A stretch of 64,000 nt of DNA from Thermoplasmata archaeon (GTDB lineage: Archaea; Thermoplasmatota; Thermoplasmata; Lutacidiplasmatales; SKW197), in the NCBI GenBank assembly GCA_026414225.1, contig JAOAJK010000003.1, forward strand, positions 1-64,000, in the 5' to 3' direction. Under the pieces are notes generated by a model. The model was not told the DNA's origin. It made no database searches and saw only the letters and a program-made list of their open reading frames with translations. Positions 1 to 64,000 of the stretch are shown piece after piece (within the stretch, counting starts at the first letter, position 1; every line of letters starts with the position of its first letter). The position numbers and the translations under genes are program-made.

Positions 1-150
1 CCCTCAACCCAACACCCTGAACTTCGCCATCCAGAATCAGCCTTTTCCGTATTTTCATTAAAATAGAATAGGTGGAGAGTTATATATAATCTTATATGAG
101 ATTTATCGGCATCTCCAGAATATCCTTTCCAAACGCCACTGTCCCATTAC

Positions 151-3100
151 CTACTCGCCCTTCAATTTTTCCCACTCCCGCCTCACCCTCTCCGCCCAGA
201 CCTTATTCCCTATGGACTCGAAATAGTTCAGGGCAGCAGTGAGCATCTGAGCATCTCCCCTGAACCTGCCGTATTCATAGAGGATTTTGTAGTATTCTAT
301 GTTCGTTATCCCAGAGGTTTCGTAAATTTGAAGGGAACGCTCGAAGTGTTCCTCGCTCCCCTTCAATTTTCCATACTCCCTGGAGCCCTGTGCCTTCAGC
401 TCGCTCAAACCAAGTTTTTCCGCAAGTTCCAGAACCTCATCAAGTAGGATTTTTGCCTCGTCACTGGCCCCCATCTCCAGCTTCGCCTCAGCCATTCCAA
501 ACAGGTTGTAGGCATACACGGTTTTCTCACCTGTTTCCCGTACAATTTTGTTGCTGTCATGGAAGTATTTGTAGCCCCTTTCAGGTTCACCCATTTCACA
601 GTACAGATTCCCGAGATTGTTGTAAATCAGAGCCACACCTGGAATGTCCCCGAGTTTTTCCCGCATATCCAGGCTTCTTTTGAAGAATTCCATTGCATTG
701 CTGAATTCTCCAGTGTAGGTGTAAATGACTCCAATATTTCCGCAGAGCCCCGCAATTCCCCAGACATCGCCAATCCTTTCCAGGATGCTCAAGCTCCTAA
801 GATAGTATTCCAGGGCTTCCTTGTATTTACCCTGCCCCGAGTGTATCTGGGCGATGTTGTTGTAACCCATTGCAATTCCCCACACATCCCCGATTTTTTG
901 TCTAACAGCCAGGGCTTTCAGGGCATATTCCAGCGCTTCTCCGTACTCGTTTCTTTCCCTGTGAATGATACCTATGTTGTTGAAGGCAGATGCAACCTGG
1001 ATCAGGTTACCGGCTTTCTCCGCAACCTCCGCACTCCTCATGCAGAACTTGAGTGCATCCGTGTATTCACCGAGGTAGTAATGAACCACGCCAATCCTGT
1101 TCAGAATCTTCGCAGCTTCTTCATCCCCGTTTCCGAGTGCCAGTGCCTTCTCCTGGTACTCGAGGGCCTTTCTGTAATCCCCCTTCCTTTCATGGACTAA
1201 ACCGGTTATTGAATAAATACTGGGAAGATGAGGGTTTAAATCCTGGTTCTTCAGCACGATTTCAAGGGCTTTCAGGGCATCCGCAATCGCTCCACCGTAA
1301 TCCGCCTTCTTCACCCTGATTTCCGCTGCTTTCACAAGGATTCTCACAGATTCCGCTTCAATACCGGCACATCTCTCAAGTTTCTGGTTCAAAAATTTAA
1401 GTGCCTCGTCATATTTCCCGACGAGGGCCAGCACATCGGCGAGCTCTTCAAGCACCGCAGGTTCAGTTTCAGCATACCTCTCATCCCCTTCCATCCTGTC
1501 CAGCACCAGCATATACATTCTGCTGCTTTCCTCATTGGCATACCTCTGCCTTGCATTCCTGGCTGCAAGCAGACCGAATTCCACAATTTTCTCTTTCTGG
1601 TCGGTGTGAAGATAGTGGGAGAAAATTTCAGGTAGAAGTTCAATCTTATTCTGGCTTCTGTAGTCCGCTTCGAGAAACTGCGCGATTGCTTCATGGTAGG
1701 CGGTACGGATCCCCTCCGGCAGTTCGTTGTAGAGCACCTCCCTTACCATCGAGTGCTCGAACCTGTATTTCTGCCTTGTCGACAGGAGCAATTTGTGGGT
1801 TCTTTCAAGTTCCGTAAGCACCTTCAGGAGTTCAATCCTGGGTTTCCCGCTCACCTTCTGGATTATCTCTGCATTGAACTCTTCCCCTATCACGCTCGCC
1901 AGCTCTGCTATCTCCCTTTCCTCCCTGTTCAGCTTCCGGATACGCCAGGATATCAAATCATGCACTTTTTTGGGGATTTTCAGGCCGACTTCCTCGCCAG
2001 CGGCAGGGACCAGATTCTCCTCCACTATAGTTTTCAGGGTTTCAATCACGAATAGTGGGTTACCCTCTGTCTGCTCAAAGATTTTCTTCACAAATCTGTC
2101 CAGACATTCACTACCCATCACGACCTGAACCAATTGCCTGCAATCCTGTTCCTTCAACCTTTCCAGTTCTATTTTTTCAACGATTCCTTCCTGGACCATC
2201 TTGAGTTCTACCTCTGCGACCGGGTGAAGGGCACCCTCGTGTGATACAGTTTCTTCAGGTCTATAGGTGGCGATGACCATTGCTTTCTGGTTTTGGAGGT
2301 TTCTTGATACATAGTGGAGCAACGCAACTGAAGAAGCATCCACCCACTGCAAATTCTCGAACACAATAATCAGGGGTTTCTTCTCAGCTCTCCGCTGGAG
2401 GGCTCGCAGCACATTTTCAAACATCTTCGACTGCCTTATTTTTGGCTCGTCCTTCGCAAAATCTATTCCCTCATACCTTCCTGTGCCAATAAAATTCTTC
2501 AGAACTTCCTCGACTGGCTGGGTTTTCTCGTAATTCCCCCTCCACTCCGCGATTATTCCACCAAACTCTTCCTCTATTTTCTGCAAAAGTTCTTTTATGT
2601 CGTTGAGAAAGAACTCGTCTTCTCTACCAGAAATGATTGCAATCAGGTTTAACAGTTTCCCGGGCATACTAACAATGTTGAAACTCCCATGGCTCATTCT
2701 CTGAATGTCTTCAATCACCGCCTCCTCTGCCTTCATCTGCTTGATGGAATCCATTATGAAGCTCCGGACAGCTGTGACCATCCCTGTGAAAATATCCGCA
2801 TCAATCCTGTCCTCTCGGGTATACTTAGCAACCAGCAGCCCGCTGTTTTTTTCCACTGCGTAAAGTCCTTCCAGTTTAGGGGGCTTCTGCTCGAGGATGA
2901 GGTGCTCCTGCCCGATTGCCTTCAGCATCTCAATGAATGGGAGAAATGGGGTTAAACTTCCGAAATTGCAGGAACCCCTGAGCACCTGAACTTCGGACCT
3001 TTCTGCCTCTTTAAGAAATTCCTCCATCAACCTGGTTTTTCCGACCCCGCATTCGCCAGCTATAAAAATGGTCCCGCCCCTCCCTTCAAGTAGTCCAGAT

Positions 3101-3171
3101 AACTTGCTCCTCAGAAACCCGAGCTCTTTTTCCCTGTCCACAAACTCCGCTGGCAGCTTTATCTGAGCCAT
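151..3171 (-). CDS. AAA/NACHT-type predicted ATPase with C-terminal TPR array (MalT/adenylate-cyclase-associated ATPase-like)
   Basis: 1006-aa ORF; N-terminal Walker A (IFIAGECGVGKTRL), Walker B-like IIVFENLQWVD, then many TPR units (e.g. NIGIIHRERNEYGEALEYALKALAVRQKIGD). Confidence 0.8.
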   Translation of the reverse strand: MAQIKLPAEFVDREKELGFLRSKLSGLLEGRGGTIFIAGECGVGKTRLMEEFLKEAERSEVQVLRGSCNFGSLTPFLPFIEMLKAIGQEHLILEQKPPKLEGLYAVEKNSGLLVAKYTREDRIDADIFTGMVTAVRSFIMDSIKQMKAEEAVIEDIQRMSHGSFNIVSMPGKLLNLIAIISGREDEFFLNDIKELLQKIEEEFGGIIAEWRGNYEKTQPVEEVLKNFIGTGRYEGIDFAKDEPKIRQSKMFENVLRALQRRAEKKPLIIVFENLQWVDASSVALLHYVSRNLQNQKAMVIATYRPEETVSHEGALHPVAEVELKMVQEGIVEKIELERLKEQDCRQLVQVVMGSECLDRFVKKIFEQTEGNPLFVIETLKTIVEENLVPAAGEEVGLKIPKKVHDLISWRIRKLNREEREIAELASVIGEEFNAEIIQKVSGKPRIELLKVLTELERTHKLLLSTRQKYRFEHSMVREVLYNELPEGIRTAYHEAIAQFLEADYRSQNKIELLPEIFSHYLHTDQKEKIVEFGLLAARNARQRYANEESSRMYMLVLDRMEGDERYAETEPAVLEELADVLALVGKYDEALKFLNQKLERCAGIEAESVRILVKAAEIRVKKADYGGAIADALKALEIVLKNQDLNPHLPSIYSITGLVHERKGDYRKALEYQEKALALGNGDEEAAKILNRIGVVHYYLGEYTDALKFCMRSAEVAEKAGNLIQVASAFNNIGIIHRERNEYGEALEYALKALAVRQKIGDVWGIAMGYNNIAQIHSGQGKYKEALEYYLRSLSILERIGDVWGIAGLCGNIGVIYTYTGEFSNAMEFFKRSLDMREKLGDIPGVALIYNNLGNLYCEMGEPERGYKYFHDSNKIVRETGEKTVYAYNLFGMAEAKLEMGASDEAKILLDEVLELAEKLGLSELKAQGSREYGKLKGSEEHFERSLQIYETSGITNIEYYKILYEYGRFRGDAQMLTAALNYFESIGNKVWAERVRREWEKLKGE

Positions 3172-3307
3172 TGCAACGCACCAACGCCAACACCGTATTT
3201 ATTGGTTTTGGATGCCCTCCCGAATTTTGAAAATCATGCCAGATGTAGCCAGATTCTAAAACATCTTCCGAAAATTATATATATTCCATAAAACAATTAC
3301 AAATTGT

Positions 3308-3445
3308 ATGCAAAATGTAGGCGATAACCGCAAAACCGAGATGGAGTTACTCTGCAAAGGCTTCCTGCTTACCTATGAGACCAACAAGGACACCGCTACT
3401 GCATTTTGCAAAGGGTTTTTGCTCAAACTTGAGGGCTACCGCTGA
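3308..3445 (+). CDS. Putative small ORF (45 aa) with internal repeat LCKGFLLTYE/FCKGFLLKLE
   Basis: ATG at 3308, stop TGA 3443-3445: MQNVGDNRKTEMELLCKGFLLTYETNKDTATAFCKGFLLKLEGYR; TATA-like ttatatata at about 3275-3283, spacing suits a leaderless transcript; absent from the ORF track (too short). Confidence 0.5.
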   Translation: MQNVGDNRKTEMELLCKGFLLTYETNKDTATAFCKGFLLKLEGYR

Positions 3446-5288
3446 GCTTTTTCCTCACAACATCATTTACCGTTTTTCCATCCGCCCTTCCCCTCAATTT
3501 TGCCATTGCCAGTCCCATTAACGCTCCCTCGGGATTCGGTTTTGCTTTTATTTCTGGATGGGCAGCCAGCAATTCCTCCACAACCTTTTCCACTTCTTCC
3601 ACGGAGAGCTTGGCCACCCCCGATTTCTCAATCGCTTTCTCAATCGTTGGGGCGCCCAGAAGGAAGGCCTCTATCACCTTCTCAATGCCCTCCTTCGCAA
3701 ATTTTCCAGAGATGTAGGCACAGAAAATTTCCTCGAGCACGGGCTGGCTCAACTTCTCCACATCCAGCCCCCTGCCCTGCATCTCTCCCAGGGTATTTGT
3801 CAGCACCCTGGCAATCTCGCTTATCGCTGCCGGAAATTTTGCACACAAAGATTCAAATTCGAGGTCCCTCCAGTCCCTTATTATCTGCCCCGCAATTTCC
3901 GTGCTTATTCCATATTCTCTTGAAAACCTCGCCACCTTCTCCTCAAATTCTTCAATTGGAATGAGGTCAGCCATGAGCGACGGCGTCACCCTGATTGGCG
4001 GCACATCTGTTTCCGGGTACATCCTTGCACCACCTGGTAAAGGCCTGCTGTATCTCGTGGTTCCATCAGGCAACGGGTCCCTTGTTTCCTCGGGGACGCC
4101 AGCAATTGCAACCCTTGCCCTCTGCATCACCGCCCTTAGGCCCCTTTCAAGTTTCTCCCCATCCCCTGCAGCCAGCACGAACGCATCGTTTTCAGCAAGC
4201 GCGAGGAGCTCCCGTATCCTGGCTACCTCCTCGGCCGTGATTCCGTAATTCGGGAGTTCATCGGAATGGAAAATTCCACCGAGTCCGAACACCCTCGCAT
4301 GCTGGGCAAGTTCAGAGCCAAGCCGATGCATCTCCTCCCACTTCTTTCCGAGAAGCCCCGCAAAACCAATGAGTTTGACCGCCAGCACCTTACCCCCGCT
4401 ATTCAATGCACTCTTTATCACCTTTGAGTTGGAGCCCGCAAACACGGGCGTCACATCAAAGAGCTTGTCCACAACCATCGCATTTCTTTCCTGGAGTTTT
4501 TTCGAAACCTCCACCAGCTTCAACTGCCTCATCGCCTCATTCTTCACATACTCGGGCAGCAGATTGAGTTCCTGGACACCCTTGATTTCCACCCTGGCTC
4601 CACCGCCCACGGAAATGTTCAGGTCTTCCCGTATTGTTCCTATTCCCCGCTTCACCTTCCTGGTTGCCCTCAGCATGAGCCCGATTCTTTCAGCCACCTC
4701 CCTTACCTCCTCCGGTGTGTGTAAATCTGGAGTTGTGGCAATTTCAATGAGCGGAATTCCCAGACGGTCAAGCCGGTAGGTCACTTCCTGCCCCTCCATC
4801 TCCATTTTTCTGGCTGCATCCTCCTCGAGACATAGGGTAGGGATGCCGATTTCTTTCTCACCAACTTTCAATTTCCCACCCACAGCCACGAGGGCGGTGC
4901 GCTGGAAACCAGTTGTGTTGGAACCGTCAACCACGATCTTCCGCATCACATGAATTTCATCGAGCACCTCTGCATTTAGATGTTTTGCGATGCTAAGCAC
5001 AATCTTCAATGCCTCCGGATTCAGGGCGTGGGGCGGCTCCTCATCGCACTCAACAAGGCAGGTGCTTCCTCTGATTACCTCATACCTGAAAACCAGATTC
5101 CGTTCTGCGGTCTCCTTCGCTGCTAAGTCGATTTCGCCGGATTCTCCCTCGGCCGCCTTCAATTTCCGGACAAAGGTTCCAGCAACTTCCTCACAAAGCT
5201 CTGAACTGCAATCACAGAAAAGCTTCTTTGTATCCAGCTGCTGGTGAATTTCCAGACCGACCTTCAGCCCGATGCTCTTCCAGTCCAT
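3423..5288 (-). CDS. gatE: Glutamyl-tRNA(Gln) amidotransferase subunit E
   Basis: Starts MDWKSIGLKVGLEIHQQLDTKKLFC; GatB/E family motifs and C-terminal YqeY-like region; adjacent to gatD; start trimmed from ORF-track 5384. Confidence 0.95.
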   Translation of the reverse strand: MDWKSIGLKVGLEIHQQLDTKKLFCDCSSELCEEVAGTFVRKLKAAEGESGEIDLAAKETAERNLVFRYEVIRGSTCLVECDEEPPHALNPEALKIVLSIAKHLNAEVLDEIHVMRKIVVDGSNTTGFQRTALVAVGGKLKVGEKEIGIPTLCLEEDAARKMEMEGQEVTYRLDRLGIPLIEIATTPDLHTPEEVREVAERIGLMLRATRKVKRGIGTIREDLNISVGGGARVEIKGVQELNLLPEYVKNEAMRQLKLVEVSKKLQERNAMVVDKLFDVTPVFAGSNSKVIKSALNSGGKVLAVKLIGFAGLLGKKWEEMHRLGSELAQHARVFGLGGIFHSDELPNYGITAEEVARIRELLALAENDAFVLAAGDGEKLERGLRAVMQRARVAIAGVPEETRDPLPDGTTRYSRPLPGGARMYPETDVPPIRVTPSLMADLIPIEEFEEKVARFSREYGISTEIAGQIIRDWRDLEFESLCAKFPAAISEIARVLTNTLGEMQGRGLDVEKLSQPVLEEIFCAYISGKFAKEGIEKVIEAFLLGAPTIEKAIEKSGVAKLSVEEVEKVVEELLAAHPEIKAKPNPEGALMGLAMAKLRGRADGKTVNDVVRKKLSGSPQV

Positions 5289-5290
5289 GC

Positions 5291-6559
5291 TCACACCTCC
5301 CGTCTTGCCGAAATCTCGCCGGCGATGCTGGTCTCCATCAGGGTTTTCACCTCGTCCTGGTTTCCTGCATGGGCGAGCACCCACATCAGCTTTACATAAG
5401 CGGTTTCGGCCAGCATGTCCTTACCATCGATGACTCCTGCCCTTATCAGCTCACGGCCAGTGGAATAAACATTCATGTTCACCGTGCCGTGGATACATTG
5501 CGAGGTCATCACCACTGCACAGCCCTGGCGGATGTAATCCCTGACTACTGGCACAAATCTAGAGTTCACATGTCCCAGCCCTGTGCCCGCAATGACCACG
5601 CCCTTTGCACCCTCAAAATGGGCTCTGAACAATCGCTCGCTCATTCCTGGGTAGTAATAAAGTAGGTTTACTCTCTCCTCCATCCTGGTGTCATACCGCA
5701 GGGGGCCCGGTTTTCGCAGGTTTCCATTCACAACCACTTTCTCGCCATCAACATAGCCAGCTTCACGGGCATTTACCGTCCTGAATGCATCCCTCCTGGT
5801 CGTGTGCATCTTTCTCACCTTTGTACCAGGATGGACCGCACAACGATTATCTGAAGTACCCTCGTGCATCACGACGCAGACATCTCCCACATCTGCACTG
5901 GCTGCGAATCTGACCGCAGAGAGCAGGTTGAGGTGTGCATCGCTTGAGGGCCTGTCGGAGGAACGCTGGGAACCGACAAGGACCACGGGGCAGGGAAGTG
6001 ATGTGAACATGAACGCAAGGGCTGCGGCTGTGTAGCCCATCGTGTCGGTGCCATGGGTAATCACGACACCCATTCCGTTCCTGAGCTTCTCAGCAACCTT
6101 TTCCGCAATCTGCTGCCACATCTTCACATCCATGTCCTCGCTCAGAACACTGAACAGAATCTCGGGGTGAATGTTTGCAACTCTGAAAAGTTCTGGCATC
6201 GCCTTTACAAGTTCTCCAGGTGACTTTGCAGGATGCACCGCACCGGTGTGGTAATCCACATAACTTGCGATTGTCCCTCCTGTGCCAACCACAGCCACAT
6301 CCGGCAGCTCCGGGCTCCGCTCAACTGAACCCTCTTCCTCCCGGACCGTTTTCCTTTTCTGGACAAGTTCAACACCCTTGATTTTTTCGATCGCTAAGCC
6401 AATGTTATACCCGTTTTTGAGCTTGACTACGAGCACGCCCTCGTCACTGAACTCATGGTGGGGCATGAGAATTCCCTGCACGGTGCCAGTGATTGTGTCA
6501 ATCTTCACGACATCTCCTGGTTCCAGCCCCTTCTGCTTCAGAAACTCCTCATAGTTCAT
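5291..6559 (-). CDS. gatD: Glutamyl-tRNA(Gln) amidotransferase subunit D (asparaginase-like)
   Basis: VVGTGGTIASYVDYHTGAVHP and VVITHGTDTMGYTAAALAFM asparaginase motifs; next to gatE. Confidence 0.95.
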   Translation of the reverse strand: MNYEEFLKQKGLEPGDVVKIDTITGTVQGILMPHHEFSDEGVLVVKLKNGYNIGLAIEKIKGVELVQKRKTVREEEGSVERSPELPDVAVVGTGGTIASYVDYHTGAVHPAKSPGELVKAMPELFRVANIHPEILFSVLSEDMDVKMWQQIAEKVAEKLRNGMGVVITHGTDTMGYTAAALAFMFTSLPCPVVLVGSQRSSDRPSSDAHLNLLSAVRFAASADVGDVCVVMHEGTSDNRCAVHPGTKVRKMHTTRRDAFRTVNAREAGYVDGEKVVVNGNLRKPGPLRYDTRMEERVNLLYYYPGMSERLFRAHFEGAKGVVIAGTGLGHVNSRFVPVVRDYIRQGCAVVMTSQCIHGTVNMNVYSTGRELIRAGVIDGKDMLAETAYVKLMWVLAHAGNQDEVKTLMETSIAGEISARREV

Positions 6560-7250
6560 GGGATGCCTTAAGGGAAGAAGGATTATGAATTTTTGGGCGG
6601 CTTACCCTAACCCGGAGCTTCCCTATGCCCGAGATTTCCGCTTCTACAACATCTCCAGGTTTCACCTCGCCAACGCCAGATGGCGTGCCTGTCGCAATTA
6701 TATCGTATTTCTCAAGCGTGAAGATTTCCGATGCGCTTGCAATCAGTTCCTCAACACCGAAAACCATCTGACTGGTATTTCCATACTGTCTCAGTCCTCC
6801 ATTTACCTTCAACGAAATTGCCAGGTTTCGCCAGTCCAGTTTATCTGGCGGCACGATCTCCGGCCCAAACGGAGCCGATGTGTCGAAACATTTTGCCTTT
6901 GTCCAAGGCAAGCCCTGCTTCTTCGCCTCCCCCTGGATATCCCTTGCAGTCATGTCCAGAACAATGGAAAAGCCGAGAACATCCTTCTTCAGATTCACCA
7001 CACTCACTCCCTTCAACCTTCGCTTTATCACCACCGCCAGTTCCACCTCGTGTTCCACGCGGTTCGAGTAGACGGGCAGAACAACGGTGCCTCCGTGAGG
7101 CACAAGGGCGGAACGGGGCTTTATGAAAAACACTGGGTCTGGGGGGACCTCTTCCCGCATCTCCGCTGCATGGGCAGAATAATTTCTGGCAACGCAGACA
7201 ATTTTGGAGGGCCTGAACTCAATTTTCCTGTCCCGGAACCACACTTTCAT
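6549..7250 (-). CDS. Fumarylacetoacetate hydrolase family protein
   Basis: KIVCVARNYSAHAAEMREEVPPDPVFFIKPRSALVPHGG and TGTPSGVGEVKPGDVVEAEISGIG are typical FAH-family motifs; likely start MKVWFRDRK. Confidence 0.88.
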   Translation of the reverse strand: MKVWFRDRKIEFRPSKIVCVARNYSAHAAEMREEVPPDPVFFIKPRSALVPHGGTVVLPVYSNRVEHEVELAVVIKRRLKGVSVVNLKKDVLGFSIVLDMTARDIQGEAKKQGLPWTKAKCFDTSAPFGPEIVPPDKLDWRNLAISLKVNGGLRQYGNTSQMVFGVEELIASASEIFTLEKYDIIATGTPSGVGEVKPGDVVEAEISGIGKLRVRVSRPKIHNPSSLKASHEL

Positions 7251-7272
7251 AAAAGGAAAAAGGGGAAAAAAT

Positions 7273-7473
7273 TCAATCAAATTTGGCGATGTCGTCGATC
7301 AGGTCTGCGTGGGTGAGCAGCATCCTCCTGCAGCAGTACCTTTTAAGTCCCAAACTGTCAAGGACCTCACCCGGCTTCTCACCGCCCTCAACCCTTCGCT
7401 TGAACACCTCGTAGTAGGACCCTATCACCTTTCCGCATGTGAAACATCGCACTGGGATTATCATTTTCCTCAC
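7273..7473 (-). CDS. rpoN: DNA-directed RNA polymerase subunit N
   Basis: 66 aa, [15 protein letters not shown]...[22 protein letters not shown]; in ribosomal operon. Confidence 0.96.
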
Positions 7474-7868
7474 CTGTAGGACTTCTGGCGTTTCTTCCTT
7501 GCGCCCCTGCCACCCGGTTTCTTCGGCAGCTTCCGCCTCGGATCGCTCACAAGCAAATTGCGGTCAACCTTTCTGAACAGTTCCTCGAGTTCCTTATCTC
7601 CCAGAAACTTAACAAGTCCTTTTGCGATTGCGGTTCTGGCAGCAGACGCCTGACCCATCGTGCCCCCGCCTTTCACCACCACATCTATGTCCACCTTCAG
7701 CGCTTTCTCCTTCGCCAGAATCAGCGGCTCCATCATTTTCAATCTTGCAAGTTCTGGCTGATATATTTCTACCGGGACTTTGTTGATCCTGACCCTACCC
7801 TTGCCCTCACGGACATAAGCCCTTGCAATGGCAGTTTTTCTCTTTCCGCTTGTGGTAATGATTTCCAT
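7470..7868 (-). CDS. rps9: Ribosomal protein S9 (uS9)
   Basis: [24 protein letters not shown] ... [24 protein letters not shown]. Confidence 0.96.
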
Positions 7869-7880
7869 TCCGATACCTCC

Positions 7881-8303
7881 TTAAAATTTAGCTCCAAGTT
7901 CTCTGGAGAGTTCACCCAGAGACATGAACTTTACCGTCCCTTTTCTTTCCGCCTCGGGCACATTCACCATCTTATGATTCTTGAATTCGTCGGGCATGCC
8001 AATGTAGACCTTCAGGCGCCTGTATGCCTCGGTCCCCCGCCTTGATTTTGCGTAGGGAAGCATACCCCGTACCGTCCGTCTCAGAATTCTATCAGGCATT
8101 CTTGGATAAAAGGGTCCCTTCCTCTTCCGCACATTACCTGCATGCCTCTTCTTGAGGTAATCCTCAATTATCTGGGCTCTCGAACCAGTTATAATGGCCT
8201 TCTCAGCGTTGAGGACGACGACTTCCTCTCCATCAAGGAGCAGCTTAGCGACCTCCGAACAGAGCCGTCCCAGAATTTTTCCGGATGCATCTATGACTAT
8301 CAT
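7881..8303 (-). CDS. rpl13: Ribosomal protein L13 (uL13)
   Basis: IDASGKILGRLCSEVAKLLLDGEEVVVLNAEKAIITG...VRGMLPYAKSRG-like motif. Confidence 0.95.
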   Translation of the reverse strand: MIVIDASGKILGRLCSEVAKLLLDGEEVVVLNAEKAIITGSRAQIIEDYLKKRHAGNVRKRKGPFYPRMPDRILRRTVRGMLPYAKSRRGTEAYRRLKVYIGMPDEFKNHKMVNVPEAERKGTVKFMSLGELSRELGAKF

Positions 8304-8307
8304 GTGC

Positions 8308-8667
8308 TCACCCCAGAATCCTCACATTTGTTCCCTTGGGATTTTCAGCCATCAGTTCCCTGAGGGTAATCACTCGGCCACCGGCCTTCGTTATTTTGGT
8401 CACCGCACCGGCACTCGCTGTATAGGCCGCCACTATCACTGGCTTTTTGATTTCCCCGGCTCCAAGCAGTTTTCCAGGCACCACTATTGTCTCGTTGGAT
8501 GCTGCAAATCTGTCTATCCTGCTCACATTTACTTCTGCCCTATTCTTGTTTGAGCCCTCAAGACGGAGTGCAACATCTCGCCAGATTGGTGCATCAGATT
8601 CCCTTGCTTTCTTCTTTAACTCGAGAATCAGATTCACCAGTTCAGGATTTGTTTTTTTGGTTTTCAT
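8308..8667 (-). CDS. rpl18e: Ribosomal protein L18e (eL18)
   Basis: NPELVNLILELKKKARESDAPIWRDVALRL...SAGAVTKITKAGGRVITLRELMAENPKGTNVRILG. Confidence 0.95.
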   Translation of the reverse strand: MKTKKTNPELVNLILELKKKARESDAPIWRDVALRLEGSNKNRAEVNVSRIDRFAASNETIVVPGKLLGAGEIKKPVIVAAYTASAGAVTKITKAGGRVITLRELMAENPKGTNVRILG

Positions 8668-8755
8668 ATCTGACTCCTCCGATGTTGTGAGCTATCCTAA
8701 ACTCAGATGGTTTATAATTGTTTCGGAGGAACCCTTTTTAGTGTATTATCAACCC

Positions 8756-8797
8756 ACCTCGTGAACAACAGAAGCCAGACATAACTGTTCACGAGGT
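8756..8797. repeat. Perfect 12-bp inverted repeat (ACCTCGTGAACA / TGTTCACGAGGT), 18-nt spacer
   Basis: Direct reading of both arms at 8756-8767 and 8786-8797. Confidence 0.85.
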
Positions 8798-8918
8798 AAG
8801 TTGACAGAAACTGAGAAATCGATGGACATTGTGGGCGTTTGTGATATGTGAAGATATTCCTCATAAAGTGAAGTTGGCAAATGGAAAGTAGTATATGAAA
8901 AGAACGAAAGAAATTGGG

Positions 8919-9054
8919 TTGATTCACCGAATTTAAATCTGTGGATGACTTACTCGTCCCTGCAGGCGTTCACGGGTCCCTTGATAATACAATGTCCAGG
9001 TTCTATAGAAAAACTTAAATACTGCTGATTTAATAATAACCTTGGGTGAATCAA
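8919..9054. promoter_or_regulatory. 10-bp inverted repeat TTGATTCACC (8919-8928) / GGTGAATCAA (9045-9054) flanking the regulator promoter
   Basis: Arms are exact reverse complements; the second arm ends directly before the ATG of the wHTH gene. Confidence 0.5.
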
Positions 9055-9055
9055 T

Positions 9056-9427
9056 ATGTGCAGCCAGCTAAAAGACGAAGAAAGGGAATTGGTTTCTGCG
9101 TTAATAAAGGCCAAAATCCCGAAAAATGTTGCAAAATGCCTGGTGCACCTTACAGTTAGAGGCGAATCCTCATCCCGTGATATTGAAAGCAGAATGGATA
9201 TGCGACAGCCAGAAGTTTCAATTGGTATCCAGGAATTGAGAAAATTGAACTGGGTTGTTAAATTTGAAAAGAGGAAGGAAGGGAAGGGACGGCCCCTTCA
9301 CACTTACAGAATGGTGGTGCCTTTTGAGAGGGTACTGGAGTACATTGAAAAGAAAGAAAAGGAAAGAATTCAAGAAATAAATGATAACCTGGAAAAAATA
9401 AGGAAGCTTGCGAGGAATCTCAAGTAG
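9056..9427 (+). CDS. Winged-helix transcriptional regulator (small archaeal HTH family)
   Basis: 123 aa, wHTH pattern (SSRDIESRMDMRQPEVSIGIQELRKLNWV) and C-terminal coiled coil; TATA-like ttaaata upstream. Confidence 0.75.
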   Translation: MCSQLKDEERELVSALIKAKIPKNVAKCLVHLTVRGESSSRDIESRMDMRQPEVSIGIQELRKLNWVVKFEKRKEGKGRPLHTYRMVVPFERVLEYIEKKEKERIQEINDNLEKIRKLARNLK

Positions 9428-10124
9428 GTTTCTGCCTCTCCATTTCCCTTGTCTCTCCGTTTTCATCGCCCACAATCACGGTGGTCGCAATCCCACAGAA
9501 TAGCCCGGATTCCACGATGCCCGTGGTCGCCTTGATTTCCCTTTCGAGTAACTCGGGTTTCTCAATTCTCCCGAACTTGCAATCCAGGATATAATTCCCG
9601 CTGTCCGTCCTGAAGACCTCCTCACCTCTTTTCCGCAAATCTGCCCTGCACCCGAATTTTGTTTCAACAATCTGTCTGGTTTTCCGCCATCCATAAGGTA
9701 CAACCTCAACAGGCACAGGGGTTCTCTCTCCGAGTACATTCACTACCTTGGAAGCATCCACAACGATGCACTCCTTCCTGCTCATCTTTGCCACGATTTT
9801 TTCCCAAAGCAAAGCCCCGCCCATTCCTTTTATGAGATTCAACTCTGGCGAAACCTCATCGGCCCCATCCACAGTTATATCAATCTCGGTGTTCTCCTCT
9901 ATCTCTATCACCTTGAGACCAAGAGCTCTAGCCAGTGCTGCAGTTTTCTGGGATGTTGGAACGCAATGCACCTCAAACCCTTCTGCCTTTACACGCTCGG
10001 CCAGCTTTCTCACGAAAATTTCCGCGGTGGAGCCGGTTCCGAGCCCGACAATCATTCCGTCCTTTACAAAGTCCAGCGCTCTCTCCGCAGCCAAAGTTTT
10101 TCCAATTGCTCCTTTTTCACTCAT
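9420..10124 (-). CDS. rpiA: Ribose-5-phosphate isomerase A
   Basis: GMIVGLGTGSTAEIFVRKL, VDGADEVSPELNLIKGMGGALLWEKIVA, ECIVVDASKVV. Confidence 0.94.
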   Translation of the reverse strand: MSEKGAIGKTLAAERALDFVKDGMIVGLGTGSTAEIFVRKLAERVKAEGFEVHCVPTSQKTAALARALGLKVIEIEENTEIDITVDGADEVSPELNLIKGMGGALLWEKIVAKMSRKECIVVDASKVVNVLGERTPVPVEVVPYGWRKTRQIVETKFGCRADLRKRGEEVFRTDSGNYILDCKFGRIEKPELLEREIKATTGIVESGLFCGIATTVIVGDENGETREMERQKPT

Positions 10125-10198
10125 TTGAGCCTTGTCCGACTTCATGCAAGGGGGATGCAAAAGTATAATTTATCAGTTGCGTATGCGGGGACGGTGAT

Positions 10199-11536
10199 AT
10201 GATGAGCTTGAAAATTCCAGATAGATTCATGAATGATGAGCTGGCTGAGGAAATGTTCGGAAATGTGCTGTTTGTGCGTGACCAGATTGCACAACATCAT
10301 AAGTGGTTTGAGAACTCGCTTCCGATGATTGCCTCGGAAAACCTTATCTCACCGCTCGCAAGGGAAATGCTGATATCAGATTTCTGCGATAGATATGCGG
10401 AGGGGCTTCCTGGTGCAAGGTACTATCAGGGAAACATTTATGTGGATAGGGTAGAGTTGAAAGCAATAGAACTTGCAAAGAAACTCTTTAAATGCGAGCA
10501 TGCAGATGTGAGGCCCACATCAGGAACCGTAGCAAACCTTGCCGTCCTTTTTGCATTCACTAAGCCCGGGGACCAGATCACAGTCCCGAATGTGTCAGAT
10601 GGTGCCCACATCAGCAGCGCCAAATTCGGTGCGGTGGGGGTCCGCGGTGTTACTGGCATCCCTTATCCCTTCAATGTGAAGGACATGTGCATCGATGTTG
10701 ATGGGGCGGCAAAGGTAATAAGGGAGACAAAGCCGAAGCTTGCACTGTTCGGAATGTCCGTCTTCCTGTTTCCAGCCCCGCTGAAAGAGCTAAGACCTGT
10801 GCTCGATGAGGTCGGTGCCATTGTCTGGTACGATGCAGCCCATGTGCTGGGCTTGATTGCTGGCGGGAAATTCCAGGACCCTCTCAGGGAAGGTGCCCAT
10901 GTGATGACCGCGAGCACCCACAAAACACTACCCGGACCCCAGCATGGGATTATTCTTGCGAATCCAAAGGACGAGAAGATGAAGAACAAGCTCACCTACG
11001 CGGTTTTTCCGGGCGTGACCAGCAACCATCATCTGCATGCAATGGCATCGCTCTGCATCTCACTCGCAGAGCACATTGTCTTTGGAAAGGAGTATGCTGA
11101 CCAGATTGTTAGAAATGCGAAAGCCCTCGGGCAGGCAATGCATGAACTCGGATTCGATGTGCTCTGTGCCCATAAGGGGTTCACAGAATCCCACACACTT
11201 GCCGTGGATGTCTCAAAGATCGGAGGGGGCACTGTGTGCGTGGAGGCAATGGAAAAAGCCAACATAATTGCCAACAAAAATCTGCTCCCGTGGGACGATG
11301 TGAACGCGGCCCTGAATCCATCGGGAATCCGTCTCGGTGTCCAGGAACTCACGAGAATCGGGATGCGCGAAAGCGAGATGAAGGAGGTTGCCTATCTGCT
11401 GAAGAAAATCTGCATAGACAAGAAGGACCCCGAGGAAGTGAAAAAGGAGGTCATTGCACTCAAGTCCGGGTTCAAGACAATCAAGTACTGCTTTGCCGAG
11501 GATGTAGAGGCCTACAAGCACTATAAATTGCTGTAG
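10199..11536 (+). CDS. glyA: Serine hydroxymethyltransferase
   Basis: MIASENLISPLAREMLISDF, RYAEGLPGARYYQGN, TASTHKTLPGPQHGIIL (PLP lysine motif). Confidence 0.95.
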   Translation: MMSLKIPDRFMNDELAEEMFGNVLFVRDQIAQHHKWFENSLPMIASENLISPLAREMLISDFCDRYAEGLPGARYYQGNIYVDRVELKAIELAKKLFKCEHADVRPTSGTVANLAVLFAFTKPGDQITVPNVSDGAHISSAKFGAVGVRGVTGIPYPFNVKDMCIDVDGAAKVIRETKPKLALFGMSVFLFPAPLKELRPVLDEVGAIVWYDAAHVLGLIAGGKFQDPLREGAHVMTASTHKTLPGPQHGIILANPKDEKMKNKLTYAVFPGVTSNHHLHAMASLCISLAEHIVFGKEYADQIVRNAKALGQAMHELGFDVLCAHKGFTESHTLAVDVSKIGGGTVCVEAMEKANIIANKNLLPWDDVNAALNPSGIRLGVQELTRIGMRESEMKEVAYLLKKICIDKKDPEEVKKEVIALKSGFKTIKYCFAEDVEAYKHYKLL

Positions 11537-11648
11537 TGGATCCTCTCAACCCTTTTTTCTAAAAAAATAAAATAAATTTGTGCAGGAAGGGGTAAGAAAT
11601 GGGTTGGCAGAGGTATCACATTCCTGCACGCACGATCATCGTGAGCAA

Positions 11649-11876
11649 TTAGCTGGTCCCAAATTTTCCCCTGGAATATTTGTATAATCTTGCTTTCAGG
11701 TCCATTTCGGCATAAAGGCTTCTTCCCTCCTCGATCTTCCAGATTTGCCTGAAGGCCATCTCCCTCGTTTTCTGATCGGGGAAAGCATAAAGTTCTCCGT
11801 TGTAGATGAGGCCTCTTGTCCCCACCCTGACAATGTGAAGCATATGACCGTGCTTTGCACCAGATTTCTTTTCCAT
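11649..11876 (-). CDS. Small uncharacterised protein (75 aa)
   Basis: MEKKSGAKHGHMLHIVRVGTRGLIYNGELYAFPDQKTREMAFRQIWKIEEG; upstream TATA-like tatataaata on the minus strand. Confidence 0.55.
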   Translation of the reverse strand: MEKKSGAKHGHMLHIVRVGTRGLIYNGELYAFPDQKTREMAFRQIWKIEEGRSLYAEMDLKARLYKYSRGKFGTS

Positions 11877-11992
11877 TGGTTCACGCTCCTTTATTTTTGG
11901 AGACAGGGAAGTGCTGGGGGGTATTTATATATTTTGCATGTCAACTACATACAATAGAAAAATATACATAGATGTAAGTATATCCCTTTTTC

Positions 11993-13099
11993 ATGAAAGA
12001 AACATATGTAAAAAAGCTCACACGGACGGGCAGCGGTACCTATGCGATATATCTCCCGAAGGAATGGATAAAGAAGGTTTTTGCAGACGCAGGGAATGAG
12101 AAGGAGTACCTTGTGTCCCTGAAGATTCTGGAAAAGGCGGTGCTTATTCTTCCCCCTGCTAAAAATGTAGAGAGTAAAGTTCAGATGGAAAAACCTGATA
12201 GGAGGGAGACCAAGCAGGCGTTGATATCCGCCTATGTTAACGGCTTTTCCCATTTTACCCTTGAGGCAGAGGAGGGGTTGAACGAGGAGAGTATTCTTGA
12301 AGCCAGGAATGTGATGCGGTTTCTTGACGAGACCCTTGTCACGGGCACAGATGAACATAGAATAGAGTTTACGGACAGGTTTGTCGAGAAGGAATTTAAC
12401 ATAGAGGAGGCAATCTCGCTCCTGTTTGACAGGGTGCTGGATGCAATGAACCTTGCCCATGAGGTGCTGACCTACTTTGATTTGAATCCCGAGAGGACCA
12501 TCCACCTGATGCAGATGCTCGCGGCAATTGAGGACAGGGACATAGACCGCGGAGTTTACCAGATAATCCGGAATCTCTCAAAATTGAATTTCAAGTTCAG
12601 GAGTTTCATTGAGTTGAATTACACCGTACTTGTGAATGACATCCTTGAACGGGTCGGGGATTCTTCCATTGGCATTGCGGAACTCATGTGCGACATCTAC
12701 GGAATCCAGAGAACACACCTGAACTATCCCTACGAAATTCTGATGAAGGAGTTTCATAAACCCAGATTTCCAGAATGTGTGACCGAGCTCAAGGAGGAAT
12801 ACTTGCGGGCTGTGCACCACTGCATCAGGATTCTACCTGAGATAAAGGAGTATGTCCAGAAGCGGGATGGAAAGTCAAGTTTGAAGATGAGAACGGAGAT
12901 TGCAAGGGAGAGGGTGAACACGGAGAAAAGGATCTTTGAGATACAGTCCAGAATTACATTTCCGAAGCCAGAAAACATCGAGCGAAATGTGCTCCTTTCC
13001 ACCCTCCAGATAGCCCACAGGGTCAGGGAGTTCCAGACAAGGCTGGAGAGCATCTGCGAGCAAACTGCGTTATTCTGGTATTCCGTACAGGCAGGGTAA
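11993..13099 (+). CDS. AbrB/SpoVT-PhoU domain protein (phosphate uptake regulator-like)
   Basis: N-term YVKKLTRTGSGTYAIYLPKEWIKK (AbrB-like), helical PhoU-like remainder (LERVGDSSIGIAELM). Confidence 0.85.
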   Translation: MKETYVKKLTRTGSGTYAIYLPKEWIKKVFADAGNEKEYLVSLKILEKAVLILPPAKNVESKVQMEKPDRRETKQALISAYVNGFSHFTLEAEEGLNEESILEARNVMRFLDETLVTGTDEHRIEFTDRFVEKEFNIEEAISLLFDRVLDAMNLAHEVLTYFDLNPERTIHLMQMLAAIEDRDIDRGVYQIIRNLSKLNFKFRSFIELNYTVLVNDILERVGDSSIGIAELMCDIYGIQRTHLNYPYEILMKEFHKPRFPECVTELKEEYLRAVHHCIRILPEIKEYVQKRDGKSSLKMRTEIARERVNTEKRIFEIQSRITFPKPENIERNVLLSTLQIAHRVREFQTRLESICEQTALFWYSVQAG

Positions 13100-13154
13100 A
13101 TAAGCCGGAATTTCCCCCGTGCAAGTTATATATCCTCCTCGCATTCCTCTGACC

Positions 13155-14447
13155 ATGAAAATCCTGCTTAAAGATGTGCTGGTTGTCACCCAGAACCAGA
13201 GTAGGGAAATTTTTCATGGAAGCGTTCTAATCGAGGACGGATTTATCCGTGAGGTTTCAGAAGGGAGCATAGATGCGAACCCGGAAACCGTGATTTCTGG
13301 CAAATACGCTGTTTTGCCTGGCTTCATCAACCTGCACACCCATGTGGCGATGAGCATTTTTAAAGGGATGGGGGACGATGTGCCGCTGGACAAATTTCTT
13401 GAGATTACATTCACACTGGATGCCAGGCGGGATGCGGAGGACATTCATGCAGGGGCAATGCTCGGGATCGCGGAGATGCTGCATTCCGGTATAACTACAT
13501 TCGTCGACTTCTATTACAGCGAGGATGTGATTGCCAGAGCTGCTGAGAAGGCGGGAATAAGGAGCGTTCTCTGCTGGTGCACGCTTGACGAGGAATTTAC
13601 CACGCAGAGGGGAAAGCCGCTCCAGAACGCAGAAACATTTATCAGGGAACACAGGGGTAAACCTCTCATAATCCCGGGTGTTGCAGTCCAGGGGGTCTAT
13701 GTGGCTTCCGATGAAACCTGGCTGAAGGCAAGGGAAATCGCTGAAAAATATGGAACGGTATGCACCTATCATCTGGCCGAAACCAAAAAGGAGGTCTACG
13801 AATTCGCCAAAACAGGGAGGGGAAGACCCTGCGAGCATCTGGAAAAAATAGGTTTTCTTTCGCAGAACCAGATTGCAGTCCATTGCTGTTACCTGCTCAG
13901 GAAAGAAATTAAGGCACTCGCAAAGAATGGTGTGAGCGTAGCCCACTGTCCTGCATCAAACATGAAGCTGGCGTCAGGAGTGGCACCAGTGTCTGCAATG
14001 GTCGAGGAGGGAATAAATACGGGCATTGGAACGGATAGCAATGCCTCAAACAACACGCTCGATATCGTGAGGGAGGCAAGAATTGCTGGCCTGTTGCAAA
14101 AGGTGATGTTTGGAAATCCTGCCCTCCTGCCAGCCCAGACATTACTGGATATGATAACGGTGAATGGCGCTGCAGCCCTCGGGATGAAAAACAAAATTGG
14201 CTCCATTGAGACGGGAAAGAGGGCAGACCTCGTGGTTTTTAACCTGGAACATCCGTCACTTGCACCCGCAGACCGGGGTAACATTGTTCCAGGCATTGTT
14301 TACAGTGCAAGCCAGGGCGCGGTAGAGTATGTGATTGTTGACGGAGAAATCCGCGTGGAGCATGGAAGGGTAAACGGGGAGGAAAAAATCGTGGAGGCGG
14401 CGGAGAATGCGAGGAGAAAGTTCCCGGGAGTTTTCAAATCTGGCTGA
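13155..14447 (+). CDS. mtaD: Amidohydrolase, 5-methylthioadenosine/S-adenosylhomocysteine deaminase family
   Basis: LPGFINLHTHVAMSIFKGMGDD, HCPASNMKLASGVAPVSAM, GIGTDSNASNNTLDIVREAR. Confidence 0.9.
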   Translation: MKILLKDVLVVTQNQSREIFHGSVLIEDGFIREVSEGSIDANPETVISGKYAVLPGFINLHTHVAMSIFKGMGDDVPLDKFLEITFTLDARRDAEDIHAGAMLGIAEMLHSGITTFVDFYYSEDVIARAAEKAGIRSVLCWCTLDEEFTTQRGKPLQNAETFIREHRGKPLIIPGVAVQGVYVASDETWLKAREIAEKYGTVCTYHLAETKKEVYEFAKTGRGRPCEHLEKIGFLSQNQIAVHCCYLLRKEIKALAKNGVSVAHCPASNMKLASGVAPVSAMVEEGINTGIGTDSNASNNTLDIVREARIAGLLQKVMFGNPALLPAQTLLDMITVNGAAALGMKNKIGSIETGKRADLVVFNLEHPSLAPADRGNIVPGIVYSASQGAVEYVIVDGEIRVEHGRVNGEEKIVEAAENARRKFPGVFKSG

Positions 14448-15000
14448 CCCGCGGGTCCGTGAAGCCCTGTTCTGCATCTTTGAAAGACCCTGCATACGGA
14501 TACGGAACCTGGCACCGCTCTGCCAGATTCCGAGGAGCAGCTTGCAGAGAAAACTTGTAAATCTGGATTATGTGGTGGTGCTTCCAGGTGGTGGGTTTTC
14601 GCTCAACGAGATGGCCGTGGATGTGCCCCTCTTCAGCGCCCTTGAAAGGGAGAGCTACTACAGGATTCTCCTCGGATGCAAAAAGCCAGTATCTGCAGAG
14701 ATGCTTTACCTGCTGACTGGGAGGAACAGAAATTCGCTCCATGGAACTCTGAAAAGGTTGGAAGGAAACGGGCTTGTGGTGAGAGAAGTGGATGGATACA
14801 GGCTCAACCCGGGACTTGAGCGAAGATACAGACAACTGCTCCGGCAACTCCCTGCGTCCGTTGACCTTCTCGACAGACTCCTTGCGAGGGAGAGGATTGA
14901 ACACACGATAACCCGAAATGAAGAAATTATTGTTGAATGTTTTGGCAGAAAGCGAAAGCTCCAACCCTACAGAAGATTGAGAGAACTAATAGAATTATAA
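14407..15000 (+). CDS. Winged-helix DNA-binding protein
   Basis: Two predicted wHTH units (IRNLAPLCQIPRSSLQRKLVNLDYV; LLTGRNRNSLHGTLKRLEGNGLVVRE); overlaps the 3' end of mtaD. Confidence 0.7.
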   Translation: MRGESSREFSNLADPRVREALFCIFERPCIRIRNLAPLCQIPRSSLQRKLVNLDYVVVLPGGGFSLNEMAVDVPLFSALERESYYRILLGCKKPVSAEMLYLLTGRNRNSLHGTLKRLEGNGLVVREVDGYRLNPGLERRYRQLLRQLPASVDLLDRLLARERIEHTITRNEEIIVECFGRKRKLQPYRRLRELIEL

Positions 15001-16215
15001 CATCATCCTTGCAAAGACCGCGGCATCGCCGAGGATGTTCTTTATCCAGGCATACTCGTTGACTTCATGGGCTTTCTCGTCAAGGGTCTCCCAGACAACG
15101 GCTGGAATCCCCTGCTTCCTGAGAATTGCGGCGCAGGTGCCACCACCGACACCAACGGGTCTTGGCTTTATGCCCCGCAATTCGGTGATCGCACTCGCAA
15201 GCCGCACATAAACCTCGCTCTCTATGGATGTTGGAGGTGCCGCTGGCTCGCTGTTTACCGCCTCAACACTGACCTTAACACCAAACTTCTTCTCAATCTT
15301 CCTGCAGTTGCTGTTCACATAATCCATTACATCCTGCGGATTGTATTCTGGGAGGATGCGTGTATCAAAATAGAAGACATCCTGGCCCGGGATTGTATTC
15401 ACATTCGGGACATTCGCCTCCTTCTTTGTCACCTCAAAGGTGGAGATGGATGGCTCGAAAATCGGGTTTCTGGCCCCGAACTTCCTCTTCAACCCTCTGT
15501 CAAGGGCACAAATTAAGTAGGCGCCTGCACGGTGGGCATTTATTCCGGTATCGGGCCTTGAACCATGGGTTTGTTTTCCGAGAATGGTAAATTTCAACCA
15601 GAGTATGGATTTTTCCGCAACCTCAATCACGCTTCCGTCGCTGTTGCCATAGTCAGGCACGACTGCCATATCGTTACTCGAAAAGATGCCCTGCGATGCA
15701 AGAAATTTAAGCCCGTAAACGCTTCCCTGCTCCTCATCCGCGGCAAAAACAAGTCCCATGTTGTATTCTGGTGTGAGATTCAGATTCTTAAGAATTTTTG
15801 CAGCGATTATCGTGGATACAATTGCCTGCCCGTTGTCCTCAGTTCCTCGTCCGTAAAGTTTACCCTCCTTTTCAGTGCACTGGTAGGGTGGGTTTTCCCA
15901 TTTTGAAAGGTCTCCAGGTGGAACGATGTCCAGATGGGATATAAACCAAACCGTTCGTTCCCTGTTTTTCCCGTAAACTCTTGCCACGATGTTCGGGCGG
16001 TAGTTGTTGCTTACCCGCACATCCTTCGCATCATACCAGTTCAGCTCATCAAATCCAATTTTATCCAGGTAATTTATCAGAAATTTGGCTTTCGTGTACT
16101 CCCCGTCACCGCCATTCTCTGGAGCAATCGCCGGAATCGCTGTTAGCCGTCGCATTAACTCTATGCTCTCTGCCCTCAGCCCCTCTGCAGCTGCAACTAT
16201 CTCAGGAGGCATCAC
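14995..16215 (-). CDS. M20 family metallopeptidase (ArgE/DapE-like)
   Basis: WFISHLDIVPPGDLSKWENPPY, LYGRGTEDNGQAIVS, FAADEEQGS, GGGTCAAILRKQGIPAVVW. Confidence 0.9.
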   Translation of the reverse strand: MMPPEIVAAAEGLRAESIELMRRLTAIPAIAPENGGDGEYTKAKFLINYLDKIGFDELNWYDAKDVRVSNNYRPNIVARVYGKNRERTVWFISHLDIVPPGDLSKWENPPYQCTEKEGKLYGRGTEDNGQAIVSTIIAAKILKNLNLTPEYNMGLVFAADEEQGSVYGLKFLASQGIFSSNDMAVVPDYGNSDGSVIEVAEKSILWLKFTILGKQTHGSRPDTGINAHRAGAYLICALDRGLKRKFGARNPIFEPSISTFEVTKKEANVPNVNTIPGQDVFYFDTRILPEYNPQDVMDYVNSNCRKIEKKFGVKVSVEAVNSEPAAPPTSIESEVYVRLASAITELRGIKPRPVGVGGGTCAAILRKQGIPAVVWETLDEKAHEVNEYAWIKNILGDAAVFARMML

Positions 16216-16757
16216 TCTTCCCCGGTGCCAATCATCTTCAAAAATTCTCTCGCGGTTTCTAGTTTCTTTTTCTTTGGCTGGGGATACTCCTCCTTCAGAA
16301 TCTTGATTTCCTCATCCTTTGCCAGTTCCGCACGCCACGCCTTTATCTTTGTCTTTGCTCTCTGGATTGCCTTCTCAAATTCGTTTTCATAGCAGACAGA
16401 ACAGAGAGGATTGGGTAAGGATTCAGGGAAATGAGCGACATCTACAAACCACCTTGTTTCGGTGTAAAATCTGTAGCGGTAGTGAACATCCACAGTGAGT
16501 TTATCCGACTCGGGAGGAACATGTGGTTCCTGGCACTGCTCGCAAAATTCGTTACCGCAAACGGAACATTTGTGTTTCCTGTTTTCCAGGGTTATGATGT
16601 TCCCGCATTTCATGCATCTATCTACGCTCTCCTGAGGTGATACGGTCCCCTTGACATTTATCGGTGAACCACAGCCGAGACAGAACACCCTTTCAAGGTT
16701 GTCTGGTGCATCCACTTCCATGCCGCATTTGGGACATTTTACTTTGATCGTCGCCAT
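16212..16757 (-). CDS. Zinc-ribbon protein, uncharacterised
   Basis: Several CxxC pairs: VKCPKCGMEV, VFCLGCGSPI, RCMKCGNII, HKCSVCGNEFCEQC; start trimmed to MATIKVKC. Confidence 0.75.
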   Translation of the reverse strand: MATIKVKCPKCGMEVDAPDNLERVFCLGCGSPINVKGTVSPQESVDRCMKCGNIITLENRKHKCSVCGNEFCEQCQEPHVPPESDKLTVDVHYRYRFYTETRWFVDVAHFPESLPNPLCSVCYENEFEKAIQRAKTKIKAWRAELAKDEEIKILKEEYPQPKKKKLETAREFLKMIGTGEE

Positions 16758-16869
16758 TTTCCCAAGCTCCCGCCCGGCATAGGCAACCATGTAGATAAAA
16801 TTTTTGGAGACATAGCTTTGCAGGGACCTTTTTCAACTCCATCAACTATATATACGGGTTTTCAATATC

Positions 16870-17943
16870 TTGGATATGGTTCCAAAAAAGAAGATTCTGG
16901 ACATCCTCGGCGCCTACGACCTGAAAAACCTTACGATTGCAACTGTGTGCTCCCACTCCAGCTTGCAGATTTTCCATGGAGCAAGGAAGGAGGGGTTTAA
17001 AACCCTGGGAATAGCGATTGGCAGGGAACCCAAGTTCTACGGTGCATTCCCGCTCGCAAAACCGGACAAATTTATGGTCCTGAACTCCTACCAGGAAATT
17101 CCGGACATTGTTGAGAAATTGAAGGAGGAGAATGCTGTTATCATTCCCCACGGCTCGTTTGTGGAATACCTCGGGCACAAAAAATTTGAGGAACTGGAAA
17201 TCCCGACATTCGGAAACCGTGCTGTGCTTGAGTGGGAGTCCGACAGGGAAAAGTCAAGGCAGTGGCTGGAGAGCGCAGGGATTGAGATGCCGATGAAATT
17301 TGATGACCCCAGAAAAATAGACCGGCCTGTGCTGGTAAAATTCTACGGGGCCAAGGGGGGAAAGGGCTTCTTCATTGCGAAGAACTATGAGGAATTCATG
17401 GCCGTGAACCCGCAGGAAAGATATACAATCCAGGAGTATGTGATCGGCACGAGGTATTACATTCACTACTTCTACTCTCCGATTAAGGAGGAGGGCTACA
17501 AACTCTCAAAAGGCACGCTCGAACTGCTCGGCATGGATAGGCGGGATGAAGCCAATATCGATGAGGTGTACAAGGTGGGTAGCATCGAGCGGCTCCGCGA
17601 GCTGGGCTGGAGGCAGACATTTGTTGTAACTGGCAATGTGGAGGTTGTGATGAGGGAATCCCTGCTGCCGAAGGTTCTAGAAATGGGAGAAAAGGTGGTA
17701 GAACGCTCATTCCAGCTTTTCGGAGGAATGATTGGCCCCTTCTGCCTTGAAACCATTGTCACGGATGAGCTCAAAATCAAGGTTTTTGAAATCTCTGCAA
17801 GAATTGTAGCGGGCACAAATGTTGCAGTCGGTGGAAGCCCCTACTCCGAGCTTGTAGAGCCAGGAATGTCGACGGGAAGAAGAATTGCAAGGGAGATAAA
17901 GATAGCGGCAGAGAAACACCGGCTGGAAGAAATAATTTCGTAA
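16870..17943 (+). CDS. purP: Formate-dependent AICAR ligase (FAICAR synthetase), PurP
   Basis: VCSHSSLQIFHGARKEGFKTLGI, IIPHGSFVEYLG, VKFYGAKGGKGFF, EFSARI-like end (FEISARIVAGTNVAVGGSPYSEL). Confidence 0.94.
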   Translation: MDMVPKKKILDILGAYDLKNLTIATVCSHSSLQIFHGARKEGFKTLGIAIGREPKFYGAFPLAKPDKFMVLNSYQEIPDIVEKLKEENAVIIPHGSFVEYLGHKKFEELEIPTFGNRAVLEWESDREKSRQWLESAGIEMPMKFDDPRKIDRPVLVKFYGAKGGKGFFIAKNYEEFMAVNPQERYTIQEYVIGTRYYIHYFYSPIKEEGYKLSKGTLELLGMDRRDEANIDEVYKVGSIERLRELGWRQTFVVTGNVEVVMRESLLPKVLEMGEKVVERSFQLFGGMIGPFCLETIVTDELKIKVFEISARIVAGTNVAVGGSPYSELVEPGMSTGRRIAREIKIAAEKHRLEEIIS

Positions 17944-18052
17944 TGCAAGACATCCTGCTATTGCGATAAAAAAACACGGGAGGACACGAACCGCAGGGTA
18001 TATATCTCCCTTTGAGTATCAACTATTTGGGCATCCGCGCTGCATCAAAAAT

Positions 18053-19600
18053 GTGGTGATGGATATGCTGGGAAAAGGAGTAGAGAAGAGTGATGGAATC
18101 GAGGTAGTGCTAACAACAGATGAAACCCTGCTTTCAGAATACAGGAACATCCCGCTCGGGCAATTTTTCAGCTGTGTTCCGAGCGATAGAATGCTCTCCA
18201 GATTCGTGCACCGTATGCTGATGCCAAGGACCTTTGCGAAAGAGCCGGTGCTGGATTTTGCCCCCATGGGACTGAGAAGGTTTGAGGCCGCCGTTGCAAG
18301 GGACATTGGAAAAGGAAATGTTGTGGTGGCATCTCCCCATTATCTGGAAAAGTTCATCGGGAAGAGAACGCGGATTGTGGGCATCCACACCATGGACCCG
18401 CTCGGGCTCGGGCCTGTTTCGCTGATGTTCACGAGCGGAGGAAAACACATCTCGTTCACAAAATTCATGTTTATGCGGGTGCTCCAGCAGATTCCGAAGG
18501 AAAGGGATTTCAAGGTGGTCATAGGGGGCTGTGGTACCTGGCAGCTTGAGAATTTCCCTGAAAAAATGGAAGAGCTTGGAATAGACCATGTCGTTAGCGG
18601 CGAGTGCGACCACCTGGCTGGTAAGGTGGTCCAGGAGATAGAGAATGGAAGTGCCGGACGTATCGTCCAGATAAAGGAGCCGGCCCCACTTGAAACTATC
18701 TGTCCGAACCTCGGGGCCACAATGATAGGGCTCGTTGAAGTTATGCGGGGCTGCGGAAGGGGCTGCAGGTTCTGCCAGCCCAACATGAGAAAGGCAAGGT
18801 ACATCCCGCTGGAGATTGTGAGGAACGATGTGGAAATTAACCTGAAACACGGAGTAACCAAGGTCTGGATGCACTCCGATGACATCTTTCTTTACAAGGT
18901 GGAAAGCAGGGAGTTCTATCCGAACACCGATGCAATCAAGGAATTGTTTTCCTTTGTCATGGGCATCAAGGGGGTGACCCACGCGAATCCAACCCATGGT
19001 TCCCTAGCAGCGATTGCCGCGGCACCCGAGCTGATACCGGAACTCTCAAAAATTCTCCGAGCCGGTCCTGACAGATGGATCGGAATCCAGCCAGGTCTTG
19101 AGACGGGTTCTGGACAGCTCATGGAGAAGATAATGCCGCGAAAAACCCTCCCGTTCAAGCCATCAGAATGGCCTGAAGTGGTTGTTAACGCTGTGAAAAT
19201 TCTGAACCAGAACTACTGGCTGCCTGGGATGACCCTTATTCTCGGACTACCAGAGGAAAACCAGGAGGATGTAGAGGAAAGCATTGCGCTCATTGATAGA
19301 ATGGAGAAGGAGGGGCTTCACTTCGTCGTGGCACCGCTTGCGTTTGTCCCGCTGGCTGCCTGGAAGGAACGGGGTTTCTTTGACTTCACTACGCAGTTTG
19401 ACGAGGCGAGATTTAACCTGGTTTACAAATGCTGGAAGCACACAATAAAGGAGATTGACACAATGTTTGATAGCGTCTCAAAACTCAGAGGCCTTTCAAA
19501 GCCGGTGCTGGATGCAGTTGCAAAACACGGCTCCAGATATGTGCTGAGACACATTGAGAAGTGGGGAATGCGGCACGGGTTCAGGGTGAGGGTGTCCTGA
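18053..19600 (+). CDS. Radical SAM protein with N-terminal B12-binding-like region
   Basis: CGRGCRFCQPNMRKARY (CxxxCxxC), GECDHLAGKVV, GIQPGLETGSGQLMEKIMPRK. Confidence 0.87.
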   Translation: MVMDMLGKGVEKSDGIEVVLTTDETLLSEYRNIPLGQFFSCVPSDRMLSRFVHRMLMPRTFAKEPVLDFAPMGLRRFEAAVARDIGKGNVVVASPHYLEKFIGKRTRIVGIHTMDPLGLGPVSLMFTSGGKHISFTKFMFMRVLQQIPKERDFKVVIGGCGTWQLENFPEKMEELGIDHVVSGECDHLAGKVVQEIENGSAGRIVQIKEPAPLETICPNLGATMIGLVEVMRGCGRGCRFCQPNMRKARYIPLEIVRNDVEINLKHGVTKVWMHSDDIFLYKVESREFYPNTDAIKELFSFVMGIKGVTHANPTHGSLAAIAAAPELIPELSKILRAGPDRWIGIQPGLETGSGQLMEKIMPRKTLPFKPSEWPEVVVNAVKILNQNYWLPGMTLILGLPEENQEDVEESIALIDRMEKEGLHFVVAPLAFVPLAAWKERGFFDFTTQFDEARFNLVYKCWKHTIKEIDTMFDSVSKLRGLSKPVLDAVAKHGSRYVLRHIEKWGMRHGFRVRVS

Positions 19601-19635
19601 TAACCATTATATGCCCCCTTTCTCTCCCCTCTTCC

Positions 19636-20160
19636 ATGGACCAAAAAACAGAACTAATCAGGTTGCTGAAGGGCTGCGGGGCCCTCAAATTCGGAAAGTT
19701 TGTGCTTACATCTGGCAAGGAAAGCAATTACTATGTAGACATAAAGCTTGCAGTGACGAAACCGGAAATTCTCTCGAAAATAGCCGAAATGATGGCAGTG
19801 CATGTGGAGAACGAAAAGTTGATTGCAGGCATGGAACTGGGGGCGGTGCCACTCGCCACCGCCGTCTCGCTTAAAACAAACAAGCCGTTTCTCATAATCC
19901 GGAAGGGCGAGCGAACCCATGGAACCATGAAACAGATTGAAGGCGAGTTCAAACCTGGCGATGAGGTTGTCCTTGTGGAAGATGTGTGCACCACCGCAGG
20001 TTCGGTCCTTAAATCCATTGATATCCTCAGAAATTCCGGTTGTGTGGTAAATAAGGCAATTGTGGTCGTGGACAGGGAGGAAGGAGGCGGCGAGGCAGTA
20101 GCTGCGAAAAATGTGAAACTCCTCTCGCTCCTCAAAGCCAGAGAACTGAAAGAGGGATAG
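19636..20160 (+). CDS. pyrE: Orotate phosphoribosyltransferase
   Basis: GKFVLTSGKESNYYVDIKLA, GMELGAVPLATAVSL, VVLVEDVCTTAGSVLKSI (PRPP motif). Confidence 0.94.
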   Translation: MDQKTELIRLLKGCGALKFGKFVLTSGKESNYYVDIKLAVTKPEILSKIAEMMAVHVENEKLIAGMELGAVPLATAVSLKTNKPFLIIRKGERTHGTMKQIEGEFKPGDEVVLVEDVCTTAGSVLKSIDILRNSGCVVNKAIVVVDREEGGGEAVAAKNVKLLSLLKARELKEG

Positions 20161-20164
20161 ACGG

Positions 20165-21220
20165 ATGGAGGCAATTCTTGAAAAAGATATTGCCATAATA
20201 AATAACCCCTCCGAGGCATCCCAGATTTACAACAAGGGACATTTTGGCGAACCCCAGTCTGGTGGCTCCCTCGTGCTTGACCTTTTTGAAACCGCTTACC
20301 TCCTCGAGTTCAGGAAATTTGAGTTGAAAGATGCGGACGGGCGAACCTACACGCTCCAGGACATGATTAACTACGGTTCAAAGAAAGAAAAAACCTTTGA
20401 AATCAAGTACATCGTTTACAGGGATATGAGGACAAGGGGTTATGTCCTGAAGAAAGGAAACGGCGAGATTCACTTTCTCGTATATCCAAGAGGCAGCATT
20501 CCCACAAAGACACCTGCAAAGTTCTGGATGCTTGCAATTTCTGAGAGGCAGGTATTTGACTACGGCAAGCTCTATTCCCTTCTTGAGGCTGCATGTGCCC
20601 AGAGAAAGGAGGTCCTGCTCGGTGTTGTCGATGAGGAAAGCGATATCACCTATTATTCGGTGAAAAATTCAGTGCCGAAAGGTGGGTTTACGGAGACTGG
20701 AGAGCCAATGGCTACTGGCGTGTTTATTGAGGACAGGGTCATGGTGTTTGATGAAAACGAGTCCAGAGCCCTGTATTCCGCTGGCTTCTACGGCCACATG
20801 GTCGGCACCCGCCTCCAGCTCTCGCTCACCGAAGCTTACTATCTCTGCGAAGAAGGGCGGCTGAGGGTGATGGATGCGAGGAGCCAGAAGGAGCTGAATG
20901 TCGGGGACTTTCTGAAAAAATGCAGGAAAATCCAGAAGGATTTTGACGAAAGGTTGAGAGTTTACAGGGAGCTCAAGTCAAGGAACCTGATTGTGAAAAC
21001 CGGGTTCAAGTATGGCACCCATTTCAGAGCTTACGAGGACGACCCTGACAAAACCCATGCAAAGTATTTGGTCCATGCTTTGAAGAGAAATTACCGGGGC
21101 TCCTGGCCCGACATAAGCGGGGCTGTGCGTCTGGCACATGGAGTCAGAAAGACAATTGTTTTTGCTGGCGTCGGGGAACAGAAAATAACCTACCTATCGC
21201 TGGAAAGGACAAGACCGTGA
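20165..21220 (+). CDS. endA: tRNA-splicing endonuclease, bilobal (fused two-domain) type
   Basis: 351 aa; C-terminal half has the catalytic pattern (LIVKTGFKYGTHFRAY, DKTHAKYLVHAL, GVRKTIVFA); N-terminal half resembles a degenerate copy (GYVLKKGNGEIHFLVYPRG). Confidence 0.88.
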   Translation: MEAILEKDIAIINNPSEASQIYNKGHFGEPQSGGSLVLDLFETAYLLEFRKFELKDADGRTYTLQDMINYGSKKEKTFEIKYIVYRDMRTRGYVLKKGNGEIHFLVYPRGSIPTKTPAKFWMLAISERQVFDYGKLYSLLEAACAQRKEVLLGVVDEESDITYYSVKNSVPKGGFTETGEPMATGVFIEDRVMVFDENESRALYSAGFYGHMVGTRLQLSLTEAYYLCEEGRLRVMDARSQKELNVGDFLKKCRKIQKDFDERLRVYRELKSRNLIVKTGFKYGTHFRAYEDDPDKTHAKYLVHALKRNYRGSWPDISGAVRLAHGVRKTIVFAGVGEQKITYLSLERTRP

Positions 21221-21242
21221 AAAATAATTGTTGAGAAAAAGT

Positions 21243-21866
21243 TTAAGAGTATTTCAGCTTCAGCACATTCACCTGCGTCCTGCGCTCTCTTCTCCAGTGG
21301 GCATGTCTGCTGGGCCTGAGATTCTCCGCGCCCTTGCCCTTCCACCGGAGCCCCCTACCACGTTTCCCCGCGGCAGTTAAACCCCTGTAAACCCTGCCTC
21401 TCTGGGTGTTCCTGCCTATCCAGTTTATTTTCGGGTCGCGCATTATCGCAGGATGCCAGGGATCTACCAGAATGACCTCAAAGTACTTGTGCTTTCCATC
21501 CTCGCCCACCCAGTAAGAATTGAGCACTTCCAGGTTCGGGTATTTCTTGTTGGCCCTTTCCTCCGCAATCCATCGCAAGCTCTTCTTCACTGTCATCTTG
21601 AGGATACCCTTGTGCTTGGGTCTTCTCCCTGCTTTTATCGCCCGCTTCTGCAGATTGCCCCGCCTGACCCGCACCCTTACCAGCACGAAACCCTGTTTGG
21701 CTTTATACCCGAGTGCCCTTGCCCTGTCCAGCCGTGTGGGTTTCTCGATTCTCGTGCAGGCCTCCTGCTGCCTCCACTGAATCATCCGTTCCTTCAGTAA
21801 CCTGTCCACATACGAGTCATCGAGGTCTTTCCAGGCATCTCTGATATACTGGTACATCCCTTTCAT
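21243..21866 (-). CDS. rpl15e: Ribosomal protein L15e (eL15)
   Basis: [10 protein letters not shown]...[31 protein letters not shown]...[33 protein letters not shown]. Confidence 0.96.
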
Positions 21867-21893
21867 GGTATCACACCCTGTTCGCACTCCACA

Positions 21894-22076
21894 TTACTTC
21901 ATTGTGATTGCCTGCACTGGACATGCATCCACGCATGCCCCGCAGTCTATGCACGAATCAGGGTTTACAATCTTGGACTTGCCATCTGCAATCTCATAGA
22001 CCTTCGGGTCTGCGGGACATACATCCACGCAACTGCCGCAACCGATGCATTTCTCTTCATCCACTACAGTTGGCAT
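21894..22076 (-). CDS. Ferredoxin, 2[4Fe-4S]
   Basis: 60 aa, MPTVVDEEKCIGCGSCVDVCPADPKVYE...PDSCIDCGACVDACPVQAITMK; start trimmed from the ORF track. Confidence 0.93.
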   Translation of the reverse strand: MPTVVDEEKCIGCGSCVDVCPADPKVYEIADGKSKIVNPDSCIDCGACVDACPVQAITMK

Positions 22077-22291
22077 TTTGACACATCCTGCACAAATTGT
22101 GCGAACTCTCCATACACATTTTGTATATAATACTTTGTTTTGAGGTACAAGGCAGCGGAACGCTGCCGCGGGTTCTGGCATCAAAAAAATTAGTGGACAT
22201 GGAGAAACTGGGTCTGTTGCCAGTATCTCCCGATTGCCTTGCAAAACCCTTATATACACGGTTCACTATTGAAAGATACACAGGTGGAAAG

Positions 22292-22681
22292 ATGAAAGCA
22301 AGAAGTGGACACATTCTGATAAAGGGAAAAGTGGACTGGTACAAGCTCCAGGATGTTTATAGCGAGGTGTTCACTACCTTTCTTAAGGAAACCAAGCAAT
22401 GGAATGAAAATGAACCAGAACTCAATGATGTGCTTCTGTGCATGAACATTATGGACATTCAGAGAAACCGTAAACCGGAGGGTTACAATCGCCCCGGTTT
22501 CATGCGGCTCTTCTTCCCGATAAGGGAGGATGGACGGATTGAGTTCTGCATCTACAGAAATTCAAAGTGTGCGGAAGTGGTGAACATCACCCAGGACATT
22601 GCAAAAATTCTCGAGAAAAATGGCATTGAAAGTGAGGTTATTTTTGACAAGATGCTTCTCCATGCGAATAAGAAAAAGTAG
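22292..22681 (+). CDS. Uncharacterised protein (129 aa)
   Basis: MKARSGHILIKGKVDWYKLQDVYSEVF...; TATA-like cttatatac about 40 nt upstream supports the internal start. Confidence 0.65.
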   Translation: MKARSGHILIKGKVDWYKLQDVYSEVFTTFLKETKQWNENEPELNDVLLCMNIMDIQRNRKPEGYNRPGFMRLFFPIREDGRIEFCIYRNSKCAEVVNITQDIAKILEKNGIESEVIFDKMLLHANKKK

Positions 22682-22697
22682 TAGCGGTAAGAATTTT

Positions 22698-25600
22698 TCA
22701 GTATTTTTGCTGCGGGTTCTGGGGTTGCTGCGGGTAGGGTGAGCCAGGTTGCTGCGGTGGATAACCACCAGGCGGCGGTTGATAGTAGGGCTGCTGGTAG
22801 TAGGGTGGTTGCTGGACCTGCTGGGGCTTTGGAGGTTTGCGGGCATGGAGGGCGTAAGCTACTGCACAGATGACAACCACAACCAGTAAAAGCCCAACCA
22901 TCACGATAAGCCATAATGGGATCTCGCCTAAAAATCCAGATGGAGGTGTCCCGGTTTCTATGTTCACAATCAGCAACTCGGTGGTTGCATTTCCCTCCTT
23001 GAAGTTCTCCTTGGCTGCACTCACGGCAATTCTCACAGTGGTATTGCCGCTCACCTCGGGGGCTTTGAATTCCACAACGAGTTTCCCGCCGGCATCAGTG
23101 AAGTCCGTTTTTGTGAAATAGGTTCTGTTTTCGTCCGAAATTACGATGGAAACCTCCGCATCTTCCACACCGTTTCCGTCCGCACTCACTATAGTGACCA
23201 GCTCCACAGTGCTACCCTCGTTCACAGTCGTGTTTACCAGGATTTCAACGAGAAGCTGGAGCATCGGAAGCACCGTAATGTTAACGGTGCCCGTGCATTT
23301 CTTGTAGCCGGCTTTCTCCGCCATAACCGTGATGGTTGCGGTTGTAGGGACATCCACAATTGCGGGAGAGTACACAACAGGAGTCATAGGGGTACCGGCA
23401 GCATTGGTTTTTGTGGTTTCTGGCACTACAATTCCCAGGGTGGTAGTTATCGTGAGATTTGCCCCGCCGACAGGTGAGGTCCCTACGGTCACAAGAATCC
23501 CGATTTCCATTGTTTCGTAGCACATCATCGTCCCCTTCTCCACCGAGAGGTTGAGCTTAAGCGTTGCTAGCTCTGGGTACACATTCACCGTGAGGTTAAG
23601 CATTGCACTGGTGTAACCGCTCCTGGTGACATAGATTCTTAACATGCACTCCGTCACCGTTGTCACATACGGAGCCGTTACATTTGTGGTGAAAATTCCA
23701 GCGGTGGTGAATCCGTCGGTTTTGTTCACTGCGAGTCCATTGGTTGCCTCAATGTGGATAGAAGCACTATCAACTGGTTGATTTGCTTCGTCCTTCACCG
23801 AGACATTGAGTTCCGCGGTTTCGTTAGAATTGAGCGCATCAGGGATTAGTGTGGCATTCATGTAGAGAGGGGGCAGCACTATTTTTATATCCATCTGGGT
23901 GGTTCCATTCGCATACCCCTGTTTCGCGGCAATCACATTGATTGTCACCACTGTTTCTGCGGTCACAACCGGTGCGGTATAGACCGCGGCAAATTCGCCA
24001 GTGAGATTTGTTTTTCCTGTCTGGGGACTTACACTTCCCGAGGCGGTGGTGAGAACCACATCTGCATCGGAAATGGAGGTACCTGATTCGGTGACAGTTA
24101 CAAGCAGATTTGAGCTGCCTCCAGACCTTACTACTGTGGGCTCTGCTTTAATCTTCACCACCAGCGATTTTTCGTAAACCGTGACATCGTAAACTGGAGT
24201 GGCGTTCAGGTTTCCACAGAGGTCCTTTGCCTCAATATAATAGCTCAGTCCTCCAACGGTTACAGCAGTGCCTGGAATGGTGGCAGTATAGTTGCTGCTT
24301 ACATTAGACATCAGGATGCTGGTATATCCCGGGTCAGAGGTCTTTTTGTAATGCACCATTGCCTCCTTCACACCCTTGTTATCGGTGATAACCGCGTCGA
24401 TTTTTATGCTCGCGCCTGCAAGCCATGAGGTTACGGGGGTGTGCACAATTTCCGGCTTTACAGGGTCAGCATGGGCGTTGTCCAGTGTAAAATTGGAATC
24501 GGACATATCAAAAGCCGTCAGGTTCTGGGCATCCACCGCATATATTCCTATTCTGTAGTTGGGCCCGTCCTGGAGTCCCCAGGTATCCCACGCATAGCTG
24601 CCCTGCGAAGCTGGAATGTTGCGGGCAATCTCAATCCAGGTGGTTCCATTGTCCGTGGAATAAAAGAGGTCCACGGTGTTTGCCCCTGCAACACTCCAGG
24701 TTATGCTCACGGTGCCCGACACATTTTCCCCGCCATTTGGTGATGTCACCGTGACTGAAGGAGGGGACGAGCCAGTCAAAAACTTCAGAATTTTATCCAT
24801 TATATCGTTTCTGGCATTCGTGTCCTGAATGTCCTCAAATGCAAACGCAAAGTAAACCATCCTATAGCCACCTGAATATCTTATGGCTGCATCAGTTTTT
24901 CCGCTTACCTGCCCGTATGAATTAAAAGTGTCCTGCTGGAAGGAAACAGTACCGCCGTTGTTTGTGATGTCATCAGGGTAGAATCCGTAATTCATGTTAT
25001 CTTTTATCAAAGTGCCGGCAGTGTAGGCATCACCTATCGGGTCGCCTGCCTGTCCGTAAATATTTGACTGTGTTGGCGGGTTGGTTGTACTATCGGAGGG
25101 CACATCTCGGTTATAGGTGGCATGCAGGTAGTTCGTGTAGAAGGACTGCTCGGACGCAGTGCCCCCATTGGCAAATATATCCCAGCCAATGTCCTGGCCT
25201 GAAACAAACAGATTGCCTCCTGCATCCAGGTAGGCCTTCAGGATGTTGGTTTCATTCTGCCTCAGCTGGGGATAACATTCACTCGTGTGCCATACAATTG
25301 CCTTGAAATTCCCCATTGCGTAAATATTGGGTGCACCTTGGGTGTTGTAGTCCCAGTAACCGAGCAGCCAGCCCTTGCTCTCAATCGCATCCGAATAGTA
25401 TTTATCCAGATTCACGCCAGAATCATCGTCGACCAGCAGGATGTTGCCCCGCTTCGTGGTGAAGGTGAAATGCGCTCCGTTGTTATCCTCAAGTGTGGGA
25501 TGCCCTGAGGGGTCCGTGGAAAGCACATCAAATACATAGGTGGTATCAGGCATCAAGCCGATGAGTTTGAGGGAATGATGCAAAACACTGGTGTTGGCGG

Positions 25601-28148
25601 AAACCGTGGTGACCGGCGAAGCGGTTCCGTATTTAACTGTTGAATCTGCGGTCTCATCGGTATCCCACTCAATCACCGCGCTGGTAGCGGTAATACCCAT
25701 CACACGCACATTTGAAATTTTCGGAGGTACAGTGTCTGCAACCGCACGGGCAATGGCATACCAACCAGGTGCAGAAGGGTCAGCATAGGCAGCAAAAATA
25801 TCATCACCATTGGAAATCTGAAGAACCCCTGGGGCATCGGTGAGTGAGGTGTTAATCTTGCCCACAAATTTCTTTGAACCGGGTGTTATTTCCGTCAGCG
25901 TCACGGTTTCAGGGGTTTTCTCCGTGGTGCTGTTGATTCCTACAGATACCGTGCTTGTGGTGGTATCAAAATCCCGGACCGTGATTGTAATCGTATCATT
26001 TTCTTTGTAAACATTCTTGTCCAGTGAGATTTCTCCCCGTGTATCATCCACACCCCCAGTAATCACTAGAGAGAAGGGCTGGGGGCCATTGGGCACATTA
26101 GTCCCGATAACCCGCACTATCCAGACCCCTGTTGCTGGTGTGTTTATGTAAACACATTCCTCCACATTGGTGCTGTCCGCGGTGCCTCCAGATACGGACT
26201 CACTGTTCGAAAACACATTTCCGAGATAGGTTGTGTTCGTCGGCGAAATTACCACGAGGTCCAGGTTGTTTACGATGTCCTTGGCCGCAGGGGGATAGCC
26301 AGGGTAATCAGTCCATACAAGCACACACCTGAGAGGTACCGAGCTTGAGGAGACATAGTAGGCATATTCTGCACTCTGGCCTGTGCCTATTCCATTCGTG
26401 TTATCCACTATTCTGAGTTTTCTCGTGTCTCCCGCAAAGTAAAGCGAATCTTCGAGGTTGATTATGCCCCACCCCTGGTTGTTATCGGGTATGTTTGTTG
26501 TCATTTTTCTTGCACCCGCAATCAGAGTGGCTTTGATCAAAGAGGCGGAGGGCGTGATTGCGTTCGATGAAACCTTGTTTCCTGTTGGATACCAGCCCTC
26601 CGTGTAATACTGGCGCACAAGGGCGGCACCGCCAGCCGTGGTGGGTGTAGCCATTGAAGTTCCGCTCATCGAAAGATAACCTGAGTTGTTCGAATTCTTT
26701 ATGCCGTCGGAATCCGCGGAAATTATGCTGTCCCCAGGGGCACAAACAGTCGGCTTCCTCCGTCCATCCGCGGTTGGGCCCCTGCTTGAAAAACTTGTCA
26801 CTGCTGAACCATCATGGGCAGTTGCACCCACCGTGACAATGTTCTTTGCAGTGCCCGGGTTTCCAACCGTATAACCAGAGGGCCCGCTGTTACCTGCGGC
26901 AAAGAGGATGAGCATGTCCTTGTGGTTCCACATAAACTCATCCGTCTGCTGCGCCTCTGTGCCGTAATCGTTGTTGGAATCGCCCCAGGAATTGGAGTGC
27001 AGCCTTGCCCCGTCATTGTACGCCCACTGGTAAAGGGTGTTGAGGTTTGAGGGTATCGCAAGGGAATCCCCAGAGCCACCTATATCTGTAAATGAAATTT
27101 TGGCACTCGGGGCCATCCCCCTGCCGTTTGCATTCGTGCCCCCCACATAGGAGTTATTTCCTGCAATTGTGCCTGCCACATGGGTCCCATGCCCTGAGCT
27201 TGCAAGGTCATAATCGTTAACATAAACATGGTAGTTCACAATTTTTCTGTGCTGTAGGTCGGGTGGCTGGGAGCCGGCAGGGTTGCTGTACCTTATCTGG
27301 TACCGGCTCGGGTCCCTGAAGGCCTCATGGTCCCAGTCAATTCCAGTATCGCTCTCCCCGACAATCTGCCCATCTCCGTAAAGCCCCCTGTTCCAGATTG
27401 GTGTGTTTCCGCTCGTGCCTGACTGGATCACACCTGCAGCGACCGAATTGAAGAGCCGTACTGGGTACCATTTTTCAATCCATGCAACTGTGGGAATGTG
27501 TGCCACGAGGGGCAGGTGATCGGATGTCAGCACTGTGTTGATTATGTGAAAATTGCCACCTTCCTCCGCGGCAATCACCTCAACTCCGACCCTTTTCAGA
27601 ATGGCTACGGTTCTCTGAAGATTTTCATTCCCGAACACCAGAATTTTGACCCGCGTCTCCTCCTCAATGTTCCACAGGTCTGGGTGGACTTTGTAGTAGG
27701 GCTGGTAAATCCCGACCCATCTCACAAATCCGAGGGAGGCAACTGTGTCCAGCACAAATTTGTCCATTTTCACGATGAAGGCGTAGTTGGGAAGATAACT
27801 TACAATTTTGGCACCTGTGCTTTCAAGCGCCATTTTCCATTCATCTCTGACGTTTCCCTGCATCTGGACGATGTAATACCCGGGAAAACTGTTCGGATAC
27901 TCCTGAATTTTCATAACTGGTGGTATTTCCGGCTCAGATTTCAGAGGGTCGAAGTTGCTTGCCTTCAAAAGAATTCGAAAGTCGCAGGGCGTTTCTGCCT
28001 GCTCCATCGCCGCTTGATTTATTTCCTCCTGCTTTTTCATCCGATTTGTCCAAGCATAACCATGAAACGGCAGAAGCACAGTCAGGCCATGTAGAAGTAA
28101 CAAGCACAGCACCAGAAATGCAAATGCCCTTTTCCACATTTTTATCAC
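22698..28148 (-). CDS. Large secreted/membrane-anchored S8 subtilisin-like protease with Ig/invasin-like repeats, C-terminal TM helix and Pro/Gln/Tyr-rich tail
   Basis: 1816 aa; signal peptide; catalytic DTGIDWDH, SSGHGTHVAGTIAG, SGTSMATPTTAG; fibronectin/Ig-like repeats; TM LWLIVMVGLLLVVVVICAVAYAL then PPKPQQVQQPPYYQQPYYQPPPGGYPPQQ. Confidence 0.93.
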   Translation of the reverse strand: MIKMWKRAFAFLVLCLLLLHGLTVLLPFHGYAWTNRMKKQEEINQAAMEQAETPCDFRILLKASNFDPLKSEPEIPPVMKIQEYPNSFPGYYIVQMQGNVRDEWKMALESTGAKIVSYLPNYAFIVKMDKFVLDTVASLGFVRWVGIYQPYYKVHPDLWNIEEETRVKILVFGNENLQRTVAILKRVGVEVIAAEEGGNFHIINTVLTSDHLPLVAHIPTVAWIEKWYPVRLFNSVAAGVIQSGTSGNTPIWNRGLYGDGQIVGESDTGIDWDHEAFRDPSRYQIRYSNPAGSQPPDLQHRKIVNYHVYVNDYDLASSGHGTHVAGTIAGNNSYVGGTNANGRGMAPSAKISFTDIGGSGDSLAIPSNLNTLYQWAYNDGARLHSNSWGDSNNDYGTEAQQTDEFMWNHKDMLILFAAGNSGPSGYTVGNPGTAKNIVTVGATAHDGSAVTSFSSRGPTADGRRKPTVCAPGDSIISADSDGIKNSNNSGYLSMSGTSMATPTTAGGAALVRQYYTEGWYPTGNKVSSNAITPSASLIKATLIAGARKMTTNIPDNNQGWGIINLEDSLYFAGDTRKLRIVDNTNGIGTGQSAEYAYYVSSSSVPLRCVLVWTDYPGYPPAAKDIVNNLDLVVISPTNTTYLGNVFSNSESVSGGTADSTNVEECVYINTPATGVWIVRVIGTNVPNGPQPFSLVITGGVDDTRGEISLDKNVYKENDTITITVRDFDTTTSTVSVGINSTTEKTPETVTLTEITPGSKKFVGKINTSLTDAPGVLQISNGDDIFAAYADPSAPGWYAIARAVADTVPPKISNVRVMGITATSAVIEWDTDETADSTVKYGTASPVTTVSANTSVLHHSLKLIGLMPDTTYVFDVLSTDPSGHPTLEDNNGAHFTFTTKRGNILLVDDDSGVNLDKYYSDAIESKGWLLGYWDYNTQGAPNIYAMGNFKAIVWHTSECYPQLRQNETNILKAYLDAGGNLFVSGQDIGWDIFANGGTASEQSFYTNYLHATYNRDVPSDSTTNPPTQSNIYGQAGDPIGDAYTAGTLIKDNMNYGFYPDDITNNGGTVSFQQDTFNSYGQVSGKTDAAIRYSGGYRMVYFAFAFEDIQDTNARNDIMDKILKFLTGSSPPSVTVTSPNGGENVSGTVSITWSVAGANTVDLFYSTDNGTTWIEIARNIPASQGSYAWDTWGLQDGPNYRIGIYAVDAQNLTAFDMSDSNFTLDNAHADPVKPEIVHTPVTSWLAGASIKIDAVITDNKGVKEAMVHYKKTSDPGYTSILMSNVSSNYTATIPGTAVTVGGLSYYIEAKDLCGNLNATPVYDVTVYEKSLVVKIKAEPTVVRSGGSSNLLVTVTESGTSISDADVVLTTASGSVSPQTGKTNLTGEFAAVYTAPVVTAETVVTINVIAAKQGYANGTTQMDIKIVLPPLYMNATLIPDALNSNETAELNVSVKDEANQPVDSASIHIEATNGLAVNKTDGFTTAGIFTTNVTAPYVTTVTECMLRIYVTRSGYTSAMLNLTVNVYPELATLKLNLSVEKGTMMCYETMEIGILVTVGTSPVGGANLTITTTLGIVVPETTKTNAAGTPMTPVVYSPAIVDVPTTATITVMAEKAGYKKCTGTVNITVLPMLQLLVEILVNTTVNEGSTVELVTIVSADGNGVEDAEVSIVISDENRTYFTKTDFTDAGGKLVVEFKAPEVSGNTTVRIAVSAAKENFKEGNATTELLIVNIETGTPPSGFLGEIPLWLIVMVGLLLVVVVICAVAYALHARKPPKPQQVQQPPYYQQPYYQPPPGGYPPQQPGSPYPQQPQNPQQKY

Positions 28149-28265
28149 GGGAATAGAATGGGCTTAAAGGTATTTAACTCTTACTCAACCCCTGGCATCC
28201 AGCCCAACAATTCCAGACAGTATTTCAAGAAAATCGTTAAATATCCCTTTCACCTCCCTTTAGAT

Positions 28266-31031
28266 ATGCTGCTCAGAAGTGTTATGATTGCGTGCATGCT
28301 TCTGGCGGTATTTCCAATGGGAATGTCCCACACGGGAGAAACACCCGAAAACGGTAATGCTAAGCCAGAAACTACCAATTCCAGCCCCTACCCCCAGCTA
28401 TCCTCCGCCTACACGGTTCTGGTGCATCTGGATTATTTTATTTGTGACCCTGACCTTGATCCATGGATAGCAGGGGACCCTGACCCCTACTTTGTGGTTC
28501 ATGTGGACGAGCAGTATGTGACAACCGCAGTGTATGATGGAACGGATGAGGTTTACCTGAATCTTAACCTGACATTTACTGTTTACCCGAAAAATCCAGT
28601 GGTGCTTATCCGCATTGATGCCTGGGATGACGATACTGGCTTAACCCTTGGAGATGATGAGATTGACATAGACCCGAACACGGGCACTGCCCTTGACCTC
28701 TGGTACAACCTGCTCACCAAGACCTGGTGCGGGGACACAAATACCACCCTTGCCACCGGAGATTCTGCAGATTACTGGGGAAAGCTTGCATTTTACATTG
28801 ACTCTGACATAGTCACACCTCTTGCACATGGAGAGGTGCGGTTATCCTATCTCAACACTGAAAATGTGTTCATTGATGGAATCTGGAAAAGCACCTTTAA
28901 AAATTTGGTAAAGGATTACCCGTTTTCTGTAACCAATGGCCAGATACTCACATTCAACTTCAGTACCTCTGCTGGACTTTCTGTGAATGCAACAATTTAT
29001 TCTGGCACCCAGACGATTGTGTCCAGCACCTTTACTGGATTCTGGCAAACCAGTTTTTATGCTACACCGGGCACCTATGGTGTGAGAATAACCTGCATCG
29101 GTGGCTCGGGAGTGATTGAGACGGGTTTTGATACCGGAGTTTACAGGGCAATACCTTCCAGCCAGATTACAGTGGTGGCTGCGGGGAATGTGGAGTTGAT
29201 GGCAAAGGGGAACAATTTTCTGATGCTCCGAATGTATGGATTTAATGGGAAGGTAACAATCACAAACACGGGCTCATCCTCTGGCATCGCATTTCTGGCC
29301 CTGCGAAACCTTGAACCAGACATGTTTGAGTTCAGCAATGCAACCATCGTTGCTGTCGGGAAAAACACAGTTCTGCTTTCAGCATCTCTCTCTGCTGGTC
29401 AAACCAGGGTCGTCGCTATCACCCCCTGGTACATGCCCGAGGATTACTGGTATGTGTTTATGAGCGACAGCCAGCCCCCTTTTGCTATTCCACCCGGGGG
29501 CCATGTGGAGCAATCCGCCCATTTTCTCAACATCATCAACCAGACCAATATTGTGAATCCACCCTTCATCCTCCATGCCGGGGATTTTGTGGACGGCCTG
29601 GGAACAATGGACGAGGACCACATGTATGGGACTGGCTATACTTCTCCAGTGAATGACTATGAGTACGGCGAACTTATGGAAGCTCTGGGGTACCTCCAGA
29701 ATTTTCTCGGGGCAGCGGTAGGAAACCATGATGTGTCAAGGGGACACATCCAGGGGCTGGGTGAAGCCCACTACAGGGAGTGGATCGGCCCGCTTTACTA
29801 CTCGTTCGACTATGGAAACCTGCATGCTATTCTTCTGGACACCTATGAAGACCAGGATGCATGGTGGTTTGTTGGAGACACGGGGATGTACGGGGGTTAC
29901 ATTTATGGTAACCAGAAGAACTGGCTCTACACAGATATTGCTTCAGCCGCAAAGCCAATCAAGGTCACGGTAATGCATCATTCTCTTGCATTGCCTCCAA
30001 ATCCAAATTCTGGCTGGTCAGTTAATGAAACCTTTTTGAACAGGAGCAACGCGCTAGAAGTTTTCCGCCTGTTTTCCGGCAACATTTCACAGGTCTACTG
30101 CGGGCATATCCATGACTATTGTGTGTATAACCTGACCGCTACCGCGAACGATGTGATTTCCACGGGTGCGCCTGGAGTTCCATGCATAATGGCAGGAAAT
30201 GCAGGTGGAGACCTGGACAACCAGTATTTTCCCTACTACGGGTTTGTGATGGTGCATGTAAATGCCACGCAGATTCTGGAACACAGATTTATCCGAGAAG
30301 ACCAGTTTGGACTCTCGGTCACCTACAATGTTTCGAATGATGGAAGTGCATCAGCAATCCGTGCAGACATCGTCAACACGGGGATTACGATTCCCTCCGT
30401 GCGGCTCAAATTTGTGGTTTCTGGCGGCTACGAACAATACATGGCATACTCACTTACAAGAAACACGCAGCTGCCTGTGTTTGCCCGCAACTACGGGAAC
30501 TACACGGTGGTGTATGTGAATGTGGAAAGCCAGGGAGGTACTACTGAGAGCATTGTTGTCTCTCCGCTGAAGGGCATAAATATAGACATGCCCAGAACTG
30601 TAGCGGTGCTCCCCAACTCAACCGTCTTAATTGCCCACAACCTCACAAATACCGGCTGCATCGGTGAAGATGTGAAACTTAATGTATCCGGGAATCTGAC
30701 AGCATGGAATGTGAGTACGGTTGACCAGTATGGAAACACCATCTCTGAAATTTACATTCCAGCCCAGGCAACCGTGATGGTCTATGTGAAAGTCGTTGTG
30801 CCAGGTAATGCATCTGAGGGCGAGGTATGCGGCATCATTCTCAACGCAAGCGTGAAGGATATGCCCTGGCTCTATTCAGTGGTCCGGGATGAAGCCCACT
30901 GCGTCCATGTGCTCGCAGAATTCCCGCCTTTCCTGCAGCCCCTTTTCGCAGCAGTTTCCCTCATCCTTGTCTTCCGAAAGTTCTATAGTGTAGGAAGATA
31001 TAGGCGAAACCATGGGCATAAAGAACTTTGA
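28266..31031 (+). CDS. Secreted metallophosphoesterase with C-terminal NEW3/CARDB-like domain and TM helix
   Basis: Signal-like N-term MLLRSVMIACMLLAVFPMG; ILHAGDFVDGLG, AVGNHDVSRGH, VTVMHHSLALPP, YCGHIHDYCVYN calcineurin-like motifs. Confidence 0.87.
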   Translation: MLLRSVMIACMLLAVFPMGMSHTGETPENGNAKPETTNSSPYPQLSSAYTVLVHLDYFICDPDLDPWIAGDPDPYFVVHVDEQYVTTAVYDGTDEVYLNLNLTFTVYPKNPVVLIRIDAWDDDTGLTLGDDEIDIDPNTGTALDLWYNLLTKTWCGDTNTTLATGDSADYWGKLAFYIDSDIVTPLAHGEVRLSYLNTENVFIDGIWKSTFKNLVKDYPFSVTNGQILTFNFSTSAGLSVNATIYSGTQTIVSSTFTGFWQTSFYATPGTYGVRITCIGGSGVIETGFDTGVYRAIPSSQITVVAAGNVELMAKGNNFLMLRMYGFNGKVTITNTGSSSGIAFLALRNLEPDMFEFSNATIVAVGKNTVLLSASLSAGQTRVVAITPWYMPEDYWYVFMSDSQPPFAIPPGGHVEQSAHFLNIINQTNIVNPPFILHAGDFVDGLGTMDEDHMYGTGYTSPVNDYEYGELMEALGYLQNFLGAAVGNHDVSRGHIQGLGEAHYREWIGPLYYSFDYGNLHAILLDTYEDQDAWWFVGDTGMYGGYIYGNQKNWLYTDIASAAKPIKVTVMHHSLALPPNPNSGWSVNETFLNRSNALEVFRLFSGNISQVYCGHIHDYCVYNLTATANDVISTGAPGVPCIMAGNAGGDLDNQYFPYYGFVMVHVNATQILEHRFIREDQFGLSVTYNVSNDGSASAIRADIVNTGITIPSVRLKFVVSGGYEQYMAYSLTRNTQLPVFARNYGNYTVVYVNVESQGGTTESIVVSPLKGINIDMPRTVAVLPNSTVLIAHNLTNTGCIGEDVKLNVSGNLTAWNVSTVDQYGNTISEIYIPAQATVMVYVKVVVPGNASEGEVCGIILNASVKDMPWLYSVVRDEAHCVHVLAEFPPFLQPLFAAVSLILVFRKFYSVGRYRRNHGHKEL

Positions 31032-31440
31032 GTTGATTTCCATAGAGGCGAAGAGGTTCGCAAATCTGGGCGAGAAATTTTCCAACATCAGGGTTGACCA
31101 TAACAGCACTGTAACCATGGTAGCTCCTGTTTCTGAGAGAGAGGCAAATTTCGATTTCAGATTCACTGCAAACTTTGTGGGGATTGGCGTCATAAAAATT
31201 GAGGGAAAGATACTGTATGAATGCAATTCAAGGGAAATCACAGAAATGTGGTCTAAAACAGGAAACCTTCCAAATGAAATGGCATCTGAAATTCACACGG
31301 TTGTGATGATGAACTGCATCCCGGAGGCAGTACTCCTTGCAAGAGACCTGAAGCTTCCCTCTCCCATTCCGCTTCCCACCGTGCAGTTCGGCAAAAAACT
31401 GCCACAGGCAAAACCTGGCTCAGGCATAGAAGTGGCATGA
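31012..31440 (+). CDS. Uncharacterised archaeal protein (142 aa)
   Basis: ATG 31012 overlapping the preceding gene; coding-like composition; followed by overlapping next gene. Confidence 0.6.
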   Translation: MGIKNFELISIEAKRFANLGEKFSNIRVDHNSTVTMVAPVSEREANFDFRFTANFVGIGVIKIEGKILYECNSREITEMWSKTGNLPNEMASEIHTVVMMNCIPEAVLLARDLKLPSPIPLPTVQFGKKLPQAKPGSGIEVA

Positions 31441-32318
31441 AACAGCAAATCCTTAAAAAGCTCGAACTGGCTACAACCAAAGCCCTCGTTATGGAATGTA
31501 CGGTGCCGAAACCAGGGAATGTATCACGCTACCATGACTTTCCATCGCAAAAATTTGAGCATTTTCTGGTTTCCGGTATAGAACTCGGTGCAAACCTTCC
31601 ACATCTGGCATCAAAACATGGCCTTGGAACCGCGGTGCTGAAGGCAACTGAAATTATGCTTTCGGTTCAATCGGGTGGGAACACACACCTTGGTTCCATC
31701 TTCCTGCTCACACCTCTCCTTGCGTCTGCCTCGGCAAACAGGGGAATTGTGGATTTCGCAGATGTGCAAGATAGAATAAAAAGAGCTGACTGGAGGGACA
31801 CCTTGAGGTATGTGCAGGCAATAAGGATGACGGATTTTGAGAAACTTCCAGATATAGAAGGATGCCTGAATGTAAAGTCCGAGGGGACACTGAACTTTGT
31901 GAAGAAAAACAGAACATCGCTTCATAACTGGATGCTTGCAGGGGTTGCCGTCAACGGTATCTGCTACGAATACACCCATGGCTACAAACTCACCCGGAAC
32001 ACCGCAAAGGAGATTATGGAAAACTGGGATGCAGGAATAGAGAGGGCCGTGCAGCACGGGTTCCTGTTTGCACTTGGAAGCTATGTGGATAACCTTGTGG
32101 TTGGAAAAAAAGGACTGGGGTATGCCAGGCGATTGCAGAATCTTGCCGCAGAACTCCACGCGGAACGCACCGTTTTTGCTGCGGAGGGAAGCGATGGATG
32201 GAAAAGGTTCCGGCAACTTTTCACAAAGCTCGAGAAGGACCGGGTGAATCCTGGCACCACCGCGGATATAATTGTGGGGGCCATGTTTCTGATTTTCCTT
32301 GAAGGGTTCAGGGTCTAA
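31437..32318 (+). CDS. CitG-type triphosphoribosyl-dephospho-CoA synthase family protein
   Basis: ALVMECTVPKPGNVSRYHDF, QSGGNTHLGSIFLLTPL, VNPGTTADIIVGAMFL. Confidence 0.86.
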   Translation: MKQQILKKLELATTKALVMECTVPKPGNVSRYHDFPSQKFEHFLVSGIELGANLPHLASKHGLGTAVLKATEIMLSVQSGGNTHLGSIFLLTPLLASASANRGIVDFADVQDRIKRADWRDTLRYVQAIRMTDFEKLPDIEGCLNVKSEGTLNFVKKNRTSLHNWMLAGVAVNGICYEYTHGYKLTRNTAKEIMENWDAGIERAVQHGFLFALGSYVDNLVVGKKGLGYARRLQNLAAELHAERTVFAAEGSDGWKRFRQLFTKLEKDRVNPGTTADIIVGAMFLIFLEGFRV

Positions 32319-32893
32319 AGATATGACCAGCTTATTTCAAACTCGCAAAACTCTGCCCCATCGTGGACACACCGTGTCTCGGTGCAGACGACAGACTTTA
32401 GCCTGCAGAGATATCCGATACCCTGTGTATATCCTATCATGTAGCTGCAGAAGATCTTGCTCAGAGGAAAATCTTTTATCGCAAATCTAGCATGATTCTT
32501 CTCTGCCTCTAAAATCACGAACTCTCCTTCCGTGTAGATATCTCGCCAGAAGGTTGGTGCATATTTTAGTGCCTTCTCAGGGCTCAAGAAATAACCCATT
32601 ACGAGTTTCTGTATAGGTGAGAGGGTCGGTGCATTTCTCCCCATCTCCTTTATTTTCTCAGGGTCATTATCAAGCACCTGGAAGCAAGCATCAAGGAACA
32701 TTCTGCGAAACCCTACAGGAAGAAGCTCTCCAGGCTTCATTTTTATAATCTGGCTTATGCTTACCCTTGCTCCTCCTGACTTCAATATTCTATCCAGCGT
32801 TTCTATGCCATCGGCACCTTTTTTCCTTTTCACAAACTCAATATCCGGATGAAATATTCCTGCTTTGCAGGAGCCAAGTTCCATGAAATCCAC
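32315..32893 (-). CDS. V4R (4-vinyl reductase/hydrocarbon-binding) domain protein
   Basis: C-terminal CVHDGAEFCEFEISW and YTQGIGYLCRLKSVVCTETRC pattern; paralogous to 33030-33620. Confidence 0.75.
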   Translation of the reverse strand: MDFMELGSCKAGIFHPDIEFVKRKKGADGIETLDRILKSGGARVSISQIIKMKPGELLPVGFRRMFLDACFQVLDNDPEKIKEMGRNAPTLSPIQKLVMGYFLSPEKALKYAPTFWRDIYTEGEFVILEAEKNHARFAIKDFPLSKIFCSYMIGYTQGIGYLCRLKSVVCTETRCVHDGAEFCEFEISWSYL

Positions 32894-33029
32894 CTTCTTG
32901 ACTTCCGCCTTCCTCTTTAAAATTTACTGATATATAACCATTTATTTAGTGGCATTTCTACTTTCTGTCAAGATTAGAGGGGAATTCTAACTGATTATCT
33001 CCATTCTTTCTGAGAACACGAAATCTGGT

Positions 33030-33620
33030 TTACCCTGACCTTATTTCAAACTCGCAAAACTCTGCCCCATCGTGCACGCACTTCATCTCCTTGCATGTGA
33101 CCGAGATTACCTTGGTAAGTTTTCCGACACCCTCGAAATATCCTGCCAGATGAATGCAGAAAACCTTGCTAACCGGGAAATTCTTTATAGCCAGACGGAC
33201 ATAATTTTTCTCTCTATTTATTTCTAAGACCACAAGCTCCCCGGCAGTATAGTTCTCCCGCCAGAATTTTGGGGCATACCCTATTGCTTTCTCAGGGGTC
33301 ATGAAGTGTCCCAGCACAAGTTTCTGGAGTGGTGAAATAGAAGGGGAGTTTCTTCCCATTTCCTTTATTTTCTCAGGGTCTTTATCAAACACCTGGAAGC
33401 AGGCATCCAGGAACATTTTCCGGAATTCGACGGAAACATTTTCTGCAGGTTTCATCTTCATAACCTGATTTATGCTCGCCTTCGCCCCCATTGATTTTAA
33501 TATTTTTTCCAGTGTCTCAATTCCATCAATCCCTTTTTTCTTTTTCACAAACTCAATATCCGCATGTAAGATACCTGCTTTGCAATAACCCAGTTCCATG
33601 GACACCACCATTTCGGGCAT
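33030..33620 (-). CDS. V4R domain protein, paralogue of the neighbouring gene
   Basis: MELGYCKAGILHADIEFVKKKKGIDGIETLEKILKS and CVHDGAEFCEFEI shared with 32315-32893. Confidence 0.75.
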   Translation of the reverse strand: MPEMVVSMELGYCKAGILHADIEFVKKKKGIDGIETLEKILKSMGAKASINQVMKMKPAENVSVEFRKMFLDACFQVFDKDPEKIKEMGRNSPSISPLQKLVLGHFMTPEKAIGYAPKFWRENYTAGELVVLEINREKNYVRLAIKNFPVSKVFCIHLAGYFEGVGKLTKVISVTCKEMKCVHDGAEFCEFEIRSG

Positions 33621-33907
33621 TATTTTCCAGAAGAATTATATTTTTCCATGTATATAACAATATCCATAATGGCATTTTTTTCAGACAGGAGCACCAGCAT
33701 CAAAAAATTCGAAAGCCAGGAGGCGATCTATTTGCCCACCGTAATCTTTATCTACTTCCTCTATTGTGGTAAGGGCAATGCGAAATTTTATTTTGGAAGG
33801 TGGCAGGGCAAACTCTATGCACCCCGTCGCAACAAATAAATATGGCCTGAATATATGCCCACAAACCTCCATAATCTTTCCCCTATGGGCCTGTAGCTCA
33901 GCTAGGT

Positions 33908-33943
33908 TGAATCCCGGTGGAACTCCATCAAGGATTCCTAGAA
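33908..33943 (+). other. Predicted tRNA intron 1 (36 nt) in D-loop, between nt 20 and 21
   Basis: CTAG-GTT-GAATCC...GGATTC-CTAG-AAA: 4-bp helix (CTAG/CTAG) between GTT and AAA; 6-bp intron stem; cutting after nt 2 of each unpaired triplet gives canonical D-loop AGCTAGGTA. Confidence 0.8.
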
Positions 33944-33982
33944 AGAGCATCTGGCTTTTAACCAGGTGGTCTGGGGTTCGAA

Positions 33983-34019
33983 ACTCCATCCTCTCGGCTT
34001 GGCATAGATGGAGCGAAAG
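33983..34019 (+). other. Predicted tRNA intron 2 (37 nt) in T-loop, between nt 59 and 60
   Basis: Strict BHB: TGGGG/CCCCA helix, AGT bulge, TTCG/CGAA 4-bp helix, AAA bulge, CTCCATC/GATGGAG stem; cleavage yields canonical T-loop TTCGAAT. Confidence 0.88.
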
Positions 34020-34078
34020 TCCCCACAGGCCCGCTCCATCTCCCACAGTCATTTCCATTGCTGAAAAAAGGTGGTAAT

Positions 34079-34330
34079 ATGGCAGAATTCAATATATTTG
34101 AGCACGAGTATGTCCCCGAGCACTATCTCGTTGACCGGGAAGAGGAAAAGGCAATTCTCAAACAACTTAATCTTACGAAGGACCAACTCCCGAGAATAAA
34201 AAAGACAGACGCTGCAATTGTTGCACTGGAAACCATTACCGGTGAGATTGAGCCTGGAAGAATCATAAAGATTGTGAGGCGGAGCAGAACAGCAGGAGTA
34301 TTTGTCGCTTACAGGGTAGTTGTGGTGTGA
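34079..34330 (+). CDS. rpoH: DNA-directed RNA polymerase subunit H
   Basis: [50 protein letters not shown]...[14 protein letters not shown]; upstream of rpoB. Confidence 0.95.
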
Positions 34331-34340
34331 GGTGGCGGCG

Positions 34341-37300
34341 ATGCGTGAGTTTATCAGGGCATATATAAAAGAACGGGGGCTTGTGAACCATCATCTATCG
34401 TCCTTCAACGAATTTCTGCCAACGGCAGACAATCCCAGGAGCAGGATGCAGAAGATCGTTGACGAGCTCAGATTGTCCGATGACCCGAATGAGAGAGGGA
34501 TTATTCGTCTGGAAGGTGCGGAAGACATCTTTATCCGTGTGGGGAGAAAGACCAACCCGGATGGCACCCCGGGGCGTAACACAATTCATGTATCACTACC
34601 CGAGGTAAAGGAAGCGGATGGCTCAAAACACATTATAACCCCTATGGAGGCACGGCTCAGAGGGCTTTCGTACATGGCGGATGTTGAACTTGAATTTACC
34701 GTAGTTGAAGGCGGGGTGGAACATGCAACGGAAAAGATTGTAATCGGGCAGATACCAATTATGGTACGTTCCAAGCTCTGCAGCATCCACAGAGATAACA
34801 TTCTCCGGACCCACGAAGAATTATTCAAGCATGAAATCGACGAGAAGAAGGAGAATTTTGGAGAACTGAAAGACGAAGAATACATCCATCTCATAGAGAA
34901 GCTTGGAGAAGATCCTTACGACCAGGGTGGCTATTTTATAATTGGTGGGAACGAGAGGGTGCTGATATCGATGGAAGACCTTGCTCCGAATAAGGTACTG
35001 GTGGAATATAACGAGAGGTACGGTGCAAAAACAGAAACTGCCAAGGTATTTTCCCAGCGAGAGGGTTTCAGGGCGCTGACGGTAGTAGAAAAAAGAAAGG
35101 ACGGAATCCTGAATGTAACGGTACCTTCCGCTCCAGGTCCGATTCCGATTGCAATTCTGATGAAGGCCCTCGGAATAGACAATGATAATGAAATTGCAAA
35201 CGCGATCCTCTCGGAGCTTGCCTACTCCGATGACCCTGAGGTGAACAAATTAAAGCACATGATTTATGTGAACATCGAGGAATGCTATGATGTGGAAAAA
35301 TATCCTCCGAATGGTATTGCCACAACCGAGGATGCAATCCTATACTTCGAACGCAAGTTCGCTACGGGCCAGGCAAAAGAATACAGGGAGAAGAAGGTGG
35401 AAGCAATTCTTGACCATTCGTTGCTGCCGCACCTGGGGACCACGAAGATGGACAGAATCAAGAAAGCCCTTTACCTCGGAAGAATGGCAAGGGAGGTCAT
35501 TGAGCTTGCGCTCAACCGCAGGAAAGAGGATGATAAGGACCACTACGGAAATAAGAGAATCAAGCTCTCAGGCGACCTCATGGAGGACCTGTTCCGCACT
35601 GCATTCAATCAGCTGATGAAGGACCTGAAATACCAGCTTGAAAAAAGTTACAGCAGGAAGAAAGACCTCAGAATTGGGTCCTCAATCCGTTCGGACCTGC
35701 TTACCCAGAGAATCATCCATGCACTGGCCACAGGGAACTGGGTTGGAGGAAGGTCCGGGGTCTCTCAGCTCCTCGACAGAACCTCCTACATAAGCAGCGT
35801 GAGCCACATGCGAAGGGTGGTCTCGCCACTTACGAGAAGCCAGCCACACTTTGAGGCGCGAGATTTGCATGCTACACAATGGGGACGGCTGTGCCCCAAC
35901 GAAACCCCTGAAGGGCAGAACTGTGGGCTGGTGAAGAACTATGCCCTCACGGTGGACATCTCAGAAGGCGTGGACGAACACGAGGTTATTGCTACACTGG
36001 AGCAGTACGGCTTAATCCCCTTCAACCAGATGGCAGAGCGGCTTGCCCATATGGACAAAAAGGACATAAACAGGCTTACAAGGGTGTATGTCAACGGGAA
36101 TTTCGTCGGAGTGCATTCTAACCCGCAAGAACTCGTGAAAGAGGTGCGAACCCGCAGGAGAAGCCAGCGACTGTCCTACAAGCTTGGTGATCGCTCCCAT
36201 GAAGTCAACATTTACTTTGATGTTGAGATGAACGAGATATTTGTGAACTGCGATGAAGGCCGGCTCCGCCGTCCACTGATCGTTGTCGAGGATGGAAAGC
36301 CAGTTATAACAAACAGAGAGCTGGAAGAACTGGAAACAGGTAAGAGGGACTTCTCCTCCCTGATAAGGGATGGATTTGTTGAGTGGCTCGATGCAGATGA
36401 AGAAGAGAACGCTTACATCGCAGTTTACGCCTACGATGTCCCGAGGGAGTGCCCCAAGTGTGCCAGATATCTTTCCAGAAATGATGTTGAGTGGATCAAC
36501 ATGGGGCTGGACGACAAGCAGGTAAAATTGAGATGCCTCCACTGCGATGCCACCTTCACCGTGCCCTCGCTTCTTACTAATGAGCATACACATCTTGAAA
36601 TAGACCCTCTATGCATCCTTGGTATCTGTACGGGATTAATTCCATATCCAGAACATAACTCGACGCCCAGAAACACGATGGGCTCTGCAATGGCAAAACA
36701 GAGCCTGGGACTGAATGCCGCCAATTATAGAGGAAGACCAGATACGCGTGGCCACATCCTTCATTACCCGCAGATTCCACTTGTCCAGACAGAAGTGCTG
36801 AAATATGTGAACTTTGACAAGAGACCAGCAGGACAGAATTTTGTAGTCGCAGTGCTAAGCAGGGAAGGTTACAACATTGAAGATGCTGTGATACTCAACA
36901 AGGCAGCGGTGGAGAGAGGCCTCGGAAGAAGCACATTCTTCCGCACCTACAGGACCGAGGAACGGAAGTATCCAGGAGGGCAGGAGGATAAATTTGAATG
37001 TCCGAGTTCAGAGGTTGTAGGGGCCCGCCCTGATGAGGCGTATGCAAATCTGAGCGAGGATGGTTTGATTTTCCCAGAATGTGCCGTAAAAGAGGGTGAC
37101 ATCCTGGTGGGCAAAACATCCCCTCCACGGTTCCTCGAGGAAGACGCAGAGCTTTTAACTCCCCAGAAACGGAGGGAAACCTCGATCACAGTGAGAGCAG
37201 GTGAACACGGCTGGGTGGACACGGTGTTCCTCACACTCTCGGAGAATGCAACCAAACTTGTGAAAGTTAAGGTGAGGGATGAGAGAATTCCGGAACTGGG

Positions 37301-38042
37301 TGACAAGTTTGCTTCCAGGCATGGACAGAAGGGAGTTGTCGGGCTCATCTATCCGCAGGAAAACATGCCATTCACGCCAGACGGAATCACACCTGACCTG
37401 ATTATCAACCCGCATGCGATTCCTTCACGGATGACCGTAGCTCATGTGCTCGAGATGATTGGTGGCAAGGTGGGAAGCATGGAGGGCAGATTCATCGATG
37501 GCACTGCTTTCAGCGGTGAGAAGGAGGAGGCGCTGAGACGGGAATTGATCGCGATGGGGTTCAAGCACACTGGCAGGGAGGTAATGTACGATGGTCTCAC
37601 CGGTAAGAAAATAGAGGCGGATATTTTTATAGGTGTGATTTACTACCAGAAACTCCACCACATGGTTGCGGGCAAGCTTCACATGCGTTCCAGGGGTCCG
37701 GTGCAGATTCTCACAAGGCAACCCACCGAAGGAAGGAGCCGCCAGGGTGGTCTGAGGTTTGGAGAGATGGAGAGGGACACACTGATAGGGCATGGCACGG
37801 CAATGGTGATAAAGGATAGATTACTGGATGAATCGGATGGCACAGTCCAGTATGTCTGCGGGAATCCCAGATGCGGGCACATTGCACTGAAGGACATGAA
37901 AACAAACATTCTCAAATGCCCTGTTTGCGGAAACACAACGACTATCTATCCGGTCCAGATGAGCTATTCCTTCAAGCTCATGGCAGATGAACTTCTCTCG
38001 CTGGGTGTGGTTATGCGGCTGCAGCTGGAGGATATGAGGTGA
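34341..38042 (+). CDS. rpoB: DNA-directed RNA polymerase subunit B (unsplit)
   Basis: About 1230 aa single [67 protein letters not shown]. Confidence 0.97.
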
Positions 38043-38047
38043 ATACC

Positions 38048-42189
<4,142 letters not shown>

Positions 42190-42191
42190 AC

Positions 42192-42479
42192 ATGCTGGAA
42201 AACTCTTTGAGATTGGCGGTGCAGACAGGGAAGGTAGTCTACGGACATGACAAAACCGTGAAAATGGCGAAGGAGAAAAAGGCAAAGCTGATTGTGGTTG
42301 CAAGTAACTACAGGAAGGATAGAGAACTGGTTGAGAAGAACAGTTACAACGGTATCCCTGTTCTTCGATTCAACGGCACAAATGTGGAACTCGGGAGAAT
42401 CTGTGGAAAAAAATTTGCTGTGAGTGTGCTCGGAATAATTGACCCAGGGAATTCGAACATCCTCAACGAGAAGGCGTGA
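42192..42479 (+). CDS. rpl30e: Ribosomal protein L30e (eL30)
   Basis: LRLAVQTGKVVYGHDKTVKMAKEKKAKLIVVASN...; position after rpoA2. Confidence 0.94.
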   Translation: MLENSLRLAVQTGKVVYGHDKTVKMAKEKKAKLIVVASNYRKDRELVEKNSYNGIPVLRFNGTNVELGRICGKKFAVSVLGIIDPGNSNILNEKA

Positions 42480-42481
42480 GC

Positions 42482-42907
42482 ATGGGTGAAATCTCTTTCG
42501 ACTCAGACACCCTCAGGTATATCTCGTTATTTGAGAATCTGACGCACGCGAGGGTCAAGGACTGCATTGCCCTTGAGGACAGGGTGATTTTCATCATAGA
42601 GCCGGGCGATGTGCTCAAGGCAATCGGGAAGAAGGGGGAGCATGTGCTCCGTCTCAAGGAAATAATCAAGAAAAACATCCAGGTGATTGAATTCAATTCG
42701 GACCCGCTCGCATTTGTAAAAAATGTGTTCTACCATTACGGTGTCGAGAGTGTTGAGATTGAGATGCGGGGCAACATAAAGCATGCTTCTGTTAAGGTAA
42801 AGCCAGAGATGAAGGGTAAGGCAATAGGGAAGGAGGGGAGAAACCTCAAGGTTTTCAGGGACATAATCAACCGCTACTTTGACATCCAGAGCGTGAGCGT
42901 GGTATAG
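42482..42907 (+). CDS. nusA: NusA-like transcription termination/elongation factor
   Basis: Two KH-like modules (VLKAIGKKGEHVLRLKEII; KGKAIGKEGRNLKVFRDII); after rpl30e. Confidence 0.94.
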   Translation: MGEISFDSDTLRYISLFENLTHARVKDCIALEDRVIFIIEPGDVLKAIGKKGEHVLRLKEIIKKNIQVIEFNSDPLAFVKNVFYHYGVESVEIEMRGNIKHASVKVKPEMKGKAIGKEGRNLKVFRDIINRYFDIQSVSVV

Positions 42908-42910
42908 CCG

Positions 42911-43294
42911 ATGCATGAGTTTTCCGCAATGCAGGCCATCGTGAACACGATTCTTGAGAAGTTGAAGGAATACAGGGTGGAAAGAGTTGAAAGGGTGGTG
43001 CTGGAGATCGGGAAACTTACCTTTCTCGGTAGCGAGCAGTTGAAGTTCGCGTTTGAAATTTTGAGTGCGGAAACACCCCTGAAAGGTGCAGTGCTCGAAA
43101 TTGTGGATATCGAGCCAGAAATTGAGTGTGAAAAGTGCGGGTATCGTGGGGGTATTCCTTACGAGGAGCACGAAGGCTATCACCTCGTGCTGCCCGTGTT
43201 CAGATGCCCAGAATGTGCAGCCAGCGTAAATGTTGTGAAAGGGAAGGAGTGCGTTGTAAGAAGCGTGGAGATGGTGGTGGAGGATGAAAGTTGA
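42911..43294 (+). CDS. hypA: Hydrogenase nickel incorporation protein HypA
   Basis: MHEFSAMQAIVNTILEKLKEY, VVLEIGKLTFLGSEQLKFAFEIL, zinc site CEKCGYRG...RCPECAA. Confidence 0.9.
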   Translation: MHEFSAMQAIVNTILEKLKEYRVERVERVVLEIGKLTFLGSEQLKFAFEILSAETPLKGAVLEIVDIEPEIECEKCGYRGGIPYEEHEGYHLVLPVFRCPECAASVNVVKGKECVVRSVEMVVEDES

Positions 43295-43311
43295 AGAACG
43301 GAGGTTGTCCG

Positions 43312-44400
43312 ATGTTCCGTCTTGAAGACAGAAAAATTGCGGACAGGATTGTTGAAAAACTGAAGAAAATGGAACTCCAAATCACAATAATGCATGTGTG
43401 TGGCACCCATCAGGACACGCTGGTAAGGCACGGGCTCGACATTTTGCTCGAAAATGTGGGTGTGGATGTGCGGCAGGGTCCAGGATGCCCCGTATGCGTG
43501 ACAACACCTGCCGAGATAGAGGAAGCATTGTGGCTTGCCAGGCATGGAAAAACTGTTGCTGTGTTCGGGGACATGGCAAGGGTGCCTTCGAAAACCGGTT
43601 CGTTGCTGCAGGCAAAGGCAGAGGGGTGCGATGTCCGCGTTGTTTACAGCATCGATGATGCGATTAAACTGGCTGAAAAGGGAAAGGAAGTGGTGTTCAT
43701 AGGCATAGGGTTTGAGACCACTGCACCATCCACAGCAGCGGCATTAATGAGCGCAAAAAACGAAAATTTTTCCGTGCTTTCCTGCCACCGCACGGTGCCT
43801 CCGGCCCTTGAAGCCCTCATAAAAATGGGGGAGACGAAGCTTCAGGGACTGATTGAGCCAGGGCATGTGAGCACCATCATCGGAATTGAACCGTATAAAA
43901 AGCTTGCCGCAGAGTTCAAAATCCCCCAGGTAATTGCCGGGTTTGAACCGCTCGACCTGCTCATGGGAGTTTACCTCCTCGCTGAAATGATAAAGAATGG
44001 CGAGAGCGATGTGAAGAACGAATACAGCAGGGTCGTGCGGCCAGAAGGAAACCCGAGGGCAAGGGAGGCAATGAAGGAGGTCTTTGTTACGATCGATGTG
44101 AAGTGGCGTGGTTTCCCGGTAATTCCCCGGAGCGGGCTTGAAATTGGAGAAAGGTATGCACAGTTTAACGCAAGGAAGAAATACGAGCACATTCTAGAAG
44201 AAGTCCATAGCCAGGAATTCGAGGAGCCGGAGGGCTGCAGATGTGCCGAGGTGCTCCGAGGGCTCTGCCAGCCCGTTGAGTGCCCGTTCTTCGGTACAGC
44301 CTGCAGGCCGGAGCATCCCGTAGGACCCTGCATGGTGAGTTTCGAGGGTGGCTGTGCAATCGAGTGGAATTACAGGGGAAGGAAGGGAGGCAATGGATGA
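43312..44400 (+). CDS. hypD: Hydrogenase maturation factor HypD
   Basis: MHVCGTHQDTLVRHGLD, VRQGPGCPVCVTTPAEIEEA, FIGIGFETTAPSTAAAL, C-terminal FeS cysteines. Confidence 0.95.
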   Translation: MFRLEDRKIADRIVEKLKKMELQITIMHVCGTHQDTLVRHGLDILLENVGVDVRQGPGCPVCVTTPAEIEEALWLARHGKTVAVFGDMARVPSKTGSLLQAKAEGCDVRVVYSIDDAIKLAEKGKEVVFIGIGFETTAPSTAAALMSAKNENFSVLSCHRTVPPALEALIKMGETKLQGLIEPGHVSTIIGIEPYKKLAAEFKIPQVIAGFEPLDLLMGVYLLAEMIKNGESDVKNEYSRVVRPEGNPRAREAMKEVFVTIDVKWRGFPVIPRSGLEIGERYAQFNARKKYEHILEEVHSQEFEEPEGCRCAEVLRGLCQPVECPFFGTACRPEHPVGPCMVSFEGGCAIEWNYRGRKGGNG

Positions 44401-44518
44401 GAGTTGCCATTTTCCATGCCGTCCGCTCAATCCGCATACTCGCTCCTGATTCTTACAAACATGAGCACGGGTGCGTTAAATCCCGGTGAAGCTTTCCCTT
44501 ACCAATTACCCTTAATTT

Positions 44519-47071
44519 TCACCCATTCACCACCCTCTTCACCTTTCCAAGCCGTGTCTTCACAAACCCAGGATTCTCCGAGATTTCCACGGTAAATTCA
44601 ATCCAGCCCTTCTCGAGCCCCATCCTCAACTCCTCAATTTTTGCAATTATTGCTCTCCGCAACCCTTCCGCATCTCCGGTGCCCCGGACCTTCAGGCTAA
44701 TCGTTTTTCCGCACACGGCAACCTGGAACTGCACTTCCTCAGCGTTCAAAACCCTTCTCAGTACATCCTCTACCTCGGAGGCATGGAATCGGATGTTGCG
44801 GGCCATCACCATTTCATCCACCCGCCCACCCAGTTTGAAGGTTTTGCCAGTGTATCCACATTCACAAGTGCCTTCGAGCCATTCTCCCCTGTCGCCTGTT
44901 CTGTAGCGAATTATGGGGGTGGTGCGACGGTAGAGCGGGGTTACAATTATCTCACCCTCCTCGATTTCGACGAAGACATCGGGGAGGCAGTGATGGACCC
45001 CCTCTCCCCTCACAGGGCAGGGAAACGCAATCGGGCCTGTGTCAACGCAGGCGTACCCGGCGCTCCTTATTTTCACATCTGGCAACACCTGGCAAATCAT
45101 CGCTTCGTCTACCTTTGGAAAGGGTTCCCCAGCATAGAAAATTTTCTCCAAGCTTTTCAGCTTTTCCACCATCCCCGTTTCTCCCGCAACCTGGAAAATT
45201 CTGGTTATGTTTGCGGGCATTCCCATCAATGCAGTAACTTTAAACTTCTCAATCAGTTCAATTGCCTTCTGCTCCTCTACCTCCCCTCCGAGGGGCAGCA
45301 CAGTGCAGTTTATCTGGAGCAGGGCCTCATTTACTGCCAGAAACCCAGACCACAGCTTACCAGGGATAAATAGGTTGAGCACCCTATCATCAGGTTCGAG
45401 CCCCGCGTGGGCAAGTCCGTAGGCCAGAAGTTTTGCCGAGTAGTGAAATTCCTCGTTTGAGTAAAACCCATACTTTGGTGCACCTGTGGTGCCCCCGCTT
45501 GAAAACAGGTATCCAGTTGCCTTCCTGCTCAGCAGGCCATCGCCATTCGGAGGCAGGTTAAGGCGGACATCCTCACCTGTCAGGTAAAAATTCTCATCTT
45601 TCAGTCCCGAATAAAACTTTGTGCTGGCTTTTGCAAACCCGAGCAGTTCCTCCTTTCTTATTCTGGCAATTTCCTCATCGTAATCGAGCAGCGAAGTTCG
45701 CACATTTTCTTTGAGGGCCGCCCGTCTATCCAGTCCGTCCGCAGAGCCCCAGCGTAAAAGCTGTGCAAGCTGAAACACACCATCATGGGGTGAGCCATTC
45801 GTTGAGGTCAGAGCCATTCCCATCGGCACAACCTTCGTCATTCCTGCCTTTAAAAGCTCGAGGGCATACCTCTGCCGCACCCTATCGTTTGCATAAACGC
45901 TGCATGTCTGGAGAACTTCTCTGTATCTCCCCAGCATCTCAAGAAACGCTCCAAAATCCCTGTATGGCTTCACTATCAGGAATCGCCCGAGGGGAGAGGG
46001 CGTAATTTCCATCGTTTCATCAAAAACCACATGCCATTTACCAGCACGGGAACGGGCAAACCTCCCTTTTCCTTTCAGGATCTCTCCCACCCTGTACAGC
46101 TCAAAAGTTCTCAGGCTCTCCACATAATCATCGTCGGTTGCCTCGCTCCTCGGAAGCGATTGCTCGATTGCTTCCATCTCTTTTGCAATCGCCTCTATAA
46201 GCATCTGCACTTTTTCTGGTTCTCCGTCAGGCACGAACAGGTTCTGGGGGCTCGCACAGGACGCCTGATCAAAGATGGCAACATCCCTCGCCACGAGTCC
46301 CGCAATTTCAGGGAGTTTTTCCTTCGTCCAGTCCTCGGCTGCAACCAGTGCAATCCCGATTTTTGGCCCGAAACCCAGGAACCGTGTGGTGTAGGGGAGG
46401 TCCCGTGCGTAAAACCGCATTGCTTCGTCGCCACCGTAGGCAAGAACCGCATCGCATCTGGACTTTAGCAGGTCGAGGTTCTCAATCTCCTCTCTCTCGA
46501 TGTTCAGCATGCAGAAGGCGGAGGAAATCACGCCCTCCTCGTCAAGTTCCCGCATCTTTCTGGCAAACAGGAGCGGGAGGTAAACATTGTCGCTGCTCAA
46601 CCGCACGATAGGAACATTCTTGGTGAGGAGGAGCGCCGCAAATGTGTCAATCGTGGAGAGGAATATGTTGCCCGCGGGCACGAAGAATACAACTCCAACG
46701 GGGGCAGCATGAAGCATACCCTCATAACCCGGTTTTGTCACGAATGTGTCCAATACATCGACTGAACCGATTTCATTTCTCACCCGTTCAGCCATTCCCT
46801 CGTAACTCAGAATTTCCTGAAGGTATGTGAAGCAGAGTTCAATCATTGCCCTGGATATCTGGAGCTCCTTCTCGAGTTCCGGAATAATCTCCCCCTTTTC
46901 CTCCAGGATTGCCCTGCCCGTCTTCACGAGCAGCTTCATAATCTTCTTTACAGGAACCTGCCGGAGCCGTGCAGATTTTTTTCTCGCAACTGCAATTATT
47001 TCCTCCAGTTCTTCGATGGTGAGTTTTTTTGCCCTCTCCACTTTCCCGAACAGATAATTCACACGGTCCAT
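44519..47071 (-). CDS. LuxC-like acyl-CoA/acyl-protein reductase fused to PaaK/LuxE-like AMP-forming acyl ligase
   Basis: N-half LuxC-like with catalytic-Cys context VAIFDQASCASPQNLFVP; C-half adenylate-forming motif YLFSSGGTTGAPKYGFYS and IRYRTGDRGEWLEGTCECGYTGKTFKLGGRVDEMV; start trimmed to MDRVNYLFGK. Confidence 0.85.
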   Translation of the reverse strand: MDRVNYLFGKVERAKKLTIEELEEIIAVARKKSARLRQVPVKKIMKLLVKTGRAILEEKGEIIPELEKELQISRAMIELCFTYLQEILSYEGMAERVRNEIGSVDVLDTFVTKPGYEGMLHAAPVGVVFFVPAGNIFLSTIDTFAALLLTKNVPIVRLSSDNVYLPLLFARKMRELDEEGVISSAFCMLNIEREEIENLDLLKSRCDAVLAYGGDEAMRFYARDLPYTTRFLGFGPKIGIALVAAEDWTKEKLPEIAGLVARDVAIFDQASCASPQNLFVPDGEPEKVQMLIEAIAKEMEAIEQSLPRSEATDDDYVESLRTFELYRVGEILKGKGRFARSRAGKWHVVFDETMEITPSPLGRFLIVKPYRDFGAFLEMLGRYREVLQTCSVYANDRVRQRYALELLKAGMTKVVPMGMALTSTNGSPHDGVFQLAQLLRWGSADGLDRRAALKENVRTSLLDYDEEIARIRKEELLGFAKASTKFYSGLKDENFYLTGEDVRLNLPPNGDGLLSRKATGYLFSSGGTTGAPKYGFYSNEEFHYSAKLLAYGLAHAGLEPDDRVLNLFIPGKLWSGFLAVNEALLQINCTVLPLGGEVEEQKAIELIEKFKVTALMGMPANITRIFQVAGETGMVEKLKSLEKIFYAGEPFPKVDEAMICQVLPDVKIRSAGYACVDTGPIAFPCPVRGEGVHHCLPDVFVEIEEGEIIVTPLYRRTTPIIRYRTGDRGEWLEGTCECGYTGKTFKLGGRVDEMVMARNIRFHASEVEDVLRRVLNAEEVQFQVAVCGKTISLKVRGTGDAEGLRRAIIAKIEELRMGLEKGWIEFTVEISENPGFVKTRLGKVKRVVNG

Positions 47072-48201
47072 CAAGCTCCCTCCTTCAGGGTTTCCATCGC
47101 CTTGAAGGCACAGCCCTTCCATTTTGTTCTTCCAGCCCTTCCTGTGATTCTCAGGACAGAACCAGGTCTTCCGCAGCTGCAGTTCCCCTCAACCACGCCG
47201 TAGTCGGTGGAGAGCACCGAAAGCACAGGGTAACCAAAGTGATAGGGTGTGTAGAAGTGGAGCAGCCCCTGTTCTCCGTGGTCTAAAATTGAGAGGTCAC
47301 TCGGTTTTCTAGCGACTACCCTGGAATAGTTCGGGATGTGCAGGTTACCTTCCTCACAGTCAAGGTACGGAATTCCGTGTTCAACGAATCCAAACGAATC
47401 TCTCAGCCGCGAGGGACTGATTCCGAAAAACTCGGACACAAATTTTCTGAACTCCGGTTTCTCAATCTTTTTGTCTTCAAAGGTTTTCCAGCCACCACCA
47501 GTAAGGAGCATTGAATCGGGATGGAGCTGGAGCTTTGAATATCCCAACCTCCGCAGTTCTTCAATCGTAATTATGAGATGGGCCGGAAATCCGCAGATGC
47601 GGAGAGGCACATCTTCGCTGGCAAACTCCACAAGTTTTTTCGCAGTTTCCTCGGGGGAAAACACGAAGCCCTTTTCCTCGCCCTTCCATTGAATTGCATA
47701 GAACTTGCTCCGTATCTTCGTGAATCTGGTGTTGGATTCATCGCTGAAGGCGGTGCCAAGGTCCCTTGCATAATGAGGGTCGTAGGAGAAGAGCAGGTAG
47801 TTGCACTCCACATCCGTCGCTACAACACCCATTTCCTCATGGATTTTCCAGGCAATCTCCAGAATCCGTCGGAGGGTTTCCGCATCCAGATAGGTTTTTG
47901 TTTTCATGCCCCCTGTGCCAGAGGATGTGAGGGTGAGCTTTATTTTTTCCTCCGGTAAAAATTTGAAGTCGTACATCTTGAGACAGGACACAAAGACATA
48001 TGGAATCCTGTAAATGTCCTCAAAACTGTTGAGGTTTCTGGCGGTAAAATTTGCATGTTCGCAAATCTTCCGGTAGTGGGGAGAATGGTCGTACACGAAC
48101 TCAAAATTTTCCTTCATTGCGTTGAGAAACAGTTCATCCGCCTTGCTACCAGTCCTGAAGGCGCCGTAATCTATCAGTTCATCAATCGCCATCTTCACCA
48201 T
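47071..48201 (-). CDS. LuxE-like acyl-protein synthetase
   Basis: LTLTSSGTGGMKTKTYLD, LLTGGGWKTFEDKKIEKPEFRKFVSEFFGIS, DSFGFVEHGIPYLDCEEGNLHIPNYSRVVAR. Confidence 0.85.
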   Translation of the reverse strand: MVKMAIDELIDYGAFRTGSKADELFLNAMKENFEFVYDHSPHYRKICEHANFTARNLNSFEDIYRIPYVFVSCLKMYDFKFLPEEKIKLTLTSSGTGGMKTKTYLDAETLRRILEIAWKIHEEMGVVATDVECNYLLFSYDPHYARDLGTAFSDESNTRFTKIRSKFYAIQWKGEEKGFVFSPEETAKKLVEFASEDVPLRICGFPAHLIITIEELRRLGYSKLQLHPDSMLLTGGGWKTFEDKKIEKPEFRKFVSEFFGISPSRLRDSFGFVEHGIPYLDCEEGNLHIPNYSRVVARKPSDLSILDHGEQGLLHFYTPYHFGYPVLSVLSTDYGVVEGNCSCGRPGSVLRITGRAGRTKWKGCAFKAMETLKEGA

Positions 48202-48204
48202 AGT

Positions 48205-49437
48205 TCAAACCTCCTCAATCAGGGGAAGTGCATTTGCCAGGTAAAATTTTGACCAGACCTTTATGTAATGTTCAAGGTACTCTTTCGCCTTCCCGGTGAG
48301 CCGGATTTTGTTGAAGTCAAATGCCTCGAAGGTGCGGGAAAACACCACATAGTCCTTCAGGAAACCATTTTCAGGGTGCATGCACGGGTAGTAGGCAGAG
48401 GGAATAAATCTCGCCCTCAATGCCCTGAACAGAAGTTCTGTGTCATCGGCTGGAAGCATGATTTCCACATACCTTGCGCCGAGCACGAGCATCGTATTGC
48501 ATACCTCCTCCAGATACCTTTCATAAATATTTCGCTTCATGTTCTCGGCAATGAGCATGCAGTATCTGGACTCCCTGTTGAAGTAAACGAATACCTCGGT
48601 TGTCCCATCGTCCGAGATTAGCAGTAAATCCGGCTCGAAAAATGAGAAGTACCGGACATTTGTCGCCCCTGTTTTCTTTCTCTGCGCGAATCTCCGCTGG
48701 ATGAACATCTTCGCGGTAATTGGTTCAAAACCAATCTTTTGCGGTTGCTTCTCCTCAGCCACTGCGGGAATAAATCCACTTTCGGCTACCTCGGGCACAT
48801 CAGGCAGATGCAGGTTCGATGCAGCCGCAGAATACAACTGTCTCACCTCCGGGGGCAGGGCTTTGATACCGGGGTATCTCCTCTCCTTTACGCTTGGACT
48901 GAAGAACACCAGGAGTAGCAGTGTCTCGTAGTCAGACACCTTTTTTAAATTCGGGTAGATCCCGAAGATTTTGGTTGCAAGGTCTTGGTGCTCGAAATCA
49001 ACACCCGGGATGCAGGTCCGCAACTCCATGTAAAAACTGTCCAGGATGTTTTCCCTCTCAGTGAGGGCTATTCTTGCAAATTCGGTGAGTTTGTAAATCA
49101 CTATTCCGATGAGGGCATCGTTGTCAACCACCAGCCCGATTATCCTTCCTATCCGGTTTTCATGGTCAATCTGGACAATCGTGCTGCCCTCCATCTTTCC
49201 GTTGCCCATGTTGATGCACACGGCCCAGAAGTAATTCTGGGAGGAGATAGTAGTGAGAAATGCGGTTCTGTTTGCTGCTTCTGGAACGCTGAAACTACCC
49301 ATGTCTTCAGGAGTATAGAGATTCCTTATCTGCTCCCAGTCCTCCTCAAGAGCATGCCGCAGGAGGTATTTCTGCTCCATGTGAACGAACTCCATCCTCT
49401 CGTGTCTCGCTTTCTCAACTGGAGGGATTGCTGCCAT
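48205..49437 (-). CDS. GNAT-like protein (410 aa), tandem paralogue 1
   Basis: YLLRHALEEDWEQIRNLY N-term GNAT-like; FRALRARFIPSAYYPCMHPENGFLKDYVVFSRTFEAFDFNKIRL shared with the next gene. Confidence 0.65.
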   Translation of the reverse strand: MAAIPPVEKARHERMEFVHMEQKYLLRHALEEDWEQIRNLYTPEDMGSFSVPEAANRTAFLTTISSQNYFWAVCINMGNGKMEGSTIVQIDHENRIGRIIGLVVDNDALIGIVIYKLTEFARIALTERENILDSFYMELRTCIPGVDFEHQDLATKIFGIYPNLKKVSDYETLLLLVFFSPSVKERRYPGIKALPPEVRQLYSAAASNLHLPDVPEVAESGFIPAVAEEKQPQKIGFEPITAKMFIQRRFAQRKKTGATNVRYFSFFEPDLLLISDDGTTEVFVYFNRESRYCMLIAENMKRNIYERYLEEVCNTMLVLGARYVEIMLPADDTELLFRALRARFIPSAYYPCMHPENGFLKDYVVFSRTFEAFDFNKIRLTGKAKEYLEHYIKVWSKFYLANALPLIEEV

Positions 49438-49438
49438 C

Positions 49439-50671
49439 TCAGTCCTCCTCCTGCTTTCTGAGATAGAACCTGGACCACACCTTCACATAGTGCTTCAGGT
49501 ATTCGCTGTATCTTCCCACAAGCTTTATCTGCATGAAATCAAACGCCTCAAAGGTGCGGGAGAGCACCACATAGTCCCTCAGATGACCGTTTACATACCG
49601 CATGCAGGGATAGTAAGCACATGGAATAAATCTGGCTTTGAGGGCCTTGAAAAGCAGGTCCGTCTCATCCGCAGGGACGAGTAGCTCGATGTACATCGCC
49701 CCGAGGTCATACATGACCTTTGAAATTGCATTCAGATAGTGGTCATAGTGAACACTGTTGAGGTTGTCGCCTATAATTGCACAGTGCTGGAATTCTTTCT
49801 CAAAATACATGAACACCTCTGTAAAGCCATCTGTGCTGCAGAGCAGCAGATTCGGGGTATGAAAGGAAAAGAGATGGATGTTGATTATTCCTGCCTTCCT
49901 GCATTCCTCAAAGTGTCTCTTTATGTATTTGGGGGCGTCTATAACTTCAAATTTGATTTCTGGTTCGTTCGTTCCCTCCTGCTTACCGTAGAACTGGCTT
50001 TCCTCGATAACTGGAACACCGGGCAGACCCACTTCTTCAGCAGCAATTTTGTAGAGTGAGTGGACTTCTGGAGGAAGGCCTGGAATTCTCGTGTATCTCT
50101 TTGCAAGGGCATGGGGTGCGAAGTAAACTGCAAGTGTGTGGGTCTCGTACTCCCCCACCTTCTTCACATTCGGAAACAGCCCGAGCTTTTTAAATCCGAG
50201 CTTTTCTGTAATCCTCTGGGGGGCCACAAGAAGGGTTCTCGTCGTTGCATAGATTGTGTCCGCAATGCGGGATTTCTGGATAATCAGTTCAATCCCGAAG
50301 ATTGTCATTTTTTCCATGATTGAGAAGCCCCTGTAGTCAGGGTCCACCGCCGCACCGAAGGTCTTTGCCAGACGGTTCGTTGCATCAACTTCAAACAGCA
50401 CGCTCCCGATCACCTTCTTCCCGTCGCAGCACAGGAGCCAGAGAAAAGAAGGGTCTGAGATGGTTTCAAGCATCATCTCCCTATCTGTTATGATTTTCGA
50501 GTGGTAGTTTGGACCATAAATCTTCCAGTAGAGATTCTGAATCTCGCTAGCATCCTCTGGTTGTGCATGGCGGAACAGAAATTGCCTGCCGTTTGCCTCG
50601 TAAAACTGGGTTTTATCTTTGAATGCCTCGAGCCCCAACATTGCCTTCTCCTCTTGAGATGTTGGATGCAA
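49439..50671 (-). CDS. GNAT-like acetyltransferase (410 aa), tandem paralogue 2
   Basis: FLFRHAQPEDASEIQNLYWKIYG, VIGSVLFEVDATNRLAKTFGAAVDPDYRGFSIMEKMTIFGIELI (GNAT core). Confidence 0.75.
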   Translation of the reverse strand: MHPTSQEEKAMLGLEAFKDKTQFYEANGRQFLFRHAQPEDASEIQNLYWKIYGPNYHSKIITDREMMLETISDPSFLWLLCCDGKKVIGSVLFEVDATNRLAKTFGAAVDPDYRGFSIMEKMTIFGIELIIQKSRIADTIYATTRTLLVAPQRITEKLGFKKLGLFPNVKKVGEYETHTLAVYFAPHALAKRYTRIPGLPPEVHSLYKIAAEEVGLPGVPVIEESQFYGKQEGTNEPEIKFEVIDAPKYIKRHFEECRKAGIINIHLFSFHTPNLLLCSTDGFTEVFMYFEKEFQHCAIIGDNLNSVHYDHYLNAISKVMYDLGAMYIELLVPADETDLLFKALKARFIPCAYYPCMRYVNGHLRDYVVLSRTFEAFDFMQIKLVGRYSEYLKHYVKVWSRFYLRKQEED

Positions 50672-50945
50672 TATCCCGGGAGTTATTTAAGGGTTTTTGG
50701 GGATAGATTCCACGAATTTGGGGAGATGTAAAAAGCCAGAAATAATATCAGATAAATACCGGCGTGGGATGAAGATTAACCAATGGAAGTTCCAAGTATC
50801 CAATCCCACTGCGCTGCAAATAAAATCCCTGGTGCTGGAAAACATGTTCCCTGATTTTACTCGGAGATAGAGCCGCCACATATAGATGCAAAACTTTGTC
50901 TTCCATTTTACAGTGCGGGCATTGCATCCCTATCCCTTCATTTCT

Positions 50946-53414
50946 CTATGCTCCTATCTCCTGAGTTTCTTGGAACATCGGAATAATTGTGGAACTGAAA
51001 CAACTTAGCCCTTCTATCACGAACGGCAGCTCATTGTAGGTTCCCTTGTATTCCACAATTGGATAGTGATAACCTAAGTATCCGTCTTTTTTAATTGCAT
51101 CTGCATCAACCCAGCCCCTGCCGTTGATATAGAAATAACCCCACACATGCCCGTACTGCCCGCTTGAAAACTGGCAGACCGCATGCCTGTACAGAGCGGG
51201 TATTCCTATTGCCCTGGCTAACGCATTTTCGGCATGGGTATGGTCGCAGCAGTTGATCGAGCTCACCTCAAAAATTGCTCTGTAGGCGCCGTACTGGGTG
51301 TTGTAATAGAAAGCATAGCTCTTCTGGTCCCTCACCCATGCATACACGGCTTCCCCAGATTTGTACATCGCATCATTCGGGTTGAGGGTCCCGTTATTAG
51401 CCTGGTTAGAATAAGTGCAGATGATGCTCATCGCCTTGTTGATAATGCTCACATTTGTTGCCTGACAGTTTGCAGTTGCACCCGTATACTGGGAGTTCGC
51501 ATCTGTTTTAAAGCCGGGAACTGGTTTTACATACGCTGAAGAGGGCAAAGCACCATTGTAGTAATACCATCGCACAATTCTGGTATTGAGGTAAAGGATT
51601 TCCCACATCCTTATCTTCCCGATTACTGAGTTTGCGTAATTTGGAGCCACACTGTTATTTTCAATGAATCTGTAAACCCTGTAAGCTATATCTGCGTATT
51701 GGGCGGGTGCGAGAGAGCCATAATAAGCATCTCCAGATGGATTTGAGGCATAGCCACAGGTGGGAAGTGCGTAGCTTGTATTTGAGGAGTTAATGTAAAG
51801 GTCATGCACAAGCTTTGAGGATATGTAGAGAATCTGGGGCATTGTTAAATTGCCCTGGCTTGCGTTCACATACTTCGGAGCCCTGGTATAGTTCTCGATA
51901 TAGTTTGCAACCCTTACACAGGCGTTGATTGCCTCATCCTTGGTCAAGCCAGTTTGATTGCTTTCCCCTTCCTCAAACCGCAAAACTCCATCTTGCGAAA
52001 CCTTTATCCAGTATCCACATCCAGGCATCAATAGTTCACTTTTCTCCATCGTTGCCAGCAATGTGCTTGAGTTGGCATCAAACTTTTCTATGACCTCTAC
52101 AGATAAATTGCCAAAAACCTCGGTTACGGTTCTGGGTGTGAGGAGAGGATAGGCAATTAGATTCCAGCCAGCTTTCAGCTGCATCTCGTAGGTGCCCACA
52201 TACTGACCATAAAGGGGCAATGTGCACGGAGCGTCCGAGGTAATGTTTATCCAGTAACCAGTTCTCCAGCTTACATTCATGAAATGATTTGGATGGTTGA
52301 ACTCTGGCCTATTTGGGTCATAAAGCTTCCATCTACCAGCCAGGGAATCATATGTCCAGATTACGCTGAATTTACCCCAAATTGGCTGGAAGACGGCCTT
52401 CACCGTAGAATTCTGGAAAAGGATATGGGGTAGGGAAATAAGATTCCATCCTGGATTGAGCTGAATTTCGAAGGTTGCAGTAATTACGGAATACTGGTCA
52501 ATGACCTGATACTGGGCTGAAGTTATTGGATATTTAAAGAAGTTCACTCCATCCGCACCCCCTGAAATGGCATAGTTAATACAGCCCTGAAGTTCAGTGT
52601 TGTTCATGTATTGGCCGTTGTCGTCTAGCGACTGGATTGCAGTCCAGACCTTGCAGTTTGGATTCCCTAGCTTTGCTTTTTGTTTTACATACTGGGAGAC
52701 CGTACCCACCCACGATGTTTGCTGGTTATAATTATGCGTGTAGGCCATGGGCATCAGGACATCAAGGTATTGGGCCATCTGTGTATAGTTCTGGCCATAG
52801 TAGTAGGCATTTGCATCCATTTCAGGCATCACGGCAGCACCCATCATTGCGTTCGGCTTGTAAAACTTGATGAGAGCGGATACTTCCTGGCAGAAAGAGG
52901 TTATAGGATAGGTATTGCCATTTGCGGTGCCAGGATACCTTATGCAGTCAAGCACCACTCCATCAAAACTGTAGTTCTGGGCGAGCGGGATGAAGATGTT
53001 GGTCTTGAGGTAACTCCTGTATGCAGTTGAATTTGGGTCTACCCAGCCACCCCAGGACTCATCATCAAAGCATATCACCCACGCGTGAACCCTGATTCCA
53101 TAATTGGTGCAGTTTTCATACATTGCCTCAAGGCGGTCAAACCTGTAGGTGCCGGAGACCCCCTTTATCAGCACAAATACATCGCTGAATCGATGCTGCG
53201 ACAACTCAGAGGCGAGGGTAGCGGCCCCGACACTTGCCACATCGGTACCCCAGACCCAGACCCCCTTTGAGCCCACCTCGATCCCATTCAACTCTGAATT
53301 GGCACCGAGGTCTTTGTTTTCAAAAGCATTTCCTGCTATCTGAAGATAGATCGGAGAAACTAGTGCGAGAATGCACAACAGGGCCAGGCAAACCCCCATT
53401 ACTCCCCGCTTCAT
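50946..53414 (-). CDS. Secreted multidomain hydrolase: glycosidase-like TIM barrel + two pseudomurein-binding-like repeats + transglutaminase-like cysteine peptidase domain
   Basis: Signal peptide; SFDGVVLDCIRYPG / VLMPMAYTHNYN (glycosidase-like); repeats LTKDEAINACVRVANYIENYTRAPKYVNASQGNLTMPQILYISSKLV and YADIAYRVYRFIENNSVAPNYANSVIGKIRMWEILYLNTRIV; C-term SSINCCDHTHAENALARAIGIPALYRHAVCQFSSGQYGHVWGYFYINGRGWVDADA. Confidence 0.85.
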   Translation of the reverse strand: MKRGVMGVCLALLCILALVSPIYLQIAGNAFENKDLGANSELNGIEVGSKGVWVWGTDVASVGAATLASELSQHRFSDVFVLIKGVSGTYRFDRLEAMYENCTNYGIRVHAWVICFDDESWGGWVDPNSTAYRSYLKTNIFIPLAQNYSFDGVVLDCIRYPGTANGNTYPITSFCQEVSALIKFYKPNAMMGAAVMPEMDANAYYYGQNYTQMAQYLDVLMPMAYTHNYNQQTSWVGTVSQYVKQKAKLGNPNCKVWTAIQSLDDNGQYMNNTELQGCINYAISGGADGVNFFKYPITSAQYQVIDQYSVITATFEIQLNPGWNLISLPHILFQNSTVKAVFQPIWGKFSVIWTYDSLAGRWKLYDPNRPEFNHPNHFMNVSWRTGYWINITSDAPCTLPLYGQYVGTYEMQLKAGWNLIAYPLLTPRTVTEVFGNLSVEVIEKFDANSSTLLATMEKSELLMPGCGYWIKVSQDGVLRFEEGESNQTGLTKDEAINACVRVANYIENYTRAPKYVNASQGNLTMPQILYISSKLVHDLYINSSNTSYALPTCGYASNPSGDAYYGSLAPAQYADIAYRVYRFIENNSVAPNYANSVIGKIRMWEILYLNTRIVRWYYYNGALPSSAYVKPVPGFKTDANSQYTGATANCQATNVSIINKAMSIICTYSNQANNGTLNPNDAMYKSGEAVYAWVRDQKSYAFYYNTQYGAYRAIFEVSSINCCDHTHAENALARAIGIPALYRHAVCQFSSGQYGHVWGYFYINGRGWVDADAIKKDGYLGYHYPIVEYKGTYNELPFVIEGLSCFSSTIIPMFQETQEIGA

Positions 53415-53493
53415 GAGAGAATATATGCTTGGGGAAATATAAGATTTTCTTTACCCTTTTTGCACCCTGGGTTCTTGGAGCGTCCCCTCCCGG

Positions 53494-55002
53494 TTAATGA
53501 GAATTCCCCTTCCTCTGTCTGTAATCTTTTTCACCAGGAAACATGAAGCCCACCAGGAAGATACCAAAGGCGGATATCAGGGCAACGGTTGCTGGCGCGA
53601 AAAACTCCAGCATCGCTGAAAATGTGAAGAACGAAACTGGGAGCGAGAAGGAAGCCACGGTAAAGAGGAACGAGATTATCCGCCCCTGCAGGGGTCCTTC
53701 CGTCTCTATCTGGAAGAAAACGGTTACATACACATTTGTAAGGGCAAGAATGAGTCCAAACAGAAGGAAAAAGCCAGCAGTCACTGGGAACCAGGGCGAA
53801 AGCGCCATTCCGAGAAATGCACATGCAGTTGCCAGCATGAACAATTTTCCATATTTGAAGAGCGGGAGCACGTTCATCTCCTTCTTGAACGCAAGGTAGA
53901 AGGTTGCAATCAGGGCCCCGGCCCCGATTGCGGTCTCGAGCATGCCCATTTCCACGGAACTGGCATGGAAAACATTCTTTGCAAAGATTGCGGGAAAAAG
54001 CACCATCACACCCGCAAAGAAGTTCACTGCCCCGAACAATGCCACAAGTTTCACCATGAAGCGGTTTCTGGAAAGGTAATTCAAACCCTCCCTGAAGTCA
54101 TCAAGAAAACGGGTTTTTTCAGCCGAGGCCATCTCCGGAATTTTCATTGAAGCAATCAGCACAAAGCTGAAGAAAAAGGTGGAGGCAGTGATCAGAAACA
54201 CATCGTTTATCGGGAGGAGGGCAATCAGGATGCCCGCAATCATTGGGCCAGTAACATTAGCGGTATACATACCCATGTCAAGCAAGCTGTTGGCTCTCAC
54301 AAGATTCTGCTCTCCAACTATCCTCGGCACCGCAGAAACAGACGCAGGATTGAAGAGGGAAGCAAAGGAAGAAATGGTAATCGCTGCAAGGTAAATTGAA
54401 ATCAACGAGAGATGCCCCAGCAGGAATACCTGGGAAAACATCAGCAGCATCACTATCACCCGTGCGATGTCCGCGCCCATCATGAGCGATTTTTTATGGT
54501 AGCGGTCGGCAAGCACCCCGCAGAACGGTCCAAGCACAACGAGCGGAATTGAGTTGGCGAGCACCACGATTCCCATGTCCATCGCGGAGCCCTGATAGTT
54601 CAATGCCCACCACATCACGGCGAGAAGGTAAATCTGGTCCCCGACACGGCTCACGAACTGACCAACAAACAACCGCAGGAAATTTGTGTTGATGAAAAAC
54701 CTGGGCTTTTCTTTTTTTCCCTTTTCTGGTGGGGGCTGCGGGGCATACGAGGCAGATGGTGGCGGTGCAGGATAGGCAGCTACAATTCTGGGCGGGAACC
54801 TGTATTGCGGGTTGATGCGGAGCGGTGCCTTTTTTCTTTCGATCAGAACTGCCTTCGGCAACTTCTCGTAGTCAAGCGGCTGGTGATAGTCAGGGTTCAC
54901 CTTCCAGACGCCTTTTTTCTTTTCCTGAATCACATGCTTCGGCAGTTTCTCGTAGTCCAGAACTTGTTTTTCCTCCGCGGTTCCTTTCCTTTCCTCGGTC
55001 AT
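53494..55002 (-). CDS. MFS transporter with duplicated N-terminal cytoplasmic motif
   Basis: 12-TM-like hydrophobic profile, QFVSRVGDQIYLLAVMWWALNYQGSAMDMGIVVLANSIPLVVLGPFCGVLADRYHKK; N-terminal LDYEKLPK repeat. Confidence 0.88.
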   Translation of the reverse strand: MTEERKGTAEEKQVLDYEKLPKHVIQEKKKGVWKVNPDYHQPLDYEKLPKAVLIERKKAPLRINPQYRFPPRIVAAYPAPPPSASYAPQPPPEKGKKEKPRFFINTNFLRLFVGQFVSRVGDQIYLLAVMWWALNYQGSAMDMGIVVLANSIPLVVLGPFCGVLADRYHKKSLMMGADIARVIVMLLMFSQVFLLGHLSLISIYLAAITISSFASLFNPASVSAVPRIVGEQNLVRANSLLDMGMYTANVTGPMIAGILIALLPINDVFLITASTFFFSFVLIASMKIPEMASAEKTRFLDDFREGLNYLSRNRFMVKLVALFGAVNFFAGVMVLFPAIFAKNVFHASSVEMGMLETAIGAGALIATFYLAFKKEMNVLPLFKYGKLFMLATACAFLGMALSPWFPVTAGFFLLFGLILALTNVYVTVFFQIETEGPLQGRIISFLFTVASFSLPVSFFTFSAMLEFFAPATVALISAFGIFLVGFMFPGEKDYRQRKGNSH

Positions 55003-55097
55003 CCGCTCCCGCTATATGGCAGAGAAGATAAAAAGGGTTTGGTGCGAAGAAATAAAGCTCTATAACCCTTATATATTCCCGCATCTTTCAGTGTATC

Positions 55098-55463
55098 ATG
55101 CAAGCGGGAAAGTTGATCGGTTACATTGTGGCTGCGATTCTGCTCTTCTTCGGAGTTCTCTGGATGTGGGCTGCCCCTGCAAACGAGAGTCCCTGGCTTA
55201 CCTTACTCACAGGGATTATCATGGTCGGAATTGCGCTCGTGATTATAATTGCAATCAAACTCACTGAGCCGAAACCCGAGCAAAAGGTGGAGATTACCAC
55301 AAAACTGGATTTGCGCGGGAACATGAATCTCGAGCGTCTGAAGTGCAGGAGCTGCGGCGGCGATTTAAGCAAAAAAAGCATCCAGGTTGTTTCCGGTGGC
55401 GTGCTCATCACCTGCGAGTATTGCGGGAGCACCTACATGCTCGAGGAGGAACCAAAATGGTGA
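55098..55463 (+). CDS. Small membrane protein with C-terminal zinc ribbon
   Basis: Two TM helices, then LKCRSCGGDLSKKSIQVVSGGVLITCEYCGSTYML; TATA-like ttatatatt about 25 nt upstream. Confidence 0.8.
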   Translation: MQAGKLIGYIVAAILLFFGVLWMWAAPANESPWLTLLTGIIMVGIALVIIIAIKLTEPKPEQKVEITTKLDLRGNMNLERLKCRSCGGDLSKKSIQVVSGGVLITCEYCGSTYMLEEEPKW

Positions 55464-57103
55464 GAAAGCTCCTTCCCCTTCTTCTGGTGCTCATCTTCGC
55501 CCTTCCCGTGTCCGCAGCCCACGATGGTCCCCAGGCAGCAACCACATATGATTTCAGGGTTGAGCAGGAAATTGCTACCTGTGATATCCAGAAGGATGGC
55601 TCTGCCATAATCTCCTACCAGATCACATTTCAGAATCATGCGACGATCGATTATGTGGACATCGGAATGCCAAACAAATACTATGATTTAAGCACGGTCT
55701 CGGCAACCCTCTACACTGGCTCGTTCGCCCCCGTTGAACTTTCGGGAATCAAAAAATCCTCAGCCATTGAGTGCGGTTACGAGATTCCCATTCCATCCCA
55801 GTACCAGACACTCCCTTATCTCCACATTGATACCAGCTGCAGGGTCACAAGAATGGTGTATCCCGATACTGAAAATTCCAGCTATGCAAGTGTGGAATTC
55901 TATCCCACCTGGTGGGGCAGCTTCTGCAGGGGAATTGACTTTCTTCAGACCACAATAATTTTTCCAGCAAACTTCACGGACCCGAATGCGACAAAGTGGC
56001 ACCATCAGACCCCTGACTGGATGCGGATTGAAAACGGGAGGATAAAATTCACCTGGAACTCAAGCGGGAATTACGAGCACAAGTATGGAGTTTCATTTCC
56101 GAGGACTGCGGTCACAAAGGTTTTTGAGCCAGAGCAGCCGAGTTTCTGGGATATCTTTCTGAATGACTTTGTTTTTTACATTCCCTATTACTGCTGCAGC
56201 TACGCACCATTCTTCATCGTATTAGGTATCGTTGGTTTTGCCATGATATCGTCCTGGCGGAGCAGGATGCAGTATCTGCCGCCGAGCGTGGGGGTTGAGG
56301 GAATGGGAATAAAGTACGGGCTAACTGCACCGGAAGCCGCGGTGTTGCTCAATCTCCCGCTCAACAAGATTGTGAACATGGTCTTCTTCGGAATGTACAG
56401 AAAAGGGGTAATTTCAGTTGAGAGCCGTTCCCCGCTCCAGCTCCGTGTGCTGAGAACCGACTACGAGGGTCTCCATCCATATGAGGTCGGCTTCCGTGCT
56501 GCAATAAAGCCAGATGGTACAATAGACGAAGAAATTTTGAAAAGCGCTACTGTGCAATTGATAAAGGATGTGGAAACCAAGATGCGGGGCTTTTCAAGAA
56601 AGGAAACCGCAAATTACTACAGGCAGATTACAAAGAAGGCATGGGAGCAGGTGAGGGCCGCCCAGATGGACGATGCGAAGCTCAAGATTCTCGAGGACAA
56701 CTTTGAGTGGATGTACATGGATGACAAATTCGACAGGGAATTGAAGAGAAACTATGGTGCTGGCTACTACAGAACGCCCCACTGGTATCCGTTCTTCTAC
56801 CCGCGAGTTGCGTATGTTGCCCCATCGCCCTCCACCCGTGCTCCGGCGCCCTCCCCAGCGGCACCGTCGCTTCCGAGACTTCCCGGCTCGGATTTTGCAA
56901 ACCAGATTGTTTCAGGGATTCAGAATTCTGCAAACCAGTTTGTGAGAAATGTTACAGGGTTCACCAGCGGCGTCTCGGAGGTAACCAATCCCCAACCTGC
57001 ATACTCTGGGGGTACCAGGACAGGTGGCTTTGGTGGAGGTGGTTGCGCCTGTGCGTGTGCGTGTGCGGGCTGTGCGTGTGCGTGTGCTGGAGGTGGAAGA
57101 TGA
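55457..57103 (+). CDS. DUF2207-like membrane protein with C-terminal (Cys-Ala)n tail
   Basis: Signal peptide MVRKLLPLLLVLIFALPVSAAHDG; extracellular domain; TM YAPFFIVLGIVGFAMI; tail GGFGGGGCACACACAGCACACAGGGR; start trimmed from ORF-track 55343. Confidence 0.82.
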   Translation: MVRKLLPLLLVLIFALPVSAAHDGPQAATTYDFRVEQEIATCDIQKDGSAIISYQITFQNHATIDYVDIGMPNKYYDLSTVSATLYTGSFAPVELSGIKKSSAIECGYEIPIPSQYQTLPYLHIDTSCRVTRMVYPDTENSSYASVEFYPTWWGSFCRGIDFLQTTIIFPANFTDPNATKWHHQTPDWMRIENGRIKFTWNSSGNYEHKYGVSFPRTAVTKVFEPEQPSFWDIFLNDFVFYIPYYCCSYAPFFIVLGIVGFAMISSWRSRMQYLPPSVGVEGMGIKYGLTAPEAAVLLNLPLNKIVNMVFFGMYRKGVISVESRSPLQLRVLRTDYEGLHPYEVGFRAAIKPDGTIDEEILKSATVQLIKDVETKMRGFSRKETANYYRQITKKAWEQVRAAQMDDAKLKILEDNFEWMYMDDKFDRELKRNYGAGYYRTPHWYPFFYPRVAYVAPSPSTRAPAPSPAAPSLPRLPGSDFANQIVSGIQNSANQFVRNVTGFTSGVSEVTNPQPAYSGGTRTGGFGGGGCACACACAGCACACAGGGR

Positions 57104-58458
57104 CGGTGAGAAGTTTTCTGAAAAGGGTTTTCGGGAGGAAAAAACCACTACCGCCTGGGATGCATCATTTTTATGGAAAGGGGGAATTTGAGGGTGCAAG
57201 GTTTCATATCCGCATAGAGCCGGGGGGAAAGGCAGTGCTTATAATTAACGCTGCCCGGGTGCTCCATCTGAATGCAACGGCTGCGGAGTATGCCCTCGCA
57301 ATATTGTCTGGCAAGAACAGTGACGAAGTGATGAGGGAGATAAGGGCAAGATACAGGGTGGGAAAGAGGAGGGCAGCGGAGGACGAGAAAAGGATGCGGG
57401 AAACAATCACAGCCCTCGTTAAAAATCCAGATATTTGCCCGATTTCCTACCTGGATGTGGAGGTTGTGGAACCGTTCACTACCCCAGTTTCGGCCCCATA
57501 CAGAATGGACCTGGCCCTCACCTACAGGTGCAATGACCGGTGCCTGCACTGCTATGTGGGTGAGCGGGCAAAGAAAGAGATGAAACTTGACGAGTGGTTG
57601 AAGGTGATAGATAAACTTCACGGCATCGGTGTGCCCCACATTGTTTTTACTGGCGGCGAGCCGACGCTCTACGAGGGGCTCGAGAAGCTGATTGAACGGG
57701 CTGAAAAACTAGGAATTGTCACAGGACTGAACACGAACGGAAGAAAACTTGCGGACAGAAACTATCTGAACAAGCTCGTGGAGGCAGGGCTCGACCATGT
57801 CCAGATAACCGTGGAATCCGCGGACAGGGAGATCCACAACAAAATGGTGCAGGCAGATGCATTTGACGAAACGATTCAGGGGCTGAAAAATGCGCTTGAC
57901 ACCCACCTTTATGTGCTCACCAACACCACAATCACCAAACTGAACAAGGATACAATTGAGCAGACAGTGAAGTTTCTCCATGGACTTGGAGTGAAAAACT
58001 TTGCCTGTAACGGGTTGATTTACTCGGGAAGAGGCGAGGGGTGCGAAATTGGACTCGATGAAAAGGAATTGATAGAGCCAGTTATGAAGGCGAAGATGAC
58101 TGCCATCTCGCTCGGAATGCGCTTCATCTGGTACACGCCAACCCAGTACTGCAACTTCAACCCGGTTACCCAAGGGGTAGGTGCAAAGCAGTGTTCTGCC
58201 GCAAAGAGCAACATGTGCATAGAGCCAGATGGAGCAGTAATACCGTGCCAGAGTTATTATGAGAGCGTGGGCAACATTCTCAAGGACCCCTGGGAAAAAA
58301 TCTGGAATGCCGGGCTTTGCAGGGAAATCCGGGAAAGAGGCTATGCTCCTGACAAATGCAGGAAATGTCCAGATTTCAATATATGCGGCGCCGGCTGCCC
58401 CCTATACTTGAAGAAGACCGGAACAGTGTGTCAGAGCCCGACTGGGGGTGCAGTTTGA
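57100..58458 (+). CDS. Radical SAM/SPASM protein with N-terminal PqqD-like region (peptide-maturase type)
   Basis: LALTYRCNDRCLHCYVG (CxxxCxxC), IVFTGGEPTLY, C-terminal SPASM cysteines CIEPDGAVIPCQSYYESVGNI...CRKCPDFNICGAGCPLY; ATGA overlap with the upstream stop. Confidence 0.9.
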   Translation: MTVRSFLKRVFGRKKPLPPGMHHFYGKGEFEGARFHIRIEPGGKAVLIINAARVLHLNATAAEYALAILSGKNSDEVMREIRARYRVGKRRAAEDEKRMRETITALVKNPDICPISYLDVEVVEPFTTPVSAPYRMDLALTYRCNDRCLHCYVGERAKKEMKLDEWLKVIDKLHGIGVPHIVFTGGEPTLYEGLEKLIERAEKLGIVTGLNTNGRKLADRNYLNKLVEAGLDHVQITVESADREIHNKMVQADAFDETIQGLKNALDTHLYVLTNTTITKLNKDTIEQTVKFLHGLGVKNFACNGLIYSGRGEGCEIGLDEKELIEPVMKAKMTAISLGMRFIWYTPTQYCNFNPVTQGVGAKQCSAAKSNMCIEPDGAVIPCQSYYESVGNILKDPWEKIWNAGLCREIRERGYAPDKCRKCPDFNICGAGCPLYLKKTGTVCQSPTGGAV

Positions 58459-59177
58459 GGGCTGAGCAGTGGGATGAATTCTTTGTTTACCAGGCAGGAT
58501 GGGGGAAAAGTGCGAGGGAATTTGTATACAGGCACACGGACCTCTACAGGGCAGAAAATGTGCTGGAGCTCGGATGTGGGACAGGAGTTATCACACGGGA
58601 AATTGCGGAGAGAACAGAGGGCAAGGTCGTTGCGGTTGACATAAACAAAGAATTTCTGGGGATTGCGGGGAGAAGGGTGAAGGAGAAAAATGTGGAGTTT
58701 CTGGAAATGGATGCCCATTCCCTTGATTTTCCGGACCGCACATTTGACAGAATTTACTTTGCAAATTTTTTGCTCTGGGCCAGGGTGCCAGACAAGGTAT
58801 TTTCAGAGATTGCCAGGACACTCAAACCCTCTGGATATCTGGGAATTCTCTCCGAGCCAGATTATGGTGGAAGGGTGGATTATCCCTGCGAGGGCATCTG
58901 GGAGAGGGTGGTGCTGAAGCTGAAGGAGGAGGGGGCTAACCCGTTCATCGGCCGCAGGTTGCGGGAGCTCTGCAGAAACCATGGATTTGAGGTGAAGCTC
59001 GATGCTTTGCAGGGAATGTTTGCACCTGAAGAAATTCAAAGATGCTATGAATTTGAGGCAGAGTTCGCTGGAATCCCGGAGAAAGAACTTGAGATTGCGA
59101 GAAAAGCGGTGAACCAGAGAATTGCATTTCTTATTATGCCTGTGATTTACGGGTACGGGTGGAGGAGGGAAGATTAG
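58455..59177 (+). CDS. Class I SAM-dependent methyltransferase
   Basis: ENVLELGCGTGVITREIAERTEGKVVAVDINKEFL, FDRIYFANFLLW; best start TTG 58455 (TTGA overlap with rSAM stop) rather than ORF-track 58356. Confidence 0.85.
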   Translation: MRAEQWDEFFVYQAGWGKSAREFVYRHTDLYRAENVLELGCGTGVITREIAERTEGKVVAVDINKEFLGIAGRRVKEKNVEFLEMDAHSLDFPDRTFDRIYFANFLLWARVPDKVFSEIARTLKPSGYLGILSEPDYGGRVDYPCEGIWERVVLKLKEEGANPFIGRRLRELCRNHGFEVKLDALQGMFAPEEIQRCYEFEAEFAGIPEKELEIARKAVNQRIAFLIMPVIYGYGWRRED

Positions 59178-59249
59178 CTCCCCTCATGCGGTTGAAGTGT
59201 CCACACCCTTTTCAAAATCTCTATATCCTCTCCTTCCTTTTCCTTCCTG

Positions 59250-61106
59250 ATGCGTAAATCCCACGAGCGTTCTGGCTTACTCTTCTGGTGCCGTAACTGC
59301 AACATTCCCCTGATTGCTGAGAAATGCGGCATCTGTGGAATGAGTGGGAGCAAAATCCTGCTCCACCATGGCATGGAAATCCGGCCAGGGTTCGATTACA
59401 CTCTTCGACGGATAAACCGTATTCTTGAGGAAAATTATGGGGTGAGCGATGCCCTGGGGCATAAACTCGTGCTCCTCCACAAGATTGCTGGAATTGACCG
59501 AGCTGAGGAAATTATCGTGGACGGGGAGATTTTCGGGACCATCGCCTACATTCCAGAGCAGAGAAAATTCACGGTTACCCTCAGGAGTTACGGTGCCCAC
59601 CTCCTGCGTCAGGAAGGGGCAAATAAAAACCTGGCAGTTGTGGATGAAAGGGCACTGAAGCGGCATCTCAAAAACGGCTGGCTTTACCCGCACGAAATTC
59701 TCAGCTTGCATGATGTTTCTGGCACTGCGGATACAATTCTTGCAATAGGAAAATTCACGGGCGTTGGTGTGCCCAAATTCAAGGATGCAGGGAATCTACC
59801 AGAGAAGTGCATGAGGGTGAGAGATATCGGAAAATGGGAAAACCACCGCAAAAAATCCACAGTTGAGACCATGGTAAGGGGAAATGAGGGCGCTCTGAAA
59901 GCCCTCGAGCAGAAAGCAGTTGCGGAGATAAAGGGTGTGATTGCTAGATTTCCGGGCCATGAAATTGGGGTATCATTCAGCGGGGGAAAAGACAGTGCGG
60001 TGGCAATGCATCTGCTGGGCATCTGCCTGGAAAATTTCTTCGTGCTTTTCGTGGACACAGGGCTCGAGTTCCCCGAGACGGTTGAATATGTCGAAAAGAT
60101 TGCTGGTGGGAGAAAACTTTACATTTTAAAGCCAGAAACCCCGTTCTGGTCTCTCGTGGAAGAGATGGGCCCGCCTGCAAAGGACTACAGGTGGTGCTGC
60201 AAGGTATGCAAACTGGCTCCCGTTGCAAAATTTGCTGCAGAGCATCATCAAAAAATTGTGTGCATCGAGGGAAGGCGGAAGGCAGAGTCGTTTGCGAGGG
60301 AGCACATAGAACTGGTCGAGCAGAACCCGTTTGTTCCAGGCCAGATACTCGTAAATCCGATCAGGGACTGGAGTGCCTTTCATGTCTGGCTCTATATTCT
60401 GTGGCGGAAAATTGATGTCAATCCCCTTTACCATCAGGATTTTGAGAGGATTGGATGCTACCTGTGCCCTGCGGAACATGCATGCGAGTTCGAGGAGGTA
60501 GCAAATCTCCACCGTGAGAGGTATGATAAATGGATTGAGTTTCTAAAGAAGTGGGGCAGGTCGCAGGGGCTCCCAGACAGCTTCTGGGAAAACGGTGTCT
60601 GGCGATGGAGAACACCTCCGAAGAAAATCGGAGCGGATGGTGGAGAGAGAGTAGAAATGAAGGTGAGAGAAACCGTCACCTGCAATGGCGAAGCAATCCT
60701 TGACGGGAGGTTTCCGTTTCCGCCTGAAACCCAGGAGATCGCGGAGAATTCCCTTGGCATCCTTGGTGAGACCCTCAGAAGGCATGAAGCCATAATTGTG
60801 AAAACGGGCAGGGCAAGGATTCTTTTCTTTCCCAATGCGGATTTTTCTGTGGTCTCTGATGAAAGGGCATCAGCGGAAAAGGCACTTTTGCTGATGGTCC
60901 AGCAGCTTTTGAGAGCAAGGTTCTGCACCTCTTGCAGGATATGCGTGAGGGCCTGCACTGCAAAGGCGATAAGGATAAAGGGCGGAAAGCCGGAATATAA
61001 TCTGAAGGCCTGCAGACGATGTCTGAAATGCATTGGGAGTTGTGTGGTCGCACGCTACTATGATAAGAGGGTGGGAATTGAGGTCACAAGCTCACGGTTG
61101 CCCTGA
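59250..61106 (+). CDS. PAPS-reductase-family (PP-loop) protein with N-terminal zinc ribbon and C-terminal ferredoxin-like domain
   Basis: WCRNCNIPLIAEKCGICG; GVSFSGGKDSAVAMHLLG PP-loop; YRWCCKVCKLAPV; FCTSCRICVRACTAKAIRIKGGKPEYNLKACRRCLKCIGSC. Confidence 0.88.
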   Translation: MRKSHERSGLLFWCRNCNIPLIAEKCGICGMSGSKILLHHGMEIRPGFDYTLRRINRILEENYGVSDALGHKLVLLHKIAGIDRAEEIIVDGEIFGTIAYIPEQRKFTVTLRSYGAHLLRQEGANKNLAVVDERALKRHLKNGWLYPHEILSLHDVSGTADTILAIGKFTGVGVPKFKDAGNLPEKCMRVRDIGKWENHRKKSTVETMVRGNEGALKALEQKAVAEIKGVIARFPGHEIGVSFSGGKDSAVAMHLLGICLENFFVLFVDTGLEFPETVEYVEKIAGGRKLYILKPETPFWSLVEEMGPPAKDYRWCCKVCKLAPVAKFAAEHHQKIVCIEGRRKAESFAREHIELVEQNPFVPGQILVNPIRDWSAFHVWLYILWRKIDVNPLYHQDFERIGCYLCPAEHACEFEEVANLHRERYDKWIEFLKKWGRSQGLPDSFWENGVWRWRTPPKKIGADGGERVEMKVRETVTCNGEAILDGRFPFPPETQEIAENSLGILGETLRRHEAIIVKTGRARILFFPNADFSVVSDERASAEKALLLMVQQLLRARFCTSCRICVRACTAKAIRIKGGKPEYNLKACRRCLKCIGSCVVARYYDKRVGIEVTSSRLP

Positions 61107-62321
61107 TATCAAGTAGATATCCGTTGCCCCCACAATCCTTACATCCACGAAACTCCCGAGCTTCACTTCCCGTTCGATTATTACTGGCTTGTAATCCACC
61201 GTCCTTGCTATGAAAGTGCCGCCCTTTCCTCTCTCGCAAACCAGCACCTTCTCCTCCTTGCCTATCCTCTTTTCTAGATTTTTGCGGCTTACCTGGAACC
61301 TCAACTCCACAAGCTGCCTCGAGCGTTCTTTCACAATTCTTTCCGTGATTGGCTTCAGCCGTGCTGCGGGTGTGCCAGGCCTCGGTGAGAACCGTGTCAC
61401 ATTCACGATGTCCGGCTTGACTCTTTCTATAATCTTCAACGATGCATCGAAATCCGCTTCCTCCTCCGAGGGGTAGCCAACAATTATGTCGGTGGAGAGA
61501 GTAAACTTCCAGAATTTTTCCCTGAATGCATTTACAATTCTAGCGAAATCTTCAACCGTGTGGTCGCGGTGCATGTGTGCGAGAATTCTGTCGGAGCCCG
61601 ACTGGAGGGGCAGGTGCAGGAACTTGAAGACCTTCCTGTGAGCATAGGAGGAAACGAGGGCAGGAAGCAGGGGAAGCACGCTCCGCGGGTTCATCATTCC
61701 TACTCTCAACCTGAAATCCCCCTTGATACCCGCAATCTCTCCGATGCATTCTGCCAGATTCGTGCCTCTGTCAATACCGTAGGCAGCGGTGTCCTGGGCT
61801 GTGAGCCGTATCTCCCTCGCACCCTTCCGGACACAGAGACCTACTTCCCTTTTCAACTCCTCAAGTGGCACGCTTTTGATTTTTCCCCTTGCAATCCTGG
61901 TGATGCAGTAACTGCAGCGGCCCGTGCATCCACTTGCAATCGGCACTGCGGCCACAACATCGTTCACCCGCGGTTCTGGCAAAATTTTTTCACCCGAGAG
62001 GCCAAGGACCCTCAGAATCTCCCCGTAATCGCCAGGGCGTAACAAAATTGCGTCAGGAGCAAAACTTCTCACGAGACCTGGCTGAGCCGAAGCCATGCAG
62101 CCCGTGATAACCAGGATTTTTTCGTATTCCCGCAGTTTCCTGATTCTTGAAATCATGTGCCGCTCCGTGGTGTCTATTACGGTGCAGGTGCCGAGGATCA
62201 GGAGGTCCGCAGTTTCTGGTTTTTTCACAATTTTCCAGCCAGCTGCCACGAGCCCTCTAGCTAATGCCTCATTTTCTGCGGTGTTGAGCGTGCAGCCGTA
62301 GGCTTCCATGTAAACCTTCAT
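61092..62321 (-). CDS. MiaB-type tRNA methylthiotransferase (archaeal/eukaryotic e-MtaB-like)
   Basis: MKVYMEAYGCTLNTAENEALA, GTCTVIDTTERHMISRI, ASGCTGRCSYCITRIARG, C-terminal TRAM-like region. Confidence 0.9.
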   Translation of the reverse strand: MKVYMEAYGCTLNTAENEALARGLVAAGWKIVKKPETADLLILGTCTVIDTTERHMISRIRKLREYEKILVITGCMASAQPGLVRSFAPDAILLRPGDYGEILRVLGLSGEKILPEPRVNDVVAAVPIASGCTGRCSYCITRIARGKIKSVPLEELKREVGLCVRKGAREIRLTAQDTAAYGIDRGTNLAECIGEIAGIKGDFRLRVGMMNPRSVLPLLPALVSSYAHRKVFKFLHLPLQSGSDRILAHMHRDHTVEDFARIVNAFREKFWKFTLSTDIIVGYPSEEEADFDASLKIIERVKPDIVNVTRFSPRPGTPAARLKPITERIVKERSRQLVELRFQVSRKNLEKRIGKEEKVLVCERGKGGTFIARTVDYKPVIIEREVKLGSFVDVRIVGATDIYLISGQP

Positions 62322-62433
62322 CCGGAAAAATAAGAGGACTGGTGTTATTTAAGGATTGGGTAGGGGAAAAGTGTGGAGGCCGTTAGAGAAATCATTTTAT
62401 CTGTCTACCTATTGGGGTGCTTGAGGTGAAATT

Positions 62434-63759
62434 ATGGAAGTCCCAAAAATAGTTCAGGTTCCCCCAGGGAAAAAGGCAAAGAAGGTTGTTGAGGAGGATA
62501 CAAAATACATTGCCACCAGCACAAAAACATCGCCGGTTGTTGCTGCAAGGGCGAAGAATGCAATCGTTGAGGATGTGGATGGTAATATCTACATTGACTT
62601 CAGTGCAGGCATAGGTGTTCTCAACCTCGGGCACTGTCATCCTGCGGTGGTGGAGGCTGTCAAAACCCAGGCAGAAAAGTTGATGCACTTTGCAGGCACA
62701 GATTTTTACTATGAATTCCAGGTTGAACTCGCGAAGAAATTGTGTGCAATAACACCTGGCAAATTTGCAAAGAAGGTGTTTTACACCAACAGCGGTGCTG
62801 AGAGCAATGAAGCGGCAATAAAGCTGGCAAGATGGAGCACCCAGAGGAAGCAGTTCATCGCATTTATCGGCGCCTTCCATGGAAGAACAATGGGCGCTCT
62901 GGCACTCACCGCAAGTAAGCCCGTGCAGCGGAACAGGTATTTCCCAGTGATGCCAGGGGTCAACCACATTCCCTATGCCTACTGCTACAGGTGCAGGTAC
63001 AAGCTGGAATATCCCTCCTGTGACCTCTGGTGCGCAAAAATCCTGGATGAGGTTTACCTTGACACCTTCATTCCCCCAGATGAGGTAGCAGGAATTTTTG
63101 TGGAACCGGTTCAGGGAGAGGGTGGCTACATCGTGCCCCCCAAAGAGTTCTTACCTGAGCTGAAAAAGATTGCCGAAAAACATGACATTCTGTTCATTGA
63201 TGATGAGGTCCAGGCGGGTTTCGGGAGGACAGGAAAAATGTTTGGCATAGAGCATTTTGGCGTTGTCCCCGATATAGTTTCAATAGCGAAGGCGATGGGC
63301 TCAGGGATTCCCATAGGTGCAATTGTGTTCAATGCCAAGTATGACTGGGGGGTCGAAGGGTCACACTCCAACACCTACGGAGGTAACTTGGTGGCCTGTG
63401 CAGCCGCAAGTGCGACAATTGATGTCATCCAGAAAGAGAAACTTACCTCCAGGGCAGAGAAACTTGGAAAGGTGATGAAGAAACGGCTGGATGAGATGAA
63501 GGACAGGTATGAGCTGATTGGCGATGTCAGGGGACTCGGTCTCATGCAGGCAACGGAGTTTGTGAAGAGCAGGAAGACAAAGGAGTATGCAAAGAAGGAA
63601 AGAGACCAGATTGTGGAACTCGCTTACAAGCGCGGGCTCATATTGCTCCCGTGCGGCAGGTCAGGGATTAGGTACATCCCGCCACTGACAATCGAAGAGG
63701 AATACCTTGATAAGGGACTGGATGTGCTGGAATCCTGCATAAAGGATGCTTCAAAATGA
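62434..63759 (+). CDS. Class III aminotransferase (acetylornithine/ornithine/4-aminobutyrate family)
   Basis: IYIDFSAGIGVLNLGHCHPAVVEAV, TNSGAESNEAAIKLAR, LFIDDEVQAGFGRTGKMFG, SIAKAMGSGIPIGA. Confidence 0.92.
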   Translation: MEVPKIVQVPPGKKAKKVVEEDTKYIATSTKTSPVVAARAKNAIVEDVDGNIYIDFSAGIGVLNLGHCHPAVVEAVKTQAEKLMHFAGTDFYYEFQVELAKKLCAITPGKFAKKVFYTNSGAESNEAAIKLARWSTQRKQFIAFIGAFHGRTMGALALTASKPVQRNRYFPVMPGVNHIPYAYCYRCRYKLEYPSCDLWCAKILDEVYLDTFIPPDEVAGIFVEPVQGEGGYIVPPKEFLPELKKIAEKHDILFIDDEVQAGFGRTGKMFGIEHFGVVPDIVSIAKAMGSGIPIGAIVFNAKYDWGVEGSHSNTYGGNLVACAAASATIDVIQKEKLTSRAEKLGKVMKKRLDEMKDRYELIGDVRGLGLMQATEFVKSRKTKEYAKKERDQIVELAYKRGLILLPCGRSGIRYIPPLTIEEEYLDKGLDVLESCIKDASK

Positions 63760-63760
63760 G

Positions 63761-64000
63761 GTGCTGCAGTTGAGGTGTCTGGTAACTGGTGGTGCTGGCT
63801 TCATAGGGAGCCATCTGGTGGATGCCCTGGTCTCCCGGGGTGATGAGGTCACGGTCATAGACAATCTGTCGAGTGGAAGGATAGAATACATCAGGGAACA
63901 CATTGCCAGTGGAAAGGTGAAATTCATCCAAGGTGACCTGCTGAACCGGGAGGATGCTGCGAAGGCGGTGGACGGGATGGAGGCTGTGTTTCATCTCGCC
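63761..64000 (+). CDS. NAD-dependent epimerase/dehydratase (UDP-glucose 4-epimerase-like), truncated by window end
   Basis: Reads LRCLVTGGAGFIGSHLVDALVSRGDEVTVIDNLSSGRIEYIREHIASGKVKFIQGDLLN...; start GTG 63761 or TTG 63770. Confidence 0.85.
   Translation, partial: MLQLRCLVTGGAGFIGSHLVDALVSRGDEVTVIDNLSSGRIEYIREHIASGKVKFIQGDLLNREDAAKAVDGMEAVFHLA

Follow-up and report, generated by a model that had tools for sequence, protein, structure and literature searches.

The analysed stretch of DNA (hereafter the window; 64,000 nucleotides at the start of contig JAOAJK010000003.1 of a Thermoplasmata archaeon) possessed four intact, tightly packed minus-strand ORFs, listed at 44519-47122, 47071-48201, 48205-49437 and 49439-50671. 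Both the four-gene operon and its order were those of the original prediction, with small corrections of start codons. Gaps of 1-3 bases separated the genes, except for the luxE/fusion pair, which overlap. The ORF encoding the fusion of an acyl reductase and an AMP-forming ligase (LuxC::PaaK) opens at 47122; its start is most likely 47071 instead (44519-47071, minus strand, 850 aa), because the luxE stop codon and an ATG overlap there as TGATG behind a GGAGG. Likewise, the GNAT1 ORF opens at 50671 with a TTG, and translation probably begins at 50641 (MLGLEAF, a start shared with the sister species described below), giving a gene at 49439-50641. Scans for sigma-70 promoters and terminators returned matches slightly above chance, such scans being uninformative for archaea.

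The ALDH-fold LuxC domain of the fusion (45749-46960, minus strand), an acyl-thioester reductase domain, matched PF05893 (2.7e-66) and carries its catalytic Cys in the FDQASC motif at about 46256-46258. The PaaK-like adenylating ligase domain (44522-45583, minus strand) matched the AMP-binding Pfam family (5.9e-9) and contained SSGGTTGAPK, YRTGD and C-terminal GK motifs, so that the proposed joining of a LuxC-like reductase and an AMP-forming ligase in a single polypeptide stands. The LuxE-like acyl-protein synthetase (47071-48201, minus strand) could also be verified by its match to PF04443 (2.6e-38); it has an acyl-accepting Cys364 at 47110-47112, and is 31-36% identical to the cassette LuxE of Streptomyces and Salmonella. 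In alignments, the window fusion kept the LuxC Cys, the PaaK P-loop, the YRTGD/GD motif and the C-terminal Lys, and the LuxC Cys was kept in all intact relatives. It aligned with the Cys of LuxC, and Cys364 with that of LuxE, in structure 7xc6.

The names of these families, and the fact that the bioluminescence complex 7xc6 supplies the best solved relatives of both LuxE and the LuxC domain, would suggest a Lux-like reductase of fatty or isoprenoid acids, in which LuxE activates a long-chain acid, LuxC converts it to an aldehyde serving membranes or signalling, and the GNATs are incidental. We regard this as very unlikely: the scores fell far short of the equivalog cut-offs (112.7 vs 750 bits for LuxC, 89.9 vs 550 bits for LuxE), the recurring cassette partners are an N-acyltransferase, a ligase and an exporter rather than a luciferase or thioesterase, and the genome (93.6% complete) contained no match to the luciferase family PF00296. 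This last result extends to the whole genome the absence of luciferase genes already pointed out around the operon, and, with the low LuxC and LuxE scores, led to rejection of a bioluminescence lux pathway. A carrier protein, which the original prediction had suggested looking for, was not detected either, as the PP-binding domain PF00550 had no match in the whole genome, while the positive control matched in 11 of 14 genomes; an NRPS pathway was rejected on this basis. Two ordinary PaaK genes were found on another contig. Neither the window nor the sister-species locus contained a standalone second PaaK-like ligase, which is lacking also in Elusimicrobia and some Streptomyces.

Both remaining proteins had been described as GNAT-like, which is borne out, with a qualification for the second. 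GNAT1, an N-acyltransferase with two GNAT-like halves (AF2 model, pLDDT 90.7), matched the GNAT family (PF00583; 2.2e-4) and was homologous over its whole length, C-terminal half included, to a Streptomyces GNAT. The best PDB fold matches of its model were N-acetyltransferases, including the two-domain histidine acetyltransferase 9en3/9emp, with which both domains aligned over 388-395 columns with a large rmsd, perhaps owing to domain placement. GNAT2 (48205-49437, minus strand), a diverged paralogue with 42% identity to GNAT1, has lost the GNAT signature: it had no Pfam family match, was the only one of 28 aligned proteins lacking a GNAT match, and no longer contains the TTRTxxxAPQ and YRG motifs. 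GNAT2 probably assists GNAT1 without being catalytic itself, as a structural partner, or it may have taken on a new function.

A gene encoding an MFS exporter (53494-55002, minus strand) lies 2.8 kb from GNAT1. It is probably part of the operon, because it abuts GNAT1 in the sister species; in related bacterial loci the exporter gene adjoins the fusion. Between the exporter and GNAT1, the minus strand encodes a secreted protein that combines pseudomurein-binding repeats with a transglutaminase-like domain (50946-53414), whose membership of the operon is doubtful since the sister species lacks it at the corresponding position; it could be a cysteine hydrolase that has no connection with the operon beyond lying next to it. 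Elsewhere in the window, positions 22698-28148 encode a very large (1816 aa) subtilisin-like serine protease with mycosin as best match, the sort of enzyme that a peptide aldehyde might target. An undivided RpoB and a PRK06380-type hydrolase agree with a Thermoplasmatota-like archaeon.

The genus was represented by one further species (G001, locus L007), which possessed all four genes in the same order beside hypD, with 78-90% identity. Between the two species dN was 0.06-0.14 with silent sites near saturation, so that amino-acid change was far below silent change in all four genes, and all four, GNAT2 included, therefore appear to be under constraint. Contamination was rejected, as the synteny with rpo and hyp genes is identical in the two species at this level of identity. 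In the proposed search of other archaea, 8 of the 300 genomes examined from the class had the full fusion, two belonging to this genus and six carrying a second form; neither the fusion nor the GNAT was found in the 39 other genomes searched from the same order. In some families of the phylum (G344, G373, G389 and many others), genomes had at least four LuxE-family matches each, mostly to the C-terminal half only.

Among bacteria, a tblastn search of plasmid records recovered loci of Streptomyces and Salmonella in which 80% of the fusion was covered, with a PaaK ligase, MFS, GNAT and LuxE as neighbours. A single-sequence scan of genome contigs returned nothing; an alignment-based scan of 85,488 species yielded 368 relatives confirmed by tblastn. 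The best 80 of the 368 were taken further, and 86 loci were examined in all. LuxE was also present at 82 of these 86 fusion-bearing loci, and GNAT and MFS genes at most of them. The recurring cassette comprises a GNAT, LuxE, LuxC::PaaK as one protein, an exporter (its linkage being seen in several lineages) and often an extra PaaK ligase; hundreds of bacterial species possess it, among them 15 of the 398 Enterobacteriaceae sampled. Full-length homologous cassettes were present in Xenorhabdus (L078, L100) and in Streptomyces roseus ATCC 31245 (L073), and loci of Pseudomonas, Xenorhabdus and Enterobacteriaceae encoded LuxE, LuxC::PaaK and PaaK together with a shorter GNAT. Among full-length bacterial relatives, those of Elusimicrobia were the closest (28-31% identity); these bacteria possessed GNAT, LuxE and LuxC::PaaK without the extra ligase.

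LuxC/LuxE-like genes are also mentioned for flagellin-glycosylation islands of Aeromonas and Enterobacteriaceae (PMC7874193, PMC4875605), which could point to a small carboxylic acid being turned into an aldehyde or amide that decorates surface glycans or flagellins. Such a role is highly improbable here: no glycosyltransferase, nucleotide-sugar or carrier gene recurred as a cassette partner at the loci examined, and no carrier domain was detectable in the genome.

Further observations concerned individual bacterial loci. Conjugative plasmids annotated as Salmonella enterica (L026, CP053580.1; L028, CP054717.1) carried a leupeptin-type operon near recombinase genes. An Elusimicrobium locus (L038:9986-12271) contained a decaying copy of the fusion, shortened, with the catalytic Cys replaced by Ser and the P-loop lost. 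A gene for an M29-family aminopeptidase recurred near the cassette in six Elusimicrobiota genomes (L031, L032, L034, L037, L038, L040).

A leupeptin cluster, leupABCD, was reportedly described by Li et al. in 2020 from Klebsiella michiganensis, Xenorhabdus and Photorhabdus. The Klebsiella cluster spans 5831 bp and lies beside a transporter (PMC8283571), and homologous operons of LuxE, LuxC::PaaK, PaaK and GNAT measured 5757-5854 bp. The forward primer for leupA translates as MKIAIHN and the leupB primer, read as its reverse complement, as EQLKDHA; the 1235 bp leupAB product fits LuxE followed by LuxC::PaaK up to residue 20-27 (ELKGKLA in L157). The leupA primer site had no exact match in 300 Enterobacteriaceae and none with up to 5 mismatches in the fetched loci, so that the assignment of leupA to LuxE and leupB to LuxC::PaaK, which we infer, draws on size, order and primer geometry rather than on identical sequence. 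In addition, S. roseus ATCC 31245 has been documented to produce leupeptin (PMC10548850), and X. bovienii is stated to make leupeptin without an NRPS, by means of separate AMP-dependent ligases and a reductase that forms the aldehyde (PMC11212599). With 368 relatives, LuxE at nearly all fusion loci and the match to leupeptin clusters, the earlier picture of an isolated archaeal gene set acting on an unidentified class of substrate did not hold.

The tree of the fusion consisted of two clades. That of the window, which a long and fully supported branch (SH-aLRT 100) sets apart from the leupeptin clade, also contained Elusimicrobia, Sericytochromatia/basal Cyanobacteriota-like bacteria and two other members of the phylum, G360 and G578; in G360, LuxC and PaaK are separate neighbouring genes. 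The other clade comprised Streptomyces roseus, Pseudomonas, Xenorhabdus and Salmonella, together with archaea of the same class as the window. Archaeal monophyly was rejected (constrained tree; AU p = 7e-11), indicating that archaea obtained the system at least twice, and the tree places a second, independently acquired form in other families of the class. By its position, the window cassette is judged to be a family-level relative of the leupeptin clusters and not an orthologous leupeptin cluster. A characterised pathway, which the original prediction had named as grounds for setting its reading aside, thus exists among homologues in the bacterial sister clade, the source of the leupeptin precedent, but no member of the window clade has a characterised product.

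The second archaeal form (L136:4528-15012, L141 and L143) was embedded among partner-switching regulators, with a SpoIIE phosphatase carrying a HATPase, and RsbW-like HATPases fused to the protein in the GNAT position in one case and to a MATE exporter in the other. The fused HATPases are anti-sigma-type kinases, here joined to biosynthetic and export proteins. Short cassette neighbours in a spirochaete (L075:2-409) and in Sulfurimonas (L069:11355-12076) have a SpoIIE/STAS-type partner-switching look, by eye only.

Taken together, the genes probably encode a leupeptin-type, NRPS-independent pathway producing an N-acylated peptide aldehyde. The basis for this reading is the gene content, the kept gene order, the intact catalytic residues, the homology to the clusters of producers and the lack of a detectable carrier. 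It would also agree with the acyl-aldehyde or N-acyl conjugate put forward in the original prediction. As the cassette is common in bacteria and matches published leupeptin clusters, an N-acylated amino acid or peptide is the most likely acyl group, rather than a fatty or aryl acid. Substrate specificity could not be read from the sequences, and the substrate could have changed, the window fusion being only 24-31% identical to the bacterial forms.

The order of steps, the substrates, the product and the purpose of this pathway are those that we infer. GNAT1 would cap the amino group of an amino acid with an acyl group from acyl-CoA, and the PaaK-like domain of the fusion would then adenylate the capped amino acid to an acyl-AMP and couple it to a second amino acid. 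LuxE would adenylate the free carboxyl of the capped peptide, load it onto its own Cys364 and hand it to the catalytic Cys of LuxC, where reduction of the thioester with NAD(P)H would give a C-terminal aldehyde, to be exported by the MFS protein. One ligase is present here, against two in the leupeptin clusters, which yield a tripeptide; a dipeptide would then be the simplest product, and our guess is an N-acyl-dipeptide aldehyde. It would target proteases of the serine or cysteine type, or close to form a pyrazinone signal, and a small protease inhibitor or signal is probably what the archaeon makes and exports.

The peptide aldehyde might instead be an intermediate closing to a dihydropyrazinone or pyrazinone autoinducer, since pyrazinones arise, once proteolytic processing has taken place, from the leupeptin clusters of Klebsiella and Photorhabdus/Xenorhabdus (PMC11480411). 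Freeing the N-terminal cap would take a protease, and the operon has none besides the uncertain transglutaminase-like neighbour, which leaves a cyclic signal of this kind an unlikely end product. Returning to the leupeptin-type reading, a broader proposal can be offered tentatively, as a possibility on the doubtful side: archaea would have independently taken up a carrier-free peptide-aldehyde pathway in at least two versions, of which that of the single-ligase clade would make a new, shorter N-acyl-dipeptide aldehyde, using a pair of one active and one GNAT-dead acyltransferase, as an archaeal protease inhibitor or signal.

No report of an archaeal peptide aldehyde was found in the literature searched. 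This kind of cassette is already known; as far as that literature shows, its presence in archaea, the sister clade with one ligase and the duplication of the GNAT are new. Few small molecules made by archaea are known, and the cassette offers a compact, testable gene set for an archaeal peptide aldehyde. It delimits a sister clade of the leupeptin pathway whose architecture is simpler, alongside the second form in other families of the class, and is a clean system for the re-use of LuxE/LuxC-type chemistry on peptides instead of fatty acids.

Among known systems, leupABCD and the S. roseus cassette resemble the window locus in the LuxE-like synthetase, the LuxC::PaaK fusion in one polypeptide, the GNAT, the neighbouring transporter and the compact operon; leupABCD is also described as relying on separate AMP-ligases and an aldehyde-forming reductase with no NRPS. 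The window differs from these in lacking an adjoining standalone PaaK, in its duplicated and diverged GNAT, in its separate deep clade and in its archaeal host. With the luxCE fatty-acid reductase (7xc6) it shares the fold, the LuxC catalytic Cys, the LuxE acyl-Cys and, presumably, the chemistry from acyl-AMP through acyl-Cys to aldehyde, whereas it has no luciferase or thioesterase, has a ligase domain fused to LuxC and scores far below the equivalog models. The expected product class, a peptide aldehyde, is that of NRPS reductase domains (flavopeptin, antipain, livipeptin), but the window genome has no detectable carrier-protein domain and its enzymes are free-standing. Finally, the adenylation domain possesses the P-loop, YRTGD and terminal Lys motifs of the PaaK (phenylacetate-CoA ligase) family, from which it differs in its fusion C-terminal to LuxC, its shortened N-terminus and its presumed formation of an amide rather than a CoA ester.
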